DNA from: Coprobacter tertius
GTDB lineage: Bacteria; Bacteroidota; Bacteroidia; Bacteroidales; Coprobacteraceae
Reading direction: 5' to 3'
Length of the DNA stretch: 64,000 nt
NCBI RefSeq assembly: GCF_024330105.1
Contig: NZ_JANDHW010000005.1
Span: 186,001-250,000 of the forward strand
The notes below the pieces were generated by a model. That model was given only the letters and a program-made list of their open reading frames with translations. It was not told the origin of the DNA and ran no database searches. The position numbers and the translations under genes were made by a program. Shown in pieces: positions 1-64,000 of the stretch; the stretch's first letter is position 1; each line of letters opens with the position of its first letter.

Positions 1-34
1 TTCTATGGTGCTTTTTTTATGAAAACGATCGAAT

Positions 35-3000
35 TTACTTAATTCTGATATAGTCGAAATTCTCAATGACTACGGGACCTATTAAACCCGATTTTTGCAA
101 TTTCGAATCCGGTTTCCATGTATTAACCGGACAATATGTCTCCCTTTCATTTTCCGGTAAACCGCTATCACCTATTAAACGATTCACCCAGGTATTCACA
201 ACCTCTATTTTTACCTGATTTTCACCTTTATGCAAATATTCGGAAATATCGATACGATAAGGTGTTGTCCATACTCCACCGACATAACGGTCGTTTATCC
301 ATATTTTCGCCATTACAGCAACGTCCCCTAGATCGATATAAGTACGGCCATTTCGGGGAACGGCATCGATATTAAAAGCTGAAGTATAGGTTACTGTTCC
401 CGAAAAATAACGAATGCTATCATTGGCAGAAAGAGATAAATCTTCCAAAGCGCGATATTCGATTATATCCGAAGGAGCTCGACGACCTTTTTCAAATGAA
501 AGTTTCCAAGGTGAATTCATTTCAGCAATTATCTTTGGTTTCGGAAAATTTGCATTACCATCAGATAAAGAATTTTTTTTATGCTGTCTCTTATTAAATA
601 CGATAAAAGTACTCTCATAAGGTGCAAGTTTTAAAGGAACCAACGTTGTTCTTTCGGATCGGTTGAAAGATGGAAGTATCCGCATAGTTCCGCTAACAGC
701 ATCCCACAATTCGGGCTGCTTACCGACATTTCTGAAAGAAGCATCAAACTCGACGGCATTATTACTTTGGTTTGTCAAGAAATATATATCGGTATTTCCC
801 AGTGTACGGTGACAATAATTCACAGGAATACCCGACGTAATTTTACAATCAGGAACACACCCGATCACCTCAAGAGCTTCAGTCATTTCCATTCCACACA
901 TTACCATTCCTTTCCCCACTTTTTTATACCGTTTTTCTTCCGAAATTCCATTCCATAACTCCTCGCCTATTTGTTGAATTTTCATATCTGCTTCGGGATA
1001 ATTCTGAAGACTCGGAGAACGCTTTGGCTGAGGACCCAATATCACAGCTCCGTCATAAACCAACTGCCTTAACTTTTCTAACAATTCGGGACGCATGGTT
1101 TCTTGTTTAGGAAGTACCAATATGCGATAACTCACTCCGTGTGGAAGAGTAAGTAAACCGTCTTTTACTGTTAAACGATTTAATATAACTTCACTATTTA
1201 TATAGTCGAACTGATATCCCTCAGGTAAAACCGGATCAGCAACGCCCGTCATTTTAGGAGCGTCTTCTCCGATAAAATAAGCGACATCGGCAACATTTAC
1301 TCCCAGCTGCAGCATATAATTGGACCTCTTCAAATAATTTATAAACAAATCGATTTGAGAAAACCAAGTATTATTTCGGTTAAACTCCGTTCCAAACCAA
1401 GCATTCAAACCCGGTAAAGCCGTATCATCGGGCTGAGATATATAAACATGTAACAACGTATTATTTATACCTTCAGCAAAGAAACGATCGCCTCTTGGCT
1501 TTATTACAGAAGGATATCTCGCAAATGGAGATCCGGCACAAGTAAACGATTCGGCCGAAACCTGAGGCTTACCGTATATATGGGCACAAGACGAAGCTGC
1601 TCTGTTTTCGATATCACCTAAAGAGCCTTCACTCCAGAATTCGCCACTCACTTCATCAGACTGTCCTCCATATTGGAGAAATTCACCGGGAAATCCCCAA
1701 TGCCCGTAATTTTCGAGCCAAAGTTTCAGACCATATTTATGGGCAATTTTTTTCATTGCACCAATATGTTCATAAGCAAGGTTATCGGCAACCATTCGCC
1801 TTAAATCCCATAAAAAACGATCGGAAATATCTCTGCTTTCCACCACCATACCTTCGAATACCGGGAAAAAAGGAAGCGGATCATAGCCATAACGTTTTAT
1901 AAAATCTTCTATAAATGTATCGGTATAATTCTGGCCTCCCTTTTCATAACTATCCGAAACGGAAACTTTTAGCGATTTACGGTCTTCAGCCGGAATTTTT
2001 TGCATTATTTTTCCCAAAAAAGAATCGAAATGATGTTGTAAATATGCAGAAGACATTTTATCAACCTCCAATCCGGTCCCTTCTGGTGCTGCAGGACTAT
2101 TTTCAACTCTTGTCGGTAACATTCCATATCTTACTATCTGCCATTCACCCGAAGGCGCCGTCCATGTCAATTCATTTCCATTAAGACAATCAGTAATATC
2201 GAGGATCATTTTAGGATCGATTATTCCCGAAGTCGAGTTCGGTTCACCCTGTCGTTCCCACATATACTCATGCCAGTAAGGTAATGGAGACTGAAACATT
2301 TTAGCTAAAGATTTCTCTGCATAGCGTTCGATCAAAGGACATGCCGACAATTCGATCTCGGAAATACCGCTTCCTCCGTCGATTTGTGAAAATATAAAGC
2401 GATACTTATCAGAATTCGTCTCAGGCAACGTAACGATAACCGGGGCATAAGGTTCGAACCCAACACACAATTCGGCATTCGTACGATCTACCCAGAACTC
2501 TTTTAAAGTTAGATATCTGTTATTTTCCCATGCCTGCAATGTTACTTTAACGCGAGTACGATGACTGGTATAAATACCACAACTTCTCACTGTAATATTT
2601 TTAGGAGCCCGAATATCTACGCTAAACGACTTGTCTTTAGGGAAAATAAGTTCGGTTTTGCGATCTTCATCGATCAGAGCTGCAATATTTTCCATCTGGC
2701 CCGATGATGAAATTATCTCAGAGTTTTTTATTGAAATAACTGAATCTGAAGATAAAGGATAAGGATAAGCAAGAACTTTCACATCCTGAAAATCTTTGCC
2801 AGGTTTTTGTAAATCTATTGTTATTTTTTTACCTCCTGTTACTCTTACTTTCGTAGATGATAAATAACGCATCGATTTATCGGGAGTAATCCACGGTCCT
2901 CCTGCCTGACTCCAGCCGGGACAATTAAACATACCGATTTCGATACTCAATTGAGTCGCTTTTTTTAAAGCTGCATGTGTTATCTTCCACCATTCATCAC

Positions 3001-3289
3001 TGAACAGCTTTACTTTTCCCACAGGAGCCTCTGACGGAGTTAATCCTATATTTCCAATATAAGCCCGGTTTATACCGGCCTTTTTCATGGATTCTAAATC
3101 TTTAATTACTCCTTCTTCCGAAACATTACCGGATATCCAATACCAATAAACCGAAGTTTTTATCGAATCGGGAGGTATAACAAAACCAGATCGTAGCTTT
3201 TTATCAGAAGAATTACCAAAAGATAATGTGCATGAAAACAAAACCGATGCTATAAAAACAAAGGTTTTTAATTTTGATGTTTTTTTCAT
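35..3289 (-). CDS. Secreted GH106-like alpha-L-rhamnosidase
   Basis: Predicted exported glycoside hydrolase that would remove rhamnose from plant or microbial glycans in the periplasm or at the cell surface. A signal peptide (hydrophobic stretch ending near SFG) is followed by SVYWYWISGNVSEEGV and a large TIM-barrel-like region; the C-terminus holds a GH2-like jelly-roll (IDLGDVAVMAKIWINDRYVGG). Overall layout and length (about 1,084 residues) fit GH106. I chose the second Met (MKKTSK) because a near-match -7 box (3308-3315) overlaps the first Met. It stands alone here with no SusC/SusD partners, although more genes could lie left of the window. Family call is from remembered motifs; substrate is inferred. 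Confidence 0.8.
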   Translation of the reverse strand: MKKTSKLKTFVFIASVLFSCTLSFGNSSDKKLRSGFVIPPDSIKTSVYWYWISGNVSEEGVIKDLESMKKAGINRAYIGNIGLTPSEAPVGKVKLFSDEWWKITHAALKKATQLSIEIGMFNCPGWSQAGGPWITPDKSMRYLSSTKVRVTGGKKITIDLQKPGKDFQDVKVLAYPYPLSSDSVISIKNSEIISSSGQMENIAALIDEDRKTELIFPKDKSFSVDIRAPKNITVRSCGIYTSHRTRVKVTLQAWENNRYLTLKEFWVDRTNAELCVGFEPYAPVIVTLPETNSDKYRFIFSQIDGGSGISEIELSACPLIERYAEKSLAKMFQSPLPYWHEYMWERQGEPNSTSGIIDPKMILDITDCLNGNELTWTAPSGEWQIVRYGMLPTRVENSPAAPEGTGLEVDKMSSAYLQHHFDSFLGKIMQKIPAEDRKSLKVSVSDSYEKGGQNYTDTFIEDFIKRYGYDPLPFFPVFEGMVVESRDISDRFLWDLRRMVADNLAYEHIGAMKKIAHKYGLKLWLENYGHWGFPGEFLQYGGQSDEVSGEFWSEGSLGDIENRAASSCAHIYGKPQVSAESFTCAGSPFARYPSVIKPRGDRFFAEGINNTLLHVYISQPDDTALPGLNAWFGTEFNRNNTWFSQIDLFINYLKRSNYMLQLGVNVADVAYFIGEDAPKMTGVADPVLPEGYQFDYINSEVILNRLTVKDGLLTLPHGVSYRILVLPKQETMRPELLEKLRQLVYDGAVILGPQPKRSPSLQNYPEADMKIQQIGEELWNGISEEKRYKKVGKGMVMCGMEMTEALEVIGCVPDCKITSGIPVNYCHRTLGNTDIYFLTNQSNNAVEFDASFRNVGKQPELWDAVSGTMRILPSFNRSERTTLVPLKLAPYESTFIVFNKRQHKKNSLSDGNANFPKPKIIAEMNSPWKLSFEKGRRAPSDIIEYRALEDLSLSANDSIRYFSGTVTYTSAFNIDAVPRNGRTYIDLGDVAVMAKIWINDRYVGGVWTTPYRIDISEYLHKGENQVKIEVVNTWVNRLIGDSGLPENERETYCPVNTWKPDSKLQKSGLIGPVVIENFDYIRIK

Positions 3290-3406
3290 AGCTTTTAATT
3301 CAGACTGCAAGTTTACACTTTAATAATTTTATGTGATGACTTAATGAAAATATCATTTTCAATCATTAAAGTTAATCATTAAATCTGAACTAAAAACAAA
3401 AAATTA

Positions 3407-4768
3407 TCAACTATTTCGAACCCCGAAACGATTTCTCCGAACCATAAACCGAAATCTCGTATAAAAAAGAATACCTGCGACAGTTAATCCTATAGGAAAT
3501 CCCCACCATATACCGACCGGACCTGCTTGTAATATACAACCGAATAAATATCCGCAAGGAAGACAAATAATAAAATAACTTATAAATGCAATTACAGCCA
3601 TCGGTTTCATATCTTCAATTCCACGTAATGCATTTGCATAAGCTACCTGTAATCCATCACCGAATTGATATACTATTGTCGGGATTACCAATAAAGCAAC
3701 GATTTTATTCACTTCAACCGAATCGGTAAAAAGATATCCGATATGGTTACGTAATAAAAACATTAATGTGGCAATAGACAATGACATAACTGTAATAATA
3801 TGAAAACCCGCTTTAGCAATATTATTTATTTCAGATTGCCGGCCGGCTCCATTTGCATTGCTTATCAGTATGGTAATCGCAGATCCGATTCCGTAATACA
3901 ACATAAAACCGATTGTCGTAAAAGTTCCGACAGCCTGGTGCGCTGCCAGTGCAGCTGTACCAAACCACCCCATCATAATAACACTAAGGTTGAAAGCTCC
4001 TGTTTCCATCCCCATTTGTAACGCAATAGGAGTTCCTGATCTGAACAATAAAGACAAACTTCCTCCCGAAGATTTCACCCGATAAAATCCTATTCTAAAA
4101 CGATTATATCTCGTAGTAAAGAAAAAAATATAAATAAAAAGCAATAAATTAAATATACGCGATATAAATGTAGATATTCCGGCTCCTAATAATCCCAACT
4201 CCGGCAATCCGAAATGGCCGTAAATAAGAGCATAATTGCCGATAATATTCAAAACATTTCCCGAAATAAGAATATACATCGAGAGTTTCGTATCCATTAT
4301 ACTATCAGCAAATTGTTTAAAAGAGTTGAATAGCATTACAAAAACAAGACCCGACAACTGTATCAAGAAATACGGTCTTATGAGAGGATACAACGATTCG
4401 GGTTGTCCCATTTTCTCAATATTAAAATAAACAGCTATCATAACTGCGATTAAAAAGGCTGATAAAAAGACATTCGCAATCAGACTAAATCTTAACATCT
4501 GTCCTGCTTTAAGAATCTGGCCTTTACCAACCAATGATCCAATCACAGGAACAAGCCCCAATGAAAAACCCAAACCGAATAATAGAGGAAGATTAAATAG
4601 ATTATTTACAAAAGAGGCGGCAGCCAATTCCTCAGCAGTATGATGTCCAACCATAATATTGTCGGCAAATCCTACAACGATAATGCCCAACTGGCCTATC
4701 ATGATAGGAAATCCCAATTTTAATAATGAGATATAATTTTTCTTGAAATTATTCAGGTATGGCGGCAT
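3407..4768 (-). CDS. MATE family multidrug/Na+ efflux transporter
   Basis: Integral inner-membrane antiporter of the MATE (NorM/DinF) family, expected to export cationic compounds in exchange for Na+ or H+. About 453 residues with twelve hydrophobic segments, typical of the family; the N-terminus has the usual FPIMIGQLGIIVVGFADNIMVG. The reading frame opens earlier, at 4807, but an exact -7 box (4797-4804) lies inside those first codons, so translation must begin at the downstream Met (MPPYLNN, 4768). It is a single-gene unit between the rhamnosidase gene and miaA. Substrate cannot be told from sequence. Confidence 0.9.
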   Translation of the reverse strand: MPPYLNNFKKNYISLLKLGFPIMIGQLGIIVVGFADNIMVGHHTAEELAAASFVNNLFNLPLLFGLGFSLGLVPVIGSLVGKGQILKAGQMLRFSLIANVFLSAFLIAVMIAVYFNIEKMGQPESLYPLIRPYFLIQLSGLVFVMLFNSFKQFADSIMDTKLSMYILISGNVLNIIGNYALIYGHFGLPELGLLGAGISTFISRIFNLLLFIYIFFFTTRYNRFRIGFYRVKSSGGSLSLLFRSGTPIALQMGMETGAFNLSVIMMGWFGTAALAAHQAVGTFTTIGFMLYYGIGSAITILISNANGAGRQSEINNIAKAGFHIITVMSLSIATLMFLLRNHIGYLFTDSVEVNKIVALLVIPTIVYQFGDGLQVAYANALRGIEDMKPMAVIAFISYFIICLPCGYLFGCILQAGPVGIWWGFPIGLTVAGILFYTRFRFMVRRNRFGVRNS

Positions 4769-4796
4769 AACTCGATACAGATTAAAAAAATCCGTG

Positions 4797-4804
4797 CAAA
4801 TATA
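4797..4804 (-). promoter_or_regulatory. -7 box of the MATE gene
   Basis: On the minus strand this reads TATATTTG, an exact match to the Bacteroidetes -7 consensus TAnnTTTG. It sits about 29 bases before the chosen Met at 4768 and rules out the earlier Met. No clear -33 TTTG was seen. Confidence 0.55.
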
Positions 4805-4941
4805 CAATATATTCCTAGCATTCTCTTAAAACGTGTAATTCAAATTAAGACTTAATTAAAAGAGTTCGCTGAACAATAAACAATCGATAACGTTCTAATG
4901 AGATAATCATATTTACAGAATAGCAACCTATAATTGAAAAG

Positions 4942-5013
4942 GGTACAGAGATACATTCGATTCGATTGACTTTTCCAGTCTCTTTACTGACTTGCCCTCA
5001 GTGTCTCTGTACC
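4942..5013 (-). terminator. Terminator hairpin overlapping the miaA stop region
   Basis: A 10-bp perfect inverted repeat (GGTACAGAGA / TCTCTGTACC; arms 5004-5013 and 4942-4951) is followed on the minus strand by CTTTTC. The upstream arm lies within the last codons of miaA and the stop codon lies in the long loop of about 52 bases. Confidence 0.5.
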
Positions 5014-5928
5014 TGTTTTCTCAATCAATTCCAATATTTTTTCAACCTTTTCTTCCTCAGGTAGAAATGCGTCGATCCAATGAATATCAAAACCTCTTCT
5101 TTCCATTCCCCGGAACCACGTCATCTGTCTTTTGGCAAACTGATGGATGGCAATTTCTAATTTCACGATCATCTCCTGATATGTCGAGATACCTATAATA
5201 TATTCGGTAAGATATTTATATTCCAGTCCGTAATATATCAAATCTTCGGCAGGAATTCCATCAGCCAATAAAGCTTTTACTTCATCGATCATTCCTTCTT
5301 CGAGTCGGATACGTAATCTTTCCGATATTTTTTCACGGCGTTTATCCCTATCTATATTTACTCCGATAATGAGGCTTTCCAGCGGTTTATTGTTCATCTT
5401 TTCAGGAGGTTGCAACCGATAAAACTCTTCTATTTCAATAGCTCTTATAGCCCTTTTACAGGTATCTACATCAGTCTTATTATGAAGGGTTTTATATCCT
5501 CGTAAAATCGATTCGAGTTCTTCAAGCGATTTATTCTGTAACCGTTCACGAAGTTTCTTATTCTCCGGAACCTGAGGCATTGCATATCCTTTAAGAACAG
5601 TCTCTATATACAATCCCGTACCTCCACATAATACAGGTATCTTTCCCTTGCTCACGATCGAATAATAAGCCAACTTAAAATCCCGCTGATACTCGTACAG
5701 ATTATATTTATACCCAGGTTCACATATATCTATCAAATGATAAGGTACATTTTTGCCATTATAAACATATTCCTTCAGATCTTTACCAGTACCGATATCC
5801 ATACGTTTGTAAATCTGCCTCGAATCGGCACTGATAATCTCGGTATTCAGCCTCGAAGCTAAAGCTACAGCCAAAGAAGTCTTACCCGATGCCGTAGGGC
5901 CTAATATGGTTATTATTTCAGCTTTCAT
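4984..5928 (-). CDS. miaA: tRNA dimethylallyltransferase
   Basis: Adds the dimethylallyl group to N6 of A37 in tRNAs that read UNN codons, in the cytoplasm. The P-loop GPTASGKT is at residues 10-17, followed by SADSRQIYKRMDIGTGK (substrate binding) and FAKRQMTWFR near the C-terminus, all hallmark MiaA motifs; 314 residues is the usual length. The start codon overlaps the stop of the upstream membrane protein by four bases (ATGA), so the two are translationally coupled. Its last codons form one arm of a terminator hairpin. Confidence 0.97.
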   Translation of the reverse strand: MKAEIITILGPTASGKTSLAVALASRLNTEIISADSRQIYKRMDIGTGKDLKEYVYNGKNVPYHLIDICEPGYKYNLYEYQRDFKLAYYSIVSKGKIPVLCGGTGLYIETVLKGYAMPQVPENKKLRERLQNKSLEELESILRGYKTLHNKTDVDTCKRAIRAIEIEEFYRLQPPEKMNNKPLESLIIGVNIDRDKRREKISERLRIRLEEGMIDEVKALLADGIPAEDLIYYGLEYKYLTEYIIGISTYQEMIVKLEIAIHQFAKRQMTWFRGMERRGFDIHWIDAFLPEEEKVEKILELIEKTGTETLRASQ

Positions 5929-7073
5929 TTCGCAACCAATCCACGATTTTTATAACGCATGGCAAGTAAAATTGTATTTTTGATAAATTCGAATTCCTGT
6001 TCGAAACAAGGACTAAAAATATTCTGACCGAGATTTTGTTCAATTTGTCCTACCGACCAAAAACGCCCTTCAGAAATATTACTTGTAGTTATCTCTTTTT
6101 CATCTTCCAAATAAATAACATATAACATCACGAGACGTTTTATTTTTTGGGTATGATATACTGTCGTAATTAACTTATGCCGGGTAAATTTTCCCTTTAT
6201 ACGCTCATCGGTGAGACGCCTGATGCAGTTTTCCGAAGTTTCTTCATAAAATATATCTTCTGAAAAAGGAGTATCAACACCTCCATCTAACAAACCATCC
6301 GTATTCTTCGTTTGACAAAGATAAAAATTCTCATTATGCATTACGATTATACGCACATGAGGATGCATGAAAGTATCACCAGCACTAATGCTTTGATTGC
6401 GCTCGATACATCCGCTCACGCGCATCTTACTATCAATTACAGGAAGCCATATTTCATTTTTGAAACAAGTATTAAGCATTCTCATACGCACATATTCATA
6501 CAAGAAAAATGCCCCTAATAATATCAAGTCGAGATAATAGTTAAGAAATGCGTATGTTTTAGGATATAGTTCACGACCGTCGGAATTAAAAACGATGAGT
6601 AATGCCACATAAAAACTTAAAATATATAATAATATTCCCGACATATAATAAAACTCATATGTTGTATGTTTCATCGTCTGCAACAACAATTTTTTCCTAA
6701 GTATAAATGAAAGGAACAAACTACGCAGATCTCTTACTATTATAAGATTTATAATCAACAATACACATATAGATACTGTATTAGATACCATAAACATGAC
6801 ATCGTAAAACAATATTTTTATTACAGCAAAGAGGAATAATGACAACATTCCGACCAAGCCCATATAATCGTGAATACGATGTACAGACCACCGGTACATT
6901 AAAACAAGTAATCCCAACACTCCAAATACCATCGAAAGCCTTACTACCTGCACTTCAGAAATAAAATTATTCAATAACATGATCAGTAAAACAGGGAATA
7001 GACCAATCGACTGTAAAGAGATAAAATCTCTACTATATATCTTCTTATCTTTCTTCATCTTATTATAATGCAC
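5925..7073 (-). CDS. Membrane protein with degenerate Nudix-like C-terminal domain
   Basis: The N-terminal half has about six hydrophobic segments (roughly residues 20-200); the C-terminal half (about 235-370) is soluble and resembles a Nudix fold. Where a Nudix box would be, it has GGVDTPFSED, then after a short insertion CIRRLTDERI, so the REUXEE core reads RRLTDE and at least one metal-binding Glu is lost. This suggests ligand binding rather than hydrolysis, which is inference. It is the first gene of a two-gene unit with miaA (4-base overlap). An alternative start at the second Met (7058) is equally possible. I do not recognise a named function. Confidence 0.7.
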   Translation of the reverse strand: MHYNKMKKDKKIYSRDFISLQSIGLFPVLLIMLLNNFISEVQVVRLSMVFGVLGLLVLMYRWSVHRIHDYMGLVGMLSLFLFAVIKILFYDVMFMVSNTVSICVLLIINLIIVRDLRSLFLSFILRKKLLLQTMKHTTYEFYYMSGILLYILSFYVALLIVFNSDGRELYPKTYAFLNYYLDLILLGAFFLYEYVRMRMLNTCFKNEIWLPVIDSKMRVSGCIERNQSISAGDTFMHPHVRIIVMHNENFYLCQTKNTDGLLDGGVDTPFSEDIFYEETSENCIRRLTDERIKGKFTRHKLITTVYHTQKIKRLVMLYVIYLEDEKEITTSNISEGRFWSVGQIEQNLGQNIFSPCFEQEFEFIKNTILLAMRYKNRGLVAK

Positions 7074-7264
7074 TTATGATATCTAATAATAATGCATAAT
7101 CCAGCAATTCATTTATTTAAAACCATTTCCATGCATCTTAAGTTCTGTAAAAAATATTCATTGGTATAGCACAGCTAATTTGCATTTATTTTACGGATAA
7201 AACAATAAATACTCTATTATTAACAGTTTTTTTATTTATTCCTAATTCCAGGCAACATAAGAAA

Positions 7265-7290
7265 GCACATCTTTTAAATAAAAGATGTGC
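7265..7290 (-). terminator. Hairpin downstream of the DPP-IV gene
   Basis: A perfect 12-bp stem (GCACATCTTTTA / TAAAAGATGTGC) with a two-base loop lies 32 bases past the peptidase stop codon. The T-run after it on the minus strand is weak, so termination efficiency is uncertain. Confidence 0.5.
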
Positions 7291-7321
7291 CTATCTTTAT
7301 AAAATTCTTTCGATAATATGC

Positions 7322-9502
7322 TTATTTCAAATGCATATTCAAAAAATCACAAACTTTAGTATATAAATGCATACGGGTATTACAACCATATATACTATGA
7401 TTACGGTTAGTATATATCTGCATATCGAATTGTTTATTAGCCTGTACCATTGCCTCACTGAATTGTAATGTATTCAGATAATGCACATTATCGTCGGCTG
7501 TACCGGCTATGATCAACAAATTACCCGAAAAATCAGCAGCCTTCTCTACCGGAGATGATGCCAAATAACCCTCCATATTTTCTTTGGGAGTACGCATATA
7601 ACGCTCGGTATAAATAGAATCATAATACCTCCAATCGGTCACTGGGGCAATAGCTACACCCGCTTTAAATACCCCCGACGACGATACCATCGACATAAGA
7701 GTATTATATCCTCCAAAACTCCAACCCCATATAGCAATATTATTACCATCTACATAATCTAACGACGCAAGATATTTAGCGGCAGAAACTTGATCCTGTG
7801 ATTCGAGAATTCCCAATTTTAAATAAATCGATTTTGTAAATTCAGCACCCCTGCCACCGGTTCCACGCCCATCGACACAGGCAACAATATAACCGTTTGC
7901 CGTAAGATATTGCTCCCAGTCAAAAGACCAACTATCTGTAACCATCTGCGATGCAGGGCCACTATATTGTACCATCAATACCGGATATTTTTTCGATGGG
8001 TCGAAATTTACGGGTTTCATTATATACCCATTGAGACTAATACCGACTTCATTTTTAAATGTAAAGAACTCCTTATGCGAATATTGCAACGAAGACAATT
8101 TATCTTTTAAACTTTTGTTGTCTTGTAATACCCTTATTTCTTTTCCTTTTGCATCGTTTACCGTTACAAGTAATGGGGTTTCAACACTGCTGTAATTATT
8201 TACGAAATAAGTACAACCGGGATTGAATATCGCGTTATTCGTACCTTTTCGGGTAGAAAGTTTGGTCACTTTACCTTTGGTATCCACTTTGTAAATCGAA
8301 CGATATAAAGGGCCCTCAGTTGCTGCCTGATAATAGAATGCCCCTTTTCCATCGTACCCCAGATATGCTGTTACATCCCAATCACCTTTTGTTAATTGTC
8401 TAATCAAATTTCCGGTAAGGGTGTATTGATAAAGATGACGATACCCATCTTTTTCAGATGCAAAAACAAAAAAATCAGGATAAAAAGTAATATAATCTTT
8501 ATTATCAGGATCGATCCATGTTTTACTCTGATCCTGAATCAATAATTTGCTTACTCCCGATTTGGGATTTACTCCGAATATACGAAAATGATTCTGATGA
8601 CGGTTAAATGTCATTACTGCTAACTGTTCGGCATTTTCGGTAAAACATATACGAGGGATATAACCTTCGCTTTCGAGAGGTACATTCAATTTTTTTACCT
8701 GACGTGTATCTACCGTATACGAATATACTCCTACTTCCGAGTTCTTTTCTCCCGCTACCGGATATTTATACCTGAACTCTCCAGGATACAGTGCATACTG
8801 CTTCAATGACGGACACATGCCTTCGAACATTTGCATTGAATATTCCGGAACCATACTTTCATCGAATTTCACAAAAGCCAACACCTCACTATCCGATGAC
8901 CAGGTAAGCGTATTCGTCAACGCAAACTCTTCTTCATACACCCAGTCTGTCGCACCATTAATAATTTTATTTTTCACTCCGTCGGTTGTAACAGCCGACT
9001 CTGTATCATAATCGAGTTTTTTCAGATATATGTTATTGTCCCTTACGAAGGCAACCATACGACCATTGGGCGACATGGTCGCAATTTGTTGTTTTCCATT
9101 ATCAGAAAGCGGTTTTACAAGATTTCGTTTTATTTCGAAAGTATAATAATTAGCCTTAAACGACCTACGATATATCGGTTCGACATCGGTATATAACATA
9201 ATCTTTTTCTCATCTTTACTCAACGTATAACCATCGAATTTCTTAAAAGGACATTCTCTAGCCTTTTTCGCATTAAATAAAGTATCTACCGGTTTACCTG
9301 TTTTATACGCGTATTTAATAATCATAGCCCCATCTTTACTTTTCTGCAAATAATGTAGCCCGTCACTCAAGGGATAATAAGCCGGAACACCTTCGGTACG
9401 ATATTCCCCATTCACAATTTCTTTTAAAGTGGGTGTTTTTGCATATACTTGGGCGCAAACGCATAAAAGCAATGATGCTACTACATAAGAAAACCGTTTC
9501 AT
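7322..9502 (-). CDS. Dipeptidyl peptidase IV family serine peptidase (S9)
   Basis: Periplasmic or surface peptidase that removes X-Pro or X-Ala dipeptides from peptide N-termini. Signal peptide MKRFSYVVASLLLCVCAQVYA; then a beta-propeller region (about 40-480) and a C-terminal alpha/beta-hydrolase domain. The nucleophile Ser595 is in GWSFGGY, the acid is in GTADDNVH (about 670) and the base His702 is in NRNHS. The motif YEEEFAL carries the Glu pair that binds the substrate amino terminus in DPP-IV enzymes. At 726 residues it is of normal length. It is a single-gene unit, transcribed divergently from NAD synthetase. Confidence 0.93.
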   Translation of the reverse strand: MKRFSYVVASLLLCVCAQVYAKTPTLKEIVNGEYRTEGVPAYYPLSDGLHYLQKSKDGAMIIKYAYKTGKPVDTLFNAKKARECPFKKFDGYTLSKDEKKIMLYTDVEPIYRRSFKANYYTFEIKRNLVKPLSDNGKQQIATMSPNGRMVAFVRDNNIYLKKLDYDTESAVTTDGVKNKIINGATDWVYEEEFALTNTLTWSSDSEVLAFVKFDESMVPEYSMQMFEGMCPSLKQYALYPGEFRYKYPVAGEKNSEVGVYSYTVDTRQVKKLNVPLESEGYIPRICFTENAEQLAVMTFNRHQNHFRIFGVNPKSGVSKLLIQDQSKTWIDPDNKDYITFYPDFFVFASEKDGYRHLYQYTLTGNLIRQLTKGDWDVTAYLGYDGKGAFYYQAATEGPLYRSIYKVDTKGKVTKLSTRKGTNNAIFNPGCTYFVNNYSSVETPLLVTVNDAKGKEIRVLQDNKSLKDKLSSLQYSHKEFFTFKNEVGISLNGYIMKPVNFDPSKKYPVLMVQYSGPASQMVTDSWSFDWEQYLTANGYIVACVDGRGTGGRGAEFTKSIYLKLGILESQDQVSAAKYLASLDYVDGNNIAIWGWSFGGYNTLMSMVSSSGVFKAGVAIAPVTDWRYYDSIYTERYMRTPKENMEGYLASSPVEKAADFSGNLLIIAGTADDNVHYLNTLQFSEAMVQANKQFDMQIYTNRNHSIYGCNTRMHLYTKVCDFLNMHLK

Positions 9503-9528
9503 CTGTTTTTCTGATTTTAAATTTTTTA

Positions 9529-9536
9529 CAAAGGTA
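9529..9536 (-). promoter_or_regulatory. -7 box of the DPP-IV gene
   Basis: Minus-strand TACCTTTG, an exact TAnnTTTG match, 27 bases upstream of the peptidase start codon. Confidence 0.55.
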
Positions 9537-9632
9537 AATAATAGCCCGACTTCATAAAAATATTATATCACAAAAAACCGTATATTTTTCATATTTTCCT
9601 GTTATCGACAGTTACAAGCACGACAATTTTTA

Positions 9633-9640
9633 TACTTTTG
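9633..9640 (+). promoter_or_regulatory. -7 box of nadE
   Basis: TACTTTTG is an exact TAnnTTTG match 23 bases before the nadE ATG, predicting a very short leader. It faces away from the peptidase promoter about 100 bases to the left. Confidence 0.6.
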
Positions 9641-9662
9641 TATATGTAAAATACATACAATC

Positions 9663-11585
9663 ATGAATCACGGATTTATTAAAGTTGCCGCAGCCATACC
9701 CGAAGTACAAGTTGCCGATTGTACTTTCAATGTTAAAAAGATACACCATATAATTGAAAAAGCGAACAATATGGGTATACAAATATTGGCTTTCCCAGAA
9801 CTGTCGGTAACCGGATATACTTGCGGCGATCTTTTCGGACAATCTTTTCTTCTCAAAGAAGCAGAAAATGCTTTAAAAGAATTGATCGAGTCACAGAAAG
9901 ACAATAAAATGCTATGCATCATAGGCATACCCGTCGCTCATGAAGACAAAATTTTTAATACTGCCGTTGCGTTTCAAAGCGGGAAAATATTAGGTTTAAT
10001 CCCCAAAACTTACCTCCCCAATTACAAAGAATTTTACGAAAAACGGTGGTTTTCTTCTTCATTAGCTTCAAAATCAACTACAATATTTTTTTGTGGTCAG
10101 GAAGTCCCTTTCGGGAAAGATTTGCTATTTACATATAAAGAATTAAATATAGGCATTGAAATATGCGAAGATTTGTGGATGCCTGTTCCTCCGAGTTCAC
10201 AACTCTGTATGCAAGGAGCAAATCTTATCATTAACCTTTCTGCTAGTAACGAACTTATCGGGAAACATGATTACCTCATATCTCTCATCAAACAACAATC
10301 TGCCCGGTGTATAACCAGCTATCTTTATGCTTCGGCAGGCTTCGGAGAATCTTCTACCGATATTGTTTTTTCAGGAAATGGAATTATCGCCGAAAATGGA
10401 AACATTTTGGCTCAAAGCGAACGCTTTTCATTAAAAGAACAGATTATTTACACTGAAATAGATATTGATAAATTATTACACGACAGAAAATTAAATGGAG
10501 ACTTTACCCTTGGTACAGGAGATAATAATTTCTGTAAAAAAATACCATTCGAATTAAAAACAGTAGAATTAACACCCCTGAATCGAAAATTCTCTCGACA
10601 ACCTTTTGTTCCTGAAAATGACAAATGCTTATACGAAAGATGTGAAGAAATACTGAACATGCAATCTTTCGCATTGGCAAAACGAATACAGCATACACAC
10701 GCCGATACTGTCGTCGTGGGAATTTCAGGAGGGCTCGACTCGACTCTTGCCTTATTAGTATGCATTAAAACATTCGATATGCTATCAATCCCTCACAAAC
10801 GTATCGTCGCTGTAACAATGCCGGGATTCGGTACTACAAACCGTACTTACCGTAACGCATTAAATCTCATGCAACAATTAGGGGTAACAATACGTGAGAT
10901 TAATATCCAAAAAGCTTGTATACAACATTTTAAAGATATAGGCCATAATGTCGATATTCATGATATTACCTATGAAAATTCTCAAGCCCGGGAACGTACG
11001 CAAATACTTATGGATATCGCTAACCAAACAAACGGATTAGTTATAGGTACCGGTGATCTCTCGGAGTTGGCTCTCGGATGGGCGACTTATAATGGAGATC
11101 ACATGTCGATGTACGGTGTTAACAGCAGCATTCCCAAAACGCTGGTTAAATATCTTGTAAAATGGGTAGCATTACAAGAGAAAGATACGAAAATAAAAGA
11201 GACATTACTGGATATTACAGAAACTCCTATAAGTCCCGAACTCTTACCAGCTGATAAGGAAGATAATATCATACAAAAAACAGAAGATCTTGTAGGACCG
11301 TACGAATTACATGATTTCTTTCTATATCATTTTTTACGTAATGGTTTCACTCCTTCCAAAATATTCTTTCTGGCACAAGAAGTTTTTTCCAAGGAATTTT
11401 CCGATGACACTATTCTTAAATGGATGAAAACTTTTTTCAGAAGATTTTTTAACCAACAATTCAAAAGATCTTGTTTAACAGACGGTCCTAAAGTAGGTTC
11501 GGTCAGCCTCTCCCCCAGAGGGGACTGGCGTATGCCCAGTGATGCCAGTTGTACACTTTGGTTAAAGGCCTGTGAAAGATTATAA
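9663..11585 (+). CDS. nadE: Glutamine-dependent NAD+ synthetase
   Basis: Last step of NAD biosynthesis: amidates deamido-NAD+ using ammonia released from glutamine. The N-terminal nitrilase-type amidase domain (about 1-290) has the Glu46-Lys115-Cys168 triad (FPELSVTG, LIPKTYLPN, GIEICEDLW). The C-terminal synthetase domain carries the PP-loop SGGLDS at 355-360 and GTGDLSELALGW. Length (640) fits the two-domain bacterial form. Transcribed alone from its own promoter; a hairpin shared with the convergent RND gene ends it. Confidence 0.96.
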   Translation: MNHGFIKVAAAIPEVQVADCTFNVKKIHHIIEKANNMGIQILAFPELSVTGYTCGDLFGQSFLLKEAENALKELIESQKDNKMLCIIGIPVAHEDKIFNTAVAFQSGKILGLIPKTYLPNYKEFYEKRWFSSSLASKSTTIFFCGQEVPFGKDLLFTYKELNIGIEICEDLWMPVPPSSQLCMQGANLIINLSASNELIGKHDYLISLIKQQSARCITSYLYASAGFGESSTDIVFSGNGIIAENGNILAQSERFSLKEQIIYTEIDIDKLLHDRKLNGDFTLGTGDNNFCKKIPFELKTVELTPLNRKFSRQPFVPENDKCLYERCEEILNMQSFALAKRIQHTHADTVVVGISGGLDSTLALLVCIKTFDMLSIPHKRIVAVTMPGFGTTNRTYRNALNLMQQLGVTIREINIQKACIQHFKDIGHNVDIHDITYENSQARERTQILMDIANQTNGLVIGTGDLSELALGWATYNGDHMSMYGVNSSIPKTLVKYLVKWVALQEKDTKIKETLLDITETPISPELLPADKEDNIIQKTEDLVGPYELHDFFLYHFLRNGFTPSKIFFLAQEVFSKEFSDDTILKWMKTFFRRFFNQQFKRSCLTDGPKVGSVSLSPRGDWRMPSDASCTLWLKACERL

Positions 11586-11601
11586 TATACTTAAAAACTA
11601 T

Positions 11602-11638
11602 ACAAAAGGGAAAAAGTACTTTAGCTTTTTCCCTTTGT
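11602..11638. terminator. Bidirectional terminator between nadE and the second RND gene
   Basis: Arms 11602-11615 and 11625-11638 (ACAAAAGGGAAAAAG / CTTTTTCCCTTTGT, one slipped base) form a stem with T-rich sequence on both sides. The right arm is the last codons of the RND gene and its stop codon (11621-11623) lies in the loop. Confidence 0.7.
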
Positions 11639-14600
11639 ATTTTTCCGTGCCACACCCATAAATAACGGCAGAAACAAAACTGTCGCTATGAATCCCATCA
11701 TAAGCCCCCCAATAGTTCCTGCCGCCAAAGGAAACCAAAATGCCTCTTTCGATGTCCCTATCAAAAATGGGATAAATCCCAATACGGTAGATATTACAGT
11801 AAGACATATTGGCCTTATTTTATGATTAAAAGCCTTAATATATGCCTTTAACGGAATAATTCCCGGATACCTCGCTCGTATATTGTTATACTCATCTAAT
11901 ATATAAATATTGGCATTTATCGTAATACCCGATAAAAGAACGAATGAAGCGAAACCACCCTGATCGAAATTAAGCTGAAATAGATAAAAAGTTAGAAATA
12001 CTCCGATATAGGCAATCGGGATTACAAAAAGAATATAAAAGGGCTGTTTTAAAGAATTAAATAAAATACTAGTACCAAAGTATATTATTACGAATATAAT
12101 AAATAATAACCAGTATTGTCCCATTCCTTTTTCACCCCAGAGACTCCAATTTCTTTCTGAAACCGTATAGCCCATCGGTAACTGCTTCCTAAATTCTTTT
12201 ATATTTTCTTCTAACATCCTATTTGCCTGATCATATGATCCGATATAATCAAAAGAAAGGTACAAATAATACTGTTGGTCTACTTTCGATACATTCTGTG
12301 GAGATTTTTCTTTGATGACAGTTGCCAATTCCGATAATTTATATTCTTTATCTTTTATACGCAAGGGAATATGGTACAAATCCCAAATATTATATTCATA
12401 CGACTGACGAGGGTATAAAACTATATTTTCTATACCAGATTCGAGATATAAATGCCCGATATCTGTACCTCTGGCAAACGCCGTGTTCAGTGCATTAAAC
12501 AATTCATAAGGTTCTATGCCCTCTTCTGCCATTCGGGATTTATCAAGATTAAATAAATATTCCTCATAATCATCTTTATAATAACTTCTTTCTGTATCTA
12601 TAGTGACGTCTTTTATCCTTCGATAATCAAGAAGTTTTCTTTTAAATCGCTCAGCCCATAAATATAGTTCATCATAATTATAACCATAAAAATTCACTCC
12701 ATATTGGCCAGAAGTTTCACGAACATCATTACTAAAGCCGTCTCCCACACCATATACTCCCCAACTTCCTCCTCCTATTTTAATGGATTTGCTAATTATC
12801 TCATTCTTTAAACGATAAGGAAACCCTGTATTCTGATATTCTTTTTTAAACAAAACATTAATATTCGCTCTTCTTGCACCATCGATCGATGTTTGAAATT
12901 GTTTTATTTCAGGATACTGGCTAATGTAATTTTCCATTCTTCTGATAATCGTATTCATCTGATCAATTGTTGCGCCATTCGGTAGAGTCGCTGTTATATA
13001 GAGAGACGTTTCTTTTCGATCGGAAAAATACGACCCGTTATATACATTTTGCATGAAAAGACGCAAAGTACCTCCCAAAACTTTATCGACAACAGGCTTA
13101 ATCTTTTCGATATACTTTTGATTACCTAACGTTATATTATAAAATTCTACCCAATGATTTTTTTCTTTCTCGGTATATATCCTATCAGGCAATAAAAAAA
13201 CAGGAAGACCAAATGCCAAAATAATTAATACAACAACAATCCCCCTCCATTTCCATATAAAACAGCAGAACAACTCATAGAAACGATTAAAAGCAAGCCT
13301 ATACTTTAATAAAAATGTTCCAAAACGACGATATTTACATCTATTTTTTGAAGTAACGCCAATAGGTAATTTATCAAGAATTGCCGGGACAAGAAATAAA
13401 GCGATTAAAATCGAAATAATCAGATTAACAATGATGACTCCTGCAAAATCAATAAGATTTAATTTTAATTTTTCATCTAAAAAGAAAATTATAGATAATG
13501 AAGCGATTGTAGTCAAAGTAGCAGTAAAAATCGCCACGAAAGCTTTCATATTCCCACGCCTGATAATTTGATCGGACATAACGATCGTATTATCGATCAT
13601 AAGAGTAAGGGAAATCGTAATACCGGCCAATGAATAAAGTTGTATTTCGAAACCTAAAAGATAATAAAATATAAAAGCAATCGATAAATTTATAAACAAC
13701 GAAACCGAAATTAATAATGTATATTTTAAATTGCGATAAGCTAATAAAGTAAAAATTAATAAGATTAGCAATGTTAATCCCGTACGGAAATAAATTTTAT
13801 TTAATTCATCTTTTAAATAATCGGTTGCATCATAACTCAAATGTATTTCATAACCGGAAGGTAATTCCGATTGAATGCTTACGATCAGCTCTTTTACTTT
13901 TTTACCCAATTCGAGCTGATTTGCATTTTCATCAGCTACAACAGATAAATATATTGAATTCAATCCATTGATACGATAATAACTATGGGGCTGTACTTCT
14001 ACATGATTTACTTCTACCAATTCCCCCAACTTAATAAGTTTACCCGCTCTGTTAGCTATTAATATATTTTGAACATCCTCAATTTTCATTTCATCATTAT
14101 CAGCCGCAAGAGCCAGCCTTATCCAATGATCCTTGCTACCTACATCTGAAAAAGAGACAGTTCCTAAAAATTCTTTTTTCATATAATTAGAAACTGCAGT
14201 CTGTATATCCGATACAGTAAGGCCTAAAGTCTCTAACTGTTTATAATCATATTCTAAGCGCCATTCCATAGGCGTAGCACCACTCACATCAACACGATAA
14301 ACCCCTTCTAATTGCGCCAGTTTCGTTTTTATATTTTTTTCGGTATATTGTTGTATCAGAAAAGAATTTACCGGAGCATTAATCGTATAGCTTATAAACG
14401 GAAGATTTGCATTTTCATCCGAACGACTTAAAGATATTTGCGGATATGAAACATTTGCAGGTAATTGCCCCCAACTCTGCCGAATAATTGTCGAGGCTTC
14501 GAATCTCGCCACATCCATGTCAGTATGTTCGTCGAAACGTATCGTAATATTGCCCCAACCATTGCCGGAGACAGATGAAATACCCTGAATTCCTCTCATT

Positions 14601-14812
14601 CGGGCCATCATAGCCTCTAATTTCGAAGTCGCCTCCTTTTCTACGATACGAGAAGATGATCCATACATACTAAATCCGATGCTTAGCTGAGGATAAGATT
14701 GTGAAGGAGATAATTTTATAGCCAATTTTGGTATAAAAGCCACCCCAACCAATGTAAGACACACAAAAGCCAGTATAACAGAAAAAGACGATATTTTAAA
14801 TGGATATTTCAT
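11621..14812 (-). CDS. RND efflux permease (second pump of the operon)
   Basis: Inner-membrane RND transporter of about 1,063 residues: one N-terminal membrane segment, a large periplasmic loop, a membrane bundle, a second loop and a second bundle. It is clearly diverged from the first pump of the operon. In the TM4 region it reads TLMIDNTIV, so it has one Asp where AcrB has Asp-Asp, and the TM10 Lys of AcrB is Asn here (GITINANI). Its ATG overlaps the stop of the outer-membrane channel gene by four bases, so it is co-translated with that gene. It may work with, or in place of, the other RND pump. Substrate unknown. Confidence 0.92.
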   Translation of the reverse strand: MKYPFKISSFSVILAFVCLTLVGVAFIPKLAIKLSPSQSYPQLSIGFSMYGSSSRIVEKEATSKLEAMMARMRGIQGISSVSGNGWGNITIRFDEHTDMDVARFEASTIIRQSWGQLPANVSYPQISLSRSDENANLPFISYTINAPVNSFLIQQYTEKNIKTKLAQLEGVYRVDVSGATPMEWRLEYDYKQLETLGLTVSDIQTAVSNYMKKEFLGTVSFSDVGSKDHWIRLALAADNDEMKIEDVQNILIANRAGKLIKLGELVEVNHVEVQPHSYYRINGLNSIYLSVVADENANQLELGKKVKELIVSIQSELPSGYEIHLSYDATDYLKDELNKIYFRTGLTLLILLIFTLLAYRNLKYTLLISVSLFINLSIAFIFYYLLGFEIQLYSLAGITISLTLMIDNTIVMSDQIIRRGNMKAFVAIFTATLTTIASLSIIFFLDEKLKLNLIDFAGVIIVNLIISILIALFLVPAILDKLPIGVTSKNRCKYRRFGTFLLKYRLAFNRFYELFCCFIWKWRGIVVVLIILAFGLPVFLLPDRIYTEKEKNHWVEFYNITLGNQKYIEKIKPVVDKVLGGTLRLFMQNVYNGSYFSDRKETSLYITATLPNGATIDQMNTIIRRMENYISQYPEIKQFQTSIDGARRANINVLFKKEYQNTGFPYRLKNEIISKSIKIGGGSWGVYGVGDGFSNDVRETSGQYGVNFYGYNYDELYLWAERFKRKLLDYRRIKDVTIDTERSYYKDDYEEYLFNLDKSRMAEEGIEPYELFNALNTAFARGTDIGHLYLESGIENIVLYPRQSYEYNIWDLYHIPLRIKDKEYKLSELATVIKEKSPQNVSKVDQQYYLYLSFDYIGSYDQANRMLEENIKEFRKQLPMGYTVSERNWSLWGEKGMGQYWLLFIIFVIIYFGTSILFNSLKQPFYILFVIPIAYIGVFLTFYLFQLNFDQGGFASFVLLSGITINANIYILDEYNNIRARYPGIIPLKAYIKAFNHKIRPICLTVISTVLGFIPFLIGTSKEAFWFPLAAGTIGGLMMGFIATVLFLPLFMGVARKNTKGKS

Positions 14813-16305
14813 CTATGAATGTTCATCATTTCGTCAAATGAATCGGAAAGCATACGCTGCTCTTCAAAATCGAACAATGTCATTTTTCTAATTTTATAAT
14901 AGCTCAACCAATAATTCTGCAATGCAGAGATATAATTTTTTCGAGCTTCTTTTTGCCTCGAGAGAGCCATTGTGAGACTATTTATATCCGATTTTCCAAT
15001 AATAAAACGTTCCCTCGTCGATTCATATGCAAGATTAGCTAATTCTAAAGCCTCCTCAGCACTTCCTATAAGGTCTTTTTGTATATTGAAATCATTCACA
15101 GTCATAATTACATCCTGTTCCATTTGCAAAATTTTCTGTTGTACAGAAATTTTAGTGACATTCAACGTATTTTTAGCCATATTAGCCCGACCTTTTCTAA
15201 CACCCCAATCAATAATTGGAATGGTTAGACCTATACTTACGATGTCTTGTTGTAAAGGATGATGATAAGAACCGGTGAAATTACTTGCTACTTGATTGAA
15301 TCCAACACTTGCATAAATACTAGCATCGAACGTTGAACTTTTACGAGTACGATCCACTTCCCTTTCAGCCTCGAGAATCTCTTGTTTATACGAAAGAAAA
15401 TCAGGATTATTTTCTTTTGCATATCTCAATGCGTCGTCAGCATCGATATCGATATCACGTGGTCTATCCGGAAGTGTAAGTTTAACGATCGTCTCTTTAT
15501 CCATATTCAGATAAGATACGAAATTAAACATGGCCCGTTTCAAGCTTATCTCTGTATTTTTTAATGTATTACGTGCATTTACAGCTTCCAACTTCAATGT
15601 CAGCAAATCAGCCCGTGAAATAGCCGCAATACCATGCCGGCTCTCACCGATTTTATACAGTGTATCGGAAGAAGCTACATTATCCAAGGCCATATCATAC
15701 TCAACTTGAGCCATTGCCAGATTAAAGAAATAATTAATAACCGTTTCAGCAATTTCCTCCGAGTTATAAATATATTGACGTTTAGCTTTCTCATATTTTA
15801 ATGGTTCTATTTTCCTCTCCCATTTAAAACTGTTAAAGCCGAATAATGATTGAGAATAACCGATACGAAAAGGCACAGTAGTGAACTGAGAATAAGTATT
15901 TTCACCAAAATTACGCATATACCCCAATTCTGAATCGATAAAAAAAGTACCTCCGGTAAAATCGAGATTTTGACTTATCGATAAATTCCCATAAGAGTAC
16001 AATGATTGTTGTTTACGATAAACATCGATATTACTCTCATAATCGTAACGTTTTGTAAAATCACGATTATACTGTATCGGAGTTGTTTTCAATGTAAGCG
16101 AAGGCAAACGCCCTGCTTTATAAGAACGATATTCCCAATAACTCGAAAGATATAAATTCTGAGTACGGAATGCCTGTAACGAACTATCTTTTGCTAACAT
16201 GATACTTTGTTGCAGATCCAGTTTCATTTGTGAATAAGTATTCACAAAAAAAAGGCTTAATGAAACCGATATAATAAAAAATCTTTTTATAACCACATCT
16301 CTCAT
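14809..16305 (-). CDS. TolC-like outer-membrane efflux channel
   Basis: Outer-membrane factor that completes the tripartite pump. A signal peptide (RFFIISVSLSLFFVNTYS) is followed by two repeated OEP domains with long amphipathic helices, for example LANLAYESTRERFIIGKSDI near the C-terminus. About 498 residues from the chosen Met, usual for the family. The reading frame extends upstream to 16386, inside the preceding RND gene, but the Met at 16305 directly precedes the signal peptide and leaves a 19-base gap. It sits between the two RND genes rather than at the end of the operon. Confidence 0.88.
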   Translation of the reverse strand: MRDVVIKRFFIISVSLSLFFVNTYSQMKLDLQQSIMLAKDSSLQAFRTQNLYLSSYWEYRSYKAGRLPSLTLKTTPIQYNRDFTKRYDYESNIDVYRKQQSLYSYGNLSISQNLDFTGGTFFIDSELGYMRNFGENTYSQFTTVPFRIGYSQSLFGFNSFKWERKIEPLKYEKAKRQYIYNSEEIAETVINYFFNLAMAQVEYDMALDNVASSDTLYKIGESRHGIAAISRADLLTLKLEAVNARNTLKNTEISLKRAMFNFVSYLNMDKETIVKLTLPDRPRDIDIDADDALRYAKENNPDFLSYKQEILEAEREVDRTRKSSTFDASIYASVGFNQVASNFTGSYHHPLQQDIVSIGLTIPIIDWGVRKGRANMAKNTLNVTKISVQQKILQMEQDVIMTVNDFNIQKDLIGSAEEALELANLAYESTRERFIIGKSDINSLTMALSRQKEARKNYISALQNYWLSYYKIRKMTLFDFEEQRMLSDSFDEMMNIHR

Positions 16306-16324
16306 TTTACAAAAAATACTATGT

Positions 16325-19300
16325 TCATTTATCATTCCTGAAGTTTTCTTTTTTCCGATATATCCACCAATAAACCAAAGGAACAACGAACAGACTGACT
16401 GGCGTTCCGATAACCATTCCTCCTATTGTTGCTAAAGCCAATGGCTTTTCAAGTTCAGAACCCATATCGTGACTGAATAATAAGGGAGCCATACACACGA
16501 TTGAAGTAAGACTGGTCATTAATATAGCGTTAAGTCGCCGACGACCTGCCTCATGAATAGCATCCATCAATCTCATTCCACTCCGTCTCAACTGATTCAT
16601 TATATCAACTTTCAGAATACTATCGTTAATAATTATACCACATGTCACAATAATACCGATAGCCGACATAAGATTAAGACTATGCCCCAAAATAATCAGT
16701 AATCCTAAAGCTGCTGCTATATCAATCGGAATCTCAAGTAACACGATAAGCGGTTGCATAAAACTCTCGAACTGTGCAGCCAAAATAAAATACATCAGTA
16801 AAATTGAGATAAATAAAATGATCATAAGTTCTCCCAACATTTTTCGGTTAGAAAAATAAGAACCAGAAAAATCGACATCCCACTGATCATCTGCCGTAAC
16901 ATTTTTCTTTACGGTACGCACAACCTCTTCGGGATCATTTACATCATAAAAATTAAAAGGAAGATATTCGCCATTACGACCTGCAACAATTGTTTTTACA
17001 TCTTCCGACTGTGAAATACTGACAAAAGAACTCAACGGAACCTGATTACTACCATTCACCGATATCAATGTATTATTAATAACATCCTCGACCTTATTCT
17101 CATCTCCCCCCAACATAATAGGTAAATACTGCTGATAAGATCTCAATAGTGTAATTTCATTCCCCTTGAAAGATGACTTTAATATTTGATATATATTATT
17201 ATAGGATATATTATATAATAACAATCGTTCTTTATCGATATGCAGATTCAATTGTTTCTGAAAAGATATTCCGTCCGGAATATATCCGGTTTCTTTAACC
17301 AGGTATTTCTTTATTGATCTTATATTTTCTGATGTCGGCACTTTATCGGTTTCACGTGTATAATACTCGATCGTTAAATCTGGCTCTCCCGTAACAAATA
17401 TCCGTTCGAAAATCGTACCTACAGGAGAAAATGTTACGATAGCATCAGGATATTTATCATTAAAATATCGACGTGTAATTTTTTTCATTTCCTCGAGATT
17501 TTCAGGTAGAAGAACACGGAAATATATTTCAGATTCCGAAGAGGTTTGTTCTTTTTCCGAATTTAAAAGAAATTGTTGCTGACCGATCAGAGCAGAATTT
17601 TCTACAGTCTTGTCTTCTACAAATTTTAAAAAATTATTGGTACGCGCTATATTTTCATTTAAATGAATATTCTGGTTCCATTCAATTTTAGCTAATAATT
17701 CTGTCTGACTTATATCGGGCATTTTTTCTTTGGGGATAATCACAAAAAGTAATGCGCATACAGGAAAAACAATAATCATAATAAAAGCAGTCAGGGTTTT
17801 ATGTCTGAATATCCAAGATATACAAATACTATATATTCTTTCATGTACAGGTACTGTACCGGACTTATCTTTTATTTTTTTGAAAAAGGGATTTTTAATA
17901 CTCGAAAATATACGAGGTACTTTTATAGAATAAATCAATTTATACAGGACCGGCAACAAAACAATCCCCGTAGCATAAGAAACCAGCAAACCCACAGTTA
18001 CCGAAAATGCCTGATCGAAAAATAAAGCACCGGCAATCCCACTCAGAAAAATGAGAGGTACAAAAACCGATATTGTAGTCAGAGAAGAACTCAACATGGG
18101 AGCAATCACCTCATTGGTTCCCATTATACATGCTTCATCCAGAGAATAATTTTTATTTTGATATTGTCTTATATTATCAGTTACGATAATTGAACTATCG
18201 ATCATCATTCCTAATGCCAACACGAGTCCGGTAAGAGAAATTACATTAAATGTGACATGGAACAAATAAAAAAACAGCAAGCAGATAATTAGAGAAACAA
18301 ACATACTCAGTCCGATAATTAATGGAGACCGTACATCATTCATAAATAAGGCAGAAACTAACCAGACGAATATAAAAGCCAAAATTAAATTTTGTTGAAG
18401 ATTCGAAATCGTATAATCAAGTAATTGTGTCTGATTCTGAGAAATATTAAATTCAATATCCGGATAATTTTTTGATAAATTTTCTATGACCCCATTAAGT
18501 GCAGCTTGCATTTTTCCCATATTTTCAGACGTTTGCTTAATGATCGCCATAGTAACTGCCCGCTTCCCATTATAATAGGCTACTCCATTTTCTTTTTCCG
18601 GAACCATTTCGACACGGGCAATATCTTTTAACTGGTATATCTTTCCATTCTTACGAATATAAGTATTAGCAACATCTTCTACTGTGCGCATTACTGAAGA
18701 AAAATTAATAATGTATTCGTAATAGCCGTCTTTTATGACCATATTACCCGGATCGACATTATTATTTTTTAAAGCCGACTCAATATCGGAATGAGTTATT
18801 CCGGAAACTTTCATCGTATTTTCATCCGGAACAATCTGAATTTGTTTATTCATTAGTCCGGTCACATCTACCATAGCAACTTGAGGCAATTGCTCTATAC
18901 GACGCTTTATTACCGACTCGGAAAATTCGCATAAATCGAGAAAAGCATTTATATCGTTTTCTCCCTTTTCTTTCAATGTAAGATTCAAATTGAAAACAGG
19001 GATATCGGTTGCACTTGCTTTTATTACCTTCGGTCTCGATATTTCTTTAGGTAAATAATTCATCGCAGCATCTATTTTTTCATTCACTTCAATAAATGCC
19101 AGATCTGTATTTACTCCATATTCAAAACTCAACTTAATAACAGCACTCCCATCCCGGGTCTCCGATCGTATATCCTTCAATTTCCCAATCTGTAACAACT
19201 GTCTGCGAATAGGTGAAACTGCAGAATTCTCGAGTTCCCTCGCAGATGAATTGTTCGATGTTACCTGTATCGTTATTTCTGGGATAGCAATATTGGGCAA

Positions 19301-19402
19301 TAAAGATACCGGAATATTAAGATATGTAATAATTCCTAATATAAAAAATGCCGTAAAGGCCATTAAAACAGCAATAGGACGATGTATAAGAAACCTTATC
19401 AT
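16325..19402 (-). CDS. RND efflux permease (first pump of the operon)
   Basis: Proton-driven inner-membrane RND pump, 1,025 residues, with the usual two-bundle layout. The N-terminus MIRFLIHRPIAVLMAFTAFF and PVSLLPNIAIPEITIQV are typical of the HAE/HME branch. TM4 reads ALGMMIDSSIIV: a single Asp in place of the AcrB Asp pair; the AcrB TM10 Lys position is Asn (GIIINDSIL). It lies 18 bases after the adaptor gene and just before the channel gene. It may form hetero-oligomers with the second RND protein, as MdtB and MdtC do; this is inference. Confidence 0.94.
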   Translation of the reverse strand: MIRFLIHRPIAVLMAFTAFFILGIITYLNIPVSLLPNIAIPEITIQVTSNNSSARELENSAVSPIRRQLLQIGKLKDIRSETRDGSAVIKLSFEYGVNTDLAFIEVNEKIDAAMNYLPKEISRPKVIKASATDIPVFNLNLTLKEKGENDINAFLDLCEFSESVIKRRIEQLPQVAMVDVTGLMNKQIQIVPDENTMKVSGITHSDIESALKNNNVDPGNMVIKDGYYEYIINFSSVMRTVEDVANTYIRKNGKIYQLKDIARVEMVPEKENGVAYYNGKRAVTMAIIKQTSENMGKMQAALNGVIENLSKNYPDIEFNISQNQTQLLDYTISNLQQNLILAFIFVWLVSALFMNDVRSPLIIGLSMFVSLIICLLFFYLFHVTFNVISLTGLVLALGMMIDSSIIVTDNIRQYQNKNYSLDEACIMGTNEVIAPMLSSSLTTISVFVPLIFLSGIAGALFFDQAFSVTVGLLVSYATGIVLLPVLYKLIYSIKVPRIFSSIKNPFFKKIKDKSGTVPVHERIYSICISWIFRHKTLTAFIMIIVFPVCALLFVIIPKEKMPDISQTELLAKIEWNQNIHLNENIARTNNFLKFVEDKTVENSALIGQQQFLLNSEKEQTSSESEIYFRVLLPENLEEMKKITRRYFNDKYPDAIVTFSPVGTIFERIFVTGEPDLTIEYYTRETDKVPTSENIRSIKKYLVKETGYIPDGISFQKQLNLHIDKERLLLYNISYNNIYQILKSSFKGNEITLLRSYQQYLPIMLGGDENKVEDVINNTLISVNGSNQVPLSSFVSISQSEDVKTIVAGRNGEYLPFNFYDVNDPEEVVRTVKKNVTADDQWDVDFSGSYFSNRKMLGELMIILFISILLMYFILAAQFESFMQPLIVLLEIPIDIAAALGLLIILGHSLNLMSAIGIIVTCGIIINDSILKVDIMNQLRRSGMRLMDAIHEAGRRRLNAILMTSLTSIVCMAPLLFSHDMGSELEKPLALATIGGMVIGTPVSLFVVPLVYWWIYRKKENFRNDK

Positions 19403-19420
19403 TTAAATTCTTTTATACTG

Positions 19421-20488
19421 TTATTTTATTAATTGTACAGGTGTCTCATGAGCCAAATTTATATTCCCTTCATAAATAACGCTATCCCCATCCTGTAATC
19501 CTCCTGTAATTACATAACCATCTGAATTTTCCATCCCGGTTTCTACATAATTCCACATCGCTCGCCCTCCTTTCAATGTAAAAACCACTTTCCGATTTGT
19601 TCTCAACACCAAAGCTTCTTTCGGAATTACTAATTGCCTATCTACCATTCTTTGAACCAATACTTTAGCATTCATACCATCGTATAAACTATTTTTACCT
19701 TTGTCTAAAATCTTTGCTTTAATCCTTACCATACCATTTGCATCTACTACCGGATTTATCTCGGATATCTGTCCATTGACAACATAATTATTGATCGAAT
19801 ATGGAGAAATTTTTACCTTATCCCCAACTTTTAACAATGCGATTTCACTTTCAAGTACATTAAAAACGATTTCCAGATCATTATTTCCAATTATGCTACA
19901 AAAAACATCTGATCCCGACAAATTATATTCTTTTTGGGTAAGATTGGCCACCACTCCATCAAAAGGAGCATAAAGAACCGAATTACGCAAGTTATATTCC
20001 GCCATCTCATATTGTATGAGGCTATTGTCATAATTACTTCTGAGTTTTGCCACTTTCATCACACCTTCTGGTATATGCATCGAATCCTTAAGAGAATAGC
20101 CCTGACTAATAAGAACATCCTGTAATTCTAAACGTACTTTTTCGAGATTATCTTTTGACTGCTTCAAACTATTCATCAGTTTAAACGGATCTAAAGATGC
20201 AATTTTCTGTCCTTTCACAACTTTGTCCCCATTCTTTACATAAATACGGGATATAATCTCAGATGTTTCGAAACGGATATCAGCTTTTCGGGCTGCTGTA
20301 ATTATTCCATTTGCAACTAATTCATGATGAAAATCACTATAAGTAAGCTTCATCGCTTTCACTTTATCCTGAGTTTCTGGTAATAGAGTCGAAACATTCC
20401 TTTCTTTTTCGCTCTTAGTAGCTGTATCATGACAAGCACTTATAAAAATCAAAGACACAATACTTATGATGAGAAAAAACTTTTTCAT
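19421..20488 (-). CDS. HlyD/AcrA-like periplasmic adaptor lipoprotein
   Basis: Membrane-fusion protein linking the RND pump to the outer-membrane channel. Lipoprotein signal with lipobox LIFISAC; a split lipoyl domain (KNGDKVVKGQKIASLDPF and later YAPFDGVVANLTQKE), an alpha-helical hairpin between them, and a beta-barrel part with KVLVQRMVDRQLVIPKEAL. 355 residues is normal. It is the first gene of the four-gene efflux operon running left to 11621. No regulator gene lies next to it. Confidence 0.93.
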   Translation of the reverse strand: MKKFFLIISIVSLIFISACHDTATKSEKERNVSTLLPETQDKVKAMKLTYSDFHHELVANGIITAARKADIRFETSEIISRIYVKNGDKVVKGQKIASLDPFKLMNSLKQSKDNLEKVRLELQDVLISQGYSLKDSMHIPEGVMKVAKLRSNYDNSLIQYEMAEYNLRNSVLYAPFDGVVANLTQKEYNLSGSDVFCSIIGNNDLEIVFNVLESEIALLKVGDKVKISPYSINNYVVNGQISEINPVVDANGMVRIKAKILDKGKNSLYDGMNAKVLVQRMVDRQLVIPKEALVLRTNRKVVFTLKGGRAMWNYVETGMENSDGYVITGGLQDGDSVIYEGNINLAHETPVQLIK

Positions 20489-20571
20489 ATATGCTGAAAT
20501 TCTTAAATACTCTTACTAAATAACTCGGTTTTATAAAAATATATCATATTTATCATTTTACAAAAAAAATT

Positions 20572-20952
20572 TTAGGAAAATGTAATATAATTATTACTAA
20601 AAAAATTCCATAAAAAAGTTATTCCTATTGCGATAAACTTTGCCCAATAAAATGATATATTAAATCTCGAATGTGCCAGATAAAGAATAAAATTATTTAT
20701 AATTAATCCCATAACCGAAATAATAATAAATAACGACATTTCTTTCGCTATTGCCGGATCTTGGCTGTGAAACGTCCAAATTCGATTTAAATAATAATTA
20801 AAGCAAACAGCAAAAATAAACCCGAGACTGTTTGACAAATATTTATACCATTTCAGTTTTTCCTTACAAAGAAAAGTAATTCCGAAATCGATAATCATCC
20901 CCAGAAATCCTACAATCCCGAAACGAATAAATTTAAAAAATAATATCTCCAT
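20572..20952 (-). CDS. GtrA family membrane protein
   Basis: Small (126 residues) protein with four predicted membrane helices and the N-terminal signature FIRFGIVGFLGMIIDFGITF, as in GtrA proteins that help move lipid-linked sugars across the inner membrane. It is the last gene of an operon with two GT-C-type proteins and a signal peptidase, 12 bases after the latter. The operon context supports a role in a lipid-linked glycan pathway; the substrate is unknown. Confidence 0.85.
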   Translation of the reverse strand: MEILFFKFIRFGIVGFLGMIIDFGITFLCKEKLKWYKYLSNSLGFIFAVCFNYYLNRIWTFHSQDPAIAKEMSLFIIISVMGLIINNFILYLAHSRFNISFYWAKFIAIGITFLWNFFSNNYITFS

Positions 20953-20964
20953 ATTTACCGTTTA

Positions 20965-21639
20965 TTATTCTATTTTATGCCAAAACCGATCTTTCCGTAT
21001 TCCATTTTCCCCTATCGAAAAAAAAGTACGACTCATACGTCCTACAATAGAACTTTCAGGAATATAGCCGTATTCTCTACTATCTAAAGAATTAGACCGA
21101 TTATCTCCTAAAACAAAATAAAAATTTTGCATTGGAGCATAAAATTTCAAGATTACTCCATTAATATAAATTTTGTCATTTTCCCGGTAAATTGTATTTC
21201 CATCTTTTTCAATTACTTTTTTCATAATATTATAATTCGATGAGTCTATTCTTACCGCTTCTCCACAAACTAATATTCCTTCTATACGCTTAACATATAA
21301 TATTTCTTCATTTTCAGGATTGCGAAATACAACCACATCATCAACATCCGGTTTTCTAAAACCGGGAAAACGACGATATCCCCAGTCATTTCCCGCATCG
21401 GCATTTCTTAAAGCAGGTATCCATGTAAAAATATTTATTATAGGTATATCCGACCATCGCCGTGGAACAATCCCTCCATATGTCAATCGATCTATCCATA
21501 ACCAGTCTCCAGTCATGATAGTAGGTTCCATACTTGGAGAATTAACCGAACACGGTTCTCCTATTGTCAGCCTTATAAATATGGCCAATAATAACGTACC
21601 GATAAAAACAAAAAATATTTTTATTACTTTACTTCTCAT
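20965..21639 (-). CDS. lepB: Signal peptidase I (small accessory type)
   Basis: Membrane-anchored serine protease that cuts signal peptides. One N-terminal membrane helix, then box B with catalytic Ser36 (NSPSMEPT), box D with the general base Lys117 (LYVKRIEG) and box E (LGDNRSNSLDSREYG). At 224 residues it is compact. The start overlaps the stop of the upstream glycosyltransferase gene by 11 bases, so it is part of a glycan-related operon. The genome probably also carries a housekeeping copy elsewhere, which would make this a dedicated enzyme; that is inference. Confidence 0.92.
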   Translation of the reverse strand: MRSKVIKIFFVFIGTLLLAIFIRLTIGEPCSVNSPSMEPTIMTGDWLWIDRLTYGGIVPRRWSDIPIINIFTWIPALRNADAGNDWGYRRFPGFRKPDVDDVVVFRNPENEEILYVKRIEGILVCGEAVRIDSSNYNIMKKVIEKDGNTIYRENDKIYINGVILKFYAPMQNFYFVLGDNRSNSLDSREYGYIPESSIVGRMSRTFFSIGENGIRKDRFWHKIE

Positions 21640-23104
21640 CTGATTCAGAATATAATATCAATAAAGCATCATCATAATATACTCTGTATAATGCATTCAT
21701 CATTTCAATCCACCTCGGTATACTCTGATAGCGGACACTGTACCCTATTCTTTCACAATATTCTCTTTCGAAATAAAGCCCCTTAGGCAAAACATAAATT
21801 AAATCTTTATTTTTTAAAACTTTATTGTCACGAACGTGCGAAATATTTATTAAATCGATATTTTTATCGATATAAAAACGTGCCGTTAAACCTTTACCCC
21901 AACCTTCGCTAAAGGGTCCATTTGAAATTAAACAACACACCGTTACACCTTCGGGATAATGTTCCCTAATGTAACGGGCCATTTGCGCCTTCCCGTTTCC
22001 GGCCGGTTTAAAAGTCATCATAATAAGACCTATGCTATTTATAATCATAAGAGCCAATAAAAGAAAATGAGTTATTGTTTTTACCGATTGCCCTTTTAGT
22101 TTTGGAGAAATCGACTGATAGGCTAAAACTAAAATAAATGGTGTGAAATTTACAATCGGGAAAAGAAATCGAAGCTCTTTATGAGGAATAAACGATTGAA
22201 TTACCAAAAAAGGAATTATTGTCCATAATATCAGATTTTTAGAATCTAATACAAGTACAATTATCAATGCACATAAAATGATAAATCCTATAATAAGCGT
22301 AGGCGCATTCAATATCCTTTCAAAATAATAATACCATGGTGATATACCGAATATGGAAGCTACATCCTGAACTATATTATATTCGAAATATTTATATGGT
22401 GTAAAAACAAATTCTCCATAATACCAGCTATCGAGTAGTGTACAAAACACAAGAACAAATAAACCTCCGATAAAAATACCTGCTAACTGACGAATATTTG
22501 ATTTCCGCACAATAATCATCCACAATAAAACCCCTATTATTGCCAACGCCATTTGAAAACGGAATTCAAAACTCATCCCCATTAAAATTCCGATTCCGAT
22601 ATAACGGAAAAAAGTATCTTTCAGCCCAGACTTATAAACTAATGCGACAGATAGCATCAACGTTAAACCAGCCCAAGATTCGGAGGAAAACCTTACGTTG
22701 ACAAAAGGCAAGAACCATAATAAAAATGATAATATTACATATGCTGTATGATACCTTTTATCTATTGCAGGTAAAAAACTCCTCACAAAAAAACATATAG
22801 AAAATAAAGCAAAAAAAGCAGTCAAGAAGCGTAAGCACATCGCCAGAATAAATGGGTCGGTTGTTCCTACAAAAGACATTAGCTCAATTACAACAAACGC
22901 AATCATCGGTTGCAAAACGGGACGTATCTGCGCATCGTATTCCCAAGCCATATCCACCCAATCATTCCATCCGGCTTTTAACCCTGCAAACTCGATAATC
23001 TGATAATGTTCGTCGGGATGATGATAACCATTACTGAAATAGGCTGTTAAAGCATAAATTACAGTAATAAATAAAAGCAAATATACACGTCTGTTATTCG
23101 TCAT
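21629..23104 (-). CDS. GT-C glycosyltransferase-like protein (GT22/Alg9-like)
   Basis: Polytopic membrane protein of about 491 residues. The first periplasmic loop carries GYHHPDEHYQIIEFA, resembling the H-x-D-E loop motif of Alg9/PIG-B-type (GT22) mannosyltransferases, which use dolichol- or undecaprenyl-phosphate sugars. A reading frame opens at 23134, but the third Met (MTNNRRVYLLLF) directly precedes the first membrane helix and reduces overlap with the upstream gene to 11 bases. It lies between a second GT-C protein and lepB. Acceptor and sugar are unknown. Confidence 0.72.
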   Translation of the reverse strand: MTNNRRVYLLLFITVIYALTAYFSNGYHHPDEHYQIIEFAGLKAGWNDWVDMAWEYDAQIRPVLQPMIAFVVIELMSFVGTTDPFILAMCLRFLTAFFALFSICFFVRSFLPAIDKRYHTAYVILSFLLWFLPFVNVRFSSESWAGLTLMLSVALVYKSGLKDTFFRYIGIGILMGMSFEFRFQMALAIIGVLLWMIIVRKSNIRQLAGIFIGGLFVLVFCTLLDSWYYGEFVFTPYKYFEYNIVQDVASIFGISPWYYYFERILNAPTLIIGFIILCALIIVLVLDSKNLILWTIIPFLVIQSFIPHKELRFLFPIVNFTPFILVLAYQSISPKLKGQSVKTITHFLLLALMIINSIGLIMMTFKPAGNGKAQMARYIREHYPEGVTVCCLISNGPFSEGWGKGLTARFYIDKNIDLINISHVRDNKVLKNKDLIYVLPKGLYFEREYCERIGYSVRYQSIPRWIEMMNALYRVYYDDALLILYSESDEK

Positions 23105-24398
23105 TTTTATCACCATATATTTCTTTATAGTCATTTCTTTCTTTCAACAGATCCCGTAATTCTTTCTTTAATGTATCCACATTATACCAAGTACGGGTAC
23201 GTACGTTCGAATATACGCCCAAATACATCAGATAAATACAGAACAAGATTAATAAAACAACTTTTTTACCGACAGAAAGGACTTCATACAAACGATAAAA
23301 ATAATAAGCGACGATAAATGCAATTCCGATCGATGAAACATAAGCATATCTATCGGCTACAACAGCAAAACGGGACAAAGATATAATATGCAGAGCTACA
23401 GCAATATGAATAATAAAAAATAACAATCCGAAAGCCAAAGGCCAGCGGGTGAGATGTTTCCACAATGTTAGTACTATTACAACTAATAATACCGGATATA
23501 CAAGCAACCAAGTAGGTAACGGTTCTCCCGGCAAAGAAGGGAAAGGATACAAATATGATAATTTAAATGGGAATATACATTTAAAAAAATATTCGGTCAA
23601 AGAATAACACGCATATACAACACGCTGCCATAAAGGATATGATTCAGCATTAGAAAAAATAGTATTGCCATCAGGGGATTGCGATAACATGGTAATAATA
23701 CCGAAAAAAAGAGAAAGCACAAAAAAGGGAATTACAGTAATCCAAACCTCTTTATTATTAAATTTATAATGAAGCAACCAATATACCAGTAACATCAATA
23801 ATGGAAACGTAACAGCCTGCTCTTTCCCCAAAAAAGAAAACACGTAAAATATTAAAGTGAGCGCAAAATAGCGACCCTTTTTTCTTTCTAAAAAAATTAA
23901 AAAAGTATAAGTCGCCAATAAATAAAAAAATGCATATACCAAGACTTTAGAAGCACTCATCCAAGCGACTGATTCAACGTTAAAAGGATGAATGACAAAT
24001 ATTAAAGCTGTAAGAAATGAGATTATCGGTATCTTCTCTATCGATATACGATTACTCATAATAAGTAATTTTTTAAAGATATAAAATACCAAACATGCAT
24101 TTGCTATATGTAATAACAGGCTGGCCAAATGGAATATAGTGGGATCATAACCCGCTATTGAATATAGAAAGAGATACAGATATTCATTAAAAGGGGCATA
24201 TTGCCCATGATAAAATTCGGTTAGAATTGCCCATATATTGGCAAAATTAATTCCGCTCTCGGTATAATAATTCATAACCACCCATTGGTCGTCCCAATAA
24301 TCGAGTAACTGATTCCCCAATATGGGATAATAAACTAAAAATCCGGCTACAATTAAAAAAAGGGGATACAGGTATTCCCGTAAAGAACAGCACTTCAT
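23094..24398 (-). CDS. GT-C superfamily membrane glycosyltransferase-like protein
   Basis: 434-residue polytopic membrane protein. The first loop has LLDYWDDQWVVMNYY, an Asp-Asp pair in the position of the catalytic acid of GT-C enzymes (PMT/ArnT/TMTC-like), followed by many membrane helices with an HPFNVESVAWMSASKVLVYA segment also seen in TMTC-type O-mannosyltransferases. It lacks the C-terminal TPR repeats of TMTC proteins. First gene of the four-gene operon (GT-C, GT-C, lepB, gtrA), all overlapping or nearly so. Function is inferred from fold only. Confidence 0.7.
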   Translation of the reverse strand: MKCCSLREYLYPLFLIVAGFLVYYPILGNQLLDYWDDQWVVMNYYTESGINFANIWAILTEFYHGQYAPFNEYLYLFLYSIAGYDPTIFHLASLLLHIANACLVFYIFKKLLIMSNRISIEKIPIISFLTALIFVIHPFNVESVAWMSASKVLVYAFFYLLATYTFLIFLERKKGRYFALTLIFYVFSFLGKEQAVTFPLLMLLVYWLLHYKFNNKEVWITVIPFFVLSLFFGIITMLSQSPDGNTIFSNAESYPLWQRVVYACYSLTEYFFKCIFPFKLSYLYPFPSLPGEPLPTWLLVYPVLLVVIVLTLWKHLTRWPLAFGLLFFIIHIAVALHIISLSRFAVVADRYAYVSSIGIAFIVAYYFYRLYEVLSVGKKVVLLILFCIYLMYLGVYSNVRTRTWYNVDTLKKELRDLLKERNDYKEIYGDKNDE

Positions 24399-24598
24399 AG
24401 TATTAGAAATAAAACGGTTTTACATATTATGATGAAATTCTTATTATATAAATATATTTAAGCAAATAACTATTTTTAATTGGTATAAATATATAAATAT
24501 AATTTTAAAATAGAAAGAATTATTTCAGCTTTTCACTTAATTGCACTTTTTATATTCTATTTTATTGTATCTCTTTTTTTAGTATATATATTAAAAAA

Positions 24599-24668
24599 TC
24601 CCCTGCAAGAAGAACTGCCCAAAAGTTTTACACAAACCTTTTGCGTGCAGTTCATTATTTGCCGGGGA
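24599..24668 (-). terminator. Long two-part hairpin downstream of ridA
   Basis: On the minus strand an outer stem (TCCCC..CAA with TTG..GGGGA) encloses an inner stem (GAACTGC/GCAGTTC at 24647-24653 and 24612-24618, plus AAAAG/CTTTT) and is followed by TTTTTT. It lies just past the ridA stop and fits a terminator, though it is larger than usual. Confidence 0.6.
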
Positions 24669-24693
24669 GCAATTTAATACTATTTTATCCTTA

Positions 24694-25068
24694 TTATATC
24701 TCTGCTATCAATTCTACTTCAACCAAAACATCTTTGGGTAGCTGTTTTACCGCAACACAAGAACGAGCCGGTTTACTCGTAAAATACTCGGCATAAATCG
24801 TATTAAAAGCTGCAAAGTCTTCCATATTTTTCAAAAAACAGGTAGTTTTTATAACTTTATCGAAAGATGTTCCGGATTCTTTCAATACTGCTTTTAAATT
24901 TTTCATTACTTGTATCGTTTGTCCGTTTATATCGGTAGCTTCCACATTTCCGGTTTCAGGATTTATCGGTATCTGGCCGGATGTAAATAACAAATTTTCA
25001 CATACTATTGCTTGAGAATAAGGACCTATAGCTTCGGGAGCATTACTGGTGTATACTTTCTTCAACAT
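24694..25068 (-). CDS. ridA: RidA family enamine/imine deaminase
   Basis: Hydrolyses reactive 2-aminoacrylate and related enamines released by PLP enzymes. 124 residues, with EAIGPYSQA, LLFTSGQIP and the active-site segment ARSCVAVKQLPKDVLVEVE; Arg102 corresponds to the essential Arg105 of the family. It sits about 0.9 kb downstream of threonine ammonia-lyase, the enzyme whose enamine product RidA clears, on the same strand. A hairpin in its leader (25106-25141) may affect expression. Confidence 0.95.
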   Translation of the reverse strand: MLKKVYTSNAPEAIGPYSQAIVCENLLFTSGQIPINPETGNVEATDINGQTIQVMKNLKAVLKESGTSFDKVIKTTCFLKNMEDFAAFNTIYAEYFTSKPARSCVAVKQLPKDVLVEVELIAEI

Positions 25069-25267
25069 ATTATATAGATTTAAACATAAGCCTGTACATT
25101 ACCTGCATTCATCCCGTTACAAGCCACTCCGGGTATGAATGATTAATTTAAAAGATACTGAATAAAAATGTAAAAAAAAGCAAAATATCGTTAGATAATT
25201 GCATGTAAGGCGTTTATGGTTAAAATCGGTTTCTTCGTGAGGACAGTTTAAGACATTAAAGAGACTA

Positions 25268-25438
25268 TTAAAGCCCCGGAACATAACCGAATTTGTAACC
25301 TGTTAATCCGATATACGGATTGCCCGGTTTAGCAGCAAGAACACAATCTATGCGCTTTTTTACCTGTTTATTCCTCCCCAAAGATAGCACATTAGAACGA
25401 TAGCGGCAAATACAGCGCAAACAAATAGAAACGGGAGT
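25268..25438 (-). pseudogene. Possible gene remnant, C-terminal fragment
   Basis: A 56-codon stop-free frame without a start codon. It reads like a protein end, including CVLAAKPGNPYIGLTGYKF shortly before the stop. I do not recognise the family. It could be chance; the only support is the peptide-like composition and its position next to another orphan frame. Confidence 0.25.
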
Positions 25439-25579
25439 TTACTCTCAGTTTTCCGAGACGTAACCTGTATTCTGTAAAAAAATCCGGAAAATACCCTTGA
25501 AAATACTTGAAAAGTATAAAGGGCTTGCCTCCAAAGTCGGCGCTCGACAAATGCTTAAAGGCGTAGCATAGTGTGATAG

Positions 25580-25798
25580 TTTATTTCATTCGGATTCATT
25601 TTTGACTGCCCCCCCTGCAATAAACAAACTTCTCCCGGACATTCACGGGAGAGGTTCGCATATCTTGGTGAACGTCTTAAACTAAGGGATGAACACTTCG
25701 CGGAATCCGGAGTTGTTGTAAATCCAGCCTTGACGCTTACCGCCTTGAAGGCATGGTATATGTATAATCAGGTAAATAAACAAAAAACTCTGAATTAA
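25580..25798 (+). pseudogene. Possible gene remnant, C-terminal fragment
   Basis: A 72-codon stop-free frame bounded by stops at 25577 and 25796, with no usable start. It contains ERFAYLGERLKLRDEHFAES and, directly after, GVVVNPALTLTALKAWYMYN, which look like real protein rather than chance sequence. Family not recognised. The minus-strand frame over the same bases is less protein-like. Confidence 0.3.
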
Positions 25799-25986
25799 AA
25801 GAATATTTTCTTTCGTAACCCAATCGTAGCGGGATATTAAACTAAGTCGTTTGTTCCGCATAAGGCCGTATAACAACTCTACACATCATTTCGCGATATA
25901 ACCGCTTTTCAATCCGAATACAAACTACATTCTGATTTTAAATAACTTACTTTTATATTTCTGATTATTTACAAATATAAGACTTT

Positions 25987-27180
25987 CTACGATAAATTAT
26001 ACCCCGCATCGATTAGCGCTTTTTTTATTTGAGCAATATGTTCATAATTACGAGTTTCCATCACAATACGCAGATAACAACCGTTTATATCCGAACTTTC
26101 ACTGGCTCTTTCATGATGTATAGAAACTACATTCCCTCCCATTTCGGCCAATATTTTCGATACACCCATCAACTGCCCGGGTTTATCGAGTAACTCAATG
26201 GTAAGAGCATAAGACCGACCGGCTTTTAATAAACCCCGTTTTATCACTCGAGAAAGTATCGTAACATCGATATTTCCTCCTGATATAAGACATACTACCT
26301 TTTTACCTTTTATTGGAATTTTATTAAATAATGCAGCTGCTACAGAAACGGCCCCTGCTCCTTCAGCAATTAATTTTTGCTGTTCGATCAATGCAAGAAT
26401 TGCCGTAGAAATTTCATCATCGGTCACTGTTACGATTCCATCTACATAATGACTGCAAATATCAAAAGTATGAGTCCCGGGTTCTTTTACTGCTATCCCA
26501 TCGGCAATCGTATAAACAGAATTCAGACATTCTATCTTTTCATGCGATATAGAATGAAGCATACTCGGAGCTCCACTGGCCTGCACACCATAAACTTTTA
26601 TATTCGGATTCAGCGCCTTTATCGCATAAGCTACGCCCGAAATCAGTCCTCCACCCCCCACAGGAACAATCACAACGTCTACATCTGGAAGTTGATCGAG
26701 TAACTCGAGACCTATCGTACCTTGCCCAGCCATTACATACTCATCGTCAAAAGGATGTATAAAGGTATACCCCTTTTCTTCTTTGAGTTGCAAAGCCTTT
26801 TTATAAGCATCATCATAAACCCCTTCTACAAGACAAACTTCAGCGCCGAAGCTCTTAGTCGCTTCTACTTTCGATATAGGAGCCCCATCGGGCAAACAAA
26901 TCAACGATCTGATTCCATTTTTTGTCGCTGCCAATGCCACGCCTTGCGCATGATTTCCAGCGGAACAAGCGATCACCCCCTTTTCTTTTTCAATATCGGT
27001 CAACTGAGAAATCTTATAATATGCTCCGCGTATTTTAAATGATCCCGTCAGCTGTAAATTCTCCGGTTTCAAATAAATTTCACATTCGGGATTAATTTTC
27101 GGGGCATATATCAGATCGGTTCTTCTGATTACATCTTTTAAGACATACGACGCGTGATAAATTTTATCTAATGTCAGCAT
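25987..27180 (-). CDS. ilvA: Threonine ammonia-lyase with C-terminal ACT domain
   Basis: PLP enzyme that deaminates threonine to 2-oxobutanoate, feeding isoleucine synthesis or energy metabolism. The PLP Lys is in LQLTGSFKIRGAYYK; the glycine-rich phosphate loop is VPVGGGGLISG; the Ser/Cys-type motif CLISGGNID follows. Residues about 325-397 form an ACT domain (YALTIELLDKPGQLM), which suggests allosteric control. The reading frame opens at 27285, but homology begins at the Met at 27180 (MLTLDKIYHASYVL). About 397 residues, matching the short, single-ACT class (between IlvA and TdcB). Confidence 0.93.
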   Translation of the reverse strand: MLTLDKIYHASYVLKDVIRRTDLIYAPKINPECEIYLKPENLQLTGSFKIRGAYYKISQLTDIEKEKGVIACSAGNHAQGVALAATKNGIRSLICLPDGAPISKVEATKSFGAEVCLVEGVYDDAYKKALQLKEEKGYTFIHPFDDEYVMAGQGTIGLELLDQLPDVDVVIVPVGGGGLISGVAYAIKALNPNIKVYGVQASGAPSMLHSISHEKIECLNSVYTIADGIAVKEPGTHTFDICSHYVDGIVTVTDDEISTAILALIEQQKLIAEGAGAVSVAAALFNKIPIKGKKVVCLISGGNIDVTILSRVIKRGLLKAGRSYALTIELLDKPGQLMGVSKILAEMGGNVVSIHHERASESSDINGCYLRIVMETRNYEHIAQIKKALIDAGYNLS

Positions 27181-27337
27181 TATTCTTCCTTTCCTTAAAA
27201 ATATACCGCAAAAAGAATATTTACGGTTCTCATTTATAAAAACACTTGAAAACCCATTATAAAAACAGTATAAAGGTACAATCATTTTGTAAACCTACAC
27301 AAACAATCTAAATACTTTTTTCTATTAAAAATGGTTT

Positions 27338-28519
27338 TTAAATTGTTTTTTTTCGACGTTCCGGCCCCATCACTTTATCAATGATAAGAGCAATCGCGCC
27401 ATCTCCTGTCACATTACAAGCTGTACCAAAACTATCCATTGCAATATATAAGGCAATCATCAACGCCTGCTCCGACTCATCAAAACCAAGTATCGAACTA
27501 AGAATTCCCAGAGCTGCCATTATCGCTCCACCCGGTACACCGGGAGCAGCTACCATCGTAATACCTAACATAAAAATAAAGCCGGCAAAAAGCGGAAAAT
27601 CATAAGGAATCCCTTGCATCATCATTAAAGCCAAGGCACAAGCAACAATTTTCATCGTACTCCCAGACAAATGTATCGTTGCACATAACGGTACCACAAA
27701 ACCCGAAATCTCATCGGAAACCCCGTTTTTGCGGGTCTGTTCTAAAGTCACCGGAATAGTAGCCGCCGAAGATTGTGTCCCCAGTGCTGTAAAATAAGCC
27801 GGCATCATACGGAATAATAACTTAAACGGATTGCGTTTAACAAACATCGAAGCGATCACATATTGAAATATGAGTAAAAATATATGAAGAATAAAAATGA
27901 CACCGATAATCTTAATAAATACAAGTAATATACTATAAACTTGACCGGCATGAGTCATATTCAAAAAAATTCCGAAAATATAAATAGGCAATAACGGCAA
28001 TATAACAACGCTGATGGTTTTAGTAATTATTTTTTTAAAATCATTCATGGCATCTTTCAAGGTCGTCGTAGACAGATGTGCCAATCCGAGGCCCAACGTA
28101 AACGATAGTACCAATGCAGTCATTACACCCATAAGTGGAGGTATCGAAACAGAAAAGTATGGAGAAATCCCCTGAGCCTCACTTACCTGTTCTAACGGAA
28201 CACCGACATCTATCAAATGAGGAAATACGATTACTCCTGTAAAATAAGATAAAAAACCCGAAAAAAGAGTCGCAAAATAAGCGACAAGGGCCGTAACAGC
28301 TAACATACGTCCGGCTCCTTTGCCGATATCAGCAATTGCTGGCGTAACCAACCCCAAAATAATAAGAGGTATTATAAAATTAAGGAATTCGCTAAAAATA
28401 GAATTAAAAGTTACGAAAATCCTTACCCAGGCACCCGATAAAACATTTCCAAACAATATACCTAATGCTATGGCAATAATAATTCTGGGCAATAACCCGA
28501 AACGAATTTTCTTTTTCAT
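27338..28519 (-). CDS. Dicarboxylate/amino acid:cation symporter
   Basis: Inner-membrane DAACS (GltP/SstT-like) transporter, 393 residues, that couples uptake of C4-dicarboxylates, glutamate or serine/threonine to Na+ or H+. Conserved parts: LGTQSSAATIPVTLEQ (the serine-rich hairpin), CATIHLSGSTMKIVACAL and the helix-8 part DSFGTACNVTGDGAIALI. It has its own promoter 59 bases after pstB, so it is probably not part of the pst operon. Its neighbour ilvA hints at Ser/Thr as substrate, but that is weak. Confidence 0.9.
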   Translation of the reverse strand: MKKKIRFGLLPRIIIAIALGILFGNVLSGAWVRIFVTFNSIFSEFLNFIIPLIILGLVTPAIADIGKGAGRMLAVTALVAYFATLFSGFLSYFTGVIVFPHLIDVGVPLEQVSEAQGISPYFSVSIPPLMGVMTALVLSFTLGLGLAHLSTTTLKDAMNDFKKIITKTISVVILPLLPIYIFGIFLNMTHAGQVYSILLVFIKIIGVIFILHIFLLIFQYVIASMFVKRNPFKLLFRMMPAYFTALGTQSSAATIPVTLEQTRKNGVSDEISGFVVPLCATIHLSGSTMKIVACALALMMMQGIPYDFPLFAGFIFMLGITMVAAPGVPGGAIMAALGILSSILGFDESEQALMIALYIAMDSFGTACNVTGDGAIALIIDKVMGPERRKKTI

Positions 28520-28557
28520 ATTTCTATTTTTCCCTTTGAAGTATTCTTTATATAAAA

Positions 28558-28565
28558 CAAATATA
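28558..28565 (-). promoter_or_regulatory. -7 box of the symporter gene
   Basis: Minus-strand TATATTTG, an exact TAnnTTTG match, 39 bases upstream of the start codon and within the short gap after pstB. Confidence 0.55.
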
Positions 28566-28578
28566 AATAGAAAAGGTC

Positions 28579-29391
28579 TTAACTAAAGGCTCCCGACAAA
28601 TAATTTTTTGTGAGTTCGTTTTTCGGATTTTTAAAAACTTCACCGGCAGTTCCGGCCTCGATAATTTCTCCTAAATACATGAAAATTACATAATCGGCGA
28701 TACGTAACGCCTGACGTAAAGTATGAGTCACTAATACTATGGCATAATCATTCTTTAGTTTTACAAACAATTCTTCTATCGTCTTACTCGAAATCGGATC
28801 CAGGGCACTCGTAGCCTCATCGGCCAGTATAAATTGCGGTTCTACCGCTAATCCCCGAGCCAAGCATAATCGTTGCTGTTGTCCTATCGACATACGCGAA
28901 GCAGGTGTATGCAAACGGTCTTTTACCTCATCCCACAAACCGGCCGCCTTTAAATAATATTCTACGATCGCATTTAATTTTCGTTTCGACGTAATTCCAT
29001 GTATGCGACAGCCATATGCGATATTATCATATATCGACATGGGTAATGGACAAGGCCGTTGTGATAAAAGCCCCATTTTACGACGTATATCGATCAATTC
29101 GGCACTACGATCATAAATATCCTCTCCATCCACCAACACTTTTCCCTCTACATTTACATCTTCATTGATATCGAGCATCCGATTAAACGTCTTCAACAGT
29201 GTAGATTTTCCACATCCCGAAGGTCCTATAATACAAGTAATTTGTTTATTTGGAATTTCAACATTTATATTCCTTAAAATATGGTTATTCTGTATATATA
29301 CATTCAGTCCTTCTACTTTTATATTGCTATCGGGACATACCGGAGCCGAAAATTTCTGATTTGGTAAAAAATCGGGTATTATATTATTCAT
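28579..29391 (-). CDS. pstB: Phosphate ABC transporter ATP-binding protein
   Basis: ATPase of the high-affinity phosphate importer. Walker A GPSGCGKST is at residues 56-64; Walker B and D-loop are ILADEATSALDP; H-loop VLVTHTL. The ABC signature reads SIGQQQR where most PstB proteins have SGGQQQR, a mild departure that the strong Walker motifs make unlikely to be inactivating. 270 residues is normal. Last gene of pstSCAB, 22 bases after pstA. No phoU follows, unlike many bacteria. Confidence 0.93.
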   Translation of the reverse strand: MNNIIPDFLPNQKFSAPVCPDSNIKVEGLNVYIQNNHILRNINVEIPNKQITCIIGPSGCGKSTLLKTFNRMLDINEDVNVEGKVLVDGEDIYDRSAELIDIRRKMGLLSQRPCPLPMSIYDNIAYGCRIHGITSKRKLNAIVEYYLKAAGLWDEVKDRLHTPASRMSIGQQQRLCLARGLAVEPQFILADEATSALDPISSKTIEELFVKLKNDYAIVLVTHTLRQALRIADYVIFMYLGEIIEAGTAGEVFKNPKNELTKNYLSGAFS

Positions 29392-29413
29392 ATCAGAACT
29401 TTATTTACGTAAC

Positions 29414-30265
29414 TTATACTTTATTTCTGGAAAATCGATTCATTATAAAACGCCCCAAAACGCTTAATACAAAAACAATTATTGTGAGCAGCAATGCTGC
29501 CGCATATGCACGATCCTGGACCTCCTCCACCGGACTGTTCATCTGAAAAAATACAGCCAATGGCAATGTTGCAGCCGGCTGGCTCAGCGAAGTCGGAATA
29601 CTGTCGGTATAACCTGCCGTAAACATTACACCGGCAGCATCACCAATAGCCCGGCCTATCGATAATAACGTAGCTGTCGCAATACCGGGAGCGATTTGCC
29701 GTAAAATTACTTTAATAGATTCCCATCGTGTAGCACCTAAAGAATAGGTTGCTTCAACGATTTCTCGAGGCATTTGCCGGGCCACTTCATCCATAGAGCG
29801 AATAAATATAGGTATAATCAATAATGTTACTACGATAATCCCACCGAGCAGAGAAGTTTTTAAACCGAAATATATCATAATCGTAAAACCGAAAGCTCCA
29901 TATACGATCGATGGCACTCCGAAAAGTACATCGCATGCCAACCGGGCGATATATGCCAGTTTCGATTTTTTGGGTAAATAAACATTTAAATAAAAAACAA
30001 CCGGAATGCTGATAAGTAACCCCAATATCGTAGAAGCTCCTACAATATATACAGAACCAACGATCGCATTAAGCAGACCGCCTTCTTTACCGATGTAAAA
30101 GCCTCCACCGGGCAAATCGGTTATCATATCCCAGTTCATCGCTTTCCATCCGCGAGAAACAATCGCATAAAAAATACTTCCGATCGCAAGAAACACACAA
30201 AGCGTTGCAATAATCATCAACACCCTGAATATTTTTTCCTCTATAAATTTTAGTCTTATTTTCAT
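29414..30265 (-). CDS. pstA: Phosphate ABC transporter permease PstA
   Basis: Membrane half of the phosphate importer, 283 residues, six predicted helices, with the coupling EAA-like loop EATYSLGATRWESIKVILRQ that contacts PstB. Eight bases after pstC, 22 before pstB. The order pstS-pstC-pstA-pstB is standard. Confidence 0.95.
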   Translation of the reverse strand: MKIRLKFIEEKIFRVLMIIATLCVFLAIGSIFYAIVSRGWKAMNWDMITDLPGGGFYIGKEGGLLNAIVGSVYIVGASTILGLLISIPVVFYLNVYLPKKSKLAYIARLACDVLFGVPSIVYGAFGFTIMIYFGLKTSLLGGIIVVTLLIIPIFIRSMDEVARQMPREIVEATYSLGATRWESIKVILRQIAPGIATATLLSIGRAIGDAAGVMFTAGYTDSIPTSLSQPAATLPLAVFFQMNSPVEEVQDRAYAAALLLTIIVFVLSVLGRFIMNRFSRNKV

Positions 30266-30273
30266 TTTATATT

Positions 30274-31188
30274 TTATTGAAAACGCTTCTCGATATGCCT
30301 CAAAATAATACGTGAAACGAGATTAAACAATAAAACGACAAAGAATAATATAAAAGCAGCCAACATCAATGCCGACTCGTACATGGGTAAAGAAAGCATC
30401 TCACCATAATTATTCGCTATCAAAGCCGGTAAAGGATAACAACCATCGAAAATAGAATCGGGAATTTTTGTAATATTTCCGCATACCATCAATACGGCGA
30501 TCGTCTCTCCGAATGCTCTCGACATAGCTAACATAACAGCCGCAAGAATTCCGGGAGCCGTTTTGCGCAATAATACAGATTTTGTCGTTTGCCATTTTGT
30601 CGCCCCTAATGCGGTAGAAGCATCTCGCAACTCATCGGGAACCGCTGAAAATATTTCTATAAACATACTTACCAACAACGGCAATATCATCACTCCCAAA
30701 ACAATACCTCCTGCCAATACAGAATATCCGGTCGAATATTCTACAAAATGAGGAGCCAGTTTATCGGATATCCACGGAATTATAATAAGAATACCCCATA
30801 CACCATAAACGACCGACGGTATTCCGGCTAAAATATCGAGAGTGGGAAAAACTACTTTTTTTACCCATTTACGGGCGTATTCATTCAAAAAAATCGCAGA
30901 AAGCAAAGCAATAGGCAACGCCAACACTAAGGCTACAGCAGTAACCCACAAGGTACCCATTATAAAAGGAAGAAAACCGAACTCTCCTTTCAACGGTTTC
31001 CATCGAGCGGAAGTCAGTAACTCTACCAACGAACGTTCTTCGAAGATCGGGATCGATTTCATATATAGTCCCATCGCAATCACGATTACCAGCAAAATCA
31101 TAAACAAGGTAAGCATGAGCATTATACTGCCTGCCAACTTATCTTTAAAAATACGCCACCGACTTAATGTTAACGTAAAACTTCCCAT
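30274..31188 (-). CDS. pstC: Phosphate ABC transporter permease PstC
   Basis: The second membrane subunit of the phosphate importer, 304 residues, with IPSVVYGVWGILIIIPWI and the coupling loop DASTALGATKWQTTKSVLL. It starts seven bases after the pstS stop, so the two are co-transcribed. Confidence 0.95.
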   Translation of the reverse strand: MGSFTLTLSRWRIFKDKLAGSIMLMLTLFMILLVIVIAMGLYMKSIPIFEERSLVELLTSARWKPLKGEFGFLPFIMGTLWVTAVALVLALPIALLSAIFLNEYARKWVKKVVFPTLDILAGIPSVVYGVWGILIIIPWISDKLAPHFVEYSTGYSVLAGGIVLGVMILPLLVSMFIEIFSAVPDELRDASTALGATKWQTTKSVLLRKTAPGILAAVMLAMSRAFGETIAVLMVCGNITKIPDSIFDGCYPLPALIANNYGEMLSLPMYESALMLAAFILFFVVLLFNLVSRIILRHIEKRFQ

Positions 31189-31195
31189 GTACTCG

Positions 31196-32146
31196 TTATT
31201 GTAAACGTTTTAATTCTTCTTTACACTCCTTTTCCGACAATCTGACATATCCTGTTTCGGCTGCCCATTTCTGTCCATCGGTAAGTACATACTTCAGAAA
31301 CTCTATCAATACTCTTTTTGTCGGTTTTCCTCCCGTTACTAAAAAAAGATTTCGGGCCGGAGGAGAAGGATATTTTCCGTTGGCAATCGCATCCATTAGT
31401 TCATCTACAGTATCATAAAAATACTCTCCAGGATCGATTTTTCCATTATTATTTGTATCGATAGGCATCACTGCCAGACTTTTAAAAGGTTTTTTACTCT
31501 TTTGGTCATAAACATAGGCTATATTATTAAATCCTATACCTACCTTATCTCTTTGGATTGCCGAAGAAACTCCCGGATCACCGAAAACAGCTGTTCCCTC
31601 AAGATCTTCCTGTTTCATTCCAAACCAGGCAGCCCATGTTTCTGCAGCTCCACAAGCATCTGAACGAGTATACACATGCACGGGGATACGGTTATTCGTA
31701 CCTAATATCTCTCCCCAATATTTTATTTTGTCGGACCAGAGACGATTTGCTACAGATTTTTTAATACCGGTTCTTTTTATTTGCTCGTATAAAGGATTAT
31801 TTAAATTAACAGTCGGTATCACAGCGTCTTTAACAACAGCAATAGGAAACGCTCCTTTTTTAAATTCCACATCATAAATCTCCCGCGAAACCATACCAAT
31901 ATCCACTATCCCCGATAATGCGTCTGTCATTCCTTTTCCTGCACCTCCGGCCGAAATATCAATTTTAACACCAGGGTGTAATTTACGAAATTCTTCTGCC
32001 CACCTTACTGCCATTGGATAAAGAGCAAAAGCTCCCGATAACTGTATTTCTCCTTTCAAGGTACTTTTAACGGAACCTTTTTTTTGGGCAAATACAAAAA
32101 CGGGTAAAAGCATTATAAAGATTAGGAAGAAAATTTTCCTCTGCAT
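31196..32146 (-). CDS. pstS: Phosphate-binding protein PstS with an EF-hand-like loop
   Basis: Periplasmic phosphate-binding protein that delivers phosphate to PstCA. Signal peptide FFLIFIMLLPVFVFAQ; then GEIQLSGAFALYP and SAGGAGKG..DIGMVSRE, the phosphate-contact regions of the family. Residues 230-241 (from this start) are DTNNNGKIDPGE, a perfect match to the EF-hand calcium loop pattern, lying in the C-terminal part of the fold. A frame opens at 32173; I chose the Met just before the signal peptide, but the earlier one is possible. First gene of pstSCAB; an exact -7 box lies upstream. Confidence 0.92.
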   Translation of the reverse strand: MQRKIFFLIFIMLLPVFVFAQKKGSVKSTLKGEIQLSGAFALYPMAVRWAEEFRKLHPGVKIDISAGGAGKGMTDALSGIVDIGMVSREIYDVEFKKGAFPIAVVKDAVIPTVNLNNPLYEQIKRTGIKKSVANRLWSDKIKYWGEILGTNNRIPVHVYTRSDACGAAETWAAWFGMKQEDLEGTAVFGDPGVSSAIQRDKVGIGFNNIAYVYDQKSKKPFKSLAVMPIDTNNNGKIDPGEYFYDTVDELMDAIANGKYPSPPARNLFLVTGGKPTKRVLIEFLKYVLTDGQKWAAETGYVRLSEKECKEELKRLQ

Positions 32147-32266
32147 AATATTATTTATTTTTCTATTACTCAAATTCAGATAACAGCACTATAAAAAACA
32201 AGGAAAAAAGAAAAATATATGACTTATTTTTATAACAAAAAAACAATTTAATTTCATCTGTTTTTG

Positions 32267-32274
32267 CAAATATA
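32267..32274 (-). promoter_or_regulatory. -7 box of pstSCAB
   Basis: Minus-strand TATATTTG, an exact TAnnTTTG match about 120 bases upstream of the pstS start. Confidence 0.5.
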
Positions 32275-32423
32275 TTAAAAATAATTTCACAAAAATGTAG
32301 ACATACTGTTTTTATAGGTATTTTTTTTAAGTTTATAAACCCGGTTTATTACTTTATTCAGATCTTCCCATAGTGCTTTACATTACTGATAAAATAAAAA
32401 ATACACAGAATATAATAATAAAA

Positions 32424-32451
32424 AGCATCGCTATCTCCCGACAACGATACT
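32424..32451 (-). terminator. Rho-independent terminator of the TonB-receptor operon
   Basis: Minus-strand stem AGTATCGTTGTC / GATAGCGATGCT with a GGGA tetraloop, followed by a T-run. It lies about 70 bases past the last gene of the operon (32523) and is the clearest single-direction terminator in the window. Confidence 0.8.
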
Positions 32452-32522
32452 TCGATTGTAACAGATTTTCAAATTTAACATTACATCTACGTAATGTCTC
32501 TCGGAGATTTCTTTTTCCCGGG

Positions 32523-32888
32523 TTATTGCTGTAAATTTATTTTCAGGCCTGAAGCATCACGAACTGGGACCTTTAATACCAATGGTTTATAAGAAATCAT
32601 ACTCACTTTTATTTCACACTCTGTTCCGGTTACTTCCGGTATAGAAAAGTTTCCATCCATATCCGTAAAAACCTTTTTCCCATTTACCGAAACCGTTACT
32701 CCGGTAAGAGATTCTCCGGCAACCATATCATATACATTACCACTTACCGTACAACTTGAAACTTGAGTTGCAGTGACACGGGTTTCATTTTTCGAAGCAT
32801 TATTTTCAGTATTTTTATCGGCTGCAAAACCGTTTATTCCCCAAAAGGTAACCAATACTATCCATATTAATACAGTTCTCATAGTCAT
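32523..32888 (-). CDS. Small exported carboxypeptidase-regulatory-like domain protein
   Basis: 121 residues: signal peptide (MRTVLIWIVLVTFWGINGFA), a Ser/Thr/Asn-rich linker, then one CarboxypepD_reg-like beta-sandwich (SGNVYDMVAGESLTGVTVSV..FTDMDGNFSIPEV), the same domain found at the N-terminus of SusC-type receptors. Here it stands alone with no barrel. Last gene of the operon that starts with the 925-residue TonB receptor, just before the terminator. It may bind the receptor or another envelope partner; role unknown. Confidence 0.75.
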   Translation of the reverse strand: MTMRTVLIWIVLVTFWGINGFAADKNTENNASKNETRVTATQVSSCTVSGNVYDMVAGESLTGVTVSVNGKKVFTDMDGNFSIPEVTGTECEIKVSMISYKPLVLKVPVRDASGLKINLQQ

Positions 32889-32965
32889 ATGTTTATAAAT
32901 ACATTATTTGTTACAACAAAGAAAGCCGGTATTTATTACATAACAATTACACCGACAAGTCAATC

Positions 32966-33436
32966 CTATGAATATTTCTTTTCAGAAATTAATTTACCTT
33001 TTTCATCCCAAATATACCATATCCCCGATTTCTTGCCCTGAGTATAATGCATTTCGTATCTCATAATTCCATTTTCATCCCAAATACGCCACACACCATG
33101 TTTTCTGCCTTTCAGATAACCCGCTTCCGCTATTAATACTCCGTTTTCATCATATGTACGCCATACGCCATCAAATTTTCCGGCATAATACGACCGTACT
33201 TCTTCAATTTTCCCGTTCTCGAAATAGACAATATATATACCTTCCGGTAAACCGTCTTTAATGAACATCTCCATTTTAACCGCACCACTCGGAAAATATT
33301 CGGTATAAGGTCCGGTATATAAAACTCTCTGCGTATCATCGGTATAATAATTACCATTATGCAATACAAGTTTCTGAGCTGATACCGTAATGACCGTAAA
33401 AACCAGTAATATAACAAACAGAATTTTTCTTGTCAT
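32966..33436 (-). CDS. Exported MORN-repeat (YwqK-like) protein
   Basis: 156 residues. Signal peptide MTRKILFVILLVFTVITVSAQ followed by four to five MORN-type repeats of about 22 residues (for example YLKGRKHGVWRIWDENG and YTQGKKSGIWYIWDEKG). Database names for this family mention an antitoxin, but no toxin partner is present and a signal peptide argues for an envelope role. Third gene of the receptor operon, after the beta-helix lipoprotein, with a hairpin in the gap before it. Confidence 0.8.
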   Translation of the reverse strand: MTRKILFVILLVFTVITVSAQKLVLHNGNYYTDDTQRVLYTGPYTEYFPSGAVKMEMFIKDGLPEGIYIVYFENGKIEEVRSYYAGKFDGVWRTYDENGVLIAEAGYLKGRKHGVWRIWDENGIMRYEMHYTQGKKSGIWYIWDEKGKLISEKKYS

Positions 33437-33454
33437 ATTTAAAAATATTAAAGA

Positions 33455-33483
33455 TACCTCCGTCCCTTCCTGGGACGAAGGTA
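33455..33483 (-). terminator. Hairpin inside the receptor operon
   Basis: Stem TACCTTCGTCCC / GGGACGGAGGTA with a short loop (one mismatch), in the gap between the beta-helix lipoprotein and the MORN gene. A loose T-rich stretch follows. It could reduce read-through to the last two genes, or protect the upstream mRNA end. Confidence 0.45.
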
Positions 33484-33514
33484 CCTGTTATAAGCAAGTT
33501 CTTTCAGTATATTC

Positions 33515-34882
33515 TTAATATTCAGTGTTTTGGGGATCAAAATTAGTCCAAGTCTCTGTCCAGTCATTTGTACCGTCAAACGCACCTTTATAAGCAACTC
33601 TATCGAAACCGGTAGATAAATCTGCATCATCGAATGATGCTCCGGAAATTTTCGTAGCATCTACTGTGAGGAATTTCGCATTCTCTTTTATTATATCGTT
33701 CGAAGAAGAAAATACCTGATTTCCGAGAACTGCCGTCTCGAAATAACTTTTACTTAGATCGTCTTTAAAATCATTCCACATACCCGCAAAAATTACATTT
33801 TTTACCGTAGCTCCCGAATTAGCATTTTGCAGATACAAGCCGTAAGGCCAACCGGTAAATATCGAATTATACACCTTTAATGAAGAATTTCTGCGTATGT
33901 GCATAGCTGCCTGAAACTGGCCTCCTTTTGCACCACTTGCAGCATCGGCTGTCGTATATAATATATCCGATTCTGATTTTCCGGAAGAAACGCCGTAAAA
34001 AGGACCGATCAATGTTACATTCGAAAATACAGGAGCCGTCAAAGGAGTGTTTCCCGATCCGTCTGCATCATTATCCGATTCGAATCCGTTCGATTTAGAG
34101 GTATCGGCAACTTTCGGATCCCTTACTCCCAGTAAGAACTGTAATTTTCCGCTAAATCCGTTATCGGTATCGAATTCGTCATCCCATCCTTTGTAAGCAA
34201 TAAGATGTTTACAATTTACATTACCGCCAAACCATTCGTAAGAATCATCACCACAATACGATACTTGAACATATTCGACCTGAGTGTTACGACCTACACC
34301 ACCAAAAGTAAGGCCGTTGATTTCCTGATTAGGACGGAAAGGATAGCCCGGGAATTCGATTCGAACATATTTCAGAATACCCGAATTATCATCAACATTG
34401 TCTCCCCCATATATAGTTCTGGGGCCACCCTCTATCTGTGGGCGATTAGAGTTTACAGGAGCTTTACCACAAATAATCAAACCACCCCAATCTCCGTAGC
34501 TACGTTTGCCCACAGGCTGATCCGATGTAAATACTATAGGTTTATCAACAGTTCCCTGAGCAATAATTTTAGAACCGGGTTCGATAATCAGAGAACCTTT
34601 GGTAGCTTTTTCACCTTTAATTACGGTTCCCGGCTCAATCGTCAATACCGAAGATTCTGTATTACTACCGGTATATACATATACAAATCCCCTTAAAAGA
34701 TATACCTTATCGGCCGACAAAGTTTTATTCCCGGTAATCTCTCCTTCGAGAATCTCATCATAGCGTGTAGATTCACCACCGGGAATGAATTCATCACCAT
34801 TCTTATCATCACTACACGAAATCATGACCAAAGAAACTAATGCAAAAAATGATGTCATAATACGATAATACATTCTTTTCAT
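33515..34882 (-). CDS. Right-handed beta-helix surface lipoprotein
   Basis: 455 residues. Lipobox LVMISC at about residue 23, then parallel beta-helix-like repeats (LTIEPGTVIKGEKATKGSLI, AQGTVDKPIVFTSDQP, VEYVQVSYCGDDSYEWFGG). Asp-rich segments such as GWDDEFDTDNGFSG and FESDNDADGSGNTPL look suited to bind calcium. It lies 49 bases after the 925-residue TonB receptor gene, in the position of a SusD-like surface partner although it is not SusD. Binding partner or substrate unknown; a receptor-paired surface capture protein is my inference. Confidence 0.75.
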   Translation of the reverse strand: MKRMYYRIMTSFFALVSLVMISCSDDKNGDEFIPGGESTRYDEILEGEITGNKTLSADKVYLLRGFVYVYTGSNTESSVLTIEPGTVIKGEKATKGSLIIEPGSKIIAQGTVDKPIVFTSDQPVGKRSYGDWGGLIICGKAPVNSNRPQIEGGPRTIYGGDNVDDNSGILKYVRIEFPGYPFRPNQEINGLTFGGVGRNTQVEYVQVSYCGDDSYEWFGGNVNCKHLIAYKGWDDEFDTDNGFSGKLQFLLGVRDPKVADTSKSNGFESDNDADGSGNTPLTAPVFSNVTLIGPFYGVSSGKSESDILYTTADAASGAKGGQFQAAMHIRRNSSLKVYNSIFTGWPYGLYLQNANSGATVKNVIFAGMWNDFKDDLSKSYFETAVLGNQVFSSSNDIIKENAKFLTVDATKISGASFDDADLSTGFDRVAYKGAFDGTNDWTETWTNFDPQNTEY

Positions 34883-34931
34883 AAAAATAATTTGGTTAAG
34901 TTAATACTAATGATCATTATCTATTTAATAT

Positions 34932-37709
34932 TTATATTTTCACACTTATACCGAGATTTATCTGCATTCCGGGACGATAAGATTTTACTAATTGCTCGAC
35001 TACTCGTTTAGAATTACCCTCATTCAGATGCAGAAATTGTTTAAAAACCACTTTACTATTGAGAATATCACTAATACCGCCTTTTATCTCAACTCGTTTT
35101 CCTATTTTTTTCGAGAGAGTAAGATCGAGTAAATTACGGGGTAACTCATATACGTCCGGAATATCATCATTCGGATTCTCTTTTGCTATGCCTACGGTTT
35201 CTATACGTTTACCGATCACATTGTACAGTAACGATGCCGACCACCCCGATTTGTCATGCTGATAAAACAACCCTGTATTGATGAGAAAAGGAGATTGCCC
35301 CTGCATAGGGCGGTCCCTCTCATAAGCCCCTTTTTCGAAAAATATTTTGCTATATATCCATGCCCCGTTGAAAACGAAATTGAGATCGGGTAATCCCATA
35401 AATGAGAGATTTTTCTTTATATCGAGTTCGGCCCCGTAACAAACTGCTCTATCGGCATTATGATAAGTGTACTGAACCCCCGACCCGGCTTCATAATAAG
35501 TTTGTTCGATAGGATTTCTAAATTTTTTGTAAAACACACCTACCGAAAAGGTTTCTCCCGGTGCCGGGTAAAATTCATATCGCAAATCGACATTATGTAT
35601 ATATGCGTCTTTCAAATCGGTATTTCCCGAAATATTAGCAAATACATCGAAATTATAATATACATAGGGAACTATTTCCCGAAATTCAGGTCGATTGATC
35701 GACCGCCCGTATGCCACTCTAAAAACATTTTTATCATTTAAGTTATAAGCAATATTCAGCGAAGGGAAAAAATCGGTTTTATTCTGATCGATATTTACCG
35801 GTTTTAGTCCATCGGCAGAATAACCACTCAGCGTCAGATGATAATATTCAGCCCGTACTCCAGCATTAGCCGTCAGTTTATCAGAATAATTCAAAGTGGC
35901 AGAAACATAAGCCGCACTTAATAAATTATTTGAAGTATAAGAGTCGCACTTTTCTGTTTTATCTGATAAATATATCTTATCAGCCGCTATATTGCTATCA
36001 GAAAACAAGGTTCCGTATTCCCAGTCGGTATAACGGGAATAGCCGCTCCCGAGAAGATTATACTGGTATTGTTGAGCATCGAACGACCTATCTTTGTACT
36101 CACTATATATACCGGCCTTTAGTACAGGTGTAAAATTCGAGTTTACATTCAGTTTATGTTCATAGGCAGTCGATGCCGAGAAAGAATTATCATGTAGCTT
36201 TTGATAATAACGTTTTACATCATCTACATAATATTTATTTTCGGTTCGCGATTCATCGAGTTTCGAATTCACGACTCTCCGATCAGGTTCATTATATCCG
36301 GCATAAGCATACCCGACAGTCCAATCTATCTTATTTACATTCTCTTTCAATGTATGTATTCCGCTTAACTGAGAAGTATAAGTAGTACGACCCGTATATA
36401 GCGATTCCCAATAACGTACTGCGATATCCGAATAATAATCATGACCTTCTCTTTGAGTAAGAGAGTTACTTCCCCGCTGATTAAAGAAATTACGGAATTC
36501 GAGTTTTGTATTGCCAAACAAAAACGACCAATTAAATAACGCTCCCAATTTTGTCGTATTTCTGAATACCTCGTCGAGATATTTATTATCATATTGCGAC
36601 TGACCGTCACGATATGACTGATACCGGTTATTCTGCATTTTATAATGATTATATCCCGTACTGTAGTTTACTGCAGAGATATTTCCCATTTTCCAATTCC
36701 CAAAATCGAATTTGCGTTGCAAGGTAAAACTCAATTTCTGATCGGGAATTGCAGTAAAAGATCTTACTCCCCAGCGATTATTCAGTTTTTTGGTAAATTC
36801 CACAGCCTCATCTATGCTACCTTGTTTCAGATTGGGAATACTCGATAATTGTCTTTTCCCAGCTCCAAAACCAATATAATCAGCTGCATACCCGTCGCTC
36901 AACCTCATATTTTTAAACGTAGTACCTACAGTAAAAGCGGTATTGTATTGTAATGTTATTTCATTTTCGATAGGGGTATTTTTAGTCGATACCTGTATAA
37001 ATCCTCCCGTAAAATCAGCTGGCAATTCGGGAGATATCGATTTATAAACCATAATATTATCAATCAGTGAGGAAGGTAACACATCAAAAGAAAAAGCCCT
37101 ACTGTCCGATTCACTCGATGGTGTAGAAGCTTTATTCAGCCAAACTCCGTTATATCTCTGCGCTAAACCTCGAACCACTACAAAGCGGTTATTTACAACC
37201 GTTATTCCAGGGATACGCTTTAATACTTCCGAGGCGTCGTTATCCTGTGTTTTAGAGATCTGCTGAGAGGAAATACCGCTCATAACCGGTAAAGAAGACT
37301 TAACCGTATTCAACACCGACAAATCGGTATTCCAACGTCTCTGTGTCATAACGACCACCCCCTTCAGATCGAGCGAAACATCTTCCATTTCTAAATCGAG
37401 TGTATATATCTTATCTCTTTCTATTTTTACATTTTCAATTTCAATAGTTTTGTATGAAATATATCTTATTTCTATCGTATAAATACCTATTCCTATATTC
37501 TTAAAAATATATTTTCCATCTATATCCGTCGCTGTCGTATGTTCTGTTCCCCGAATAAAAACCGTGGCACCAATTAATGGTTCCTTCGTTTTTTTATCGA
37601 TTACAATACCTTCTAATGTTCCTTTCCCTACTGGCGAAGCTGAAATCCCGGGAACAAACGATAAACAGAACAAAAAATAAACTAAAATTATACGTATCTG
37701 CAGTTTCAT
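34932..37709 (-). CDS. TonB-dependent receptor with N-terminal carboxypeptidase-regulatory domain
   Basis: Outer-membrane active transporter of 925 residues. Signal peptide (ILVYFLFCLSFVPGISA), a CarboxypepD_reg-like domain (about 30-115; GTLEGIVIDKKTKEPLIGAT), a plug domain (about 130-260; NDASEVLKRIPGITVVNNRF) and a barrel with the C-terminal beta-strand ending in INLGISVKI. It heads an operon with a beta-helix lipoprotein instead of SusD, so it is not a standard SusCD pair. Energy would come from TonB-ExbBD elsewhere. A near-match -7 box (CATCTTTG, 37745-37752) lies upstream. Proximity to pst suggests a phosphate-related substrate, but only weakly. Confidence 0.88.
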   Translation of the reverse strand: MKLQIRIILVYFLFCLSFVPGISASPVGKGTLEGIVIDKKTKEPLIGATVFIRGTEHTTATDIDGKYIFKNIGIGIYTIEIRYISYKTIEIENVKIERDKIYTLDLEMEDVSLDLKGVVVMTQRRWNTDLSVLNTVKSSLPVMSGISSQQISKTQDNDASEVLKRIPGITVVNNRFVVVRGLAQRYNGVWLNKASTPSSESDSRAFSFDVLPSSLIDNIMVYKSISPELPADFTGGFIQVSTKNTPIENEITLQYNTAFTVGTTFKNMRLSDGYAADYIGFGAGKRQLSSIPNLKQGSIDEAVEFTKKLNNRWGVRSFTAIPDQKLSFTLQRKFDFGNWKMGNISAVNYSTGYNHYKMQNNRYQSYRDGQSQYDNKYLDEVFRNTTKLGALFNWSFLFGNTKLEFRNFFNQRGSNSLTQREGHDYYSDIAVRYWESLYTGRTTYTSQLSGIHTLKENVNKIDWTVGYAYAGYNEPDRRVVNSKLDESRTENKYYVDDVKRYYQKLHDNSFSASTAYEHKLNVNSNFTPVLKAGIYSEYKDRSFDAQQYQYNLLGSGYSRYTDWEYGTLFSDSNIAADKIYLSDKTEKCDSYTSNNLLSAAYVSATLNYSDKLTANAGVRAEYYHLTLSGYSADGLKPVNIDQNKTDFFPSLNIAYNLNDKNVFRVAYGRSINRPEFREIVPYVYYNFDVFANISGNTDLKDAYIHNVDLRYEFYPAPGETFSVGVFYKKFRNPIEQTYYEAGSGVQYTYHNADRAVCYGAELDIKKNLSFMGLPDLNFVFNGAWIYSKIFFEKGAYERDRPMQGQSPFLINTGLFYQHDKSGWSASLLYNVIGKRIETVGIAKENPNDDIPDVYELPRNLLDLTLSKKIGKRVEIKGGISDILNSKVVFKQFLHLNEGNSKRVVEQLVKSYRPGMQINLGISVKI

Positions 37710-38091
37710 ATTCCTTAATCTGGTTCTTCAATTTTATAACGTTGCAAAGATGAATCATAAAGATTTCAGCAGAGATACAAACTTTATACGTTTCACATAC
37801 ATTTATATGACAAAGCAATGACAGTGCAAATCCTTTTTATTGATAACCGACAGAAAAACAAAATAAAATATTTGTATAATTAAAATGTAAATCTTATTTT
37901 TGAAATATATATAGAATAGGTCAGGTGTCTAAGAAACAATATTAATATTATACTTAATAACGTAATTATTGTCTCGTTTCAATAATAGGTATATCTCTTG
38001 ATTTTCTCTAGCCTGTATCAGATTATAATACACAAATTCTTTTCATAGCTTCAGTAATTAACATCAACAGAACCGAATAACAAAGGCAATC
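37710..38091. other. Divergent promoter region, receptor operon and methyltransferase
   Basis: 382 AT-rich bases without a gene. Contains a near-match -7 box for the receptor operon (37745-37752, minus) and an exact one facing the methyltransferase (TATTTTTG, 37895-37902, plus). Nothing else was recognised. Confidence 0.5.
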
Positions 38092-38751
38092 ATGAAAGAC
38101 ACTCCTTACAGGGAGTTCGGGTGGAACACCTCCGGCCCTCTATTTTATCATAAAATTATTTGTCCCCAAATAGAACGGCTTCTTCCCGAAGACGGCTCAC
38201 CCATTTTGGATATCGGATGTGGAAACGGATATTTCGCTAATTATTTACTTGACAAAGGATATTCTGTATATGGGATCGACGCCTCACAACAAGGCATAGA
38301 AATAGCCAACCGATCACATCCGGGACATTTTTTCACAAATGATGTTTCCCTTACCGAATTACCTCATGAATTACAAAATATACCTTTTAAAACAGTAATT
38401 TCCATGGAGGTTATCGAACATTTATACGATCCCCGGGAATTTATTTTTTTCATAAAAAAAATTCTGAACAAACACAATGGCGGATTTGCCATAATCACAA
38501 CTCCCTATCACGGATATTTAAAAAATATTTTTATCGCTTTATCAGGTAAAACAGATTTTCATTTCAGTGCACTTTGGGTAGGCGGTCATATCAAATTCTG
38601 GTCGAAAAAAACGATATTTACGTTGTTACGTGAAGCAGGCTTCGAAAACATGAAATTTAAAGGGGCCGGACGCTTTCCTTATTTATGGAAACATATGATC
38701 GTCACAGCCGAGACATACCCCGATACGACAATAAAAACAATTTCTGAGTAA
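38092..38751 (+). CDS. Class I SAM-dependent methyltransferase
   Basis: 219 residues, soluble. Motif I ILDIGCGNGYF (about 38-48), followed by YGIDASQQGIEIA and VISMEVIEHLYDP, the UbiG/bioC-like Methyltransf_11/23 pattern. A C-terminal segment (GGHIKFWSKKTIFTLLREAGF) is common in methyltransferases of glycan or polyketide pathways. Transcribed alone, convergent with glmS. Substrate unknown. Confidence 0.85.
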   Translation: MKDTPYREFGWNTSGPLFYHKIICPQIERLLPEDGSPILDIGCGNGYFANYLLDKGYSVYGIDASQQGIEIANRSHPGHFFTNDVSLTELPHELQNIPFKTVISMEVIEHLYDPREFIFFIKKILNKHNGGFAIITTPYHGYLKNIFIALSGKTDFHFSALWVGGHIKFWSKKTIFTLLREAGFENMKFKGAGRFPYLWKHMIVTAETYPDTTIKTISE

Positions 38752-38917
38752 CAAGCCCGAAAAGAGATAAATAGTTGGTAAAACCGATATTTCCTCTTGT
38801 TCCTTATATACTCAGAAACTGTTCTTATTTTTTAATCGATAATAAAAATACAATCGACTATAAACATTCTTTTAATTACTTATTCCCATCTTTTTACCGA
38901 AATTATATCCATAATCG

Positions 38918-40765
38918 TTACTCTACCGTTACGGATTTAGCCAAATTACGGGGCTGATCTACATCCCGGCATTTATTTACCGCAATAAAATAGGCCAATA
39001 ACTGTAAAGGCACAGAGGTTACAATCGGAGCATATTCCTCTACGGTTTCGGGTACTTCGATACAATAATCGGCAATATTACAAACCAACGTATCACCTTC
39101 GGTAACGATAGCAATTACCTTACCTTTACGCGCTTTTATTTCCTGTATATTACTAATTGTCTTCTCATAAATACGATCGGTAGTCGCTATCGCTACCACA
39201 GGCATCTCATTATCTATAAGAGCAATAGGTCCGTGCTTCATCTCTGCCGCCGGATAACCTTCAGCATGAATATATGAAATTTCCTTTAATTTAAGAGCTC
39301 CTTCCAAAGCTGCCGGATAATTATATCCACGACCGAGATAAATAAAATTATGAGCATAAGTAAAGATTTTCGACAGTTCTTTTATATCATCGGTTTTTTC
39401 AAGTACTTTTTTCAGTTTCTCTGGTAATTCCTGTAAATGTTTTACCATCGATTCGAACTTCTCTTTTGTAATTGTACCTTTTTCCCGGGCTATCGTAAGT
39501 GCGAGCATCGACAAAACCGTCACTTGCCCTGTAAACGCTTTTGTAGAAGCTACCCCGATTTCAGGACCTACATGAATGTACGAACCCGAATCGGTTGCCC
39601 GAGCAATAGAAGAACCCACCGCATTACAGATACCATATATAAAAGCCCCTTTAGATTTAGCAAGTTCCACAGCAGCCAATGTATCGGCTGTCTCTCCCGA
39701 CTGAGAAATAGCAATTACAATATCGGTATCGGTAATCACCGGATCTCGATAACGAAACTCCGATGCATATTCCACCTCTACCGGAATACGACAAAACTCT
39801 TCGATAAGATGCTCACCAATAAGACCGGCGTGCCACGAAGTACCACAGGCGACGATAATAATACGGGATGCATTTATAAATTTCCCCTTATTGTCGATCA
39901 CGCCAGAAAGTACGACATTATTTCCCTCTACATTTATACGTCCCCTTATGCAATCCATAATAGTTTTCGGCTGCTCATAAATCTCTTTCAACATAAAATG
40001 AGGATATCCTCCTTTTTCGAGTTGACTCAAATTCATAGCCAGTTTTTTTATTTCGGGCGTTACCGTTACATTATTTAAATTAACTACTTTCAAAGGCTCA
40101 TTCCTATTTATTACAGCAATCTCCTCATCATTCAAATACACAACCTCATCGGTATATTCTACAATAGGAGTTGCATCGGATGCCAGAAAAAACTCATTTT
40201 TACCGATACCAATCACCAAAGGACTACTTTTTCGGGCAGCAATAATCGTATCGGAATTTCCCTTTTCAATCACAGCCAGCGCATAAGCTCCTACAACCTG
40301 ATGCAAAGCCAATTGCACAGCCGTACATAAATCTACCCGATTAGTCTTTTGAACATATTCGATAAGATATACGATAACTTCGGTATCGGTAGAACTTCTG
40401 AAAACATAACCTTTACTCTCGAGTTCGGCACGGATAACCGAATAATTTTCAATAATTCCATTATGTATCAAAGCTAGATTTTCCGTCTGAGAATAATGCG
40501 GATGCGCATTTGCATCATTAGGTTCTCCATGGGTCGCCCAGCGAGTATGGGCAATTCCGATTGTCCCGGATATATCTTTCGACTGAGAAAACCGCTCGAG
40601 ATCCGAAACTTTTCCCTTAGTTTTATACACATTCAATTTTTTTCCTCCATCCGTGATCAATGCCAACCCGGCACTATCATACCCTCGATACTCCAACCGG
40701 TGAAGACCTTTGATCAGGATCGGATAAGCCTCCTGATTACCAATATAACCTACAATTCCACACAT
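38918..40765 (-). CDS. glmS: Glutamine-fructose-6-phosphate aminotransferase
   Basis: Makes glucosamine-6-phosphate, the first committed step to UDP-GlcNAc for peptidoglycan and LPS. Cys2 of MCGIVGYIG is the N-terminal nucleophile of the glutaminase domain; HTRWATHGEPND is the glutamine site. Two SIS domains follow (CGTSWHAGLIGEHLIEE; ISQSGETADT), ending in the expected DQPRNLAKSVTVE. 615 residues is typical. It starts 25 bases after the PurF-like gene, so they are probably co-transcribed. Confidence 0.97.
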   Translation of the reverse strand: MCGIVGYIGNQEAYPILIKGLHRLEYRGYDSAGLALITDGGKKLNVYKTKGKVSDLERFSQSKDISGTIGIAHTRWATHGEPNDANAHPHYSQTENLALIHNGIIENYSVIRAELESKGYVFRSSTDTEVIVYLIEYVQKTNRVDLCTAVQLALHQVVGAYALAVIEKGNSDTIIAARKSSPLVIGIGKNEFFLASDATPIVEYTDEVVYLNDEEIAVINRNEPLKVVNLNNVTVTPEIKKLAMNLSQLEKGGYPHFMLKEIYEQPKTIMDCIRGRINVEGNNVVLSGVIDNKGKFINASRIIIVACGTSWHAGLIGEHLIEEFCRIPVEVEYASEFRYRDPVITDTDIVIAISQSGETADTLAAVELAKSKGAFIYGICNAVGSSIARATDSGSYIHVGPEIGVASTKAFTGQVTVLSMLALTIAREKGTITKEKFESMVKHLQELPEKLKKVLEKTDDIKELSKIFTYAHNFIYLGRGYNYPAALEGALKLKEISYIHAEGYPAAEMKHGPIALIDNEMPVVAIATTDRIYEKTISNIQEIKARKGKVIAIVTEGDTLVCNIADYCIEVPETVEEYAPIVTSVPLQLLAYFIAVNKCRDVDQPRNLAKSVTVE

Positions 40766-40790
40766 ATATAACTAAATATAATCTCTCTTT

Positions 40791-42680
40791 TCACAATCGT
40801 TTCTGGTATGCACCTTCCATGTAATTGATAAAAGCATTATTTACCAATCTATTCCCTCCCGGAGTCGGATAATCACCCGAGAAATACCAATCTCCCGGAT
40901 AACCGGGAATTGCTTCATGCAACCCCTCAAGTGTCTGGTAAACAATTTTTACTTCAGCCTGAGTTCCTTCCGGTGTAAGCATACGTGCTATCTTTTCCGA
41001 TATTTCCCCTTGAGTAAAAGGGGCATACAGTTCTTTTACGTAATTTATAATTTTTTCTTTAGGTAGCTCCTGTTGTGCTTTCGACTTCCGATAAACATCC
41101 TCGAGTAAACCTTCCATATTTCGTTCTTTTATCAGTTCGACCGTTGCCCTGAACGCAATAAACTCACTCATACGCGACATGTCTATACCATAACAATCGG
41201 GATATCTGACTTGCGGCGAAGACGAAACGATTACTATCTTTTGGGGATGCAGTCTGTCCAATATTTTAATGATGCTTTGTTTCAATGTCGTACCCCGTAC
41301 AATACTATCATCTATAACAACCAAATTATCTTCACCGGGGATCACGGTTCCGTAAGTCACATCATATACATGAGCTGCAAGGTCGTCCCGTGTATCGCCT
41401 TCGGCAATAAACGTACGTAACTTTATATCTTTTATAGCTACCTTTTCAGATCGTACCCGCAACGATAATAATTTTTTAAGCTCTTCTTCACTCATCTGCG
41501 TACCATACTTACCGATCTGCTCACGTTTATATTCATTAAGCCGTTCTTCCAAACCTTCGAGCATACCGTAAAAAGCGACTTCCGCCGTATTGGGTATAAA
41601 AGAAAATACAGTATGTTCTATATCCTTCTCTACACTTTTCAATATGGGTTCTACCAAACGATGTCCCAACCGTTTCCGCTCCCGATATATATCGGCATCA
41701 CTCCCCCTCGAAAAATAAATTCTTTCAAACGAACAGGCACTATAGTTTTTAGCCGGTACAATTTGTTTTACCGATACTTCTCCATTTTTAGTTACGATAA
41801 TACTTTCTCCGGGAAATAATTCTTTTACCTGACCAATATCGATATTCATCGCTGTTTGTATTACAGGGCGTTCCGAAGCAACCACGACAATTTCGTCATC
41901 AGAATAATAAAAGGCAGGACGGATACCTCTCGGATCACGGAATGAAAACAGATCTCCACTACCGGTCAAACCACATATCACATATCCCCCATCCCATATC
42001 TGCGACGATTTTTTAAGAATAGCGGCAATATCAATATGGTCTTCTATTTTTCGGGTCAGTTCAATTCCCCGGTAACCTTCAGACTTAAATTTATCATAAA
42101 GTCGCTGATTCTCCATATCGAGTTCATGTCCAATTTGCTCGAGAATTATAAATGTGTCGGCATAATTCCTCGGATGCTGGCCTTCGGAAACAATCTTCTC
42201 GAATATCTCATCGACATTCGTCATATTAAAATTTCCGCAAAGAGTAAGATTACGAGATCGCCAATTGTTACGGCGTAAAAAAGGATGCACATAAGAAAGG
42301 CCTGATTTCCCTGTAGTGCTGTATCGCAAATGCCCCATATAAAGTTCACCTGCAAAAGGAAGATGTTGTGACGCCCATTCAGCGTCGGTCTGATGGTGAG
42401 AAACAGATGCGATTTTAGCATGTATATTTGAAAAAATTTCCTGAATAGCGCCTGTTCCCAATGCTCTTTCCCTGAAAATATATTCTTCTGCAGGACGGGC
42501 ATCCAATTTTACACAGGCTAATCCGGCTCCTTCCTGTCCACGGTTATGCTGTTTCTCCATCAGCAGATAAAGCTTGTTCAACCCATACAAGTAAGAACCG
42601 TATTTCTCCTGAAAATAAGATAACGGTTTCAACAACCTTACCATAGCTATTCCGCACTCGTGTTTAATAACTTCTGTCAT
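40791..42680 (-). CDS. purF: PurF-like amidophosphoribosyltransferase, long form
   Basis: Expected to transfer glutamine ammonia to PRPP, the first step of purine synthesis. The Ntn-type glutaminase nucleophile is Cys9 (HECGIAMVRLL), so an eight-residue propeptide would have to be removed. The PRPP-binding loop is VVIDDSIVRGTTLKQ. At 629 residues it is about 120 longer than the E. coli enzyme, with extra sequence in the glutaminase half and at the C-terminus. Heads a unit with glmS. It may be a paralogue with a modified role rather than the only PurF; this cannot be settled from the window. Confidence 0.85.
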   Translation of the reverse strand: MTEVIKHECGIAMVRLLKPLSYFQEKYGSYLYGLNKLYLLMEKQHNRGQEGAGLACVKLDARPAEEYIFRERALGTGAIQEIFSNIHAKIASVSHHQTDAEWASQHLPFAGELYMGHLRYSTTGKSGLSYVHPFLRRNNWRSRNLTLCGNFNMTNVDEIFEKIVSEGQHPRNYADTFIILEQIGHELDMENQRLYDKFKSEGYRGIELTRKIEDHIDIAAILKKSSQIWDGGYVICGLTGSGDLFSFRDPRGIRPAFYYSDDEIVVVASERPVIQTAMNIDIGQVKELFPGESIIVTKNGEVSVKQIVPAKNYSACSFERIYFSRGSDADIYRERKRLGHRLVEPILKSVEKDIEHTVFSFIPNTAEVAFYGMLEGLEERLNEYKREQIGKYGTQMSEEELKKLLSLRVRSEKVAIKDIKLRTFIAEGDTRDDLAAHVYDVTYGTVIPGEDNLVVIDDSIVRGTTLKQSIIKILDRLHPQKIVIVSSSPQVRYPDCYGIDMSRMSEFIAFRATVELIKERNMEGLLEDVYRKSKAQQELPKEKIINYVKELYAPFTQGEISEKIARMLTPEGTQAEVKIVYQTLEGLHEAIPGYPGDWYFSGDYPTPGGNRLVNNAFINYMEGAYQKRL

Positions 42681-43159
42681 CTTTCATAACTTTGTTTATA
42701 AAACGAAACGTGCAACTTTTTGCTCAGCAAAGAGAGTGTTTTTTGTCATTTTATAAAAGTTTTTATACATGTTTTTTGTGGGTCCGAACACTTTTTAACG
42801 ATAAAAACACCTTTTAATAACGCATTATAACTATTCAGTTTACAAGGCTATTATCACAATATAATTTATTATATACAATCGGATTGTCCCTTTTTACCGA
42901 TTAAGACGAACTATTCTTCTTATAACTCTATACATCCAAACATAAGAAATGTTTCACTTAAAAAATAACCCATACTACAAGCAAATAAGCTTATAACCAG
43001 ATTATATAACTATTTTCACAAAAAGTTTTCTTCGTTGCATATCGCATTAAAAAAACGGTTACGGAAACCGGACAGGTACCATCAGAAATTGTGAAAACGT
43101 GAAACGAGAAACATGAACTAAAACTATATCCCGCCTTTGTTCCGTAACCGATCTGATCA
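42681..43159. other. Gap between the PurF-like gene and glnA
   Basis: 479 AT-rich bases without a gene. Holds the glnA terminator (43056-43150). One exact minus-strand -7 match (CAAACATA, 42937-42944) could serve the PurF-like gene but would give a leader of about 250 bases. No riboswitch aptamer was recognised by eye. Confidence 0.5.
43056..43150 (-). terminator. Terminator of glnA with an unusually long loop
   Basis: Perfect 11-bp inverted repeat (CGGTTACGGAA / TTCCGTAACCG; arms 43140-43150 and 43056-43066) followed by TTTTTTT on the minus strand, starting 10 bases past the glnA stop. The loop is 73 bases. Confidence 0.65.
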
Positions 43160-45349
43160 TCATCTGATAAACAATAATTCTCTGTACTTCGGCAACGGCC
43201 ACATTTCGTTATCCACCACCAGTTCGAGTTTATCGATATGGTAGCGTATTTCGTCGAGAAACGGAGCTACCGTATCATGATAAGCAATTGCTTTCTCCCG
43301 CTTGCCATCTATTTTATTTGCGACTTTTCGCGCTTCGACCATTTTATGAACCTTTTCTTTAATAATCAGAAGATGACCGGCAATCTTTTCGATCACCTCC
43401 ATATCCTGCTCGGCAATAAGATCTACTTTCTCAGCCGGGAAAAGACTTTTAATTTTAAACACATTATCGAGTAATAGCGACTGATATCGGGTAGCTACCG
43501 GAACGATATGATTGATGGCCAGATCTCCCAGTACGCGAGCCTCTATCTGTATTTTTTTAGCATATATTTCCCATTTCACCTCATTGCGTGCATATAATTC
43601 TACTTTACTCAGCACTCGAGTATCAGTAAACATTTTTACACTTTCGGGAGAAAGATAACTATCGTAAATAAGGGGAACACTGGTTTTGCAATCGAGTCCC
43701 CTGCGAGCGGCTTCGGCTTTCCACTCTTCACTATATCCGTTCCCATCGAAAAGGATGTTTTTCGACTCGTTAATGTATTCCCGCACAATTGAAAGGATGG
43801 CATGTTCTTTCTTCTCTCCTTTTACAATCAAATCATCTACTTTTCTTTTAAATTCCTGCAACTGATAAGCAACAGCAGCATTCAGCGCAATCATTGCTGA
43901 TGCACAGTTTGCCAACGATCCCACAGCTCTGAATTCAAACCGGTTTCCTGTAAATGCAAACGGAGAGGTCCGGTTACGATCGGTATTATCTCTCAACAAT
44001 TGGGGTATTTGAGCAACTCCGAGGCTAAAACCTTCTTTACCGGAAAATTTTACGACGTCATCACCGGTCGTGGTAACCAGTTTATCGAGTATTTCGCTCA
44101 CTTGCTTACCCATAAAGATAGAAATAATCGCAGGAGGAGCTTCATTCGCCCCGAGCCGATGAGCATTCGTAGCAGAAGCTATACTGGCTTTTAATAATCC
44201 GTTATGTCGATAAACGGCTGTCATTACATTCACGATAAATGTAATAAACTGCAGATTTTCCGACGGAGTTTTTCCGGGAGCAAATAATAAAACCCCAGTA
44301 TCGGTTCCTAATGACCAGTTATTATGTTTACCCGAACCATTTACACCTTTAAAAGGCTTTTCATGAAGCAATACCCTGAAATTATGCCGTCGGGCCACTT
44401 TCCTCATTACACTCATCAGTAATAGATTGTGATCGTTTGCAAGGTTTACTTCTTCGAATATGGGAGCAAGTTCAAATTGATTGGGTGCCACCTCATTATG
44501 CCGGGTTTTAGTAGGTATACCTAATTTTTGACATTCGATTTCGAGCTCACGCATAAAAGCTGTCACACGACTGGGAATAGCACCGAAATAATGATCTTCG
44601 AGCTGTTGGTTTTTCGCACTGTCGTGTCCCATCAATGTACGATCGGTAAGAACGAGATCGGGGCGTGCGGCATATAAAGATTCATCAACGAGAAAATATT
44701 CCTGCTCCCAACCTAAATACGAATACACTTTTTTTACTTTGGGATCGAAATATTTACACACTTCTGTGGCTGCTTTATTCACACTATTAAGCGCTTTCAG
44801 CAAAGGAGTCTTATAATCGAGCGATTCACCCGTATAAGAAATAAAAATAGTCGGAATGCACAATGTCCCATCAACGATAAAGGCCGGAGAGGAAGGATCC
44901 CATGCCGAATAACCACGGGCCTCGAAAGTATTACGTATCCCCCCGTTAGGAAAACTCGATGCATCTGGTTCCTGCTGGATAAGTAATTTTCCCGAAAATT
45001 CTTCCACCACACCCCCTTTACCGTCATGTTCGATAAAAGCATCGTGCTTTTCAGCGGTTCCGTCTGTCAAAGGATGAAACCAATGCGTATAATGGGTAGC
45101 CCCCATTTCTAGAGCCCATTTTTTCATTCCTTCAGCGACACTGTCTGCAATTTCCCGATTCAAAGGAACTCCGTTATCTATCACGTCCACCAAAGCATCG
45201 TATATTTTCTTAGGCAGATACCGAAACATTTTTTCCCGGTTAAATACATATTTCGCAAAATACTCGGAAGGACGTTCAGACGGTTCTTCCACTCCGACGG
45301 CTTTATGTTTGAAAGCCTCCTCTACCACTTTAAATCTTAACATTGACAT
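43160..45349 (-). CDS. glnA: Type III glutamine synthetase
   Basis: Makes glutamine from glutamate, ammonia and ATP. The 729-residue length and motifs (GKHNNWSLGTDTG, RHNEVAPNQFELAPIFEEVN, FTGNRFEFRAVGS) mark the GSIII (GlnN) class typical of Bacteroidetes, not the 450-residue GSI. N-terminal FAKYVFNREKMFRYLP is also class-specific. It lies 34 bases after dapL and looks like the last gene of dapF-dapL-glnA, ended by a strong hairpin. Confidence 0.97.
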   Translation of the reverse strand: MSMLRFKVVEEAFKHKAVGVEEPSERPSEYFAKYVFNREKMFRYLPKKIYDALVDVIDNGVPLNREIADSVAEGMKKWALEMGATHYTHWFHPLTDGTAEKHDAFIEHDGKGGVVEEFSGKLLIQQEPDASSFPNGGIRNTFEARGYSAWDPSSPAFIVDGTLCIPTIFISYTGESLDYKTPLLKALNSVNKAATEVCKYFDPKVKKVYSYLGWEQEYFLVDESLYAARPDLVLTDRTLMGHDSAKNQQLEDHYFGAIPSRVTAFMRELEIECQKLGIPTKTRHNEVAPNQFELAPIFEEVNLANDHNLLLMSVMRKVARRHNFRVLLHEKPFKGVNGSGKHNNWSLGTDTGVLLFAPGKTPSENLQFITFIVNVMTAVYRHNGLLKASIASATNAHRLGANEAPPAIISIFMGKQVSEILDKLVTTTGDDVVKFSGKEGFSLGVAQIPQLLRDNTDRNRTSPFAFTGNRFEFRAVGSLANCASAMIALNAAVAYQLQEFKRKVDDLIVKGEKKEHAILSIVREYINESKNILFDGNGYSEEWKAEAARRGLDCKTSVPLIYDSYLSPESVKMFTDTRVLSKVELYARNEVKWEIYAKKIQIEARVLGDLAINHIVPVATRYQSLLLDNVFKIKSLFPAEKVDLIAEQDMEVIEKIAGHLLIIKEKVHKMVEARKVANKIDGKREKAIAYHDTVAPFLDEIRYHIDKLELVVDNEMWPLPKYRELLFIR

Positions 45350-45383
45350 AGCAGATATTTTTATAGAACTTTTTTTATCCTGA

Positions 45384-46616
45384 TTAAATCTTCCATGTTT
45401 TCAACCGGTCGATCGCCTCGAGCGTATCCTCGTATTTTCCGAATGCCGTAAGACGCAAATAACCTTCTCCCGAGGGGCCGAAACCTACTCCGGGAGTACC
45501 CACGATATGACGTTCGAACAACAACCTGTCAAAAAATTTCCACGAAGAAATGCCTTTCGGCGTTTTTACCCATATATAAGGAGCATTCACTCCTCCGAAT
45601 ACTTCAAGACCGATCGCTTTCAGATTATCATATAAAAGTCGTGCATTACGCATATAATAACTGATATTCGCTTTTACCTCTGCCTTTCCTTCGGGAGTAT
45701 ATATCGCTTCGGCCGCACGCTGCACGATATATGCAGTACCATTAAATTTCGTACATTGCCTACGATTCCATAGCTGGTTAAGGCCGACTTTATCTCCCGC
45801 AAAATTAAAAGCTTTCAATTCTTTGGGAATAACTGTATAGCCGCATCTTAAGCCTGTGAAACCGGCAGTTTTAGAAAAACTCCGAAACTCGATAGCAACC
45901 TGTTTAGCTCCTTTTATTTCATAAATGCTATGCGGCACGTCTTCTTCTTGTATAAAAGCCTCGTAAGCCGAATCGAAAAGGATAAGTATATTATTATTTA
46001 TCGCATAATTCACCCATTTTTTTAATTCTTTCCGATTGAGTGCCGTTCCGGTAGGATTATTAGGATAACAGAGATAAATCACATCAGGACGAACCTCGGG
46101 AAATTCAGGTATAAAATTATTTCCGGCATGACAGGGTATATATATGATATTACTCCAAAAACCGTTATTTTGTAATTCACCGGCACGGCATCCCATCACA
46201 TTCGAATCTATATAAACGGGATATACAGGATCGGTCACAGCTACCCGGTTATCTTTACTCAAAATATCCCCTATATTACCCGTATCGCTTTTCGCCCCGT
46301 CATTTACAAAAACTTCATCCGGATCGAGACTTATTCCGCACGATTCGTAATCATTTTTAATAATTGCATCTATCAGAAACCGATATCCCTGTTCAGGACC
46401 GTACCCCCTGAAAGTCTCGATATTCCCCATTTCATCTACTGCCTTATGCAACGCTTTTATTACTGCACTGGGCAATGGCTGGGTTACATCTCCGATTCCG
46501 AGTCTGATTACTTTTGCTTCAGGGTGTATCACTTTAAAAGTATTTACTTTTTTAGCAATCTCACTGAAAAGATAACTTTCTGAGAGTTTAAGAAATTGTT
46601 CGTTAATCAGTGCCAT
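45384..46616 (-). CDS. dapL: LL-diaminopimelate aminotransferase
   Basis: PLP enzyme that converts tetrahydrodipicolinate straight to LL-diaminopimelate, bypassing the succinylase/acetylase steps. 410 residues; [20 protein letters not shown] and [16 protein letters not shown] are DapL hallmarks; the PLP Lys is in [16 protein letters not shown]. It follows dapF by 22 bases, and the product of DapL is the substrate of DapF, so the two act in sequence. Confidence 0.96.
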
Positions 46617-46638
46617 ATCTCAATATAATTTCACGTTT

Positions 46639-47478
46639 CTATCCTTTATAAGGCCATTCCCCTTCAAAAACAAGTTCTGCCCCACCCGTCATATATACAT
46701 GGTTGTCAAACTCTTTCCATTCAATCTCAAGATCGCCTCCGAGAAGATGCAAAACAGCATTCCGATGCGAAAACCCGTTTAAAACCGCCGCTACAAGCGA
46801 AGCGCATGCTCCGGTACCGCAAGCATATGTTTCTCCCGATCCTCTTTCCCATACTCTCATATACAAACTTTCGGGAGAATCAACTTTTACAAATTCTACA
46901 TTTGTGCATTCGGGAAAAAGAGGATTACATTCGATCTGTTTGCCTAAAGTATGTAAATCACGGTTCGAAAAGTCATCCATAAAAATAATCACATGAGGAT
47001 TTCCCATCGACACACAAGTAATGTTGAAAATCTCATTCCCTATCGAAAACGGCTGCCCTATGACAGAAGCACCCGTTTTCTTGACAGGAATTTTTTCAGG
47101 AGACAAAACAGGCTCTCCCATGTCAACACACACACTTTCGACTTTTTTATTTTTTATACGCAATGTCAATATCTTTGTACCGGCCTTCGTTTCGAGCATT
47201 ATCTTTTTCTTCTTTGTCAAGCCTCTTTCATATACATATTTACCGACACAACGAGAAGCGTTACCACACATTTCGGCCTCCGATCCATCAGCGTTGAACA
47301 TTCTCATCCCGAAATCGCAAGATTCCGACGGCAATATGAGTACGATTCCATCCGAACCGATCCCGAAATGACGATCACTCATTTCTTTAGCCAGTACTCC
47401 CGGATTCGCGATTTCCTCTTCAAAACCATTCAGATATATGTAATCGTTTCCGGCACCCTGCATTTTCACAAACCTCAT
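46639..47478 (-). CDS. dapF: Diaminopimelate epimerase
   Basis: Converts LL- to meso-diaminopimelate for lysine and peptidoglycan. Two active-site Cys motifs are present: MCGNASRCVGKY and ACGTGACAS. N-terminus MRFVKMQGAGNDYI is canonical; 279 residues is normal. First gene of dapF-dapL-glnA; its promoter shares 19 identical bases with that of the DUF5606 gene. Confidence 0.97.
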   Translation of the reverse strand: MRFVKMQGAGNDYIYLNGFEEEIANPGVLAKEMSDRHFGIGSDGIVLILPSESCDFGMRMFNADGSEAEMCGNASRCVGKYVYERGLTKKKKIMLETKAGTKILTLRIKNKKVESVCVDMGEPVLSPEKIPVKKTGASVIGQPFSIGNEIFNITCVSMGNPHVIIFMDDFSNRDLHTLGKQIECNPLFPECTNVEFVKVDSPESLYMRVWERGSGETYACGTGACASLVAAVLNGFSHRNAVLHLLGGDLEIEWKEFDNHVYMTGGAELVFEGEWPYKG

Positions 47479-47539
47479 ATTAATTATCTTTTAGGCAACT
47501 AAAAATAATATAAATCATCTTTTTGTCACTATTTTGACA

Positions 47540-47547
47540 CAAAAATA
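47540..47547 (-). promoter_or_regulatory. -7 box of dapF-dapL-glnA
   Basis: Minus-strand TATTTTTG, exact TAnnTTTG match, 62 bases upstream of dapF. It sits in ATTTTGACACAAAAATAAT (47531-47549), which recurs upstream of the DUF5606 gene. Confidence 0.55.
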
Positions 47548-47744
47548 ATCATAATGACATTTTTAATCTTCGAATTATATACAAAAAAATAAATAAAAAT
47601 ACTATCGATTACGATTTTACTTACTTAATCTTAATCCACAATACACATTGTCAATTTTTATTACATAATAGTATCAAATTGTTATTAATACAGAAAAACA
47701 CAAAAATAATGTCGAACAAATCCTTTTTTCACTGACTTTTTATT

Positions 47745-47752
47745 TAACTTTG
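47745..47752 (+). promoter_or_regulatory. -7 box of carAB
   Basis: TAACTTTG, exact TAnnTTTG match, predicting a leader of about 58 bases before the carA ATG. Confidence 0.6.
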
Positions 47753-47816
47753 TACGGTTTTTACGATAGAAACCATTTTTTTCGAGATCATTATAATACT
47801 TATATATCTATCGTAT

Positions 47817-48890
47817 ATGCATAAAAACAGAAATGTTTCTCTTATTTTAAGCGACGGAACCGTCTTTAATGGCCAATCATTCGGTTATGAGAAAGCCGCA
47901 GCGGGAGAAGTCGTTTTCAGTACAGCCATGACGGGGTATCCCGAAAGTCTCACAGATCCCTCTTATTCCGGACAAATTTTGGTAACGACTTTTCCTCTGA
48001 TCGGAAATTATGGTGTTCCACCCCGTTCGACAAACGACAACAAGTTATCTGCATTTTACGAATCGGAGAAAATACATGCCGAAGGCATTATTATCTCCGA
48101 TTATTCGTTTGAATACAGCCATTGGAATGCCCATCGCAGTCTTTCGGATTGGTTGAAGGACGAAAAAGTCGCTGGAATATACGGAATAGACACCCGGGAA
48201 CTCACCAAGAAGCTACGAGAAAACGGCTCAATGAAAGGGAAAATCGTTTTTGACAACGTCACCGAAATTGATTTCATAGACCCCAATAAAATCAATCAGG
48301 TCGCTAAAGTAAGTTGTAAAGAAGTTATCACTTACGGAAACGGTCATAAAAAAATCGTTTTGGTCGACTGCGGTGTAAAACACAACATCATACGCTGTCT
48401 CCTCAAACGCAATGTAACAGTCATCCGTGTTCCATGGGATTACGATTTCAACACCCTCGACTATGACGGACTCTTTATTTCCAACGGCCCTGGAGATCCC
48501 GATATGTGTGAAATAACAGTAGAGAATATTCGGAAAGCTATGGAAAAAGAAAAACCGATTTTCGGTATTTGTATGGGAAACCAGCTTCTATCAAAAGCCG
48601 GAGGAGCAAAAATATACAAATTAAAATACGGCCACCGAAGTCATAACCAACCCGTAAGAATGGAAGGTACGAACCGCTGTTTCATCACATCTCAAAATCA
48701 CGGCTTCGCAGTAGATAACACTACTTTAGGAGACGATTGGGAACCGCTTTTTACCAATATGAACGATGGTACCAACGAAGGAATACGCCATAAAACAAAA
48801 CCGTTTTTCTCGGCACAATTCCATCCTGAAGCCGCCAGTGGACCTACCGACACAGAATTCCTCTTCGATGAATTCGTAAAAATGTTATAA
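47817..48890 (+). CDS. carA: Carbamoyl-phosphate synthase small subunit
   Basis: Glutaminase subunit that supplies ammonia to CarB for carbamoyl phosphate (arginine and pyrimidine synthesis). N-terminal CPSase domain (TAMTGYPESLTDPSYSGQI) and C-terminal class I amidotransferase with Cys252 (FGICMGNQLL) and His336-Glu338 (FHPEAASGP). 357 residues is normal. carB follows after 21 bases. Confidence 0.97.
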   Translation: MHKNRNVSLILSDGTVFNGQSFGYEKAAAGEVVFSTAMTGYPESLTDPSYSGQILVTTFPLIGNYGVPPRSTNDNKLSAFYESEKIHAEGIIISDYSFEYSHWNAHRSLSDWLKDEKVAGIYGIDTRELTKKLRENGSMKGKIVFDNVTEIDFIDPNKINQVAKVSCKEVITYGNGHKKIVLVDCGVKHNIIRCLLKRNVTVIRVPWDYDFNTLDYDGLFISNGPGDPDMCEITVENIRKAMEKEKPIFGICMGNQLLSKAGGAKIYKLKYGHRSHNQPVRMEGTNRCFITSQNHGFAVDNTTLGDDWEPLFTNMNDGTNEGIRHKTKPFFSAQFHPEAASGPTDTEFLFDEFVKML

Positions 48891-48911
48891 ACCGAAAAAG
48901 GATAAAGAACG

Positions 48912-51900
48912 ATGAGCGAACTAAATACCGATATAAAAAAAGTACTGGTACTGGGATCAGGAGCCTTGAAAATAGGGGAAGCCGGCGAATTCGACTATTC
49001 GGGATCCCAAGCATTGAAAGCACTAAAGGAAGAAGGGATAGAAACAATATTGATAAATCCCAACATCGCAACTGTACAAACTTCAGAAGGAATTGCCGAC
49101 CGCATTTACTTTTTACCTGTTACCCCTTATTTTGTAGAAAAAGTCATCCGTAAGGAAAATCCCGACGGAATTTTATTGGCTTTCGGAGGGCAAACGGCTC
49201 TCAACTGCGGGGTAAACTTATACCGTTCGGGAATCCTCGAAAAATACAATGTAAAAGTTTTGGGTACTCCTGTACAATCGATTATCGACACAGAAGACCG
49301 CGAATTATTTGTAAAGAGACTCGATGAAATAAACGTAAAGACGATTAAAAGCTTCGCAGTAAACACACTCGAAGACGCAATAAAGGCCGCTGACGATCTC
49401 GGCTATCCGATCATTATCAGGGCCGCTTACGCATTAGGAGGACTGGGCAGCGGATTTTGTGAGAACGAAGAAGAACTCATTGCTAAAGCTGAAAAAGCCT
49501 TATCGTTTTCCCCCCAATTATTAGTAGAGAAATCGCTCAAAGGATGGAAAGAAATAGAATATGAGGTTGTCCGAGACCGTTTCGACAATTGTATTACGGT
49601 ATGTAATATGGAAAATTTCGATCCTTTAGGAATCCATACCGGAGAAAGTATAGTAGTAGCACCTTCGCAAACACTTACCAACAGTGAATACCATAAATTA
49701 CGAGAACTGGCTATACGCATTATACGACATATCGGTATCGTAGGCGAATGTAACGTACAATACGCTTTCGATCCCGAATCAGAAGACTACCGGGTTATCG
49801 AAGTAAATGCAAGACTAAGCCGTTCTTCGGCATTGGCATCCAAAGCGACCGGCTATCCTTTGGCCTTTGTGGCTGCGAAACTCGCTTTAGGATACGGGTT
49901 ATTCGATTTAAAAAATTCGGTCACGAAAACGACTTCCGCTTTTTTCGAACCGGCTCTCGATTATATCGTATGCAAAATACCTCGTTGGGACTTGGGTAAA
50001 TTCCAGGAAGTAGACCGGGAACTGGGTTCGAGCATGAAATCGGTCGGTGAAGTTATGGCGATCGGTAGATCATTCGAAGAAGCCATTCAGAAAGGATTAC
50101 GCATGATCGGTCAGGGAATGCACGGTTTTGTAGGAAACAAAGAACTCGTAATACCCGATATAGATAAAGCCCTTCGCGAACCGACTGATAAACGAATATT
50201 CGTTATTTCCAAAGCATTCAGACAGGGATATACTATCGATCAGATTCATGACCTGACCCGCATCGATAAGTGGTTTTTACAAAAACTGTACAATATCATA
50301 ATCACGGCCACCGAGCTGGAGGCTTACAACAATATAACCGCTATACCCGAAGAGTTGCTAAAGCAGGCTAAACAACAGGGATTTTCAGATTTTCAAATTG
50401 CCCGGTCGGTACTTAAAGAAAAAATGACCGACGCCGAAAAAGAAATTCTCGAAGTCAGAAAATATCGAAAAGAAAAAAAAATCTTACCGGTAGTAAAACA
50501 AATCGATACGCTGGCTGCAGAGTATCCGGCACAGACCAACTATCTATACCTTACTTACAACGGAACAGCCAATGATGTCAATTATCTGGGAGATCACCGT
50601 TCGGTCATCGTTCTCGGTTCAGGAGCATACCGTATCGGAAGTTCGGTAGAATTTGACTGGTGTAGTGTAAACGCTCTCGAGACGATACGGAAAGAGGGTT
50701 GGCGCTCGGTCATGATAAACTACAATCCCGAAACCGTATCGACCGATTACGACATGTGCGACCGGTTATATTTCGACGAACTTACCTTCGAACGAGTAAT
50801 GGATATTATCGAACTGGAAAATCCCCACGGAGTAATCCTGTCGACGGGCGGACAAATCCCTAATAATCTGGCAACTCGCCTCGACGAACAAAAAGTTCCT
50901 ATTTTAGGAACAAGCGCCTCTTCGATCGACAATGCAGAAGACCGTCATAAATTCTCTTCTATGCTCGACCGCTTAGGAATCGATCAGCCCCGTTGGAGAG
51001 AATTAAGCACGATGGACGACATATTCGATTTCGTAGAAGAAACCGGATATCCGGTACTGGTGCGACCGTCTTACGTACTATCAGGAGCGGCAATGAATGT
51101 TTGTTCGAACGATACAGAGCTGAAGCAATTCCTACAACTGGCTGCCAATGTATCTAAAAAACATCCGGTGGTTGTAAGCGAATTTATACAAAACGCCAAA
51201 GAGATAGAAATGGACGCGGTCGCTCAAAACGGAGAAATCGTTATGTACGCAATATCAGAACATATCGAATTTGCAGGAGTACACTCTGGAGATGCAACCA
51301 TTCAATTTCCTCCTCAGAAACTATATGTAGAAACGATGCGTCGTATAAAAAAGATTGCGGGACATATCGCAAGAGAGTTACACATTTCGGGACCTTTCAA
51401 CATACAATTTCTGGCAAAAAATAATGATATAAAAGTTATTGAATGCAACTTGAGAGCATCGCGTAGTTTCCCATTCGTATCGAAAGTTCTCAAAATTAAC
51501 TTTATCGAATTAGCAACTAAAATAATGATGGGGTTACCTGTAGAAAAACCCAATAAAAACGAATTCGATCTCGATTATGTAGGAATTAAAGCCTCGCAAT
51601 TCTCTTTCTCTCGATTACAAAAAGCCGATCCCGTGCTGGGAGTAGATATGGCATCTACCGGAGAAGTAGGCTGTATCGGAGATGATACTTCCGAAGCGAT
51701 CCTTAAATCGATGTTATCGGTCGGATATACGATTCCAGAAAAAAATATTTTACTCTCGACCGGAAATGCGAAACAAAAAGCCGATTTGCTCGACGCAGCC
51801 TCTATGCTGCACAAAAAAGGGTATAACTTGTTTGCAACAGGGGGATCTTACCAATTTCTTATCGATAACGGTATACCGGCTACCCGGGTTTACTGGCCCA

Positions 51901-52145
51901 GCGAACCAGAGAAAAAACCACAGGCTCTCGAAATGCTGCATCATAAGGAAATAGATCTTGTCGTAAACATCCCGAAGAACCTGACGCAAGAAGAACTCGA
52001 AAACGGATATAAAATACGACGAGCAGCAATCGACTTCAATATTCCGCTACTGACCAACGCAAGACTGGCCTCAGCCTTTATCGAAGCATTCTGCACCTTC
52101 GGCATCGAAAATATACAAATAAAAAGCTGGGACGAATACAAATAA
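48912..52145 (+). CDS. carB: Carbamoyl-phosphate synthase large subunit
   Basis: Makes carbamoyl phosphate from bicarbonate, ammonia and two ATP. Two homologous halves, each opening with a nucleotide-binding motif (VLGSGALKIGEAGEFDYSGS; VLGSGAYRIGSSVEFDWCS) and an ATP-grasp fold; an oligomerisation domain lies between them and a C-terminal MGS-type regulatory domain covers about 945-1077 (HKKGYNLFATGGSYQFL). 1,077 residues is full length. Co-transcribed with carA. Many open frames on the opposite strand are shadows. Confidence 0.98.
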   Translation: MSELNTDIKKVLVLGSGALKIGEAGEFDYSGSQALKALKEEGIETILINPNIATVQTSEGIADRIYFLPVTPYFVEKVIRKENPDGILLAFGGQTALNCGVNLYRSGILEKYNVKVLGTPVQSIIDTEDRELFVKRLDEINVKTIKSFAVNTLEDAIKAADDLGYPIIIRAAYALGGLGSGFCENEEELIAKAEKALSFSPQLLVEKSLKGWKEIEYEVVRDRFDNCITVCNMENFDPLGIHTGESIVVAPSQTLTNSEYHKLRELAIRIIRHIGIVGECNVQYAFDPESEDYRVIEVNARLSRSSALASKATGYPLAFVAAKLALGYGLFDLKNSVTKTTSAFFEPALDYIVCKIPRWDLGKFQEVDRELGSSMKSVGEVMAIGRSFEEAIQKGLRMIGQGMHGFVGNKELVIPDIDKALREPTDKRIFVISKAFRQGYTIDQIHDLTRIDKWFLQKLYNIIITATELEAYNNITAIPEELLKQAKQQGFSDFQIARSVLKEKMTDAEKEILEVRKYRKEKKILPVVKQIDTLAAEYPAQTNYLYLTYNGTANDVNYLGDHRSVIVLGSGAYRIGSSVEFDWCSVNALETIRKEGWRSVMINYNPETVSTDYDMCDRLYFDELTFERVMDIIELENPHGVILSTGGQIPNNLATRLDEQKVPILGTSASSIDNAEDRHKFSSMLDRLGIDQPRWRELSTMDDIFDFVEETGYPVLVRPSYVLSGAAMNVCSNDTELKQFLQLAANVSKKHPVVVSEFIQNAKEIEMDAVAQNGEIVMYAISEHIEFAGVHSGDATIQFPPQKLYVETMRRIKKIAGHIARELHISGPFNIQFLAKNNDIKVIECNLRASRSFPFVSKVLKINFIELATKIMMGLPVEKPNKNEFDLDYVGIKASQFSFSRLQKADPVLGVDMASTGEVGCIGDDTSEAILKSMLSVGYTIPEKNILLSTGNAKQKADLLDAASMLHKKGYNLFATGGSYQFLIDNGIPATRVYWPSEPEKKPQALEMLHHKEIDLVVNIPKNLTQEELENGYKIRRAAIDFNIPLLTNARLASAFIEAFCTFGIENIQIKSWDEYK

Positions 52146-52193
52146 CGAATTAAACAGACCGAACTGGGCCTGTCAACAAAAATATTTAATCTT

Positions 52194-52235
52194 GACTAGT
52201 CTTATAAAACCGTTACAGGTTTTATAGGACTAGTC
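52194..52235. terminator. Bidirectional terminator between carB and the BtuB-like receptor
   Basis: Near-perfect 18-bp stem (GACTAGTCTTATAAAACC / GGTTTTATAGGACTAGTC, one mismatch) with a six-base loop, A-rich before and T-rich after, between convergent genes. Confidence 0.8.
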
Positions 52236-52321
52236 ATATTTTTCTGAAAAACAATATGATTACTTCTAATATATAAATCTGTATCTATTATTTAGAACTA
52301 AACAATTCACTATATAACCAA

Positions 52322-54208
52322 TCAGAATTTAAGGTCGAATCCTCCCATTACAATTGCACCGGGCATAGGATACCCTTCGTTTATAGCGTATTTTGTATCG
52401 GTAAGGTTCTCCCCCTTTACAAACAATGTGATATTTTTATCACTAGGTCCGATCCGGTAAGCTACCCTCGCGTTGAGTAAGGTATAGTTTTCTTTCAATG
52501 CGTTATCTGTAAGAGTATTCAGATACAGGTCGAATATAGATTGAACATTTACTGTCAATGTCAGCCTTTTCCAAGTATACAGCCCCTCGACAAACAATTT
52601 ATGTTCGGGTGCGGCCGTAATAATCTTGTTGGTATGCAAATAACTGTAATTAGCAGTAAAAACAAGATCTTTAAGAGCTTGTACGCTAGTTTCGAACTCG
52701 ATTCCCTTGTTATAGAATTTTCCGACATTAGACAACATACCTTTTACCGGTTGTATCATATTCTTACCATCGATATAAAACAACGTAAGATCGGCATGTA
52801 AGCGGTTTCCCCAGAAATACTGCCCCACAGACACTTCGTAATTGAGCATACTTTCGGGCTTCAGGTCTTTATTTGCTCTGGAATAGGGTAAATAAGAAAT
52901 ATATAATTCTCTCAGATTAGGACTGCGAAACCCTTTAGAGAAAGAAGCTTTTATCGTATTACCTGCAAAAGGCCTCCAAACCAAACCGGCTTGAGGCACC
53001 CATTCGCTTCCAAAAGTACTGTTGTGTTCGTAACGGACACCGGCATTCAGAGTCAACTGATTCCATAAGTCTTGTTGCATAATCGCATATCCTGCGATCT
53101 CATACACGCTTTTATCGACTATCTCTTCCCGGGTTTTATCATTAAAATAATCGTTCCAGCCATGTCCCCCCCAGTTTTTATAATCTACACCCACTGTAAA
53201 CTGATTTTGCGGCAAAACGAAGAATGACTCGTAAGCCTGTAAACCATAATTAAAATCAGTAGACCTGAAATAAAAATTTTTGGGAGACTCTTTTTCTGTA
53301 TGCCCGTCGTTGATCTTATGATTTCCCCAGTTATAAAAGAATCGTACCGCACCCTTGTTTTTCGCAAACTTATTTTCGAGAGCAGCCGATGCCGTTCCCC
53401 GCCATATTCTCATCCAATGATCGATCATGGGAGCGGTTACAGTAGCGGGATCATGCGTATCATAATACGCCAGACTAACGTCCCCGACAGCACTCAAATG
53501 CTGGTTGAAATCATAACCTACTTTCGCAAAACCATTGGTAATATTAAATTCCGAATTTTTTCGATGTCCGTCGGTACGATCATGATTAAGCGAAAAGAAA
53601 CTGTTGAAACGCCCGATCCTCACTCCGTTATTTACCATATATTTCTGAGTATTGTACGAACCATACATCACTCGGGCGTGTGTAGACACCCCTTCTTCAT
53701 GCTGGCTGCGTGTAATGATATTCACCACCCCCCCCATAGCATTAGATCCATAAAGAAGAGAACCGGGTCCTCGTATTACTTCTACCTTATCGACATCAGA
53801 AGCCACATAAGTATCGGGAAGACTGTGACCGAATATACCAGCCCATTGCGGCTGACCATCGAAGAGCATCAATACTTTATTACTTCCGCCAACTCCCCTG
53901 ATATTTACGGTGCCCGCCGACCCCGTAGAAACACCGAATCCTGTTATCCCTTTTTGGGTAACGAACAAACCGGGAACCCGTTGGGATAATACAGGTAACA
54001 ATGCCGATTCGCTGCTGCGATCGATTTCCTGCCGCGTAACCACCGAAATCGTTAAGGGAACATTATTACGATTAACCAACGTACGATTAGCCGTTACAAC
54101 GACCTGAGGTATATCGAGCGTATCAGTAACTGATTTAGCATTGAGAGTACCCGTCATAACCAGTAAACATAAGAGAATCAAGCCTCTTTCCAATAAATGT
54201 TTAATCAT
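52322..54208 (-). CDS. BtuB-like TonB-dependent receptor, NikR-linked
   Basis: Outer-membrane transporter of 628 residues. Signal peptide (LERGLILLCLLVMTGTLNA), a TonB-box-like stretch TLDIPQVVVTANR, a plug domain (about 45-165; GTVNIRGVGGSNKVLMLFDG, VEVIRGPGSLLYGSNAMGGV) and a barrel ending in GGFDLKF. There is no CarboxypepD domain and no SusD partner, which fits uptake of a metal chelate, cobalamin or siderophore. The upstream gene is a NikR-type regulator, 70 bases away with a 28-bp palindrome between them, so regulated metal uptake is likely; the metal is not known. Confidence 0.88.
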   Translation of the reverse strand: MIKHLLERGLILLCLLVMTGTLNAKSVTDTLDIPQVVVTANRTLVNRNNVPLTISVVTRQEIDRSSESALLPVLSQRVPGLFVTQKGITGFGVSTGSAGTVNIRGVGGSNKVLMLFDGQPQWAGIFGHSLPDTYVASDVDKVEVIRGPGSLLYGSNAMGGVVNIITRSQHEEGVSTHARVMYGSYNTQKYMVNNGVRIGRFNSFFSLNHDRTDGHRKNSEFNITNGFAKVGYDFNQHLSAVGDVSLAYYDTHDPATVTAPMIDHWMRIWRGTASAALENKFAKNKGAVRFFYNWGNHKINDGHTEKESPKNFYFRSTDFNYGLQAYESFFVLPQNQFTVGVDYKNWGGHGWNDYFNDKTREEIVDKSVYEIAGYAIMQQDLWNQLTLNAGVRYEHNSTFGSEWVPQAGLVWRPFAGNTIKASFSKGFRSPNLRELYISYLPYSRANKDLKPESMLNYEVSVGQYFWGNRLHADLTLFYIDGKNMIQPVKGMLSNVGKFYNKGIEFETSVQALKDLVFTANYSYLHTNKIITAAPEHKLFVEGLYTWKRLTLTVNVQSIFDLYLNTLTDNALKENYTLLNARVAYRIGPSDKNITLFVKGENLTDTKYAINEGYPMPGAIVMGGFDLKF

Positions 54209-54231
54209 ATTCTTATTATATATTTATTATA

Positions 54232-54259
54232 GTAACACGTTTATAAAAAAACGTGTTAC
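54232..54259. promoter_or_regulatory. Operator-like palindrome between the NikR-like gene and the receptor gene
   Basis: A 28-bp inverted repeat with perfect 11-base arms (GTAACACGTTT / AAACGTGTTAC). Read as half-sites it is GTAACA-N16-TGTTAC, the same spacing as the E. coli NikR site GTATGA-N16-TCATAC. It begins 24 bases upstream of the receptor ATG. No T-run follows on the minus strand, so it is unlikely to be a simple terminator. Confidence 0.65.
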
Positions 54260-54278
54260 CCGTAATTAAAAAAAATTT

Positions 54279-54680
54279 CTATTCTGCGCGGCTCATAACC
54301 AGTTTACCATGTTTTATATCCCTTATAGCAATCAGTTTATCCGATAATTCAGTCAAACGATGAGCCGCCCCGGTGACCGTAGCGATATGTAGACAAAAAT
54401 TACTGTTTAAATAATACTGAGCAGAAGATAAAATGACATCTTGGTATTTTTTTTGTATTTCATCGATCTTTATAGCGATAGCAGTACGACTCTGATCGTA
54501 CATAATAATAATCGTACCGGCAACAGTATGATTACATTGCCATTTTTTCTCGGCAATATTTTTCTCTATCAGGAAACGGATCGCCTGAGAACGATTGGAA
54601 AAACCGTTCTCCTGTACATATATATCGAGTGAAGTCAGTAAATCTTCCTCGAGCGAAACGCCGAATCTTTTTAAACCCAT
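54279..54680 (-). CDS. NikR-type ribbon-helix-helix/ACT regulator with altered metal site
   Basis: Transcription factor of about 133 residues: N-terminal RHH DNA-binding domain (KRFGVSLEEDLLTSLDIYV..FSNRSQAIRFLIEK) and C-terminal ACT-like NikR domain (AGTIIIMYDQ..FCLHIATVTG). Aligned without gaps to E. coli NikR as I recall it, the nickel ligands His76, His87 and His89 become Lys, Gln and Tyr; only Cys95 is kept. So it probably does not sense nickel in the usual way. The frame extends to a TTG at 54698, but an exact -7 box (54696-54703) overlaps that codon, so the Met at 54680 is the start. Likely controls the downstream receptor. Confidence 0.88.
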   Translation of the reverse strand: MGLKRFGVSLEEDLLTSLDIYVQENGFSNRSQAIRFLIEKNIAEKKWQCNHTVAGTIIIMYDQSRTAIAIKIDEIQKKYQDVILSSAQYYLNSNFCLHIATVTGAAHRLTELSDKLIAIRDIKHGKLVMSRAE

Positions 54681-54695
54681 ACTGCAATTTTTCAC

Positions 54696-54703
54696 CAAAA
54701 ATA
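54696..54703 (-). promoter_or_regulatory. -7 box of the NikR-like gene
   Basis: Minus-strand TATTTTTG, exact TAnnTTTG match 16 bases before the Met at 54680, giving a very short leader. It excludes the upstream TTG start. Confidence 0.6.
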
Positions 54704-54743
54704 CACTTTTAATCGCTTTACATAAGTTAAAACAATCTTTTTT

Positions 54744-54751
54744 TAATTTTG
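54744..54751 (+). promoter_or_regulatory. -7 box of the 198-residue hypothetical gene
   Basis: TAATTTTG, exact TAnnTTTG match, 62 bases upstream of the ATG at 54813 and back to back with the NikR-like promoter about 40 bases away. Confidence 0.5.
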
Positions 54752-54812
54752 TTCCTTTAAAACAAAAACTTTTTTGCTTTTTTTCTGTTTACTTAGTAAC
54801 AAATAAGATAAA

Positions 54813-55409
54813 ATGGACAATTACTTCATTCTTACATATAAAAATCGAAAAGGCAATATAGAAGCAACAATCGACCAACAATGTTCAGATACATTATTAG
54901 GTGAAGGGCTGAAAGATATATGCCTGTATCTAAGAAATCTGGCGGAAGACAGTAGCGGGAAAACCGATGAAAAGGAATCGTCGCTGACATTTTCGTGGAA
55001 AGAAAACGAAGAAGCAGGGCAATATGATCTATTGCCCGCCCACGACATGATACACCGCCTCGAGGAAATAAAAAAAGCGCTTACTCATTCCGAAAAAATT
55101 TACAATGGGATAAAAACGTCTGGTTTTCTTACCGACGATATCATCGGTAATATAGATGATATTATACTGGCAATACAGGAAAACGGGAAAAAAGAAGCCC
55201 AGGAAAAATACGGGGACAAAATAAAATATCTGTTCGGAACGATAGCACCCGAAATTATTCCGGTAAATGAATTAACAGCTGATATAAAAGGAATGTCCTA
55301 TCATTCGGTATTACATACCATGTCTGAAATATACGGACAAATCCCCGGAACGAAAAAAAGTAAGTTCAAACGTCGGATAAATTTCGATGAACTTACATTT
55401 GATGACTAA
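54813..55409 (+). CDS. Hypothetical cytosolic protein
   Basis: 198 residues, no signal peptide or membrane segment, rich in charged residues. A mixed N-terminal part is followed by a helical stretch (HRLEEIKKALTHSEKIYNGI) and a basic patch near the end (TKKSKFKRRINFDELTFDD). I do not recognise a family. It is transcribed divergently from the NikR-like gene, with promoters 40 bases apart, so shared control is possible but unproven. A convergent terminator ends it. Confidence 0.75.
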   Translation: MDNYFILTYKNRKGNIEATIDQQCSDTLLGEGLKDICLYLRNLAEDSSGKTDEKESSLTFSWKENEEAGQYDLLPAHDMIHRLEEIKKALTHSEKIYNGIKTSGFLTDDIIGNIDDIILAIQENGKKEAQEKYGDKIKYLFGTIAPEIIPVNELTADIKGMSYHSVLHTMSEIYGQIPGTKKSKFKRRINFDELTFDD

Positions 55410-55419
55410 ATGCTGATGA

Positions 55420-55467
55420 GAAAAGAGGGTGCGTTAACCTTCCCGGAACAAAACGCATCCTCTTTTC
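55420..55467. terminator. Bidirectional terminator before the phosphoesterase gene
   Basis: Stem GAAAAGAGGGTGCGTT / AACGCATCCTCTTTTC (one bulge or mismatch) between convergent genes, with T-rich sequence on the plus-strand side. Confidence 0.75.
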
Positions 55468-55475
55468 ATTATTTA

Positions 55476-55970
55476 TTATTTGTCTCCCAGTTCTATCACT
55501 TCCAGATCACCGAATTGTCCCTTATCAATCGTAAAACGCACTAAAGTACGCTTTTTATGGAAACCGTACTGACCAGCCGCTCCCGGATTGATATGAAGCA
55601 ATCCCAGGGTTTTATCGTATAAAACTTTAAGAATATGAGAATGTCCCGAAATAAATAATTGAGGAGGATTACGATATATAGCCGGCACAACCTCTGACGA
55701 ATACTTGCCGGGATATCCCCCGATATGCGTCATCCACACATCGGCACCTTCGATCGAAAAGCGCTGATGCCGAGGAACAGCTGCTCTTATCTCTTGACCG
55801 TCGATATTCCCATAAACCGCACGAACCGGTTTTATCGATTCGAGGCGTTCGAGAACCTCGAGAGAACCGATATCTCCGGCGTGCCATATCTCATCACAAT
55901 CGACAAAATATTTGACATACCGATCATCCCAATAAGCATGGGTATCCGATAATAATCCTATCTTTTTCAT
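55476..55970 (-). CDS. YfcE/MJ0936-like metallophosphoesterase
   Basis: 164-residue phosphodiesterase with the full calcineurin-like metal set: Asp9 and His11 (LLSDTHAY), Asp33 (HAGDIGS), Asn55 (VYGNIDG), and the downstream MTHIGGYPG and FISGHSHI motifs. Expected to be a cytosolic Mn2+-dependent phosphodiesterase with unknown natural substrate. Single gene with its own promoter. Confidence 0.93.
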   Translation of the reverse strand: MKKIGLLSDTHAYWDDRYVKYFVDCDEIWHAGDIGSLEVLERLESIKPVRAVYGNIDGQEIRAAVPRHQRFSIEGADVWMTHIGGYPGKYSSEVVPAIYRNPPQLFISGHSHILKVLYDKTLGLLHINPGAAGQYGFHKKRTLVRFTIDKGQFGDLEVIELGDK

Positions 55971-55986
55971 TCCCGTATTTTTTATA

Positions 55987-55994
55987 CAAACGTA
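55987..55994 (-). promoter_or_regulatory. -7 box of the phosphoesterase gene
   Basis: Minus-strand TACGTTTG, exact TAnnTTTG match, 17 bases upstream of the start codon. Confidence 0.55.
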
Positions 55995-56112
55995 ACGAAA
56001 CTTTTTTAAGGGAACGAGTGAACGTTAAAATATTCTTATTTTTTTAAGATAAATCCCCCTAAAATAGAAGATTTTTTAAACATCGAAATCTTTCATTTTA
56101 AGATTATTTCCC

Positions 56113-56120
56113 TAACTTTG
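56113..56120 (+). promoter_or_regulatory. -7 box of the PhoH gene
   Basis: TAACTTTG, exact TAnnTTTG match, predicting a leader of about 80 bases before the ATG at 56210. Confidence 0.55.
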
Positions 56121-56209
56121 GATTTACCCGATATAAAGGATGCGATAATAGCGATTATCCTATTTAAAGAATATTATTCAAAATATCAAACACTTTAAAC
56201 TATACTGCT

Positions 56210-57535
56210 ATGGGATCAAAAAAGAATTTTGTGTTAGATACCAATGTGATCCTTCATGATTACAAATGCCTTTTTAATTTTCAAGACAATGATATTTATC
56301 TTCCTATCGTCGTTTTAGAGGAACTCGACAAATTTAAAAAAGGGAATGACCAGATTAATTTTAATGCACGTGAGTTTGTACGGGAACTGGATGAAATTAC
56401 CGATGAACAACTTTTTAGTAAAGGCGCTAACCTGGGACCCGATCTCGGAAAGCTGTCGATCATCGTAAATAGCGAATTTCCCGATGAAGTAAAAAACACC
56501 TTCCCTACCCGTATCCCCGATCACCAGATTTTGGCGGCTACTCTCAACCTTGCCCGAAAGCACCCGAGCACTAAAACCATTCTCGTTACTAAAGACGTAA
56601 ACCTGAGAATGAAAGCTAGGTCTTTAGGCATAATTACCGAAGATTATACTACCGATAAAGTGATGAATATCGACATTTTCGAATCGGAACAGCGCCAGTT
56701 TGAGATTGCCGACGGAGCCGTGATTGACGAAATATATAAGAGTCATGAAGGTGTACCCGTAGAAAAACTGGGAATAAAAGAAAAACTGAAATCGAACGAA
56801 TGTTTTATTCTCAATAGTGGGACCTCGTCGGTGCTCGCGCGTTATGTTTCGGCAACAGGAAAAGTCAAAAAAGTAGTAAAAGAGCGTAATTTCGGAATCG
56901 AACCTCGAAATGCAGAACAAAGTTTCGCCTTTGAATTACTGAACGACCCGAATGTAAAATTGCTGGCTCTTACCGGAAAAGCCGGTACGGGAAAAACATT
57001 GCTAGCTTTGGCCGGAGCTCTAAAACAAAGCCATGACTACAAGCAAATATTACTGGCAAGACCGATTGTCGCTTTAGCAAATAAAGATCTCGGTTTTTTA
57101 CCGGGTGATGAGAAACAAAAAATAGCGCCTTACATGCAACCCCTGTTTGATAACTTAAACGTAATAAAACATCAATTTACATTAGGAGGATCCGATTATC
57201 GGTATCTTCAGGATATACAGGAAAAAGGGCAGCTTGTAATCGAAGCCCTTGCTTATATACGCGGTAGAAGCCTCTCGGAAACCTTCTGCATTATCGACGA
57301 GGCTCAAAACTTAACCCCTCACGAAATAAAAACGATTATTACCCGCGCCGGAGAAGGAACTAAAATGGTATTTACAGGAGATATACAACAAATAGATTCG
57401 CCTTACCTCGATTCTCAATCGAACGGGCTGGTATATATGATCGATAAAATGCAGGGACAAAATATTTTCGGGCATGTTAATCTTGTAAAAGGAGAACGAA
57501 GCGAATTATCGGAACTGGCCAGTAATCTGCTGTAA
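56210..57535 (+). CDS. PIN-PhoH fusion ATPase (PhoH2-like)
   Basis: 441-residue cytosolic protein joining an N-terminal PIN RNase domain (about 5-150; acidic Asp10 in VLDTNVILHDY, and TKDVNLRMKA at 128) to a C-terminal PhoH ATPase/helicase-like domain. Walker A is GKAGTGKT (256-263), Walker B CIIDEAQNLT. Homologues (YlaK, mycobacterial PhoH2) unwind and cut RNA. Despite the name, no link to phosphate is implied. Own promoter; a strong bidirectional terminator follows. Confidence 0.93.
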   Translation: MGSKKNFVLDTNVILHDYKCLFNFQDNDIYLPIVVLEELDKFKKGNDQINFNAREFVRELDEITDEQLFSKGANLGPDLGKLSIIVNSEFPDEVKNTFPTRIPDHQILAATLNLARKHPSTKTILVTKDVNLRMKARSLGIITEDYTTDKVMNIDIFESEQRQFEIADGAVIDEIYKSHEGVPVEKLGIKEKLKSNECFILNSGTSSVLARYVSATGKVKKVVKERNFGIEPRNAEQSFAFELLNDPNVKLLALTGKAGTGKTLLALAGALKQSHDYKQILLARPIVALANKDLGFLPGDEKQKIAPYMQPLFDNLNVIKHQFTLGGSDYRYLQDIQEKGQLVIEALAYIRGRSLSETFCIIDEAQNLTPHEIKTIITRAGEGTKMVFTGDIQQIDSPYLDSQSNGLVYMIDKMQGQNIFGHVNLVKGERSELSELASNLL

Positions 57536-57550
57536 CTCTTTTCAAAAAAA

Positions 57551-57586
57551 GAAAACAGGATACAATAAATATTGTATCCTGTTTTC
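57551..57586. terminator. Strong bidirectional terminator, PhoH gene and lipid kinase gene
   Basis: A 17-bp perfect stem (GAAAACAGGATACAATA and its complement) with a two-base loop, flanked by an A-run on the left and a long T-run on the right. It serves both convergent genes. Confidence 0.9.
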
Positions 57587-57597
57587 TTTTTTTTTTT

Positions 57598-58569
57598 TTA
57601 AATATTCAATTCACTTTTTATCGTATCTATAATTTCCCAAAGAGCCGAATGCAAAGGCTCGATAGGAGATTTACGACCGCTTCCCCTTTTCGGAATAATC
57701 GCTTTCAAGCCATCGTGAACACAACTGATATCGATACGTTTTCCCATTTCCACGGGTTCGCCGTCGAGATGCATAATTCCGGGATGTTCCCGGGTTATCG
57801 ATAAAGAAGCGGTAGCAAAAGTACGTATATTGATATTCCGATCGAGAACTTTCGTAAAAAGCTGTACTGCCAATGGCCCGATATCGAAAGGTGTAAAAGG
57901 ACGAATAATAGTAACATCGATTTTTCCGTCTTGCATACTGGCATGCGGGGCTATATATGCATTATTCCCATATTGCGACGCATTACCGCATGCAATCAAA
58001 AAGGCTTTTTCTTGTATTGAGCCACTTTCACTCTCGATCAGATAAGTTTCCGTTTTATATTTCAAATACTCGGTTACGACATTTTTAAGATAAGTAATTC
58101 CACCTCGCCGCTTGTCTTCCGCAAATTTTTGGCTGATCCAAGCATCGAAGCCGACCCCGCAAGTACAAAAAAACAATTTATCGTTGGCTTTACAATAATC
58201 AAGTAACTCTATCCGGCCCTCATTAATTACTTTCAACGCCCCGTCGATTTCGATCGGAATGTCGAGATGTCGCGCCAAGCCGTTACCCGATCCCATCGGC
58301 ACGATTCCCAAAACGGTATCGGAGTGAATCAGCCCCTTGGCAACCTCATTACATGTACCATCACCCCCTACCGATAAAACACAATCGATCTTATCATCGG
58401 CAGCTTTCTGGGCCAGCAATGTCGCATGACCGGCGTATTCGGTAAATACAATCTCTATGTCATATAAGGATTTATCGATAACAGCCCCGATACGATCGGG
58501 GACTTTTATTTTGGAATGAGTTCCCGAAATGGGATTAATAATCGACAAAAGCCGTTTTTTAGGAACCAT
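57598..58569 (-). CDS. YegS/BmrU-family diacylglycerol/lipid kinase
   Basis: 323 residues. DAGK catalytic motif SVGGDGTCNEVAKGL (GGDGT at 68-72), the second nucleotide loop GIVPMGSGNGLARHL and the acidic C-terminal GIMHLDGEPVEM. Such enzymes phosphorylate diacylglycerol or sphingoid lipids at the inner membrane; Bacteroidales make sphingolipids, so either substrate is possible. Own promoter, single gene. Confidence 0.92.
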   Translation of the reverse strand: MVPKKRLLSIINPISGTHSKIKVPDRIGAVIDKSLYDIEIVFTEYAGHATLLAQKAADDKIDCVLSVGGDGTCNEVAKGLIHSDTVLGIVPMGSGNGLARHLDIPIEIDGALKVINEGRIELLDYCKANDKLFFCTCGVGFDAWISQKFAEDKRRGGITYLKNVVTEYLKYKTETYLIESESGSIQEKAFLIACGNASQYGNNAYIAPHASMQDGKIDVTIIRPFTPFDIGPLAVQLFTKVLDRNINIRTFATASLSITREHPGIMHLDGEPVEMGKRIDISCVHDGLKAIIPKRGSGRKSPIEPLHSALWEIIDTIKSELNI

Positions 58570-58596
58570 GTTTACTTATATGAATTAGTAAGATTA

Positions 58597-58604
58597 CAAA
58601 ATTA
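58597..58604 (-). promoter_or_regulatory. -7 box of the lipid kinase gene
   Basis: Minus-strand TAATTTTG, exact TAnnTTTG match, 28 bases upstream of the start codon. Confidence 0.55.
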
Positions 58605-58732
58605 AAGAAATTATCCGAAGTAATCTGTTTTTATAATGGTTAGCACTCGCTAAAATTCGGTAAAGAAAATTTAAAAATAAAGACGTCCTATCTTTTTTAT
58701 ACTTCACAAGTCATCTGATCAGAAATTTCTTT

Positions 58733-58740
58733 TAACTTTG
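58733..58740 (+). promoter_or_regulatory. -7 box of the DUF308 gene
   Basis: TAACTTTG, exact TAnnTTTG match, 32 bases upstream of the ATG. Confidence 0.6.
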
Positions 58741-58771
58741 TATAAAGTTAAAATACAAAATACGAGCTGTT

Positions 58772-59287
58772 ATGAATACATCCCAATGGACTCTTGTACG
58801 CAGTTTATTTGCGATTATATTAGGAATTATCGCCATTAAATGGCCGCAGGAAGTGCTTAATTATATTGTTATAATAATCGGCGCCATGTTTATCATCATG
58901 GGTGGATTCGCACTCATAAATTATCTTGCACGCCGTAAAAAAGGAGTTTCAGCCAAAATACCATATATTCCCATCGAAAGTATAGGTAGTATATTGTTAG
59001 GATTATGTCTGGCTTTTATGCCGACTGTTTTTATCGGATTCCTGATGTATGTACTGGGATTTCTGTTGCTATTGGCAGGAATATTGCAAATATTTTCTTT
59101 GGCCTCTGTTCAAAGAAATGTTCCGGTAGGTATTATATTCTATGTTTTTCCCATACTGGTTCTTATAGCGGGAGTCATCATTCTTTTTAACCCGTTCGAC
59201 TCCATGAATTCAGTTCTCATTTTCTTCGGTATCTCGTCGATCGTATATGGGGTTATAGATATAGTAAATTACTTTAAGTTTCGATAA
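58772..59287 (+). CDS. DUF308/HdeD-like membrane protein
   Basis: 171 residues with six hydrophobic helices arranged as three DUF308-type pairs (SLFAIILGIIAIKWPQEVLN; ESIGSILLGLCLAFMPTV; PILVLIAGVIILFNP). HdeD in E. coli is tied to acid resistance; the role here is unknown. It is convergent with the NlpC/P60 gene, with stops adjacent and no terminator space between them. Confidence 0.88.
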   Translation: MNTSQWTLVRSLFAIILGIIAIKWPQEVLNYIVIIIGAMFIIMGGFALINYLARRKKGVSAKIPYIPIESIGSILLGLCLAFMPTVFIGFLMYVLGFLLLLAGILQIFSLASVQRNVPVGIIFYVFPILVLIAGVIILFNPFDSMNSVLIFFGISSIVYGVIDIVNYFKFR

Positions 59288-59821
59288 TTACCGTTTCACT
59301 CGTCCAGCCCCTTTCCAAGCATGCCTATAATAGGCCTCATCGAGCCGACTCACAATTACTCCCCGAGATGAACTCGTATGAATAAAATATCCGTTGCGCA
59401 GGTATATTCCCACGTGATTGATTTTTTCCTTTTTCGAAGTAGAAAAAAATACGAGATCTCCCTCTTGCAACTGTTTTTTAGAAATCGGTTTACAATCGTT
59501 TCTATAAATCAGCCCAGAAGACCGGGATAAACACAAACCGTAAACATCCTTATAAATCCTCATTACAAGACCAGAACAATCGACTCCGTTTTTATTCGTT
59601 CCTCCATACCGATGGGGTACCCCGATCCATGTCGCACATTCCTTATACAAAGGATAATAATCTCCCTGAGCAGGAGACATATTCAATGAGGAATATACAG
59701 TTTGAGTCTCCTGAATTTCTTTTCCGGATACAGCTATTTTTCCTGTCATATTCCGGGAGGTATGACAGGAAAACAATAATAATGTTATAAAAAAATACAA
59801 TGAAATACGTATCTTTTCCAT
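59288..59821 (-). CDS. NlpC/P60 cell-wall peptidase lipoprotein
   Basis: Predicted peptidoglycan endopeptidase (cleaving at gamma-D-Glu-DAP) anchored as a lipoprotein. From the chosen Met: lipobox LLFSC with Cys19; catalytic Cys82 in GVDCSGLVMRIY; His136 in KINHVGIYL; third-residue region YFIHTSSSRGVIV. About 177 residues. The frame opens at 59854 but the signal peptide begins at the Met at 59821. Confidence 0.93.
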   Translation of the reverse strand: MEKIRISLYFFITLLLFSCHTSRNMTGKIAVSGKEIQETQTVYSSLNMSPAQGDYYPLYKECATWIGVPHRYGGTNKNGVDCSGLVMRIYKDVYGLCLSRSSGLIYRNDCKPISKKQLQEGDLVFFSTSKKEKINHVGIYLRNGYFIHTSSSRGVIVSRLDEAYYRHAWKGAGRVKR

Positions 59822-59952
59822 TTCTATTTCATTATTAAAATAAAAACACAACACCCTCCAAACAATATGTAAAGTGCACCCCGAAAGTTATTTATCCAAC
59901 TTTTGAAGTGCACTTCAGTAAGATTCCTTTTTCTATTTCGGAATATTATTTA

Positions 59953-60384
59953 TCAGGCTTTTTCGCCAGACTCAGTTGCGTCTTCAGCAACCGCAGGCTC
60001 AATAAAATCAGTAATACCTTTTTCAACTAATGTATTATACCAGCCGAGTAACTTTTTAATGTCTGTCGTATACACCCTTTCTTTATCGAAATCGGGTAAA
60101 ATTTCACCGAAATATGATCTCAATACCTGATCACCGCCTTTCAGATCGACAGAAGCCACTCCTCCGTTTTCTTTTTCCTTTATACTCTCCATTACTTCCC
60201 CCAGCGGTTTTTCACCGTTCTCGGTAAAAATCGCTATATCCCCCAAAGAAATTACTTTATCATGTGCATATGCAGGAACACGTTTACCTGTTAGCAATGA
60301 TTCAACGATCAACATATTCTTTCCTTGAGATACCAGTTTATATAATCCCGGTTTTCCGGATATCGACAAAATTTTCTTTAACAT
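59953..60384 (-). CDS. DUF5606 conserved Bacteroidetes protein
   Basis: 143 residues, cytosolic, with N-terminal MLKKILSISGKPGLYKLVSQ and FTENGEKPLGEVMESI; a disordered acidic tail closes it. The family is confined to Bacteroidetes and its function is unknown. It usually follows coaE as here. An own promoter (60419-60426) in the 96-base gap suggests partly separate control. Confidence 0.88.
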   Translation of the reverse strand: MLKKILSISGKPGLYKLVSQGKNMLIVESLLTGKRVPAYAHDKVISLGDIAIFTENGEKPLGEVMESIKEKENGGVASVDLKGGDQVLRSYFGEILPDFDKERVYTTDIKKLLGWYNTLVEKGITDFIEPAVAEDATESGEKA

Positions 60385-60418
60385 AACAGATTAGTTTGTG
60401 TGTTTATAAATTTTGACA

Positions 60419-60426
60419 CAAAAATA
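60419..60426 (-). promoter_or_regulatory. -7 box of the DUF5606 gene
   Basis: Minus-strand TATTTTTG, exact TAnnTTTG match, 35 bases upstream of the start. It lies in ATTTTGACACAAAAATAAT (60410-60428), identical to 19 bases at the dapF promoter. Confidence 0.55.
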
Positions 60427-60480
60427 ATATGCATCCTTTAATTTATCAATCGTAACCTCGTATTTTAATAAATATTATCC

Positions 60481-61050
60481 CTACATAGAAGATAATTGAG
60501 CCAGTATTTGTGGGATTACAGCGCTACAATCGTCATTATAAATAATAACATCGGCACGACGACACTTTTCTTCCTCATCCATTTGTGCCTCTATACGCGC
60601 CAAAACATCTTCCCGGGTACAACGGTTTCGATTCATCACCCGGGTTATACGCAATTCTACCGGAGCGGTTACTGTCCAGACCTTGTCGAGAAGCTGTTCG
60701 AGACCCGACTCGAACAATATCGCCGATTCCAGAAAAACAAATTCTTTATTTCGAGTCAGAGTCCATTCCTCAAAGTCTTGCCTTACGACAGGATGTACAA
60801 TAGAATTTACCTGTTTACGCAAATCATCATTACCAAAAATAGCTGATGCCACTTGCGCCCGATCGAGGGTATTTCCTGTATATACGTCACCTAACAAACC
60901 TGTGAGCCCGCTGCGTATCGTCACAGACTCTTCCATCAGTTTGCGAGCCTTTATATCCGTATCATACACAGGATAACCGCAAAGCCGTATAAAACGGCTT
61001 ACCAAAGACTTTCCACTCCCTATACCTCCAGTAATACCAATTGTTACCAT
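60481..61050 (-). CDS. coaE: Dephospho-CoA kinase
   Basis: Last step of CoA synthesis. P-loop GGIGSGKS at residues 8-15, YDTDIKARKLME and the lid region NRNRCTREDVLARIEAQ; 189 residues is typical. It overlaps the ybbR stop by seven bases, so the two are coupled. Confidence 0.96.
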   Translation of the reverse strand: MVTIGITGGIGSGKSLVSRFIRLCGYPVYDTDIKARKLMEESVTIRSGLTGLLGDVYTGNTLDRAQVASAIFGNDDLRKQVNSIVHPVVRQDFEEWTLTRNKEFVFLESAILFESGLEQLLDKVWTVTAPVELRITRVMNRNRCTREDVLARIEAQMDEEEKCRRADVIIYNDDCSAVIPQILAQLSSM

Positions 61051-62051
61051 ATCCCTGTTTTCACTTCTAAAATAAACTCGGCACTATCGGGGACAACCTC
61101 TATATTATTAATATAAGCAGGCTTTTCCATTACCTTTAACGGAATCTTATTCCCCTTGGCTTTTTTTACATCGTCGAAATCGACCCCTACGGAAAAATCA
61201 TCGACCGGAATTTTCGAAAAACGACTTACCGGAACCATGAAGTTTAAATCTACTGTCGCCGGAAACGTCACCATTGAGATACCGGTTGGTAAATTATACT
61301 GATTAATAGGAAGCGATATCTTTTTAGAAGTAAGTTCCTCAACAGGGACTGTTACATTAAGTAGGTCAGGGACAATTTTAGCACCTCTTATTTTATGTAA
61401 CGGCAAATTAAAAGTTGTTGTATCGGTCAGTGATTTCAATGTAAAAGAATCGGTAACGACTTCTTTAATATTTTTCAATATCGATGTAGGTGCATAAACT
61501 GTAACCGAATCGCTGCTCAGTTTTATCGGGCCACTGATTATGCATTGCGGAACAGTAGATACCGAACCTTTGAGATGCACTTTAAATTTACGTCCCTTAT
61601 TATTTGTAAAATATACCGGAATAGAATCGGGAGTGTAGTACAATAAGTTCGTAGTATTCTTTAACTGTTTTCTTATAAGTGAAGAAAGTTGAGGCGAATT
61701 TATAACAAATACTCCCCTATTATTTTTATAATGGTTGAAATCGATGGTTATCGGAGACAGACGATCGACGATATAACTCATTAAAACCGTACCTTTATCC
61801 CGTAATCGGACATTTATTTTTTGAGGAAGTTCCGATGTGATCATCACCTGTTCTGGAATATCCGTATATTTTACAGGGATCGAAAAGTTTCCTTCCGCAT
61901 CTTCATTCAACGACTGTAAAATCCAAAAAAGAAAAGACAAAGCAAGAAAAAAGAGAAAAGTCAGAAATTCTCGGCTTCTCTCGTTTTTAAAAAGCGTTTT
62001 AATCTTTCTCCGAATACGGGTATTCCAATACTTTACCTTTTTATTTCTCAT
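61044..62051 (-). CDS. YbbR-domain (CdaR-like) membrane-anchored protein
   Basis: 335 residues: one membrane helix near the N-terminus (FLTFLFFLALSFLFWILQSL) and three to four extracytoplasmic YbbR repeats (VNVRLRDKGTVLMSYIVDRL; VTVYAPTSILKNIKEV). CdaR, the Firmicutes relative, regulates the cyclic-di-AMP cyclase CdaA; whether this holds in Bacteroidetes is inference. The Met at 62051 just follows the exact -7 box at 62082-62089. Sits between yajC and coaE, the usual order. Confidence 0.9.
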   Translation of the reverse strand: MRNKKVKYWNTRIRRKIKTLFKNERSREFLTFLFFLALSFLFWILQSLNEDAEGNFSIPVKYTDIPEQVMITSELPQKINVRLRDKGTVLMSYIVDRLSPITIDFNHYKNNRGVFVINSPQLSSLIRKQLKNTTNLLYYTPDSIPVYFTNNKGRKFKVHLKGSVSTVPQCIISGPIKLSSDSVTVYAPTSILKNIKEVVTDSFTLKSLTDTTTFNLPLHKIRGAKIVPDLLNVTVPVEELTSKKISLPINQYNLPTGISMVTFPATVDLNFMVPVSRFSKIPVDDFSVGVDFDDVKKAKGNKIPLKVMEKPAYINNIEVVPDSAEFILEVKTGIW

Positions 62052-62081
62052 ACAACCTGCCAATAAGTAAGTCTCATAAAA

Positions 62082-62089
62082 CAAAGATA
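62082..62089 (-). promoter_or_regulatory. -7 box of ybbR-coaE
   Basis: Minus-strand TATCTTTG, exact TAnnTTTG match, 31 bases before the Met at 62051. It overlaps the foot of a large stem-loop (62086-62136), so structure and promoter share sequence. Confidence 0.5.
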
Positions 62090-62136
62090 AAGTTTTTTAT
62101 CGTAATCGTGAGAGATTACCCATAAAAAACTTTATC
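62086..62136 (-). terminator. Large stem-loop between yajC and ybbR
   Basis: Arms GATAAAGTTTTTTAT / ATAAAAAACTTTATC with an inner GTAATC/GATTAC stem. It follows a smaller GC-rich hairpin (62146-62163) and may act with it to end yajC transcription. Confidence 0.45.
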
Positions 62137-62145
62137 TGTAACAAT

Positions 62146-62163
62146 CGGGGAAAATATTCCCCG
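62146..62163 (-). terminator. GC-rich hairpin after yajC
   Basis: CGGGGAA-AATA-TTCCCCG, 22 bases past the yajC stop. No T-run follows directly on the minus strand, so it may need the larger stem-loop beside it. Confidence 0.5.
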
Positions 62164-62185
62164 AAAAAAATCATTTTAATAAAGA

Positions 62186-62521
62186 CTATTTCGCAGCCTG
62201 TTGTTGTGAAGAATCGGCGGCAGTTGCATAAATAGAACCTTTATCGATGCGGATACGTACGTTTTCGGCAATTTCAAGAATGACCTCCGTATCTTTCATT
62301 TCTTTGATCTTTCCATAGATACCTCCGGCTGTAATTACCCGGTCACCGACTTTAAGGCTTTCCCGAAATTTACGTATTTCCTTCTGCTTTTTTGTCTGAG
62401 GACGGATCATAAAGAAATAGAATATAGCCACCAAAGCAACCATCATGATAATACTCGACCAAGGCGAGGACTGCTGCGCTCCGGCAGGTGCCGCATCTAA
62501 AAGAACTGTAAGTAAAGTCAT
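62186..62521 (-). CDS. yajC: Preprotein translocase subunit YajC
   Basis: 111-residue accessory of the Sec translocon (with SecDF). One membrane helix (IIMMVALVAIFYFFMIRPQTKKQKE) followed by a small cytosolic domain (LKVGDRVITAGGIYGKIKEM), as in all YajC proteins. Own -7 box upstream; lies between nusB and ybbR. Confidence 0.95.
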   Translation of the reverse strand: MTLLTVLLDAAPAGAQQSSPWSSIIMMVALVAIFYFFMIRPQTKKQKEIRKFRESLKVGDRVITAGGIYGKIKEMKDTEVILEIAENVRIRIDKGSIYATAADSSQQQAAK

Positions 62522-62583
62522 AATTAAAAATAATTTGTTAATAATGTTTCATTTCCTAAGGAAGAAGTATCTCCTTAACGATA

Positions 62584-62591
62584 CAAATATA
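62584..62591 (-). promoter_or_regulatory. -7 box of yajC
   Basis: Minus-strand TATATTTG, exact TAnnTTTG match 63 bases upstream of yajC; the leader can form a small hairpin (AAGGAGA / TCTTCCTT region). Confidence 0.5.
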
Positions 62592-62602
62592 TAACAATTT
62601 AA

Positions 62603-63529
62603 TTATTCTTTTGTTAGAGAACCTTCTTTTTTTAACTGGTTTACGATCGTATCCAGTATACCGTTGATAAAATGTCCGCTTTTAGGCGTACTATATGATT
62701 TTGCCATTTCGATATACTCGTTTAAAGATACTTTTACAGGAATCGAAGGGATAGTCTCGATCTCGGCCAACGCAACCAGCATAATAACGATATCCATAAA
62801 AGCAACCCTATCGATTTCCCAATTACGAGTGTGCTGGTCGATAAGTTCTTTGTTCGAGTCTGCTTTCAAAATCGCATTCCGGAAAAGTTCTTTTGCAAAC
62901 GTAGCATCATCCTCATCTTTAAACATAGGCAGGAGAGTCTGCTCATTGTCACTTTTCTCATCGAAACGCTTAATAGTTTTCAGCACAAAAGTAGAAATAA
63001 TATCGAAATCATCGTTCCAGTAAAGGCTGATCGATTCGAGGGCATCCAGCAATTCCTGATTACCGATAATAATATGCTTGAATATTCTACGCCAAAATTC
63101 CCGATCGGCTTCATAAGAGTCTTCTTCAGACACCATATATTCTTTATAAATATCGGAAGCAAGAATTTTATCCAGTAAAATACGAATAAAATCGGAATCG
63201 TTTTTCCACGATATCTTGTTTTCTTTTATGTAATCCGATAATGCATGATTCGCTTTTAACTGAGCGACAAAACGATTATGAATAAAACGAGGATTCGGAT
63301 TTTTTTCTTCCTGAGTAGCCAGATATTTTGTCCGAGCTACTTCTATACGAGAGTATTGAGCATCGGTAAGTTCAATCATTAACAATAATAGCATATGATA
63401 CAACTCATAAGCCTTATTTAAACTAAAGAACAATTCCTTTTCGGAAGCATCCATATTTTTATCTTCTTTAAGAAAATAAGAATAAAGGATCTGGACAACT
63501 TTAATACGGATCAAAATTCGATTTATCAT
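62603..63529 (-). CDS. nusB: Transcription antitermination factor NusB, long form
   Basis: About 308 residues. NusB binds boxA RNA with NusE/S10 for rRNA antitermination. The conserved NusB core is split: MINRILIRIKVVQILYSYF at the N-terminus and the C-terminal IDRVAFMDIVIMLVALAEIETIPSIPVKVSLNEYIEMAKSYSTPKS part; the long insert between them is usual in Bacteroidetes NusB. The frame opens at 63562 but an exact -7 box at 63560-63567 overlaps that codon, so the Met at 63529 is the start. Confidence 0.93.
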   Translation of the reverse strand: MINRILIRIKVVQILYSYFLKEDKNMDASEKELFFSLNKAYELYHMLLLLMIELTDAQYSRIEVARTKYLATQEEKNPNPRFIHNRFVAQLKANHALSDYIKENKISWKNDSDFIRILLDKILASDIYKEYMVSEEDSYEADREFWRRIFKHIIIGNQELLDALESISLYWNDDFDIISTFVLKTIKRFDEKSDNEQTLLPMFKDEDDATFAKELFRNAILKADSNKELIDQHTRNWEIDRVAFMDIVIMLVALAEIETIPSIPVKVSLNEYIEMAKSYSTPKSGHFINGILDTIVNQLKKEGSLTKE

Positions 63530-63559
63530 TATTATTCCGGCTATTTTTATTTGCGTCCG

Positions 63560-63567
63560 CAAAGTTA
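63560..63567 (-). promoter_or_regulatory. -7 box of nusB
   Basis: Minus-strand TAACTTTG, exact TAnnTTTG match 31 bases before the chosen Met; it excludes the earlier start. Confidence 0.6.
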
Positions 63568-63753
63568 TTACAATTTTATCTTAATGCAGGTATAAACTCT
63601 CTATTTTTTGACAAGAAGCGCATGAGTAAATACTTTTTATTGTTTTTTATAAAAATGATCGTTCTCTAATTCTGATTTTCAAAAAAAAATAATCATATTT
63701 GTAAAGGAATATTATATAAATAATTTAGGCTTATTAATTAATTGAGTTGTAGT

Positions 63754-64000
63754 ATGAGTATTATTAAAACAGAGCAAAAAACTACGGACATTATTTTTTC
63801 TAAATCATTAAAAACCGGTAAGCGTTTATATTATATAGATGTGAAAAAAAATCGGAAAGAAGAAATGTTCATTGCCATTACAGAAAGTAAAAAAATCATT
63901 AACAATAATGATAATCCGGTCATTCAATTTGAAAAGCATAAAATATTTCTCTATCAAGAAGATTTTGAAAAATTCTACAATAATTTACTGGAAACGATGC
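63754..64000 (+). CDS. DUF3276/PUR-alpha-like nucleic-acid-binding protein, 3' end missing
   Basis: The first 82 codons are visible; the gene runs off the window. Sequence includes DIIFSKSLKTGKRLYYIDVK and, after a loop, MFIAITESKKI and HKIFLYQEDFEKF, matching the PUR-domain family found in Bacteroidetes and spirochaetes, small single-stranded DNA/RNA binders. Divergent from nusB. A close -7 match (CATATTTG) lies upstream near 63694. No downstream context is visible. Confidence 0.8.
   Translation, partial: MSIIKTEQKTTDIIFSKSLKTGKRLYYIDVKKNRKEEMFIAITESKKIINNNDNPVIQFEKHKIFLYQEDFEKFYNNLLETM

Follow-up and report, generated by a model that had tools for sequence, protein, structure and literature searches.

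A NikR-family regulator with an apparently rebuilt nickel site beside a TonB-dependent receptor gene in Coprobacter tertius and related Bacteroidales

The DNA analyzed here, hereafter the window, is a stretch of 64,000 nucleotides from Coprobacter tertius (assembly GCF_024330105.1, contig NZ_JANDHW010000005.1, positions 186,001 to 250,000), in which the gene for a small NikR-family regulator is followed on the same strand by that for a TonB-dependent outer-membrane receptor, with a predicted operator between the two (Table 1). A divergent open reading frame upstream of nikR has no Pfam or NCBIfam match over cut-off, and a 198-aa frame also stands at the corresponding place in other members of the genus (L005 and L006). 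No riboswitch or other RNA family turned up when the window was scanned against Rfam.

Table 1. Coordinates of the features at the nikR-receptor locus, numbered from the first letter of the window
Feature	Position	Strand	Basis
TonB-dependent outer-membrane receptor, 628 aa, predicted target	52322..54208	minus	profile search, operator link, homologues
Predicted operator, GTAACACGTTTATAAAAAAACGTGTTAC (GTAACAC-N14-GTGTTAC)	54232..54259		pattern search, published NikR motif
NikR-family regulator, 133 aa, RHH and NikR_C/ACT domain	54279..54680	minus, ATG at 54680	profile matches, alignment, predicted model
Replaced-site segment	54387..54452	minus	alignment and codon analysis
Site codons K77; Q88; Y90; C96; H98	54450-54452; 54417-54419; 54411-54413; 54393-54395; 54387-54389	minus	
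Open reading frame, 198 aa	54813..55409	plus	

Taken by sequence, fold and operator, the window protein is a member of the NikR family, with an N-terminal RHH domain and a C-terminal, ACT-like NikR_C domain. It scores 73.8 bits against Pfam NikR_C (cut-off 22) and 110.3 bits against the full-length NCBIfam model NF003381, "nickel-responsive NikR" (cut-off 105); the match to RHH_1, at 17.1 bits, is under the cut-off of 20.5, although the full-length model is passed. The predicted model (mean pLDDT 86.9, pTM 0.63) brings up NikR structures first in a Foldseek search (2.2e-12), with the C-terminal domain matching at 1.1-1.4 Å, and the closest solved structures are the NikRs of P. horikoshii, E. 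coli and H. pylori. These matches bear out the initial annotation, which had described an intact NikR-type protein. No other NikR_C protein is encoded in the 3.3-Mb genome, and the domain was found in 96 of 393 Bacteroidales genomes sampled.

NikR is the textbook nickel sensor, and its square-planar site is formed by His-76, His-87, His-89 and Cys-95 (E. coli numbering). The nickel-site region of the window protein aligns without a gap with E. coli NikR (1q5v), placing Lys-77, Gln-88, Tyr-90 and Cys-96 at these four positions, and in the alignment with NikR structures no histidine falls on the three lost ligand positions. The loss of three of the four nickel ligands with only the cysteine left, and the gapless alignment on which that claim was first made, are thus both confirmed. 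Glu-97 of the E. coli protein is also swapped, for His-98. Judged by the tested nickel ligands, the window protein falls outside the nickel-responsive NikRs and should not inherit their name.

The altered site is common to a whole clade of gut-type Bacteroidales. A genome scan returned 80 homologous loci, mostly from Parabacteroides, Tannerella and Coprobacter, at 63-80% identity to the window protein; all 80 share an exact query peptide outside the site and none has the exact site peptide, and the 77 distinct proteins they encode were chosen independently of the site residues. Among these 77, in E. coli numbering, Ser-84 and Ser-85 are present throughout, Gln-87 in 75 (His in two), Tyr-88 in 74, Tyr-89 in 70 (Phe in seven), Phe-94 in 76, Cys-95 in 75 (Thr or Ser in the other two) and His-97 in 76 (Gln in one); position 76 is variable, being mostly Gln and in the window protein Lys, and no ligand set is strictly invariant. 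The pattern of Lys, Gln, Tyr and Cys noted at the outset in the window protein is therefore kept in its homologues as regards Gln, Tyr (or Phe) and Cys, and not as regards Lys. When four marker residues independent of the site were used as the selector, Gln-87 was found in 79 and His-97 in 80 of 83. In the family search, none of the 67 loci with His/His/His/Cys lacks Glu-97. The column comparison covered 175 aligned NikR loci, and its first counts grouped proteins by site residues and were partly circular at those columns; they were recounted on the site-independent sets given here. On these counts the new residue set of the clade is Ser-84, Ser-85, Gln-87, Tyr-88, Tyr/Phe-89, Phe-94, Cys-95 and His-97.

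On a tree of 128 columns that omits those of the site, the canonical NikRs fall together to the same side of a branch with a support of 77, and the Q-type clade has a support of 97 with a few deviants within it; the columns are few, and a single loss of the site would be enough to account for the tree. Fifteen further NikR-family proteins carry scattered residues at the site. In the 82 new-site genes the codons for Gln-87, Tyr-89, Cys-95 and His-97 differ synonymously (CAA in 51 and CAG in 31 for Gln-87, CAT in 48 and CAC in 33 for His-97) while the residues stay constant, which argues that the new site is under purifying selection. If a redundant nickel sensor were decaying neutrally in this genome, the Lys at position 76 of the window protein, where most of the clade has Gln, could be a trace of it, but this reading sits badly with a swap common to scores of sequences of this divergence, with synonymous codon use and many invariant columns, and with a genome that holds no second NikR, and we regard it as highly improbable. 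The local decay that the initial annotation had named as a threat to its reading is in this way rejected by the conservation across the clade and the synonymous codons. Rather, the nickel site has apparently been rebuilt under selection in Parabacteroides, Coprobacter, Tannerella and relatives, with operator and target kept. We found no report of a ligand-less or nickel-independent Bacteroidales NikR clade in the open-access papers searched.

The predicted operator, which starts 19 bp past the nikR stop codon and ends 23 bp ahead of the receptor start codon, has by its sequence a pair of half-sites separated by about two helical turns, as is characteristic of a NikR operator. A signal predicted for delta-proteobacterial NikR has the form GTGTTAC-[N13/14]-GTAACAC, reversed to GTAACAC-[N13/14]-GTGTTAC for some genes (PMC545781). 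The exact operator occurs once in the C. tertius genome, at the position in Table 1, and never in 100 shuffled versions of the window. Of the 50 Q-type loci with a receptor downstream, 39 have the two half-sites spaced exactly 21 bp apart with no more than one mismatch, compared with 0.02% of shuffled sequences, and any other spacing gives half-site pairs at two or fewer of the 50.

In many loci, above all those of termite-gut Tannerella, the receptor gene is not beside nikR. A search of 24 genomes with other nikR neighbors gave the exact operator in five, each time upstream of a homologous receptor (42-65% identical), and no good operator in the remaining genomes of the 24. Because these unlinked operators precede the homologous receptor in five cases of five, they constitute an independent test of the link between regulator and target. 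Operators with up to two mismatches number 157 genome-wide against 151 in a reversed-pattern control, and as such loose matches show no excess we claim no wider regulon.

A second operator lies just upstream of nikR itself in several canonical and degenerate-site relatives (9 of 15 of the latter, at up to two mismatches), and none was found at up to three mismatches upstream of 50 Q-type nikR genes, which have therefore probably lost self-regulation. A regulator whose dosage is not self-tuned would likewise suit a ligand-free repressor, in which the pocket residues serve only to stabilize the tetramer, the operator is always occupied to the same degree and the receptor level is set through nikR expression or a competing factor, and a classical effector site is indeed not evident. 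That Gln, Ser, Cys and His are conserved precisely at former ligand and neighboring positions is hard to explain by structure alone, however, and steady repression of a single receptor gene would have little selective value, and we consider such a repressor rather unlikely.

Against the B12-receptor model TIGR01779 the receptor scores 152 bits (cut-off 599.7) and against the BtuB model NF007926 127 bits (cut-off 836), so far below both that its identity as a cobalamin receptor is not supported. The proposal that the regulator controls a BtuB-like receptor has accordingly fared differently in its two parts: control is strongly supported by the conserved 28-bp operator, which recurs in unlinked genomes, and the identification with BtuB is not supported. 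Homologous receptors adjoin canonical NikRs that bear the nickel ligands, some with the same operator; other neighbors at canonical loci are ABC transporter genes, a DsbD_2 membrane protein and FmdE. FmdE-family proteins recur beside canonical Bacteroidales NikRs at eight loci, often near the receptor, and at another locus the gene after a canonical nikR encodes a distinct TonB receptor, of 803 residues with a carboxypeptidase-regulatory-like N-terminal domain, and has an operator ahead of it.

His-128 and His-297 of the receptor are invariant in 62 homologues (49 Q-type-linked and 13 canonical-linked) and are candidate metal ligands. A complete [NiFe] hydrogenase operon is present in the genome of the window and includes hypB, hypF, hypD and hypE; this uptake-hydrogenase operon (locus L200, 1251-11620) has a hypB with a His-rich N terminus, and the exact NikR-type operator is not found there. 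A full-length [NiFe] large subunit is encoded in nine of 12 sampled Q-type genomes and urease in one more; urease, present in only one genome of the genus, was rejected as a shared nickel enzyme. Given that receptor homologues adjoin canonical NikRs, that the two histidines are invariant and that the genome encodes a nickel enzyme, nickel or a nickel chelate appears the most likely cargo of the receptor; it is not certain, since none of hydrogenase, urease and LarC was detected in two Q-type genomes (G207 and G180).

A receptor that looks nickel-type, in a genome that uses nickel, would also be in keeping with a regulator that senses nickel (or cobalt or zinc) through a rebuilt site, in which Cys-95 and His-97, together with Gln-87 and Gln-76 or Tyr-89, bind the metal in another geometry. 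Cys-95 and His-97 are nearly constant in the clade, and Cys and His in other combinations serve as ligands in nickel sensors that do not belong to the NikR family. Nevertheless, with the square-planar set of NikR gone these are just two good ligands, and each gives way to other residues in the few members noted above; a metal sensor of this kind seems to us unlikely.

The degenerate-site relatives point in a further direction. In six of them, with RRTS, LRTS, IRIH, TRL-, AQFL and SHFY at the ligand positions, a LarE homologue follows the regulator, and LarC also follows in five and LarB in four. The larE, larC and larB genes are those for the nickel-pincer nucleotide, which itself supplies three nickel ligands. 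No lar genes lie near canonical NikR at the loci read in this analysis, and LarC is encoded on another contig in about 25 genomes whose NikRs are canonical or high-scoring. As the six regulators fall in two tree clades, the association does not represent six independent events, but it does suggest that, in more than one lineage of the NikR family, regulators that lost the nickel site were also rewired. A NikR-type operator stands just ahead of nikR at most of these six loci, and one genome has two degenerate NikRs, one (IRIH) beside lar genes and the other (SGYY) beside a TonB receptor. A search of the open-access literature for NikR with lactate racemase gave no such clade. As the window protein's own target the nickel-pincer cofactor genes were rejected, no LarC being found in the sampled Q-type genomes. 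Because degenerate-site relatives sit in a nickel-pincer-nucleotide operon, the rebuilt pocket might conceivably sense a nickel-containing or nickel-linked metabolite and not the free ion, with the operator kept. We hold this to be improbable; if true, NikR would have passed from sensing an ion to sensing a small molecule or a cofactor while it retained its operator.

On balance we think it somewhat probable that the window protein is a NikR-derived repressor of a probably nickel-type receptor, whose rebuilt pocket binds an effector other than square-planar Ni(II). An RHH regulator derived from NikR would have given up square-planar nickel sensing and kept its fold and operator, and from the predicted operator just before the start codon it would repress the receptor; the pocket at the old nickel site would bind another effector, which may be a small molecule or else a metal in another coordination, and the bound effector would set the affinity for the operator. 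Sensing of a different metal or small ligand, as first suggested from the substitutions, fits a pocket that has been rebuilt and conserved.

Free nickel is thus probably not the signal that the regulator reads; its predicted operator and receptor target are unchanged, and the Bacteroidales clade would offer a natural experiment, with one predicted target, on signal change in a metalloregulator. For Parabacteroides, Coprobacter, Tannerella and their relatives, the finding also marks out a receptor that is likely to be of the nickel type. The NikR name is meanwhile transferred automatically, the standard annotation model calling the window protein nickel-responsive despite the lost site.

Compared with the nickel-responsive NikRs of E. 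coli, P. horikoshii and H. pylori, the window protein is alike in its RHH and NikR_C fold, in the gapless alignment of the site, in the family cut-offs passed and in the NikR-type geometry of its operator; it differs in that three of the four Ni(II) ligands and Glu-97 are swapped for another conserved set. In Helicobacter, FrpB4, FecA3 and HH0418 of H. hepaticus are TonB receptors that are regulated by NikR or predicted to be so. There, as in the window, the target or predicted target of a NikR-family protein is an outer-membrane receptor, although Helicobacter NikR keeps the nickel ligands and the window protein does not. With the predicted NikR regulon of the delta-proteobacteria (PMC545781) the window operator, a reversed form of that motif, shares identical half-sites and spacing; the delta-proteobacterial motif precedes a nickel ABC transporter and related genes, whereas that of the window precedes a TonB receptor gene and would be read by a regulator without the nickel site.
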